Of a DNA stretch of 21,620 bases, positions 1-21,620 are shown in pieces (position 1 is the first letter of the stretch; every line of letters starts with the position of its first letter). The DNA is from a virus, in IMG/VR virus record IMGVR_UViG_3300025816_000080, positions 1-21,620 of that record. One strand, given 5' to 3'. The notes beneath the pieces are model-generated. The model did no database searches. It was not told the DNA's origin and saw only the letters and a program-made list of their open reading frames with translations. The position numbers were made by a program, and so were the translations under genes.

Positions 1-1
1 C

Positions 2-715
2 TTTGGCACAAATGGATTCTATTTAGACTTTGAAAACTCTGGTAGTCTAGGTGCAGATGTATCAGGAAATGGAAATAACTTTACTGTAAATAACTTAACT
101 AGCATAGATCAATCTACTGATACTTGTACTAATAATTTTGCAACATTAAATCCTTTAGGTGGGTATGGTACATTTAGCGAAGGAAATTTAAAATTTGTAA
201 CATCAACAACTGATGGTCAATGGGGTACAAGCACCATTTCATTATCTTCAGGTGGTAAATGGTATTGTGAAGTAAAAATGATTGCTACAGATAGTAAGTA
301 TCAAGTTGGATTAACAAATAATAATGCTCAAGAATTTACTTATAGAGTAGTTTATAGAAGTGATGGTGTTATATATGTAGGTGGTTCAAGCACAAGTGGA
401 TATTCTACTTATACTACAAATGATATAATTGGTATGGCTTTTGATTCTTCAAATAGAGAAATAACTTTTTATAAAAATGGCTCATCTGTTGGAACTGTAA
501 CAGCACCAGCTTTAGCATCTTCTGTACCCCAAGATTATTTTTTTGGTGCAACTTCTTTATCTTCTGGAACTTTAACTACTGAATGGAATTATGGCAACCC
601 ACCTTACACAATCTCATCAGGCAACACAGATGGAGATGGCTATGGAAACTTTGAATATGCAGTACCTAGTGGATATTACAGTTTAAACACAAAAAATTTA
701 GCGGAGTATGGATAA
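2..715 (+). CDS. SPRY/concanavalin-like tail protein (5' partial)
   Basis: The reading frame is open from base 2, so the N-terminus lies outside the window; the visible part is about 237 residues ending at TAA 713-715. It opens with an FxLDFENSGSLG...VSGNGNNFTVNN stretch that I associate with SPRY or LamG-like beta-sandwich modules of marine phage tail proteins. This is followed by a segment rich in Gly, Ser, Thr, Asn and Tyr, with WYCEVK and ITFYKNG typical of a SPRY jelly roll. An internal ATG at 278 exists, but the coding pattern continues upstream without a break, so it is not the start. The protein likely forms part of a tail fibre or adhesion structure that binds surface glycans. Its stop overlaps the next ATG by one base. 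Fold class is fairly sure; exact role is inference. Confidence 0.75.
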   Translation, partial: FGTNGFYLDFENSGSLGADVSGNGNNFTVNNLTSIDQSTDTCTNNFATLNPLGGYGTFSEGNLKFVTSTTDGQWGTSTISLSSGGKWYCEVKMIATDSKYQVGLTNNNAQEFTYRVVYRSDGVIYVGGSSTSGYSTYTTNDIIGMAFDSSNREITFYKNGSSVGTVTAPALASSVPQDYFFGATSLSSGTLTTEWNYGNPPYTISSGNTDGDGYGNFEYAVPSGYYSLNTKNLAEYG

Positions 716-1752
716 TGGCTTACACAGATATAGATAAACCAACAGATTATTTTAATACCGTTCTTTATACAGGAAATGGAACTGATGCTCATGCAATAAC
801 AGGAGTTGGATTTTCTCCAGATTTTGTATGGTTAAAAGGTAGAAGTGTTGCAGAACACCATACTCTTAATGATACAGTTAGAGGTGCAAACAAACAATTA
901 TTTTCTAACTTAACTTATGGAGAATCTACAGAAACAGATAGATTACAAAGTTTTGATAGTGATGGATTTACTTTAGGAACTGATGTAATTGTGAATCAGT
1001 CTTCTCAAACTTTTGCATCATGGAATTGGTTAGCTGGTGGCACAGGCTCATCAAACACAGATGGAAGCATAACAAGTTCTGTATCAGCTTCAACTGATGC
1101 TGGATTTAGTATTGTTACATATACAGGCACAGGCTCTAGTGCTACTGTAGGTCATGGATTAGGTGTTGCTCCAAATGTTATTATAACAAAAAAAAGAAAT
1201 GGAACTGTTCAATGGAATTTTCAAAATTCTATGCGTGGTTATAATGAATATATGGCATTGAATACTACTGACACTTCACAATCTACAGGTGGTGCAATAA
1301 TTAGTGCAGTAAGTTCTACTACATATTCTTGTGATGGAAATGATGTTGTTAATGCAAGTTCTGGAACTTATGTATCCTACTGCTTCGCAGAGAAAAAAGG
1401 CTACTCAAAATTTGGGTCGTATAGTTCAAATAATTCTTTGGATGGTCCATTTATTTACACAGGATTTAAACCAGCATTTTTTATGACGAAACGAAGTGAT
1501 GTAGCAAATAGTTGGGTTATGTTTGATAATAAAAGAGACCCTCATAATGAAATTAATAATAATTTTTATGCAAATACAAATGAAGCAGAAGAAACAGGTA
1601 CTTTAAATAATGATTTAGATTTTTTAAGTAATGGAATTAAAATTAGAGAAGATAATAATGCACTAAATGCCTCTGGTGGAACATACATTTACATGGCATT
1701 TGCAGAATCCCCATTTGTTACATCAGGTGGCATACCAACAACAGCGAGGTAA
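715..1752 (+). CDS. DUF7483-type tail or fibre protein with three tandem repeats
   Basis: A 345-residue protein starting in TAATG overlap with the gene before it. It has the layout of the DUF7483 family seen in marine phages: a glycine-rich TGNG turn, an FSPDFVWLK strand, a DTVRG motif, then FDSDGFTL and an ASWNWLAGG end. Three degenerate repeats are visible, at about residues 14-108, 128-232 and 240-333. Each has an x-PDF/NVI/AFF-x-x-K-R strand and closes with N-A/Q-S-x-x-T-Y/F followed by an aromatic-rich CFAE/MAFAE/WNWLAG strand. Low charge and high Ser/Thr/Asn content fit a beta-rich surface protein. It probably acts in the tail tip or fibre next to the SPRY protein. Family naming is from memory; the repeat structure is directly visible. 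Confidence 0.75.
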   Translation: MAYTDIDKPTDYFNTVLYTGNGTDAHAITGVGFSPDFVWLKGRSVAEHHTLNDTVRGANKQLFSNLTYGESTETDRLQSFDSDGFTLGTDVIVNQSSQTFASWNWLAGGTGSSNTDGSITSSVSASTDAGFSIVTYTGTGSSATVGHGLGVAPNVIITKKRNGTVQWNFQNSMRGYNEYMALNTTDTSQSTGGAIISAVSSTTYSCDGNDVVNASSGTYVSYCFAEKKGYSKFGSYSSNNSLDGPFIYTGFKPAFFMTKRSDVANSWVMFDNKRDPHNEINNNFYANTNEAEETGTLNNDLDFLSNGIKIREDNNALNASGGTYIYMAFAESPFVTSGGIPTTAR

Positions 1753-1754
1753 TT

Positions 1755-2234
1755 ATGCAATTATCTAAACATTTTACTTTAGAGGAATTTGAAAAATCAC
1801 AAACTGCTACAAGAAAAGGCATTAAGAATAAAGCTGGTGCTGGAGAAATTAAAAACTTAGGCGATCTTTGTTATGAAATACTTGAGCCTGTGAGAGTAAA
1901 GTTTGATAAGCCTGTTACAATTACATCTGGTTATAGATCAGAAGAATTATGCGAAGCAATAGGCAGTAAAAAAACATCACAACACACCACAGGAAACGCA
2001 ACAGATTTTGAAATAGCTGGAGTGTCTAACCTTGAAGTAGCTTTGTGGATTGAAAACCATTGTGACTTTGACCAACTAATCTTAGAGTATTACACAGGCG
2101 AAGCTAATAGTGGTTGGATTCATGTATCATACAAAGATGGTTCAAATAGAAAACAAGTATTAACATTTGATGGCAAATCATATACTAATGGATTACCAGA
2201 AGCCAAATGGTCTGGTGGAAAATTAACTAACTAA
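1755..2234 (+). CDS. Peptidase M15 family endolysin (peptidoglycan peptidase)
   Basis: A 159-residue single-domain protein of the Peptidase_M15 (VanX/zinc D-Ala-D-Ala carboxypeptidase) type. It cleaves peptide stems of peptidoglycan and is used by many phages for host lysis. Visible marks are an N-terminal LSKHFTLEEF segment, SGYRS at 58-62, the first zinc ligand pair in QHTTGNATDF (His77, Asp84) and the last ligand in WIHVSY (His123). The length is usual for phage M15 endolysins. There is no signal peptide, so it needs a holin; candidates are the membrane proteins at 3250 and 4459. It starts 2 bases after the stop of the tail gene. A virion-bound wall-opening role is possible, but lysis is more likely given the company of lysis-type genes. 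Confidence 0.88.
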   Translation: MQLSKHFTLEEFEKSQTATRKGIKNKAGAGEIKNLGDLCYEILEPVRVKFDKPVTITSGYRSEELCEAIGSKKTSQHTTGNATDFEIAGVSNLEVALWIENHCDFDQLILEYYTGEANSGWIHVSYKDGSNRKQVLTFDGKSYTNGLPEAKWSGGKLTN

Positions 2235-2247
2235 TAGGAGAAATATT

Positions 2248-2334
2248 ATGCCAATGGGAAAAGGAACTTATGGTTCTAAACGAGGAAGACCACCAATGAA
2301 GAAAAAGAAAAAAGCTAAAAAGAAGAAGAAGTAA
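2248..2334 (+). CDS. 28-residue basic peptide with AT-hook-like core
   Basis: A 28-residue gene with a clear ribosome binding site (AGGAG 7-8 bases before ATG 2248). Its TAA overlaps the next ATG by one base. The product begins MPMGKGTYGSKRGRPP and ends in a nearly pure lysine tail. The KRGRPP core matches the AT-hook consensus centred on RGRP, which inserts in the minor groove of AT-rich DNA. I recall very similar MPMGKGTYG peptides in many marine phages, with no known function. Its place between the endolysin and another Lys-rich gene suggests a late, DNA-associated or charge-neutralising role. That role is inference. Confidence 0.7.
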   Translation: MPMGKGTYGSKRGRPPMKKKKKAKKKKK

Positions 2335-2534
2335 TGGCCACAAAGAAACCTATATATGCCAAAGCTAGACCAAAGAGATTAGGGAAACCAAAATCTTTTA
2401 ATAAGAAGTCTAAGGCTTATAAATCTGCAAAGAGAAAAGCTGATTCTAAGTTTGGCAAAAAGGTTTCTCTATATAAAAACATATTCATTTCACAAGCTAT
2501 CAAAAAGTATAAGCCTAGAAAGAAAAAGAAATGA
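2334..2534 (+). CDS. Small Lys/Arg-rich protein
   Basis: A 66-residue protein of which about 40 % is Lys or Arg, with no acidic patch, no membrane helix and no cysteine. It starts in TAATG overlap with the 28-residue basic peptide, and its last four bases overlap the start of the virion-type gene at 2531. Composition fits a nucleic-acid-binding or DNA-condensing protein, but no known fold is recognised. The chain of two successive basic peptides in one late operon suggests a related job, for example binding packaged DNA. Function is not established. Confidence 0.65.
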   Translation: MATKKPIYAKARPKRLGKPKSFNKKSKAYKSAKRKADSKFGKKVSLYKNIFISQAIKKYKPRKKKK

Positions 2535-3250
2535 GTTTTGTAAGCGATAACAATATCCCACTAGGATTAGCAATTCAAAAAGGAATTATTAATAATTTTT
2601 CTGGTATTCACAAATATGGATTAAATACTGCTGTAGGAAGTTCAGATTTTGAAACAGTATGGGACGGAAACAATACTTACACATATCCATCTTCTTCTGG
2701 TACAGCTACTGCAACAAGTTCAAATACATCTGACGATAACACAGGAACAGTTAAAATTTTTGGCTTAGATAGTAATTATGATTTAGCAGAAGAAACTTTA
2801 ACTATTGGTGGTAGTGCTGGAACAGTATCTTTTATCAGAGTATTTAGAGCATTAATGGTATCTGCAAATACAGGAAATACAAATTCTGGAACAATTACAA
2901 TTACAGTTTCATCTACAACTGTTGCACAAATAAGACCTACTTATGGTCAAACTTTAATGTGCCTCTATACAATCCCTCGTAAATATAATGCTTATTTAAT
3001 GCAAATAGATATAGGTAGTTCTAAAGATTTAGAAAATGAAATTAGATTTATTAACAAAGAAATAGAAAATGGTAATGTTTGGAATACAAAAGCATTTATA
3101 ACTACAAGAGGTGGATTTGTAGAAAAGAATTATGCAGTTCCTGTTAAATTTACAGAAAAGACAGATTTAGAAATAGTTGCTAAAGCAAGTGCCACATCAT
3201 CAGTAAGTGCTGGATTTGAATTGGTATTAGAGAAAGTAGATCAAAGCTAA
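2531..3250 (+). CDS. Virion-type structural protein of marine phages
   Basis: A 239-residue protein with a beta-rich, Ser/Thr/Gly/Asn-rich first half. It shows a GLDSNYDLAEETLTIGG segment followed by FIRVFRALM and a regular TITITVSSTTVAQI strand pattern. The C-terminal half has YTIPRKYNAYLMQIDIG and a FTEKTDLEIVAKA strand. I associate this layout (GLD..y.l.eE.i.l.G, then RV.R, then A.I and ytIP) with a conserved structural protein in cyanophages and other marine phages; its exact place in the particle is not known to me. It overlaps the Lys-rich gene by 4 bases and ends in TAATG overlap with the next gene. Late co-transcription with tail genes supports a virion role. Confidence 0.6.
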   Translation: MSFVSDNNIPLGLAIQKGIINNFSGIHKYGLNTAVGSSDFETVWDGNNTYTYPSSSGTATATSSNTSDDNTGTVKIFGLDSNYDLAEETLTIGGSAGTVSFIRVFRALMVSANTGNTNSGTITITVSSTTVAQIRPTYGQTLMCLYTIPRKYNAYLMQIDIGSSKDLENEIRFINKEIENGNVWNTKAFITTRGGFVEKNYAVPVKFTEKTDLEIVAKASATSSVSAGFELVLEKVDQS

Positions 3251-3441
3251 TGAGTAAATCTGCATTACAAAAAATAGAATCACACGAAAAGCTATGTCGT
3301 ATTATGCAGAAACTAACTCATCAAAAAATTTCAGTAATAGAAGAAAAAGTAAAACGATTAGAAAAAATTTTATTAATATGCACAGGCTCATTAATTAGTG
3401 CTATGGGTTATGTGATTATGGTTTTGTTAGAAAAGCTGTAG
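3250..3441 (+). CDS. XhlA-like small membrane protein (lysis accessory candidate)
   Basis: A 63-residue protein with an N-terminal amphipathic, coiled-coil-prone segment (residues 1-40, heptad-like SVIEEKVKRLEKIL) followed by one membrane helix (about 41-60, rich in Ile, Leu, Gly, Met and Val) and a short charged tail. This order matches the haemolysin XhlA family, which works with holins in phage and prophage lysis. It starts in TAATG overlap with the virion gene and is the second lysis-type gene after the endolysin at 1755. Family assignment rests on architecture, not on a signature motif, so it could be another membrane-anchored accessory. Confidence 0.55.
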   Translation: MSKSALQKIESHEKLCRIMQKLTHQKISVIEEKVKRLEKILLICTGSLISAMGYVIMVLLEKL

Positions 3442-3482
3442 GCTTTACAAAAAGCAAAAAAGAAAGTACAAGCAATAATTGT

Positions 3483-4181
3483 ATGAATAAGAGAATCCTA
3501 GTCATTAGCGACATGCATATTCCCTACCATCACAAAGATGCTATTAGCTTTTTAAAAGAAATTAAAAAAGAATTTAAACCTGACACAGTTGTTAATATAG
3601 GAGATAGCTTAGACTTCCATGCGATTTCAATGCACGATAGTAACCCTGATCTATATTCTGCTGGACACGAATTAAAAGAAGCTAGAAAATATATAAAAGA
3701 ATTAGAAGGAATATTTCCTGAAGTAACAGAAGTAGATAGTAACCATTCAAGCTTAGTTTATAGACGAGCGCTTAAATATGGAATGAGTAAAGAATTTTTA
3801 AGAGATTATGGAGATTTTCTAGGAACTAAAAAATGGAAGTGGATAGATGATCTAACACTTACTATGGGTAATGGTCAAAGATGTTTTTTTACGCATGGTA
3901 GAAGTGCAGATGTATTAAAAACAAGTCAAGCTATGGGAATGAGTTGTGTTCAAGGGCATTATCACACAAAGTTTGTAATATCATGGTGGGCGAATCCAGA
4001 TAATTTATTCTTTGGCATGAATGTTGGTTGTTTGATCGACCAGAAGAATATGGCTTTTGCCTACGCCAAAAATTTTAGAACAAGGTTTATTATAGGTTGT
4101 GGAATTATTATTAATGGTATTCCTAGATTACTTCCTATGGTGCTTGACAATCAAGGTAATTGGATTAAGAAGATAGTATGA
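3483..4181 (+). CDS. Calcineurin-like metallophosphoesterase
   Basis: A 232-residue protein with the full set of metallophosphoesterase motifs: DMH at 10-12, GDSLD at 40-44 (Asp41), SNHS at 86-89 (Asn87, His88), His138 in FFTHGR, and GHYHT at 158-162. These residues bind two metal ions and hydrolyse phosphomono- or diesters. Related phage proteins are often near DNA-metabolism or late genes, and their substrate is usually unknown. It starts 41 bases after the upstream gene without an obvious strong ribosome binding site, and its TGA overlaps the ATG of the DUF3310 gene (ATGA). Nucleotide or DNA phosphatase activity is plausible; the substrate cannot be read from sequence. Confidence 0.87.
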   Translation: MNKRILVISDMHIPYHHKDAISFLKEIKKEFKPDTVVNIGDSLDFHAISMHDSNPDLYSAGHELKEARKYIKELEGIFPEVTEVDSNHSSLVYRRALKYGMSKEFLRDYGDFLGTKKWKWIDDLTLTMGNGQRCFFTHGRSADVLKTSQAMGMSCVQGHYHTKFVISWWANPDNLFFGMNVGCLIDQKNMAFAYAKNFRTRFIIGCGIIINGIPRLLPMVLDNQGNWIKKIV

Positions 4182-4459
4182 CCTCAAATACATTAAAAAA
4201 GACCCTTTTAAAGAGCCATAGAGCCACGCAGAACGATAATTCAGCATTTTCTGAACAGGTTTCAGGGAATCACTATAAGAACCTTAAAATACAGCCTTTG
4301 ACTTATTGCATGGCGAATGACTTTAATGCCTGTCAAACTCATATTACCAAATATATTTCAAGATATAATTTAAAGCATAAAGATAAGAAAAAACAAATAG
4401 AAGATTTAGAAAAAGCAAAGCATGTAATTGATATGCTTATAGAGGAGATAAAAAAATAA
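4178..4459 (+). CDS. DUF3310 protein
   Basis: A 93-residue protein with the DUF3310 signature: GNHYKN at 30-35, IQP at 38-40, the helix ITKYISRYN at 56-64, and DLEKAKHVID at 76-85. The family includes T7 gp1.7-like proteins linked to nucleotide metabolism. In many phages it is a stand-alone domain of uncertain activity. The first 27 residues are polar and poorly conserved looking. It overlaps the phosphoesterase by four bases, which suggests translational coupling and perhaps a shared role with nucleotides. It ends in TAATG overlap with the membrane protein gene. Confidence 0.75.
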   Translation: MTSNTLKKTLLKSHRATQNDNSAFSEQVSGNHYKNLKIQPLTYCMANDFNACQTHITKYISRYNLKHKDKKKQIEDLEKAKHVIDMLIEEIKK

Positions 4460-4836
4460 TGTGGTTGAATTTATTATCGTTGGGTGTAAAGACAGGAGCG
4501 AAGCTATATCAAAATAAACAACGAACAAAACAATTAATTTCTGATGCACAAATGCTTCATGCAGAGAAAATGAGCAAGGGCGAAATTGAGTACAAAGCAA
4601 AAGTTATTGAAAGTAATGACAATGGGTTTAAAGATGAATTTGTCCTTATTCTTATATCTTTGCCTATTCTTATATTGGGTTATTCTATTTTCACTGACGA
4701 CCCTGAAATTCGTAATAAATTAGATATTTTTTTTGAATATTTTTCAAACTTACCTTATTGGTATCAAGCAATTTTTATCGGTGTCGTTAGTGCGATATAT
4801 GGATTAAAGGGTGCTGACATTATGCGTAAAAAATAG
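4459..4836 (+). CDS. Two-helix membrane protein, holin candidate
   Basis: A 125-residue protein with a polar N-terminal 58 residues (helical, Lys/Gln rich) and two hydrophobic segments. The first is about 61-78 (FVLILISLPILILGYSIF). The second is about 102-117 (YQAIFIGVVSAIYGLK). Between them lies a conserved-looking DDPEIRNKLD loop and an aromatic FFEYFSNLPYWY stretch. Size, two helices and a basic tail fit a phage holin, and I recall similar DDPEIRNKL proteins in marine phages annotated as holin-like. It lies in the same operon as the M15 endolysin and the XhlA-like gene, which supports lysis. Other membrane roles cannot be excluded. Confidence 0.6.
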   Translation: MWLNLLSLGVKTGAKLYQNKQRTKQLISDAQMLHAEKMSKGEIEYKAKVIESNDNGFKDEFVLILISLPILILGYSIFTDDPEIRNKLDIFFEYFSNLPYWYQAIFIGVVSAIYGLKGADIMRKK

Positions 4837-4848
4837 TAAGATGTCTCA

Positions 4849-5085
4849 ATGGACATTGACTTTAAAATTATAGAAGCAGAATTTCAAATTGAATCTAAAT
4901 ATAATCCCTATGGCCACTTTGTAGCTTTGCGTTTTATTGATGTCGTGCCATCTAAACCAAAATTATGGCAAGCTATTGAAGATTTAACTAAACATCAAGA
5001 TGTTGAATTAATAGATTGGAATTATAAAGAAGTTAATATTACCTCTAAGACTAGCCTAAAACATTTTGATGTAACTATAAACTAG
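4849..5085 (+). CDS. Small conserved-looking protein of unknown function
   Basis: A 78-residue soluble protein that I do not recognise. It contains YNPYGHFVALRFIDVV and a DVELIDWNYKEVN segment, with mixed alpha/beta character and no motif. It is the last gene of the rightward late unit before the convergent junction. The ribosome binding site is weak. A second ATG at 4841 opens a 10-codon frame (MSQWTLTLKL) that stops at a TAG inside this gene. That leaves open a frame change near the start, but the chosen ATG gives a complete gene. Function is unknown. Confidence 0.55.
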   Translation: MDIDFKIIEAEFQIESKYNPYGHFVALRFIDVVPSKPKLWQAIEDLTKHQDVELIDWNYKEVNITSKTSLKHFDVTIN

Positions 5086-5119
5086 GGCAGTCACAAACCA
5101 GATTAAGAAACCACCCTAG
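5082..5119. repeat. Inverted repeat CTAGGG/CCCTAG at end of rightward unit
   Basis: A perfect 6-base inverted repeat (CTAGGG 5082-5087, CCCTAG 5114-5119) brackets 26 bases and starts at the stop codon of the last rightward gene. The 3' arm lies in CCACCCTAG, so it shares an AGGGTGG/CCACCCT core with the hairpin at 8729 and, in part, with that at 20420. There is no strong T tract after it. It may be a weak terminator or processing site for the rightward transcript; the long loop makes this uncertain. Confidence 0.3.
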
Positions 5120-5150
5120 CCAAATTATTAACTCTCGCTAATAACTCTAT

Positions 5151-5195
5151 TTACTAACTGATAAAAAAAGGAGAGAATCCTATTATCGTTAGTAA
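5151..5195 (-). terminator. Nested dyad at convergent junction, candidate terminator
   Basis: TTACTAAC (5151-5158) and GTTAGTAA (5188-5195) form a perfect 8-base outer stem, extended by GAT/ATC after one bulged base. Inside lies AGGA (5169-5172) and TCCT (5178-5181) around a 5-base loop. Read leftward, the inner stem is followed at once by a run of T (complement of seven A at 5163-5169), like a short intrinsic terminator. It sits just past the last leftward gene (stop at 5203) and after the rightward unit. The stem is AT-rich, so its strength as a terminator is uncertain; a protein site is the alternative. Confidence 0.45.
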
Positions 5196-5202
5196 AATTC
5201 AT

Positions 5203-5577
5203 TTATGCTCTAGTCAACTTTTCTATTGCTAGATTGTTAATGGATTGTGTTTTTAAATTTTCACAATAACTATGACCATTTTTTGATTCTATTTTATAAT
5301 AAAGGTATAATTTTTTTTTATCTGAAAGTTCTTTTTTAACTTTCTTATACCTATCATCAATACTAGCTTTAGTTTTTGCTAAAGATACAGCCATTGTTTC
5401 ATTAGTTATTTTTTCATTAACAACAAAATCAAATACTTCCTGAACTTGATCTTTTACTTCGTCATAATCTATTTCTGATCTAACAAACCTTTTATCAAGG
5501 GCATCTAAATAAGAAATAATCTTATGTGGGTCAAAAGATTGTGGTCGTATTTGTATGTATTTTGGTTCTTCCGACAT
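5203..5577 (-). CDS. Unknown early protein, helical
   Basis: A 124-residue protein, mostly charged and helix-prone, with a Lys-rich segment at about residues 75-95 that looks like a coiled coil or extended helix. It has one cysteine and no known motif. It is the last gene of the leftward operon, and its ATG overlaps the stop of the SSB-like gene by one base. That link suggests a partner role in recombination or DNA maintenance, by context only. I do not recognise the family. Confidence 0.6.
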   Translation of the reverse strand: MSEEPKYIQIRPQSFDPHKIISYLDALDKRFVRSEIDYDEVKDQVQEVFDFVVNEKITNETMAVSLAKTKASIDDRYKKVKKELSDKKKLYLYYKIESKNGHSYCENLKTQSINNLAIEKLTRA

Positions 5578-6071
5578 TAACCTAATTCTTGTTCATATTG
5601 ATCTGGGTTAAAATCAGTTGCACCCTCTTTAGCCCAATCTATTTCATCTTTTGGACTATTTGGCAACTTATCATCTGTAAGCTGAATCCCTTGTTTAGCT
5701 TGTTGATAGCTTTGTTCTTGAGGTTGAGGAGTATAATTTTTTTTATTAAAATTATTATTTCCACCAAATGGTTTAACCATGAAATATGTTATTTCTAACT
5801 CTAATCCATCTCCAAATTGATTTTGTTCTCCTTGTATTATTTTACTACCCCACTTAGCAAGAAAACCTGCTCGCACATATTCCTGAACCTGTGGAGTGCT
5901 TAACCAAATATTAATGTCTTTAAGATCATACATATTTTTAGTCAAAGTACATTTAAATTTAGCCTTATTAGATGAAGCTGTAAATTCCATTTTTGGGGCT
6001 TTGTTTCCTGTGCTATACATTTTTAATGTTAAACCACAGAATGGTAGTTGTCCTTGTTGTGTTTGTGTCAT
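5577..6071 (-). CDS. SSB-like protein (candidate ssDNA-binding)
   Basis: A 164-residue protein with a beta-rich N-terminal domain (about 1-105, with KMEFTASSNKAKFKCTLTKN and LELEITYFMVKPF). It then has an Asn/Gln-rich low-complexity linker (about 104-130, including GGNNNFNKKN and QEQSYQQAKQG) and an acidic C-terminal tail (DEIDWAKEGATDFNPDQYEQ). OB-type core, glutamine-rich linker and acidic tail are the layout of bacterial and phage SSB proteins. No diagnostic SSB motif is seen, so the name rests on architecture and on its place next to a RecB-like nuclease. In other phages such pairs form a recombination module with ssDNA as the shared substrate. It starts 8 bases after the nuclease stop. 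Confidence 0.5.
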   Translation of the reverse strand: MTQTQQGQLPFCGLTLKMYSTGNKAPKMEFTASSNKAKFKCTLTKNMYDLKDINIWLSTPQVQEYVRAGFLAKWGSKIIQGEQNQFGDGLELEITYFMVKPFGGNNNFNKKNYTPQPQEQSYQQAKQGIQLTDDKLPNSPKDEIDWAKEGATDFNPDQYEQELG

Positions 6072-6079
6072 GTTTATCC

Positions 6080-6877
6080 TTATTGTTTCTTTTTTTGTTT
6101 TTGTTTATTTACTAATTTCTTCCAATCACTTAGTTGCTTAGCATAATCATTTTCAAACTCTAATAATTGTTTGCACAATTTAAAAGCTTTTAAATAATCA
6201 TTCTTAACTTTAATTTTTCTAAAGTTAATTGGAAGTCCTTTATCTTTAGGAATATTTATTAATCCTAAAAATTCTATTTTATAATCTGTACTATCCATTA
6301 TCATTTTTCGATAAGCAGATATTTGAACAGGATAATTAGAATAGTCAATTGACTTTGATGTTTTAAAATCAATTAATCCTAATTTACCATTCATTTTACA
6401 AATTAAATCTACTGTTCCACATGTATCTAATTCTTGTGAATAATATGTTTTTTCTGTTTCTATAACTTCTATATTCATATTATCCCACCATTCTGTAAAT
6501 TTAGGGAACATAGTTTTTAATGGTTCAGAGGTAGGTGCTACAGGATTTTTACCTAAAATATAATCTTCACAAAGTGTGTGCATCATTGTTCCTATATTTG
6601 CATCTTTAATAGAAAGTTCTGCTACTTTTATTTTAAGTTTAGAAATATAAGCCTCTATCTCATCAATAGGTTTTTTATCTTCTTGCATCTGCCATCTTAA
6701 AGCCTCTAATGGTAGTTTCTTAGCCCAACCTACAATTCCAGCTTTTCCAAATCTAGGGTCAATTACAGATGTGCAACCTGTCTTAACTTCTCCATTTACT
6801 TTATATCTATATTTTTTTTCATTTGGATTAAACTCGATTTCGTTTCCATGTTTATCTATACTTATTTTTGTTGACAT
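6080..6877 (-). CDS. PD-(D/E)XK nuclease, RecB/Cas4-like
   Basis: A 265-residue protein with the ordered residues of the PD-(D/E)XK RecB-like nuclease fold. These are IGTMMHTLCE (His100, Glu104), GTVDLI (Asp157), LIDFKTSK (Asp170 and Lys172) and PVQISAYRKM (Gln185). These bind metal and cut DNA, usually from 5' or 3' ends. In phages such enzymes act as recombination exonucleases or process replication ends. The C-terminal tail is Lys/Gln rich. It has a ribosome binding site (AGGAAAAAAAA before ATG) and lies directly upstream of the SSB-like gene, which fits a homologous recombination pair. Exact polarity and partner annealase cannot be inferred; no Beta/Erf type annealase is recognisable nearby. 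Confidence 0.82.
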   Translation of the reverse strand: MSTKISIDKHGNEIEFNPNEKKYRYKVNGEVKTGCTSVIDPRFGKAGIVGWAKKLPLEALRWQMQEDKKPIDEIEAYISKLKIKVAELSIKDANIGTMMHTLCEDYILGKNPVAPTSEPLKTMFPKFTEWWDNMNIEVIETEKTYYSQELDTCGTVDLICKMNGKLGLIDFKTSKSIDYSNYPVQISAYRKMIMDSTDYKIEFLGLINIPKDKGLPINFRKIKVKNDYLKAFKLCKQLLEFENDYAKQLSDWKKLVNKQKQKKKQ

Positions 6878-6890
6878 TTTTTTTCCTTTT

Positions 6891-7181
6891 CTAGTTTAGC
6901 CTTTCGATTAATTGAGTAATATCATATTTATAATATTTACTTAAAACAAATAATCTAGCTGTTGTTGTTGTTATACCTTTTTCAAATTTATATAAAGCAA
7001 ATACTGATGCAAAATATAAAGGATTATCGCCTACTACTGCCTCTGCAGTAATATCTTTTTTAAGTCTAATATGTTTAAATTTTAGACCTATTATTTGATC
7101 TAAAAGCTTATGACTAGGTTTTTTCTTAAAATCCTCAATCATGCCTTTAATCATATAATCTGTTTTTACTTGTTTATTCAT
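6891..7181 (-). CDS. Degenerate XRE-type HTH protein
   Basis: A 96-residue protein whose C-terminal 65 residues follow the XRE helix pattern: LKFKHIRLKKDITAEAV, then SVFALYKFEKGI, then a last helix with YYKYDITQLI. The FEKG turn after the recognition helix is the usual mark of XRE proteins. The helix-turn-helix contains an unusual insert, so it may bind DNA in a changed way. The N-terminal 30 residues are basic. It starts with RBS context AACTAGAAAGG, repeated before two other genes of this operon. It could be a second transcription regulator beside the one at 9638, for instance for late control; this is inference. Confidence 0.5.
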   Translation of the reverse strand: MNKQVKTDYMIKGMIEDFKKKPSHKLLDQIIGLKFKHIRLKKDITAEAVVGDNPLYFASVFALYKFEKGITTTTARLFVLSKYYKYDITQLIERLN

Positions 7182-7191
7182 GTTTTCCTTT

Positions 7192-7491
7192 CTAGTTTAA
7201 TACAGAATGACCACGACCTTTAAGGCATGATCTATACATATTAGGATAATTATAATTAGCTTTAGGAGATAGCCATAAAACACCTGGTCTAAAGTAATAA
7301 TTATAAACATACTTGCCACCCTCAACTAATGTATTTGTATTATCTTTTGCTAAAGTTTTACAATGCTGTAAATCGTTTGTAAGTTCTACAGCTTTTGTAT
7401 TATCAAATGTACCACTTCTGCCTGAGGTATCAACGACAGGCTTATACGCACAGGCTTGTAGCAATATAATTACGCATAGCATTTTCTTCAT
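7192..7491 (-). CDS. Small lipoprotein (host envelope)
   Basis: A 99-residue protein with a lipoprotein signal: basic MKKM start, hydrophobic core, and lipobox LLQAC with the acylated cysteine at 14. The mature part has two further cysteines (residues 44 and 93) and ends CLKGRGHSVLN. I recall similar GRGHSVLN lipoproteins in marine bacteria and phages, sometimes called glycine-zipper family, without known function. Being in the early operon, it likely changes the host envelope during infection. Blocking superinfection, as small phage lipoproteins such as the T5 receptor blocker do, is one option. The gene starts inside the 3' end of the next upstream gene (50-base overlap). Confidence 0.7.
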   Translation of the reverse strand: MKKMLCVIILLQACAYKPVVDTSGRSGTFDNTKAVELTNDLQHCKTLAKDNTNTLVEGGKYVYNYYFRPGVLWLSPKANYNYPNMYRSCLKGRGHSVLN

Positions 7492-7663
7492 ATTTTTTCC
7501 TTTCTAGTTTTAACTTTCTTTTATATTCTTTTAATGTAGTTGCTTGAATCTTATCCATTAATTCATAAACCTCTATAAAGAATGGGTTATTATCTCCAAA
7601 TGTCCATCTTCTCTTAACAGATATTTTGTTTATAAATTTAAGCCTTTGTTCCTTTAACGACAT
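7442..7663 (-). CDS. Small basic protein of unknown function
   Basis: A 73-residue Lys/Arg-rich protein beginning MSLKEQRLKF. The start at 7663 is chosen over an upstream in-frame ATG because AAGGAG lies 7 bases before it. Its C-terminal part overlaps the lipoprotein start by 50 bases in another frame; there the coding pattern (KLERKKYEEN) is likely constrained by two frames and by the shared AACTAGAAAGG leader. It has no recognised motif. The overlap with the upstream gene (26 bases) suggests translational coupling. Unknown function. Confidence 0.5.
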   Translation of the reverse strand: MSLKEQRLKFINKISVKRRWTFGDNNPFFIEVYELMDKIQATTLKEYKRKLKLERKKYEENAMRNYIATSLCV

Positions 7664-7826
7664 TATGATCTCCTTTCTCTGCATTTTCTTTATCTAATAA
7701 AACTAATTCTTTTTCTATTTGATTTATTAACTTATCCAAATCTGATTTTAAATCATGATAAGTGACTAATCTTTCAATTAACCTTACCTTTTTAAATGAA
7801 TAATTTATTTCTTTATCTAAACTCAT
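7638..7826 (-). CDS. Small charged coiled-coil-like protein
   Basis: A 62-residue protein beginning MSLDKEIN. The start at 7826 is supported by AGGAG about 7 bases upstream and by ATGA overlap with the stop of the 35-residue membrane peptide. It is strongly helical, with a heptad-like DLDKLINQIEKELVLLDKEN stretch that suggests a short coiled coil. No motif or family is recognised. It overlaps the downstream gene by 26 bases. It may work with the membrane peptide encoded just ahead of it, by coupling only. Confidence 0.5.
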   Translation of the reverse strand: MSLDKEINYSFKKVRLIERLVTYHDLKSDLDKLINQIEKELVLLDKENAEKGDHNVVKGTKA

Positions 7827-7930
7827 ATTATTACTCCTATTATTAAACCAACTACAAAACATAACCATTCTCGTCTATAATATAGTTCTATTGCTTTCCA
7901 ATCGCTTTTAGTTTTGCCGAATATCAACAT
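7823..7930 (-). CDS. 35-residue single-helix membrane peptide
   Basis: A 35-residue gene starting at the ATG whose complement is 7928-7930, with GGAG about 8 bases upstream. The product has a polar N-terminal half (KTKSDWKAIELYYRREW) and a C-terminal membrane helix (LCFVVGLIIGVII). Its TGA overlaps the next ATG (ATGA), and its first 23 bases overlap the end of the DUF7694 gene. Both junctions and the fine RBS argue for a real gene despite its size. Function unknown; a host-membrane modifier is one option. Confidence 0.5.
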   Translation of the reverse strand: MLIFGKTKSDWKAIELYYRREWLCFVVGLIIGVII

Positions 7931-8447
7931 CTGTTGTCTCCTCTATTTTTCTTTGTCCTGTTTTATTATAACCACCTTTTAATTCTTCCTTAATAACTGA
8001 TCTAGTATTCCAACCAAAAGGTATTTTGTAATCTTTAGGAAATACAAAAAGATGATATTGATTAGCTGTATCTACCAATCTATCCTCGTTAGGATAAATT
8101 TCTACTGCTTCACAATCTACACCTACTAACTCATTCTTAATTTGTTGTAAGTGTCTCCAATCATGAATTGAGGTTTTATCTCTATTCTTTATAGATATAT
8201 AAGTCATTTGACCTTTAAGTTCTTTATCATGAATTTGCCAATCTGCTTGCTTACCTCTAAAAACCATAACTATATAAATATTGTTTTCGTAAGTATCACA
8301 ATCAAACATTTCGTGATAATATCTTTTTGCTTCTTTCCATGAAAATTTAAGTTTTGTAAGATTATAAACAAAATCCTGACAATACTTAATTCTATCTTTC
8401 ATGGGTAAGTCGTAAATCTTATGTATAGTTTTATGAAATTTATTCAT
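7908..8447 (-). CDS. DUF7694 domain protein
   Basis: A 179-residue protein carrying the conserved block of DUF7694 phage proteins: HDWRHLQQIKNELVG at 95-109, then AVEIYPNEDRLVDTANQYH at about 114-132, then IPFGWNTRSV. The family is widespread in phages, often in early or replication regions, and its function is not known to me. The N-terminal 60 residues are helical and possibly family-specific. Its ATG overlaps the stop of the upstream gene by one base and its end overlaps the membrane peptide gene. Confidence 0.7.
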   Translation of the reverse strand: MNKFHKTIHKIYDLPMKDRIKYCQDFVYNLTKLKFSWKEAKRYYHEMFDCDTYENNIYIVMVFRGKQADWQIHDKELKGQMTYISIKNRDKTSIHDWRHLQQIKNELVGVDCEAVEIYPNEDRLVDTANQYHLFVFPKDYKIPFGWNTRSVIKEELKGGYNKTGQRKIEETTDVDIRQN

Positions 8448-8710
8448 TATTTTTTCTCCTTTGAGTTAAGCGAAAATGTTTTATCTTCAAACAAATCCGA
8501 TTTTATTATTTGGCCTTTAGAGAACCAAATTCTAGTTGTTAAACCATAAATACTCTCATCATATAAATCCCATGTATTATTAAAGAGTTCTGGTTTAAGG
8601 CTCAAAAGATAATCTGAAAATTCTTCAACTGATTTAAATTCTTTAGTTATCTTTGTAGCTTTATTAATTATATTAACTTCTTTAGGTATGTTGTGTTCGC
8701 ATATATCCAT
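8447..8710 (-). CDS. Unknown early protein after hairpin leader
   Basis: An 87-residue protein with no recognised motif. It contains VEEFSDYLLSLKPELFNN and a TTRIWFSKGQII segment. It has two cues of strong expression: an AAGGAG ribosome site 6 bases before ATG, and a stable hairpin (8729-8750) just ahead of it. It is followed by the DUF7694 gene in one-base overlap. Function unknown. Confidence 0.6.
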   Translation of the reverse strand: MDICEHNIPKEVNIINKATKITKEFKSVEEFSDYLLSLKPELFNNTWDLYDESIYGLTTRIWFSKGQIIKSDLFEDKTFSLNSKEKK

Positions 8711-8728
8711 TATATTCTCCTTTAGTTA

Positions 8729-8750
8729 AGGGTGGCTTTTACACCACCCT
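8729..8750 (-). other. Intercistronic hairpin preceding an RBS
   Basis: AGGGTGG (8729-8735) and CCACCCT (8744-8750) form a perfect 7-base stem with an 8-base loop in the only sizeable gap inside the leftward operon. Read leftward it is followed by TTAACTAAAGGAGAATATAATG-type sequence rather than a T tract, so it is not a plain terminator. The same layout is found at 20420-20463 on the other strand. A role in transcript processing, 5'-end stability or partial termination is likely. Confidence 0.6.
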
Positions 8751-8758
8751 GATTTAAT

Positions 8759-9103
8759 TTAGTCAGCTCTTGATGTCATATAAGATTTAAAACCAGCATC
8801 TCTAAAAATTTTAGCGTATGCTGATGCACCTTCTTCTTTACAATCCATTGACTGACCATTGTGTTTAGATGGATTATTTAAGTAAAGACCTTTAGGATAA
8901 TGTTTTCTAAATCCTAAATCTTTTAATTTTTTTCCGATTTTAGAATTTGATCTAATATCAAAAATAACAACTCCAGCAAAGCCACAATACATTGGTTCAC
9001 CATATTTGTTTCCACCTGTGTTTTTATTCCAATCTTCTAAAAATTTTTCTAATGCTTTTTTAGAAGCTTCTAGACCTTTTAAATGTAAATCTAAAATATC
9101 CAT
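8759..9103 (-). CDS. Conserved phage protein of unknown function
   Basis: A 114-residue protein with a layout I recognise from phages and plasmids but cannot name: PMYCGFAGVVIFDIR near residues 37-51, then LGFRKHYPKGLYLNNPSK, then GQSMDCKEEGASAYAKIF and an end in SRAD (SRLD in others). The conserved SMDxKExGAxAxAxxL helix and the strand pattern suggest a compact alpha/beta fold. No catalytic motif is clear. It is second gene of the leftward operon, coupled by one-base overlap to the ArdC-N-like gene. A role in counter-defence or DNA maintenance is guesswork from context. Confidence 0.65.
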   Translation of the reverse strand: MDILDLHLKGLEASKKALEKFLEDWNKNTGGNKYGEPMYCGFAGVVIFDIRSNSKIGKKLKDLGFRKHYPKGLYLNNPSKHNGQSMDCKEEGASAYAKIFRDAGFKSYMTSRAD

Positions 9104-9348
9104 TATTTACTCTCCTTTCTAAACTCTATTTGTGATTCGTGAAATACAGGGTATGATCTAAATTCGTTTTCTTTACCCTCTGAAACCATTCTAGAAAGTT
9201 TGCAAACTGCTTTAGAACCTTTAATAACTTTTGCTTTAAGTTTTCTAGCTTGATTAAAAGTACAAAAACCACCTTTAAGATTAGTAGCTTCTAATTTTTC
9301 AAGATTTTTTCCTGAAAAAGTTTGTTTAGTATATATATTATAGTACAT
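9103..9348 (-). CDS. ArdC N-terminal-like mini protein (anti-restriction candidate)
   Basis: An 81-residue protein, first gene of the leftward operon. Residues 28-47 (FCTFNQARKLKAKVIKGSKA) resemble the ArdC N-domain pattern in which a T-F-x-Q-A segment is followed by a V-x-K-G-x-K turn. Residues 67-75 (PVFHESQIE) resemble the VFNxxQ segment that ends that domain. ArdC proteins bind ssDNA and protect incoming plasmid DNA from restriction; they usually add a metallopeptidase domain, which is absent here. It has AAGGAG 9 bases before ATG. Being the most promoter-proximal gene fits an early anti-host role. Similarity is by eye, so I hold it as a candidate. Confidence 0.45.
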   Translation of the reverse strand: MYYNIYTKQTFSGKNLEKLEATNLKGGFCTFNQARKLKAKVIKGSKAVCKLSRMVSEGKENEFRSYPVFHESQIEFRKESK

Positions 9349-9409
9349 GTTTTTTTCTCCTTATTAGTTATTCACTAATTAATCATGATTTTCAGATATA
9401 AGTAAATAG

Positions 9410-9460
9410 TTAATAAAGCCTATGTAATAACACTTTTAGCGTGTTATTTATTAATAAAGC
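9410..9460. repeat. Dyad flanked by 10-base direct repeats
   Basis: AATAACAC (9426-9433) and GTGTTATT (9441-9448) form a perfect 8-base dyad with a 7-base spacer. It is flanked by identical TTAATAAAGC copies at 9410-9419 and 9451-9460, with a third TTAATAAA at 9468. The arrangement could be a second operator, a transcript hairpin ahead of the ArdC-like gene, or an iteron-like origin element. It is not followed by a T run in either direction that would make a strong terminator. Confidence 0.5.
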
Positions 9461-9509
9461 AAAAATATTAATAAAAAGTAAATTAATTTGTATATACTTA
9501 CACTAGAGT

Positions 9510-9566
9510 TTAAATAGATTGCAGATAATGATTAAATCGGATAAAAAAGAAATTGAGTGTATTCAT
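9510..9566 (-). CDS. Possible 18-residue leader peptide
   Basis: A leftward 18-codon frame starts at 9566 with GGGAG five bases before ATG, in the string AACTAGAAAGGGAGCATAATG. This repeats the AACTAGAAAGG leader used before three genes of the leftward operon. The product (MNTLNFFFIRFNHYLQSI) resembles no family. It may be a leader peptide controlling the operon, a relic, or chance. Evidence is the ribosome site and the repeat only. Confidence 0.22.
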   Translation of the reverse strand: MNTLNFFFIRFNHYLQSI

Positions 9567-9590
9567 TATGCTCCCTTTCTAGTTATAAAT

Positions 9591-9617
9591 GGGGTAAGTT
9601 TCCGATTTTCTTACCCC
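9591..9617. promoter_or_regulatory. Perfect dyad GGGGTAAG/CTTACCCC, operator candidate
   Basis: Two perfect 8-base arms (9591-9598, 9610-9617) are separated by 11 bases, so the arm centres are 19 bases (about two helical turns) apart. That suits a dimeric XRE repressor. It lies 21 bases before the regulator gene start, ahead of its AGGA ribosome site, and a TATAAA box at 9584-9589 would place transcription start in the left arm. It is not followed by T on either side, so a terminator is unlikely. Autoregulation is the simplest reading. Confidence 0.5.
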
Positions 9618-9637
9618 ACAAACTCACAGGAAAATAA

Positions 9638-9994
9638 ATGGATAATAGAACAAGGATAGCTTCAATGCTTGTGGCTCATAGGTATGCTAAAAATTTAACT
9701 CAAACTAAAGTAAGTAAAAAGTTAGGAGTGACTTTTCAGCAAGTTCAAAAGTATGAGAGAATGATTAATAAAATAACATCAGATAAGTTAATAGAGTTCT
9801 GTAATGCTTTAGATATAAGATTACAAACTTTTCAAGATGGCGACCCTTATCAAGTTTTAGATGGTGCTGATATTTCTATTCTTAAAAAAGAAAAAGCTTT
9901 AAGTATTATTGAAAGTCTGTCGGAAAGATTTGATAAACCTTTATTATTAACTAAAGAAATGGAGATAACAAATGATCAAAGTTCAAGTAGATAA
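9638..9994 (+). CDS. XRE-family HTH transcription regulator (repressor candidate)
   Basis: A 118-residue protein with an XRE helix-turn-helix at about residues 6-62: LTQTKVSKKLGVTFQQVQKYERMINKI. The FQQVQKYE recognition helix is typical of alphaproteobacterial members. No peptidase domain for SOS cleavage is present, so if it is a repressor it is not induced like lambda CI. It is the first gene of the rightward operon, next to the divergent dyad at 9591, in the usual place of an immunity or early-gene regulator. It could be a repressor of lysogeny or simply a timing switch for early genes. The last 23 bases overlap the next gene. Confidence 0.82.
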   Translation: MDNRTRIASMLVAHRYAKNLTQTKVSKKLGVTFQQVQKYERMINKITSDKLIEFCNALDIRLQTFQDGDPYQVLDGADISILKKEKALSIIESLSERFDKPLLLTKEMEITNDQSSSR

Positions 9995-10238
9995 AGTATG
10001 GCTTGGAAAAGTAAGTGTAAGAGATTACATTTATAAGAAAGCTTTAAGAAAAAAGGAAAGTCTAGGTATAGTTCATGGTAAAGAATATATGTGGATTCCT
10101 TATGAAAAATTAAAATCTGCTAAATCTTACACAGAAGCTAGTTTTAAAAGCAAGTTTAATGGGAAAGAATATAGACTTGTAGATTTTGATTGGAAACCTT
10201 ATAAAGAAGATAATAGCAAACAGGAGAAATTATTATGA
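9972..10238 (+). CDS. Unknown early protein
   Basis: An 88-residue, Lys-rich protein with no recognised family. It has VWLGKVSVRDYIYKKALRK at the N-terminus and an aromatic-rich EYMWIPYEKL segment followed by EYRLVDFDWKPY. The start has GGAG 7-8 bases upstream, within the end of the regulator gene. It overlaps the next gene by four bases (ATGA type). Such genes following the repressor often act in replication or regulation, but nothing in this sequence shows it. Confidence 0.6.
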   Translation: MIKVQVDKVWLGKVSVRDYIYKKALRKKESLGIVHGKEYMWIPYEKLKSAKSYTEASFKSKFNGKEYRLVDFDWKPYKEDNSKQEKLL

Positions 10239-10516
10239 GTGGAGAAGAATTTTTAGATATTCCTAAAACTGATGAAACTCAACAATCTACACCTGAAGAA
10301 AATTATTTTTCAAGGTCTAAAAATCAATGGCTTTTAGTTTCGGATATGTCCGATATGCATGTTCGTAGAGCATTTAAAAGATTGTTAAGAATGATTAGGC
10401 TAGGAACACTTATAGAGTTATCTGATTATGACCCTAAAAATGATTCTATAATAAAAGAAGAAATATCTTTTATTGAAAATCATCTTAATAAGATAAAGGA
10501 AAAATTAAGTGACTGA
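10235..10516 (+). CDS. Unknown early protein
   Basis: A 93-residue protein with a polar N-terminus (EEFLDIPKTDETQQSTPEEN), a basic helix (HVRRAFKRLLRMIRLG) in the middle and an acidic-basic helical C-terminus. A good GGAG site lies 8 bases before ATG. It overlaps the preceding gene by four bases and the following one by eight. No domain is recognised; the basic helix could contact nucleic acid or protein. Confidence 0.6.
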   Translation: MSGEEFLDIPKTDETQQSTPEENYFSRSKNQWLLVSDMSDMHVRRAFKRLLRMIRLGTLIELSDYDPKNDSIIKEEISFIENHLNKIKEKLSD

Positions 10517-10889
10517 ACTCAAAGAAGAACACTTTGAAGTAATAGATAGAAATAGGCATAGACGACATGAAGAAATGAAAAAACAAGATAAGATTAGATT
10601 TGATAAATTAAGACAAATCGGTTGTATAGCCTGTTCTAAAAGAGGTCTTTTTTCGGAGCCTGTAATACATCATATTAGAAAACATACAGGCTTGGGTTTA
10701 AGACCACCACATACTGATACAATACCTTTATGTCCACAACATCATAATATGGGGAATGAATCAGTACATTTAAATAAAAAAAAGTTTTATTCTTTATTCG
10801 GAACAGAGTATGAACTTTTAGAAGAAACAAATCAAAAAATTAAACAACTAGAAAAGGAAGATATATTTTATGACAAAGGAAACGAATAA
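10509..10889 (+). CDS. Ref-like HNH nuclease
   Basis: A 126-residue protein with the zinc-HNH layout of the Ref family (P1 Ref is a RecA-dependent DNA nuclease). It shows GCIACSKRG (Cys39, Cys42), VIHHIRKHTGLGLRPPH (His54, His55, His68), and TIPLCPQHHNMGNESVH (Cys75, His78, His79, His87). These residues hold zinc and the active site. The start is GTG at 10509, with an AAGGA site about 9 bases before it; later starts would cut into the basic N-terminal helix. It overlaps both neighbours. In the early operon it may process recombination intermediates or help resolve replication forks. RecA dependence is inference from the family. Confidence 0.78.
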   Translation: MTELKEEHFEVIDRNRHRRHEEMKKQDKIRFDKLRQIGCIACSKRGLFSEPVIHHIRKHTGLGLRPPHTDTIPLCPQHHNMGNESVHLNKKKFYSLFGTEYELLEETNQKIKQLEKEDIFYDKGNE

Positions 10890-11682
10890 ATTTCATGCAT
10901 TACAATTATTTACAGATACATTTACTGCTGAAACTGTCCATTTAACTAACGAAGCTATAGGAATATATATTAGGCTATTAAGCTTTGCATGGACTAAAAA
11001 TGCTAAACCCTTTACTACTGAAAATGCTTATAGAATTTGTCAATGTAAAACAGATGATTGTTGCATAAATGTCTATGAAGTTTTGCAAGAATTTTTTATA
11101 TTAAATACAGAAGATAAAGAAAATCGTAATAAAAATACATGGACACAAAAGAGATTAGTACATGAACATGAGTATTTAACTAATAAATACAACGCTAGAG
11201 CAGAAGCTGGTAAAAAAGGGGGTCTAGCAAAAAGAGATTTAGCTACAAGCAAAACTCAAGCACCTATACCTATACCTAAACCTATACCTAATGATAAATA
11301 TGATAGTCAGTTTGAGCAAGCTTGGAAAGATTTATTAAAAAAAAGAGGTTCTAAATATAAGGCTCATGAAATATGGCTTAAATTATGGAGTAAAGGAATA
11401 TTAAAAGAAACAGACTTTCCTATGTTAATTAGTAGTTATAATTCTCAAATTAGAGAAATAGAGGATAATAAATTTATTCCTCATTTTTCTACTTGGTTAT
11501 CTCAAAGAAGATGGGAAATTTCAGATGACGAAGAAAAAGTTCAAGATATAATTTCTAGGCTTAAAAAACTAGGATATGTTCATTATGCTACAGATGGTAC
11601 ATTTGAGAAATTTAGTAAAGATGGTAAATATTATAAAATAGATAGATTAGATGAAAAACATCAAATTCAATTAATTCAATGA
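10870..11682 (+). CDS. DUF1376 replication initiation protein
   Basis: A 270-residue protein. Residues about 9-100 match the DUF1376 domain of phage replication proteins: LQLFTDTFTAETVHLTNEAIGIYIRLLSFAW, then VLQEFFIL and the W-x-x-KRL-x-x-E helix, then RAEAGKKGGLAKR. A proline linker PIPIPKPIP at 132-140 follows. The C-terminal part (about 145-215) with FEQAWKDLLKKRG, AHEIWLKLW and FIPHFSTWLSQRRWE is the helicase-loader-like region common to such proteins. It likely binds the phage origin and brings in host DnaB. The linker is encoded by hexanucleotide repeats (11263-11292). It sits in the early operon after the HNH gene with 20 bases of overlap. Confidence 0.85.
   Translation: MTKETNKFHALQLFTDTFTAETVHLTNEAIGIYIRLLSFAWTKNAKPFTTENAYRICQCKTDDCCINVYEVLQEFFILNTEDKENRNKNTWTQKRLVHEHEYLTNKYNARAEAGKKGGLAKRDLATSKTQAPIPIPKPIPNDKYDSQFEQAWKDLLKKRGSKYKAHEIWLKLWSKGILKETDFPMLISSYNSQIREIEDNKFIPHFSTWLSQRRWEISDDEEKVQDIISRLKKLGYVHYATDGTFEKFSKDGKYYKIDRLDEKHQIQLIQ
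11263..11292 (+). repeat. Hexanucleotide repeats inside replication gene
   Basis: Five hexamers stand in tandem: CCTATA, CCTATA, CCTAAA, CCTATA, CCTAAT. They encode the PIPIPKPIPN linker between the two halves of the replication protein. The repeat could be only a linker expansion, but lambda-type initiators carry their origin iterons inside the initiator gene, so the array may mark an origin. Confidence 0.6.
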
Positions 11683-11813
11683 AAGCTTTATTAAGAATAT
11701 TTAGGTATTGCAGAATAAGAATAATTAAATTAAGTATTGAAAATAGACAACTTAAACTGCAAATAGAATATTTAAGGGCTACATTAAATAAAGATGAATA
11801 TACGAAGCATTAA
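11679..11813 (+). CDS. 44-residue basic helical peptide
   Basis: A 44-residue gene starting in ATGA overlap with the stop of the replication gene. Its end overlaps the start of the HExxH gene by 20 bases. The product (start MKALLRIFRYCRIRIIK) is basic in the first half and has a heptad-like IENRQLKLQIEYLRATL helix in the second. Overlaps at both ends and the lack of other coding in this gap support it. It has no recognised family; a small DNA- or partner-binding coiled coil is plausible. Confidence 0.45.
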   Translation: MKALLRIFRYCRIRIIKLSIENRQLKLQIEYLRATLNKDEYTKH

Positions 11814-12099
11814 ATATGGCAGAAAAAAGATTAAAATTAAATATGAAATATTAAAAAATTTATATGGATTTTATGAGCCTAATAAAAACTTGCTTGTATT
11901 TGATAAAAGGGTAAAAGGAATAAAGTTGTTTAATACGATAATGCACGAATTATTTCACATAATAATTAATCATTCAGGAATAGATGTAAATGGTAGAGGA
12001 GAAGAACCTATAGCACAAGCTATTGGAGATGGTTATGAAAAAGTATTTAAACAAAATCCTAATCTATGGAAATCACTAACTAAACTATTAAAAGGATAA
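11794..12099 (+). CDS. HExxH zinc metalloprotease-like protein
   Basis: A 101-residue protein with a zinc peptidase motif HELFH at 51-55 in the helix FNTIMHELFHIIINH. A downstream Glu-rich GRGEEPIAQAIGDG segment could supply the third ligand (Glu70 or 71). The first 40 residues form a YxPNKNLLVFD-type strand region. Size and order recall ImmA/IrrE-like or SprT-like minimal peptidases. ImmA proteins cleave phage repressors, so one possible target is the XRE protein at 9638; this is inference. A good ribosome site is not evident because the start lies in the preceding gene. The stop is one base before the ParB-like gene. Confidence 0.65.
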   Translation: MNIRSIKYGRKKIKIKYEILKNLYGFYEPNKNLLVFDKRVKGIKLFNTIMHELFHIIINHSGIDVNGRGEEPIAQAIGDGYEKVFKQNPNLWKSLTKLLKG

Positions 12100-12100
12100 T

Positions 12101-12592
12101 ATGGAAATAATAGAAATGGATATAAATGAGATTAAACCTTATAAGGATAATCCTAGAGAAATTTCACAAGAAGCAGTTAAAAAAGTTAAAAATTCTATAT
12201 CAGAATTTGGAAATAATCAACCTATCGTAGTAGATCAAAATAATGTTATTGTTGTAGGTCATACTAGATGGAAAGCATTAAAACAGCTTAATAAAACTAA
12301 AGCTTTTGTAATTAAAAAAGAATTTGATAAAAATAAGGCAGTTGCTTATAGAATTATGGACAATAGATCAGGTGCTGAATCTAAATGGGATAAACAATTA
12401 CTTATGTCCGAGTTGCAAGTTTTAAAAGATGATAAGTTTGATTTAGATTTAACAGGCTTTGATGCTTTAGAACTAAAAGACATTATGTTAGATAAAGATT
12501 TATTTGAACCTACAGATAAAGACGATCAAGGAAAGCTAGATCAAGACACTAAAGAAGTATGTCTAGAATGTGGCCAAGTTATTAATGGATAA
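12101..12592 (+). CDS. ParB/Srx-like domain protein
   Basis: A 163-residue protein with a ParB N-terminal fold: KPYKDNPRE at 12-20, KNSISEFGNNQPIVVD at 30-45, and the GHTRWKA box at 53-59. A helical segment with RIMDNRSGAESKWDKQLL follows, the region that in many phages leads into a fused DNA methylase. Here no methylase follows; instead the protein ends with VCLECGQVING, half of a possible zinc ribbon (Cys154, Cys157). Recent work assigns CTP binding or nuclease activity to some ParB-like folds; which holds here is unknown. The following Mom-like gene starts within its end, so the two are likely made together and may act on DNA modification. Confidence 0.78.
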   Translation: MEIIEMDINEIKPYKDNPREISQEAVKKVKNSISEFGNNQPIVVDQNNVIVVGHTRWKALKQLNKTKAFVIKKEFDKNKAVAYRIMDNRSGAESKWDKQLLMSELQVLKDDKFDLDLTGFDALELKDIMLDKDLFEPTDKDDQGKLDQDTKEVCLECGQVING

Positions 12593-13172
12593 AGGATTGT
12601 TTATTGATTATTGTAGTTATGAAGCTTCTAAATATGCAGTATTAAATTATCATTACTCTAAAGCCATGCCATCTGGAAAATTAGTTAGATTTGGAGTTTG
12701 GGAAGATAAAGAATTTATAGGTTCAGTTTTATTCGGCTCTGGGGCTAACCCTAATATGTCTAAAGTAGTTAATCTTACACCTTATGAAGTATGTGAGTTA
12801 GTTAGAGTTGCTTTAAATAAGCATAAAAACCCTGTATCTAAAATAGTTTCATTTTGTATGAAGAAATTAAAAAAAGATTTTCCTAATATAAAAGCAGTAG
12901 TAAGTTATGCTGACCCTATACAAAATCATAAAGGTAAAATATATCAGGCTATGAATTGGCTATATTTAGGCGAAACTAAAACTGCTACTCACTATATGCT
13001 AGATGGTAAATTTTATCATTCTAGATCACTAAATCAAAAAAATAGAGAAAATGAGACATTTGATAGAAGTGCTTATGAAAAAGTTTATTTAAAAAAGTAT
13101 AAATATATTTACTTATTTGATAAAGGATTAAAGAAACAATTAAATGAAACATTAAAACAATATATTGCGTAG
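12570..13172 (+). CDS. Mom-like DNA modification protein (GNAT-like fold)
   Basis: A 200-residue protein with the order of conserved blocks seen in Mom-type phage proteins: YHYSKAMPSG (27-36), FGVWEDKEFIGSVLFGSGA (41-59), ELVRVAL (76-82), PVSKIVSF (88-95), VVSYADP (110-116) and GKIYQAMNWLYLG (122-134). Mom of phage Mu changes adenine to N6-methylcarbamoyl-adenine, shielding phage DNA from restriction enzymes. The family is GNAT-like. Two starts are possible: ATG 12570, or ATG 12585, which overlaps the ParB stop by 8 bases; neither has a strong ribosome site. Product chemistry is inferred by family; the modified base in this phage is unknown. It is the last coding gene before the terminase block. 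Confidence 0.72.
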   Translation: MAKLLMDKGLFIDYCSYEASKYAVLNYHYSKAMPSGKLVRFGVWEDKEFIGSVLFGSGANPNMSKVVNLTPYEVCELVRVALNKHKNPVSKIVSFCMKKLKKDFPNIKAVVSYADPIQNHKGKIYQAMNWLYLGETKTATHYMLDGKFYHSRSLNQKNRENETFDRSAYEKVYLKKYKYIYLFDKGLKKQLNETLKQYIA

Positions 13173-13237
13173 GCTTTAGAAAGGCTAGGTGGTACCCCCA
13201 TTTAGATAGATGGTGCAATTCCAATCCCTACGCTCCA
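13167..13237 (+). other. tRNA-like structured element before small terminase
   Basis: GCGTAGG (13167-13173) pairs perfectly with CCTACGC (13227-13233), which is followed by T and CCA as in a tRNA 3' end. Inside is GGTGCAATTCC, close to a T-loop, and AGGTGGTA, close to a D-loop. A full cloverleaf cannot be made: the T stem needs a bulge (GATGG against CCAATC), no D stem is found, and the middle is about six bases short. It may be a decayed tRNA, a tRNA-like RNA, or a DNA site near the packaging genes. The 5' arm overlaps the stop of the Mom-like gene. Confidence 0.4.
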
Positions 13238-13275
13238 CACTTGAAATAAAGTTAAAAAAGGACATAATAAGGCAT

Positions 13276-13617
13276 ATGGCGAGACCAATGAAAAAAATAG
13301 ATGAAGAAGCAGTGAAGAAATTAGCACAATTACATTGCACTTTTGACGAGATTGCAGAATTTTGTGAGGTATCTACAAAGACTTTACAAAGGCATTATGT
13401 CCACCTTATAAAAAAGGGACGAGAGATGGGCAGAATAAGTTTAAGGAGAGCACAATTTGAGAAAGCTTTATCAGGTAATGTTGTTATGCAGATATGGTTA
13501 GGAAAGCAACATTTAGATCAAAGAGATAAGATAGAACAAACAAACTTTAATGAGCCTTTACCACTAATTATAAATGCTAAACCAGAAGAAATAGAAGATG
13601 TCAAAAAAAAAGGGTAA
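13276..13617 (+). CDS. Terminase small subunit-like protein
   Basis: A 113-residue protein starting MARPMKKID. I prefer this start (13276) to the in-frame ATG at 13210 because a TAAGG site lies just ahead and the extra 22 residues fall in the structured non-coding stretch. Residues 21-43 form a helix-turn-helix (TFDEIAEFCEVSTKTLQRHY). The RRAQFEKALSGNVVMQIWLGKQHLDQRDK block at 58-85 is what I know from small terminase subunits of many marine and proteobacterial phages. The protein selects phage DNA for packaging and stimulates the large subunit at 15182. Eight short genes stand between the two subunits. Confidence 0.75.
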   Translation: MARPMKKIDEEAVKKLAQLHCTFDEIAEFCEVSTKTLQRHYVHLIKKGREMGRISLRRAQFEKALSGNVVMQIWLGKQHLDQRDKIEQTNFNEPLPLIINAKPEEIEDVKKKG

Positions 13618-13750
13618 TGTATTTGGTGCAGTTATTGAGTACACTAAAACAGAAAAAGGTACATCTATTGGCAGAAGAAAGATTACATCAACTATGAATA
13701 AAAATAAACGCAGACAACAGAAAGCAAAGTATCGTGGACAAGGAAAATAA
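13598..13750 (+). CDS. 50-residue basic protein
   Basis: A 50-residue gene overlapping the end of the small terminase gene by 20 bases and the next gene by 17. The product (start MSKKKGNVFGAVIEYTK) has a GTSIGRRKITSTMNKNKRR middle and a KYRGQGK end. I recall similar GTSIGR...MNKxKRRxxKxYRGQGR proteins in marine phages, function unknown. The strong positive charge suggests nucleic acid contact. Start choice is the only ATG that fits. Confidence 0.6.
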   Translation: MSKKKGNVFGAVIEYTKTEKGTSIGRRKITSTMNKNKRRQQKAKYRGQGK

Positions 13751-13949
13751 GAGAAGCAACTTCTACCCAACAGGCGAGATAATAGATTATAGTTTGCCTC
13801 AATCATTTACTAAAGCATTAAAGGGTGCTTCATGTGGAGATTGTGGGCTTTATAGTAATGCTAGATCGTTTTGTGGTAGATGGGGTGCAAAAGGTGTTAA
13901 AGATACTTATGTATGCCACGAATGGAGAAAAAGGTTTTTTAAAAGATAG
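13734..13949 (+). CDS. Small four-cysteine protein (zinc or Fe-S finger-like)
   Basis: A 71-residue protein beginning at GTG 13734. Four cysteines (Cys34, Cys37, Cys47, Cys61) in SCGDCGLY, SFCGRWG and YVCHEW suggest a metal site; in marine phages I recall similar CgnCr..C..w..V..vC..W proteins of unknown role, with spacing like high-potential iron-sulphur proteins. The end is basic (RKRFFKR). Its start overlaps the preceding gene. No function is established. Confidence 0.6.
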   Translation: MDKENKRSNFYPTGEIIDYSLPQSFTKALKGASCGDCGLYSNARSFCGRWGAKGVKDTYVCHEWRKRFFKR

Positions 13950-13969
13950 TTTTGTGATATTTATGCCAC

Positions 13970-14251
13970 ATGGCTAAATTTAAAGGTAGAACTGTAAAAC
14001 TTAACAAACCCATGCGTGGGGATGTAAAAAAATTTAAAGTATTCGTAAAGAATCGTAAAACAGGCAGAGTAGTCAAAGTTAATTTTGGCGATAAAAAGCT
14101 ATCTATTAAAAAGAATATTCCAGCGAGAAAAAGATCATTCATGGCGAGGTTTCGTCCCATCTTGGCTAAAGCTAAAAGATCAGGAAAACAACTTAATACA
14201 ACTCCTGTATATTGGGCAGTAAGATCATGGCAAAAAGGCTTTAAATTATAA
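13970..14251 (+). CDS. Stand-alone protein related to a prohead-protease-linked domain
   Basis: A 93-residue basic protein with FKGRTVKLNKP, VVKVNFGD at 34-41, PARKRSFMARF at 51-61 and YWAVRSW at 81-87. The same order (LNKP..., kKF.V.vk....VvkVnFGDp, PARRkSFrARH..C, YWSC..W) is seen, to my memory, in small marine phage proteins and as a domain attached to capsid proteases. In those versions Cys residues are present near the ARH and YWSC motifs; here they are replaced (ARF, YWAV), so a metal site seems lost. It lies among head-region genes. Exact role unknown. Confidence 0.6.
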   Translation: MAKFKGRTVKLNKPMRGDVKKFKVFVKNRKTGRVVKVNFGDKKLSIKKNIPARKRSFMARFRPILAKAKRSGKQLNTTPVYWAVRSWQKGFKL

Positions 14252-14340
14252 TGGATAAGATCGTTTATAAATTCTTTGGTATAATAGATAATTGTTTTGC
14301 ATGGGTAGAAAGTAAATTTAAAAAAAAGAAAAAGAAATAA
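14251..14340 (+). CDS. 29-residue peptide with basic tail
   Basis: A 29-residue frame starting in TAATG overlap with the preceding gene. The product (start MDKIVYKFFGIID) has an aromatic amphipathic front and a tail of seven lysines broken only by Phe. It ends one base before the next small gene. The tight junctions in a dense operon support it, but size makes it uncertain. A membrane-surface peptide is plausible. Confidence 0.42.
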   Translation: MDKIVYKFFGIIDNCFAWVESKFKKKKKK

Positions 14341-14341
14341 T

Positions 14342-14425
14342 ATGGGTAGGATTATGAACTATTATTTTACAGGAATGTTGATCTTAGGTTTTGTATTTCT
14401 CGCCTTATGTGTGAAACCATTATGA
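14342..14425 (+). CDS. 27-residue single-helix membrane peptide
   Basis: A 27-residue frame with a strong hydrophobic helix (YYFTGMLILGFVFLALCV) between short polar ends. Its TGA overlaps the ATG of the next gene (ATGA), which helps fix that gene's start at 14422. An internal Met at codon 5 could also be the start. The only support is overlap and composition. It may act in the envelope, for example in lysis timing. Confidence 0.42.
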   Translation: MGRIMNYYFTGMLILGFVFLALCVKPL

Positions 14426-14784
14426 AAATATCTGACAATACATCTGTTGCTATGCCAATTAAAAACATGGTTGGAATTGTTATTGCTGTTGCTATGGGTG
14501 TCTTTGCATATACAGAAGTTACAGCCAGACTTACAAGTTTAGAGACATCAAGAGAATTATTCCAAGCTGATCTACTTAAAAAATCTGAGCAACTACCAAC
14601 TGATCAAGAACAATATATGTTGATAGAAGATTTATATAAGACAACAGAAAAATTAGAATTAACTCAAGAACAAAACATGACTAATAAAGTTAATATACAA
14701 TTTTTAAGAGATCAATTAGATAAAGCATTAGATGATGTTGAGCATTTAAAAGATAAGGTAAGACAAAATGGAAACAATTATTAG
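14422..14784 (+). CDS. Membrane-anchored coiled-coil protein
   Basis: A 120-residue protein starting MKISDNTSVAMPIKN, with a membrane helix at about 13-31 (NMVGIVIAVAMGVFAYTEV) and a long helical, Glu/Lys/Gln-rich C-terminal part with coiled-coil pattern (EHLKDKV, LDKALDDVEHL). I recall this protein type (SVSMPxxNxxxI, KKSEQ, YMLIE) as common in marine phages close to packaging genes, of unknown function; spanin- or holin-like roles have been proposed by shape. The start at 14422 is preferred to 14407 because of the ATGA junction with the preceding small gene. Confidence 0.62.
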   Translation: MKISDNTSVAMPIKNMVGIVIAVAMGVFAYTEVTARLTSLETSRELFQADLLKKSEQLPTDQEQYMLIEDLYKTTEKLELTQEQNMTNKVNIQFLRDQLDKALDDVEHLKDKVRQNGNNY

Positions 14785-14995
14785 TAGTGTGGTTGCATTG
14801 TGTATGTTTGTTGCTGGAGAACTACAAGAACATAGAATCCAAGAGAAAATGTCAGATTGCTTAAAAGGTAAAAGAATTGCTGAAAGAACAAACACAGGAA
14901 ATAATATTGAATATAAGTGTGGAAAAGTACAAGCTGAATTAGAAGAAAATATAGATGGCAGTAAGTCTATTAAAAAGATAGTGTCTAAACAATGA
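14768..14995 (+). CDS. Small protein with N-terminal membrane anchor
   Basis: A 75-residue protein with an N-terminal hydrophobic helix (ISSVVALCMFVAGEL) followed by a charged part with two cysteines (MSDCLKGKRIAER..., YKCGKVQAEL). It could be a signal anchor. I recall conserved relatives (SDCLKxKRIAxR, CGxVxAEL) in marine phages; function unknown. It overlaps both neighbours by 17 and 4 bases, so it is likely translated with the adjacent membrane proteins. Confidence 0.6.
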   Translation: METIISSVVALCMFVAGELQEHRIQEKMSDCLKGKRIAERTNTGNNIEYKCGKVQAELEENIDGSKSIKKIVSKQ

Positions 14996-15213
14996 AATTT
15001 ATTTTGGTATTCTCTCTATGCTCTGCAATTACAGGATATTGCCAAAACCCCACAGTAGTACAAAAAGATTTTAATTCATGGACAGAATGTGTTAAGGGTG
15101 GTGCAGAGATTACTATAATAACTACAGAAAATTATTCAGAAAGATTTAACAAAGAAAAATTATATATATCTTACTTTTGTAATGAACATAACTCTAACAA
15201 AACCCCAGCATAA
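14992..15213 (+). CDS. Small exported Cys-containing protein
   Basis: A 73-residue protein with a likely signal peptide (MKFILVFSLCSAITG) followed by YCQNP and a NSWTECVKGGA segment, with a further Cys near the end (YFCNEH). After export to the periplasm, pairs of cysteines could form disulphide bonds. Related small SWxxC...FxC proteins occur in marine phages next to the terminase genes, to my memory, without known function. The end overlaps the large terminase gene by 32 bases; this helps place that gene's start. Confidence 0.6.
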   Translation: MKFILVFSLCSAITGYCQNPTVVQKDFNSWTECVKGGAEITIITTENYSERFNKEKLYISYFCNEHNSNKTPA

Positions 15214-16420
15214 AGTTTCATCAAGCAATAAAAGATTTAGAGTATTAGTATCAGGTCGTAGATTTGGTAAAACCTATTTATGTATTACTGAAATGATGAA
15301 GTATGCCACTCAAATAAACAAAAAAATCTGGTATGTAGCACCTACATTTAAAATGGCTAAAGAAATTGTGTGGTCAAACCTTAAAGATATGCTTTCTCAA
15401 TTTAATTGGATAGAAAACATTAATGAATCTAATATGACTATAACAATTAAAAAAACAGGCAGTAAAATATCATTAAAAGGTTGTGATGCTTATGATAGCT
15501 TGAGGGGAGTTGGATTAGACTTTTTAATATTAGACGAATTTGCTGACATTGAGGAAAAGGCTTGGACAGAGGTATTAAGAGCATCTGTATCTGATACTGA
15601 GGGAGATGTACTAATGTGTGGTTCGCCAAAGGGCTATGGTAATTGGTCTTATAGAATGTACCTTAAAGGGCAACAGGGCGACAAGGAGTGGGATTCATTT
15701 CAATTTACTACCTTGCAAGGTGGAATGGTATCAAAAGAAGAAATAGAGCAAGCTAAACAAGATATTGACATTAGAACTTTTAGACAAGAGTTTGAGGGTA
15801 CATTTGAGAACTATGCTGGAAGCGTTTATTATAACTTCCACCCTGTAGAAAGTGTAGTAGATAAACAAATAGATTGGACAAAGCCATTACATATTGGCAT
15901 GGACTTTAATGTGGATCCAATGAGTGCTTGTGTAGGACAAATAGAAAAAGATAAAATATATTTTTTAGATGAAGTAATAATTTATTCAAGCAATACTGAT
16001 GAAATGGTAGAAGAAATTAGAAATAGATATGGAACTAAAATACCTATTTTTATTTACCCAGACCCAGCTTCTAGACAAAGAAAAACTTCTGCTGGTGGTA
16101 GAACTGATTTAAGCATATTACAAAATGCTGGATTTAAAGTTAAATGTAAATTAAAGCACCCAGCTATCCGAGATAGGATAAATGCTGTTAATAGCAAACT
16201 AAAAGATTCTAATGGTAATAGGCATATTTTTGTTTCACAATCGTGTAAAACTATTGTAAAAGGATTGCAACGACAAATTTACAAGGAGAATACGAATATT
16301 CCTGATAAGGAAGATGGCTTTGATCACATGAATGACGCAATAGGCTACATGGTAGATTTTTTAAAACCTCTTACAACTCAGGCAGTATTTTCTAGACCAA
16401 CAAGATGGGCAATAAAATAG
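15182..16420 (+). CDS. terL: Terminase large subunit
   Basis: A 412-residue packaging motor. ATPase domain: Walker A SGRRFGKT at 24-31, Walker B FLILDE at 114-119, coupling motif CGSPKG at 146-151. The C-terminal RNase-H-like nuclease shows GMDFNVDP (Asp241), YPDPAS (Asp294) and DHMNDAIGY (Asp385), the three expected acidic residues. It cuts concatemeric phage DNA and pumps it into the prohead through the portal encoded next. The start at 15182 lacks an obvious ribosome site and is likely coupled to the overlapping upstream gene. The length is normal for the shorter terminases. Type of packaging (cos, pac) cannot be read here. Confidence 0.95.
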   Translation: MNITLTKPQHKVSSSNKRFRVLVSGRRFGKTYLCITEMMKYATQINKKIWYVAPTFKMAKEIVWSNLKDMLSQFNWIENINESNMTITIKKTGSKISLKGCDAYDSLRGVGLDFLILDEFADIEEKAWTEVLRASVSDTEGDVLMCGSPKGYGNWSYRMYLKGQQGDKEWDSFQFTTLQGGMVSKEEIEQAKQDIDIRTFRQEFEGTFENYAGSVYYNFHPVESVVDKQIDWTKPLHIGMDFNVDPMSACVGQIEKDKIYFLDEVIIYSSNTDEMVEEIRNRYGTKIPIFIYPDPASRQRKTSAGGRTDLSILQNAGFKVKCKLKHPAIRDRINAVNSKLKDSNGNRHIFVSQSCKTIVKGLQRQIYKENTNIPDKEDGFDHMNDAIGYMVDFLKPLTTQAVFSRPTRWAIK

Positions 16421-16421
16421 T

Positions 16422-17834
16422 ATGGCATACACAAGAGATCAAGCATTAGACACTCACAAAGACTATTCAGAAACTATAAATAATTGGGAGTATTATATAA
16501 GATCGTATAATGGTGGGTACGACTATATGATTGGTCAATATCTTAATAGATACAACCTTGAATTAGACAACGAATTTAACCAAAGATTGGCTAATACTCC
16601 ATGCGATAATCATTGTAAAAATATCATACAAATTTATTCATCATTTTTATTTAGAGTAAGACCAAGTAGAGATTTTGGCGATATGCAAGATGAACCTAGT
16701 TTAGAATCATTTTTAAAAGATGCTGATCTTGAAGGTAATAATTTAAACTCTGTAATTAAACAAGCACAAAACTATGCATCTATTTATGGTCATTGTTTTT
16801 TAGTGTTAGATAAACCAAATGTAACTACAAACACTAGAGCAGAAGAATTAGATCAAGATATTAGACCATACTTATCAATCGTTACTCCAGAGAATGTTTT
16901 AGATTGGAACTTTCAAAGACAAGTTAATGGTAAGTACGAACTTAACTATTTAAAGATTAGAGAAGAAGTAGATAGAGAGGGTGGTACTTATATGAGAATT
17001 TGGTATCCTGATAGAATAGATACTATTTACATGGCTGAAAGAGAAGAACCTAGATTGATAGATTCTGCACCTAATATGATTGGTAAAATACCAGCAGTTA
17101 TTTTGTACAATTCTAAATCTCATAAAAGAGGAATTGGCCAATCTGATTTAACTGACATAGCTGATTTACAAAAATCTATTTATAATGAGTATTCTGAAAT
17201 GGAACAACTAATTAGATTAACTAACCACCCATCATTAGTAAAAACTCCTAGTGTTAATGCTAGTGCTGGTGCTGGAGCAGTTATAGAAATGCCTGATGAA
17301 ATGGAACCTAATTTAAAACCATATCTATTACAACCATCTGGTCAAAACTTACAAGCTATTATGGATTCAATTAATAATAAAGTTCAATCTATAAATAGAA
17401 TAGCACATACAGGAGCAGTAAGAACTGAAAAGACAGGGATTACTTCTGGTGTAGCTTTACAAACAGAATTTGAATTATTAAATGCTAGACTATCTGAGAA
17501 AGCTGACAACTTACAAATAGCAGAAGAACAACTATTTAGATTATATGCTTTATTTCAAGATACTACATTTGATGGAGAAATTAATTATCCTGATAGTTTC
17601 AATATTAGAGATTATGCTACTGACCTTATGTTCTACCAACAAGCAAAAGCTATTGGTGTTCAATCTCCTACATTATCAAAAGAAATTGACAAAGAAATAG
17701 CAAGAGCAGTAGTTGATGATGATGAAAAATTAAATGATATTTTTGATGAGATAGATGTTAAATCAGAAGTAGGAGAATTTACACAAGACGAGCCACAACA
17801 AGAAGATCAAGAAGTGGAAGAAGAAGAAATTTAA
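16422..17834 (+). CDS. Portal protein
   Basis: A 470-residue protein of the SPP1/P22-type portal superfamily. It has helical YNLELDNEFNQRL and an alpha/beta wing with SIVTPENVLDW. The middle carries GIGQSDLTDIADLQKSIYNEYSEMEQLI, the common stem helix of portals. The C-terminal part holds the crown-like TGAVRTEKTGITSGVALQTEFELL and an acidic tail ending EVEEEEI. Twelve copies would form the ring through which DNA enters. It follows the large terminase by one base and precedes the MuF-type protein, the standard order. The exact portal family is uncertain, but the role is sure from sequence and context. Confidence 0.9.
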   Translation: MAYTRDQALDTHKDYSETINNWEYYIRSYNGGYDYMIGQYLNRYNLELDNEFNQRLANTPCDNHCKNIIQIYSSFLFRVRPSRDFGDMQDEPSLESFLKDADLEGNNLNSVIKQAQNYASIYGHCFLVLDKPNVTTNTRAEELDQDIRPYLSIVTPENVLDWNFQRQVNGKYELNYLKIREEVDREGGTYMRIWYPDRIDTIYMAEREEPRLIDSAPNMIGKIPAVILYNSKSHKRGIGQSDLTDIADLQKSIYNEYSEMEQLIRLTNHPSLVKTPSVNASAGAGAVIEMPDEMEPNLKPYLLQPSGQNLQAIMDSINNKVQSINRIAHTGAVRTEKTGITSGVALQTEFELLNARLSEKADNLQIAEEQLFRLYALFQDTTFDGEINYPDSFNIRDYATDLMFYQQAKAIGVQSPTLSKEIDKEIARAVVDDDEKLNDIFDEIDVKSEVGEFTQDEPQQEDQEVEEEEI

Positions 17835-17837
17835 TGA

Positions 17838-18827
17838 ATGTCAGATATAGTCAAAGAAGCTACAGAATATCGTATCAAGCAAATTGAATTAGCAGAAGCT
17901 AAATATTATAAAACTTTAATAGCTACATTAGATAGAATAGAACGAGAAGTTATTTCATTAGCTAATAGACTTCCTACACAAGATGGAAAATTAATTGAAT
18001 TACAATCAGCTATAGCAATAAGACCAAGAATAAAATTTATTTTAGAAAAAGAATATTTAGCATGGTCAGATACAGTTGTTAGAGAGGGTTTTAATAAACA
18101 AGCTAAACGAATTGAAAAAGCTTTTAAGTTAATTGGTAATATACCACCCGAGTTTCAAGAATTAACAAAGGGCGATCTAGCATTAGTACAAAATTTAAAA
18201 CAACAATATTTTACACAATTTAAAGATGTATCTAATACATTTACAAGAAGATTATCAGAAAAGGTTTATCAAAACACTCTTGTTGGTAGTGATTTTGCAG
18301 TATTAGAAAAGGAACTAAGACAAACCATTAATGGTATTTATGCTAGTGCAGATGACCCAGAAGCACAAAGACTTATAGACTATATAAATGAAAATAAATT
18401 TGATAAATCTAAAAAAGCTTTAGTAGATAAATCAATACAAACATTACAATCTAAATTTGCTAGAGATCGTGCTGGGGAGAACATGAAAAGGTATGCTGGA
18501 CAGATTTTAAATGATTCCTTGAGAGATTTTGACGCAACCCTTAATTTTAATAAGTCAAATGATGCTGGATTAACTTATGTTAAATATTATGGGGATATAA
18601 TACCTACTACTAGAAAGATTTGCAGAAATGTAATTAGTGGGGTATATGATAAGAGGAAAAGTGGACTTTTCACAATTGATGAAGTCAATGAACTATGGGC
18701 AAGGGAAAGTTGGAAAGGCAAGAAGTCTGGAAATCCTTTAGTTGTTCGTGGTGGTTATAATTGTCGGCATCAATGGTCATATGTCAATCCAGATTGGTAT
18801 GACAGTAATGGCGAACTAATAATATAA
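17838..18827 (+). CDS. MuF-like minor head protein
   Basis: A 329-residue protein. The N-terminal two-thirds is helical. The C-terminal part carries TTRKIC at 257-262 and the family hallmark GGYNCRHQW at 305-313, as in the SPP1 gp7/Mu gpF head morphogenesis family. These proteins bind the portal and join the head early in assembly, and some enter the host with DNA. No toxin domain is added at the C-terminus. The start at 17838 follows the portal stop by three bases; an overlapping ATG at 17834 is out of frame. Confidence 0.85.
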   Translation: MSDIVKEATEYRIKQIELAEAKYYKTLIATLDRIEREVISLANRLPTQDGKLIELQSAIAIRPRIKFILEKEYLAWSDTVVREGFNKQAKRIEKAFKLIGNIPPEFQELTKGDLALVQNLKQQYFTQFKDVSNTFTRRLSEKVYQNTLVGSDFAVLEKELRQTINGIYASADDPEAQRLIDYINENKFDKSKKALVDKSIQTLQSKFARDRAGENMKRYAGQILNDSLRDFDATLNFNKSNDAGLTYVKYYGDIIPTTRKICRNVISGVYDKRKSGLFTIDEVNELWARESWKGKKSGNPLVVRGGYNCRHQWSYVNPDWYDSNGELII

Positions 18828-18841
18828 CAATAGGAGAACAA

Positions 18842-19543
18842 ATGTCCGAAGAAAAAACAAATGTTGCACCAGAAGTAGCAACTGAAACACCAAAAGAAGA
18901 AGTAAAAGTAGAAGAAACAAAACAAAATACTTTTACCCAAGAACAATTAGACAACATAATTAAAACAAGACTTGAAGCTGAAAAATCTAAATACGAAAAA
19001 AAACTTCAAGAAGAAGAAAAGCAAAAACAAGAAATTTTAAAACAAGAACAATTAAAAGAAGCTAAGACTAAGCAAGACTTAGAAAAGATTATGCAAGAAA
19101 GACTATCTGAAAAAGAACAAGAACTTTTAAGATATAAAAATCAAATTAAAAAAGAAAAGGTTGATAATTCAATACTATCTGTTGCATCTTCTAATAAAGC
19201 TATTAGCCCAGCACAAGTTGTTGCTTTACTAAAAGATGAAGTTAAGTACACAGATGATGGTCGTATAGAAGTAGTTGATAATAATTCTAATGTACGATAT
19301 AACCCACAAGGAGAACTACTTACAATTGAAGATCGTGTTAAGGAGTTTTTAGATAGCAACCCACATTTCCGTCAAGGGTCGTTGTCTGGTTCAGGAAGCC
19401 AGAGTGCTATTGGTGGTAAAACTGTTAAACCTTTTAATCTACAGGACTTGGACTTAACAAAACCAGAAGATCGTAAAGCCTATGCAGATTATAGGAAGAA
19501 ACGAGATTCAGGTGCTGTTGAGATTAACTTTAATAATAAATAA
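18842..19543 (+). CDS. Capsid scaffolding protein
   Basis: A 233-residue protein with an acidic Pro/Thr/Glu N-terminus, a long charged coiled coil (about 30-110, KYEKKLQEEEKQKQEILKQE pattern), a middle region with ISPAQVVALLKD, and a C-terminus with VKEFLDSNPHFRQGS and a basic-acidic tail. This is the layout of phage scaffold proteins (DUF4355-like). It stands directly before the major capsid gene and has a good AGGAG ribosome site. It likely guides capsid shell assembly and then leaves or is degraded. No protease domain is attached, so exit without cleavage is possible. Confidence 0.83.
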   Translation: MSEEKTNVAPEVATETPKEEVKVEETKQNTFTQEQLDNIIKTRLEAEKSKYEKKLQEEEKQKQEILKQEQLKEAKTKQDLEKIMQERLSEKEQELLRYKNQIKKEKVDNSILSVASSNKAISPAQVVALLKDEVKYTDDGRIEVVDNNSNVRYNPQGELLTIEDRVKEFLDSNPHFRQGSLSGSGSQSAIGGKTVKPFNLQDLDLTKPEDRKAYADYRKKRDSGAVEINFNNK

Positions 19544-19560
19544 ACTTAATAGGTAATAAC

Positions 19561-20406
19561 ATGGCAAACGAAAGCACAAGTTCTACACTATCGGAACTAT
19601 ACACAGAGATAGTAGCAGAAGCACAATTTGTAGCTTCTGAAAAATCCATCATGAGAAACTTAGTTAAAAACTATGCTATCACAGGTGGTGGAAAAGCAGT
19701 TGAAGTTCCTGTTTATGCGCAAGTATCAGCATCAGCAGTAGCAGAAGCAACTGACTTATCTAACACAGCAATTGACCCTAGTTCAGTAACTATTACTGCT
19801 TCTGAGGTTGGTGTTATGACTACTCTAACTGATTTAGCAAGAAACTCTGCTCCAAGAAATGTAGCTGGAGATATTGGTAAATTGTTTGGAGAAGCACTAG
19901 CAAGAAAACAAGACGCAGATTTAACTGCATTGTTTGATGGCTTTTCAACTACATTAGGAGATGGTACAACTGCAATTAATTCTGCAACTATCTTTAATGC
20001 TCTTTCAACTTTAAGAGAAAATGCTCTTAACATTGATGAGTGTGCAGTAGTGTTACACCCAAAAATTGCTTATGACCTTAAAGCTGGTTTGACTAATACA
20101 TTCGCAAACGCAAATGCAAATGATTTAGCAAATGAGGCATTAAGATCAGGCTTCGTTGGTAGATTAGCTGGTATGCCTGTATTTGAAACTTCAAATATAG
20201 CTAACACAGGTACTGCTGGGGACTATAAAGGTGGTGCTATGCACAGAGATGCTTTAGCAATCGCTATGATGCAAGATGTGAAAATCGAAACTCAAAGAGA
20301 TGCTTCTCTAAGAGCTGACGAGATTGTAGCTACATCAGTATATGGTGTTGGAGAAATCCATGATTCATATGGTGTTGAACTACATCACGATTCATCAATT
20401 CAATAA
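19561..20406 (+). CDS. Major capsid protein (HK97-like fold)
   Basis: A 281-residue protein in the canonical place behind portal, MuF and scaffold genes. It starts with a helical N-terminus (ELYTEIVAEAQFVASEKS), shows a GGGKAVEVPVY strand, and a helix with LGVM-type VGVMTTLTDLARN. An A-domain follows, with ECAVVLHPKIAYDLKAG and GFVGRLAGMPVFETSNI. A LRADEIVATSVYGVGEIHDSYGVEL end completes it, all typical of HK97-fold coat proteins. The codon choice is slightly richer in GC than nearby hypotheticals, in line with high expression. It is followed by a hairpin (20420-20445) that could protect its abundant mRNA. Confidence 0.92.
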   Translation: MANESTSSTLSELYTEIVAEAQFVASEKSIMRNLVKNYAITGGGKAVEVPVYAQVSASAVAEATDLSNTAIDPSSVTITASEVGVMTTLTDLARNSAPRNVAGDIGKLFGEALARKQDADLTALFDGFSTTLGDGTTAINSATIFNALSTLRENALNIDECAVVLHPKIAYDLKAGLTNTFANANANDLANEALRSGFVGRLAGMPVFETSNIANTGTAGDYKGGAMHRDALAIAMMQDVKIETQRDASLRADEIVATSVYGVGEIHDSYGVELHHDSSIQ

Positions 20407-20419
20407 TAATTGAATACTT

Positions 20420-20445
20420 TGTGAGGGTGGGAAACTGCCCTCGCA
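20420..20445 (+). other. Hairpin after the major capsid gene, before an RBS
   Basis: TGTGAGGG (20420-20427) pairs with CCCTCGCA (20438-20445), 8 pairs with one G-U, and a 10-base loop. It is followed by TTAAACTAAGGAGATATAATG, nearly the same string as after the hairpin at 8729 read leftward. It lacks a T run, so partial termination, RNase processing or protection of the capsid transcript are more likely than full stop. Confidence 0.6.
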
Positions 20446-20463
20446 TTAAACTAAGGAGATATA

Positions 20464-20697
20464 ATGGTTAAAATAGTACAAGAAAAACAGCCTACTGTTA
20501 AATTACAAAAAGGCGACAAAATTATAGAAAGAACTGTAAAACAATATCAAGACAATAAAGCTAAATGGGATTTTAAAGGTTTTAATGTTGTTCAAGATAA
20601 TGTAAAAGAAGCTAAAGAGGTTGTTGCAGAAAATGTAGTACCTTTAAAAAAGAAAAGAAAAACAAGGAAGAAAAAAGATGAACAAATGGATAATTAA
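20464..20697 (+). CDS. Small protein with basic tail
   Basis: A 77-residue protein with a first half like a small beta/alpha domain (IIERTVKQYQDNKAKWDFKGFNVV) and a Lys/Arg-rich tail (KKKRKTRKKK). It has a strong AAGGAG site 6 bases before ATG. Its end overlaps the 40-residue membrane gene by 20 bases. In related head clusters small proteins at this place often decorate the head or help head completion. No family is recognised. Confidence 0.6.
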   Translation: MVKIVQEKQPTVKLQKGDKIIERTVKQYQDNKAKWDFKGFNVVQDNVKEAKEVVAENVVPLKKKRKTRKKKDEQMDN

Positions 20698-20800
20698 ACA
20701 AACAAGAAAATGGTCAAAATGGGTTTGGAGAAAAAGCATTAATAATCCAATGTACTCTATCCCTTTAGTGTTAATAATTGCTTATTTAATTTGGAAATAA
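20678..20800 (+). CDS. 40-residue single-helix membrane protein
   Basis: A 40-residue frame starting 20 bases before the end of the preceding gene, with AAGGAAG about 7 bases ahead of ATG. The product has a basic, tryptophan-rich N-terminal half (MNKWIIKQTRKWSKWVWRK) and a C-terminal hydrophobic helix (YSIPLVLIIAYLIW). It fills an otherwise empty gap, and stops just before the connector gene, which supports it. Function unknown; its site among head genes is unusual for a membrane protein. Confidence 0.5.
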   Translation: MNKWIIKQTRKWSKWVWRKSINNPMYSIPLVLIIAYLIWK

Positions 20801-20803
20801 ATT

Positions 20804-21289
20804 ATGGCTAATTATACAGGTGCAGATGTAATCGTTGCTGGAGATGTAACTAAATATCAACCAGATGCTTTTGATTTTGGTATAGCTTCAACTGATACAG
20901 AAGCAGTTAATTTTTTTGCACAAACTACTAATGATATTTTTAGAGCATTAAGAGTAGAATGGTGGCCTGTATATAAAACAAATATATTCACAGATATAAC
21001 AGTTTTAAATACTGCTGAAATGGTTAATACAAAAGTAAATTTAGACCAATTTGAAAGAGCTGGTGTTTATTTATTTCTTGGAAGATTCTATTTACCAGCA
21101 TTAACTAAATTTAGACCAGAAACAGAAAAAGATAGATTTGAAAGAATGCAAGAATATTACATGAGCCAATATAATATTGAATGGAGAATGATATTAGAAG
21201 ATGGTGTTGAGTATGATGTAGATTCTGATGGAACTATCGTATCCAATGAGAGAGAGCCATTACATGGGTTTAGAAGATTGACTAGATAA
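20804..21289 (+). CDS. Head-tail connector/adaptor protein
   Basis: A 161-residue protein with blocks that I know from connectors of marine siphophages: VEWWPVYKT, the YLFLGRFYLPALTK helix, DRFERMQEYYMSQYNIEW, and GVEYDVDSDGTI ending in the HGFRRLTR basic end. It lies directly after capsid genes and before a gp10-like protein, where connectors that sit beneath the portal are found. It would form the ring that closes the head and offers the tail docking site. The stop overlaps the next ATG by one base. Confidence 0.68.
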   Translation: MANYTGADVIVAGDVTKYQPDAFDFGIASTDTEAVNFFAQTTNDIFRALRVEWWPVYKTNIFTDITVLNTAEMVNTKVNLDQFERAGVYLFLGRFYLPALTKFRPETEKDRFERMQEYYMSQYNIEWRMILEDGVEYDVDSDGTIVSNEREPLHGFRRLTR

Positions 21290-21620
21290 TGACCATTGAT
21301 TTAAAAATCAAAACAAATGCAGATTTAATAAAAAAAAGATATGCAAGAATACAAAGAAAATTTAAAAGCATAATTGAAAAAGGTGTATTACAAGCTGGCT
21401 TCCAATTATTAGATATTATAAGAACTAAAACCTCAAAAGGCATTGATTTTAGAGATAGACCTTTTCTTCCATATTCTGCAGGCTATTTAAAAAAATTACA
21501 AAAAGAGGGTAAATCAACTAAAGTAGATTTATTTTATTCAGGTCGTATGTTAGGTGCTTTAACACCTGGCTCAAGAACAGTAAAAAAAACAGGAACAAAT
21601 AAAATTACATTAGGATTAGT
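21289..21620 (+). CDS. HK97 gp10-like head-tail/tail completion protein (3' partial)
   Basis: The frame begins in TAATG overlap with the connector gene and is open at the window end (110 codons seen). It has a basic helical front (LIKKRYARIQRKFKSIIEKG), then a GIDFRDRPFLPYSAGYLKKL block and VDLFYSGRMLGALTPG. The dF...pF.pYS..Y...k plus sG.Ml.al pattern is that of HK97 gp10-like and related virion morphogenesis proteins. It probably joins tail to head. C-terminus unseen. Confidence 0.65.
   Translation, partial: MTIDLKIKTNADLIKKRYARIQRKFKSIIEKGVLQAGFQLLDIIRTKTSKGIDFRDRPFLPYSAGYLKKLQKEGKSTKVDLFYSGRMLGALTPGSRTVKKTGTNKITLGL

Follow-up and report, generated by a model that had tools for sequence, protein, structure and literature searches.

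The window, by which we mean the whole stretch of 21,620 bases that was analysed, is an IMG/VR record from an ocean phage of the HTVC112P-like pelagiphages, with Pelagibacter phage HTVC112P as its nearest isolate. The parB, mom and terminase genes described here lie on the + strand. A ParB-like protein of 163 amino acids (12101..12592) combines a ParB/Srx NTPase fold with a helical segment and a Mom-type tail. Its NTPase core (residues 1-93, 12101..12379) contains the GHTR box II with R56 and box III with D87-N88, the tail carries the motif F-x-P ... DQGKLD (residues 135-147, 12503..12541), which is conserved in Mom-linked ParBs, and near the end stands CLECG (12560..12574), a half zinc-ribbon-like CxxC (C154, C157) with putative zinc binding. 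The next gene (12585..13172) encodes a Mom homologue of 195 amino acids, assigned by Pfam PF25680, an AF2 model, PDB entry 8bv8 and a residue map; it starts with ATG at 12585, an alternative GTG at 12570 being possible, and stops at 13172. The parB stop and the mom start overlap by 8 nt (12585..12592, ATGGATAA), an arrangement that likely reflects translational coupling.

An earlier note made from the DNA had listed motifs in both proteins and an overlap of the parB 3' end with the following gene, and all of them are found as described: NPRE (17-20), GHTRW (53-57), DNRSGAESKW (87-96) and the CLECG end in the 163-residue ParB ORF, YHYSKAMP (22-29), LVRVAL (72-77), VSYADP (106-111) and IYQAMNW (119-125) in Mom, and the parB stop codon within the mom start (ATGGATAA). 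Directly 3' of mom lies a terminase small subunit-like gene (13210..13617; phrog_309, E = 5.9e-07), followed further downstream by the terminase large subunit (15182..16420; Pfam Terminase_6N, E = 5e-11; phrog_2, E = 7.6e-48) and a portal gene. Just upstream of parB ends a small HExxH (MHELFHII) metallopeptidase-like ORF (11794-12099), which is kept in the nearest relatives of the window and has gp16 as its positional counterpart in HTVC112P.

The second protein had been proposed to be a Mom-like enzyme, and sequence, fold and residues (PF25680, 8bv8, residue map) all bear this out. It matches Pfam PF25680 with E = 1.1e-48 (166 bits, gathering cut-off 27.1) and phrog_1384, 'Mom-like DNA modification protein', with E = 1.5e-51. 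When its AF2 model (pLDDT 93.2) was matched against PDB structures, the S124A form of phage Mu Mom, 8bv8, came first (E = 8.6e-14, TM 0.80), with ordinary GNATs ranking far behind, and a profile built from 54 relatives matched a single PDB chain, again 8bv8, 'methylcarbamoylase mom' (E = 4.4e-26). Mu residues H48, Y49, R101, S114, D139 and Y149 correspond to H23, Y24, R74, S85, D110 and Y120 of the window protein and all are kept; we take H48, Y49, R101, D139 and Y149 to be catalytic in Mu Mom, and S114 is S124 in the 241-residue numbering, the position changed in the inactive S124A mutant of 8bv8. The Mu catalytic-residue set is kept in nearly all of 132 non-redundant relatives, S85 being the least conserved catalytic position, with a frequency of 0.90 in the main group and a change to T in 5 of the 13 proteins that have no ParB. 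An ordinary acetyltransferase is ruled out by Pfam, profile, structure match and catalytic residues. The idea that H80 and H115 of Mom form a docking site for the tail found no support, as these residues mark a clade and not the link to ParB. Some loci hold two Mom genes (L102, 513-1768; L118, 509-1725; and L094), the copies being 53-55% identical in L102 and L118 and 30% in L094; because the HYS motif is missing from the first copy in L102 and from one of those in L094, one copy in such loci may be inactive or changed.

The ParB fold claimed for the first protein was likewise upheld. Pfam ParB_N (PF02195) matches above its cut-off (E = 2.6e-10; 40.6 bits against 26.3), phrog_620 'ParB-like' matches with E = 7e-47, and Foldseek places the ParB/Noc CTPases 7ng0, 7bm8 and 6sdk at the top for the AF2 model (pLDDT 90.8). 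Since the Pfam and phrog matches of both ParB and Mom are significant and both Pfam scores exceed their cut-offs, the pair is no chance observation. Residues 2-91 could be aligned with HMMER to Spo0J (6sdk) and Noc (7ng0), and both the box II arginine (R56) and the box III asparagine (N88) of the pocket are present; among relatives R56 is kept in 45 of 51 and N88 in 50 of 51 ParBs, with T in place of the arginine in six. Neither Pfam scan nor AF2 model reveals an HTH parS-binding or a C-terminal dimerisation domain in the 163-residue protein, which ends in a short tail, and its ORF carries no methylase domain, the enzyme being the separate Mom. Judged from these matches and the model, the window ParB is a predicted ParB-fold NTPase without the DNA-binding half. 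The annotation 'ParB-like nuclease/partition' is therefore probably misleading for these proteins, because they do not have a parS-binding domain.

We then asked how widespread the pairing is, using surveys that are best-80 similarity lists per scan and not random samples. In the first IMG/VR scan, every listed Mom relative with sufficient upstream DNA had a ParB directly upstream. In a wider Mom set from IMG/VR and GTDB genomes, restricted to loci with at least 600 nt upstream (92 non-redundant), ParB lies directly upstream in 81 of the 92 window-related Mom loci among the matches listed; CxxC is present in all 81 of these listed ParBs, the LD motif in 76, and 75 of the 81 listed pairs overlap or are separated by at most 20 nt, measured to the start of the Mom profile. 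The pair also occurs in the isolates phiEf11, Appa (a Microbacterium phage) and Salinibacter B2_17, and with one ORF in between in Arthrobacter Sonny. Window-type Moms found later in Bacillota genomes (L432-L434) fit the pairing, L433 and L434 resembling Paenibacillus loci already in the set. A Lactobacillus amylovorus plasmid (L428, NZ_CP090605.1 22403-25381) carries ParB, Mom, terminase and portal genes and is a phage-plasmid. The ORF after the pair is a small terminase subunit (phrog_309) in 26 of 95 cases and a large subunit (phrog_2) in 21 of 95, a frequency that fits modification before packaging.

ParB does not accompany every Mom: none was found near the distant Moms of 12 of 12 isolates examined (A511, ICP1, PM87 and others), nor near mom in phage Mu. 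Since Mu Mom works without ParB and these 12 isolates do not have it, ParB is not needed for Mom chemistry. In a Rhodobacteraceae MAG (L175), a Mom without ParB follows a Com-like protein with two CxxC pairs, as in Mu; upstream of the window mom no com zinc-finger gene was found, the gene there being ParB-like with one CxxC.

Scans anchored on ParB instead of Mom gave 226 loci among the matches listed and, once made non-redundant, 76 stand-alone ParBs and 76 long ORFs, again among the matches listed. Partner classes were assigned by clustering and by Pfam/PHROG scans of representatives; the ParBs as a whole were too diverse for one alignment to serve as a scan profile. The 64 stand-alone ParBs with a classed partner precede Mom (26), Tet_JBP (15), TAGT (8), C5-methylase (8), ABC-ATPase/GNAT (3), DpdA-like (2) and Methyltransf_23 (2) genes. 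Three of the eight TAGT genes sit behind a phosphatase/cytidylyltransferase gene that follows ParB; this gene was rejected as a separate partner class, as the TAGT gene comes directly after it and the tail is TAGT-type. Single stand-alone ParBs stand before PAPS reductase, glycosyltransferase group 1, radical SAM (below cut-off) and HNH genes. The long ORFs contain a methylase PPY motif in 71 of 76 cases, at a fixed place (median residue 190). HTVC112P itself has its ParB followed by gp18, a Tet_JBP protein (E = 1.1e-29), and an FkbM methylase.

The suggestion in the earlier note that ParB could be a general coupling module for DNA modification gains genomic backing from this gene neighbourhood, in its general form only: one core is found in front of genes for Mom, Tet_JBP, C5-methylase, TAGT, ABC-GNAT and DpdA-like proteins, and in other cases on one chain with an N6-methylase. 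Reportedly, Iyer et al. in 2013 (NAR, on DNA modification neighbourhoods) may already mention ParB beside TET/JBP genes. Some neighbours are of interest in their own right. An ABC-type ATPase follows ParBs with their own tail type in L247 (4504-5586), L323, L334 and Lactococcus P335 Orf23-24 (L070), has a GNAT domain fused to it in two of them (L247 and L334), and is a candidate for an unrecognised DNA-modification enzyme. The same core precedes DpdA/queuine-transglycosylase-like (phrog_887), PAPS-reductase and radical-SAM-like genes in L258, L293, L261 and L270, and in L316 (3937-5661) a ParB-methylase fusion overlaps a Mu-type Mom gene, possibly giving two modifications from one ParB operon.

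The comparison of tails and cores carries our main finding. When the ParBs were cut at residue 121, the nearest neighbour among the 64 non-redundant stand-alone proteins with a classed partner (among the matches listed) had the same enzyme class in 60 cases by tail and in 32 by core, with permuted labels reaching at most 26, and the tail was right in 28 of the 32 cases in which the core pointed to another class. Cores that are 81-90% identical carry different tails and enzymes of Mom, C5-methylase or TAGT type. The Mom tail follows the pattern F-x-P...DQGKLD...CPxCG. The C5-methylase tail lacks DQGKLD and closes with CPKCGFEFD, TET tails finish in NLTDTVY-like helices, and most TAGT tails contain SALVIIDY. 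A separate ParB tail, NENSNGNALAF, goes with the Mu-type Moms, so that two Mom subtypes have two tails; locus L313 holds a window-type Mom, yet neither Mom tail type. An independent-pairs sign test on the tree of the cores leaned in the expected direction, with 4.2 pairs for, 0 against and 2.8 without change (p = 0.125), which with few supported pairs is not significant alone. The Mom-linked tail motif extends across many phyla in which the Moms share only about 35-45% identity, and its conserved residues use varied synonymous codons, so the constraint on the tail acts on the protein. Taken together, these sequence comparisons identify the C-terminal tail, and not the core, as the partner-specific part of ParB, a point that is new here.

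Within the tail, the CLECG end is modelled by AF2 as a beta hairpin and would, from its sequence, be able to bind zinc. The CxxC knuckle as a Mom-specific element is ruled out, as C5-methylase ParBs also carry it. Nine other Moms, mostly Mu-type, have ParBs without CxxC. The Mom-type part of the tail is only the motif that precedes CxxC. This motif is also found without ParB. In six of seven actinobacterial Mom loci that have no ParB, a short ORF directly upstream of mom ends in DFxP...P(R/E)LDx(L/I) and then a basic stretch, one of the seven, L174, showing a variant of the motif. A search of 3.15 million residues of other ORFs gave 6 matches to the strict pattern, as many as there are sites. 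A 21-column tail HMM, with weak single E-values, ranked five of the six sites within the first eight out of 45,178 ORFs. In L166 and L169, two of the micro-ORFs, no ATG or GTG comes before the motif. Nothing else points as strongly to the motif belonging with Mom instead of the ParB core as this stand-alone occurrence upstream of ParB-less mom genes.

Comparison of related phages shows where the exchange takes place. By blastn, the window and HTVC112P are homologous up to 12513 (ParB residue 138), unrelated thereafter, and homologous again from 13259, just past mom; these limits define an exchanged cassette of ParB tail plus Mom (12514..13258), at whose site HTVC112P carries another tail with TET/JBP and FkbM genes. 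The pairs L242/L247 and L285/L374 show the same pattern, so that in three phage pairs DNA homology is lost at around ParB residues 120-138 and picks up again shortly behind the enzyme gene. On these alignments, related phages swap tail and enzyme as one cassette with a break inside parB. The genomic slot of the ParB-enzyme pair is open to change among pelagiphages. In HTVC111P (L425, 5853-6470) it holds a lone cytosine methylase, and in HTVC202P (L426) and HTVC026P (L427) no annotated modification gene was found in it.

We give an even chance to the reading that the locus is a two-subunit DNA-modification cassette, in which partner-specific tails dock the enzymes and the NTP-binding ParB core delivers or controls them. 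ParB would consist of the NTP-binding ParB/Srx core, a short helical segment and the Mom-specific tail, with F-x-P ... DQGKLD followed by the CxxC knuckle. The overlapping genes would ensure that ParB and Mom are made together, Mom would be docked physically by the ParB tail, and the CxxC halves of two ParB subunits may share one zinc ion. The core, loaded onto DNA in its NTP-bound form, would hold DNA and bring the enzyme to phage DNA, or gate its activity, shortly before packaging, and the adenine modified by Mom would make host restriction enzymes fail. Across phages the core would be a common adaptor, and recombination inside parB would swap tail plus enzyme and change the modification chemistry in one step. 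More tentatively, and as something that may well prove too broad, we propose that a single NTP-driven ParB core serves all these phages as the universal subunit for delivering DNA-modifying enzymes, with the tail as plug, that one crossover in the core switches the chemistry (Mom, TET, C5-methylase, glycosyltransferase, ATPase-GNAT), and that the actinobacterial Mom plug is a stand-alone micro-protein.

The correlation could instead result from linkage alone, the tail adjoining the enzyme gene and recombination in the core keeping both together, while the tail serves an unrelated role such as zinc-mediated ParB dimerisation and makes no contact with the enzyme. This is a real alternative, which we nevertheless consider unlikely. 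Tail and enzyme are indeed physically adjacent, the break points lie in the core, and the CxxC end is common to C5-methylase and Mom ParBs and thus not specific for Mom, but linkage leaves the stand-alone motif and the deep conservation unexplained: the motif is kept across many phyla though the Moms are only about 35-45% identical, six actinobacterial loci retain it although they have no ParB core, and it is at this same place that methylases are fused. It is distinctly unlikely, in our estimation, that ParB restrains or times a toxic modification enzyme as an NTP-sensing regulator instead of delivering it. Such a role has a precedent in DndB, a ParB-like, ATP-dependent regulator of DNA phosphorothioation (PMC12704722), and would suit the translational coupling of enzyme and ParB and a Mom chemistry that works without ParB in Mu, although the methylases fused to the same core would then bear their own inhibitor.

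Two further roles appear less probable. That ParB is a nicking nuclease, which degrades unmodified host or rival DNA beside the modification enzyme or helps packaging, seems very doubtful to us: the module adjoins the terminase, and a passage of PMC5512222 cites a Bacillus cereus ParB-methylase fusion as nicking DNA non-specifically, but the closest solved folds are ParB/Noc CTPases and a free nuclease would not be expected to have a partner-specific tail. Finally, ParB could replace Com as translational activator of mom, its zinc knuckle acting on mRNA, as its gene occupies the com position of Mu, Com, itself a zinc finger, opens the translation of mom (PMC6483171), and the CxxCG end of the tail resembles one half of Com; given that the same core precedes several other enzyme classes, that the tail is conserved at the protein level while its codons vary and that CxxC is absent from many tails, we regard this as highly improbable.

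To our knowledge, it is in large part an open question what guides the DNA-modifying enzymes of phages to phage DNA inside the cell. If true, a 'tail code' that can be read on a common ParB core would offer a single mechanism for many chemistries, a model for phages that switch modification in one recombination step, and a prediction of the modification class from the 40 residues of the tail; if the adaptor reading is true, it would also give a function to the common 'ParB-like nuclease/partition' annotation. Our comparisons suggest that the new element is the partner-specific, exchangeable tail on a shared core. The adjacency of parB and mom is itself not new, because a ParB-domain protein (210 amino acids) next to a Mom homologue (270 amino acids) was listed in 2011 in Dehalococcoides ssrA genomic islands (PMC3146451); that pair resembles ours in its two proteins and appears there only among the integration-module genes of host islands, with no analysis of tail or partner.

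With Mu com-mom, the window shares the Mom fold, all catalytic residues and a small upstream gene overlapping mom, whereas the upstream protein is Com, a CCCC zinc finger, in Mu and a ParB-fold protein with a one-knuckle tail here, and mom adjoins the terminase in the window but com-mom lies at the genome end in Mu. The ParB/Noc/KorB CTPases (6sdk, 7ng0, 8qa8) have the NTPase fold and the pocket residues in common with the window ParB, but their canonical members possess the HTH parS-binding and C-terminal dimerisation domains, both of which it does not have. DndB of the phosphorothioation system is, by its description, also a ParB-like NTP-binding partner of a DNA modification machine, and differs from our reading of the window ParB in acting as a repressor. 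A 2025 survey (PMC12704722), in which Mom is not mentioned, reports that ParB folds bind CTP, ATP or GTP, that ParB-fold fusions of phages and bacteria bind CTP or ATP, and that fusion to methylases is frequent in phages. These ParB-methyltransferase fusions (phrog_498, ParB_N_like_MT; PMC12704722) have the same ParB core as the window, fused to a DNA methylase, whereas the window enzyme is a separate GNAT-fold Mom that would be linked to the core through the tail motif.
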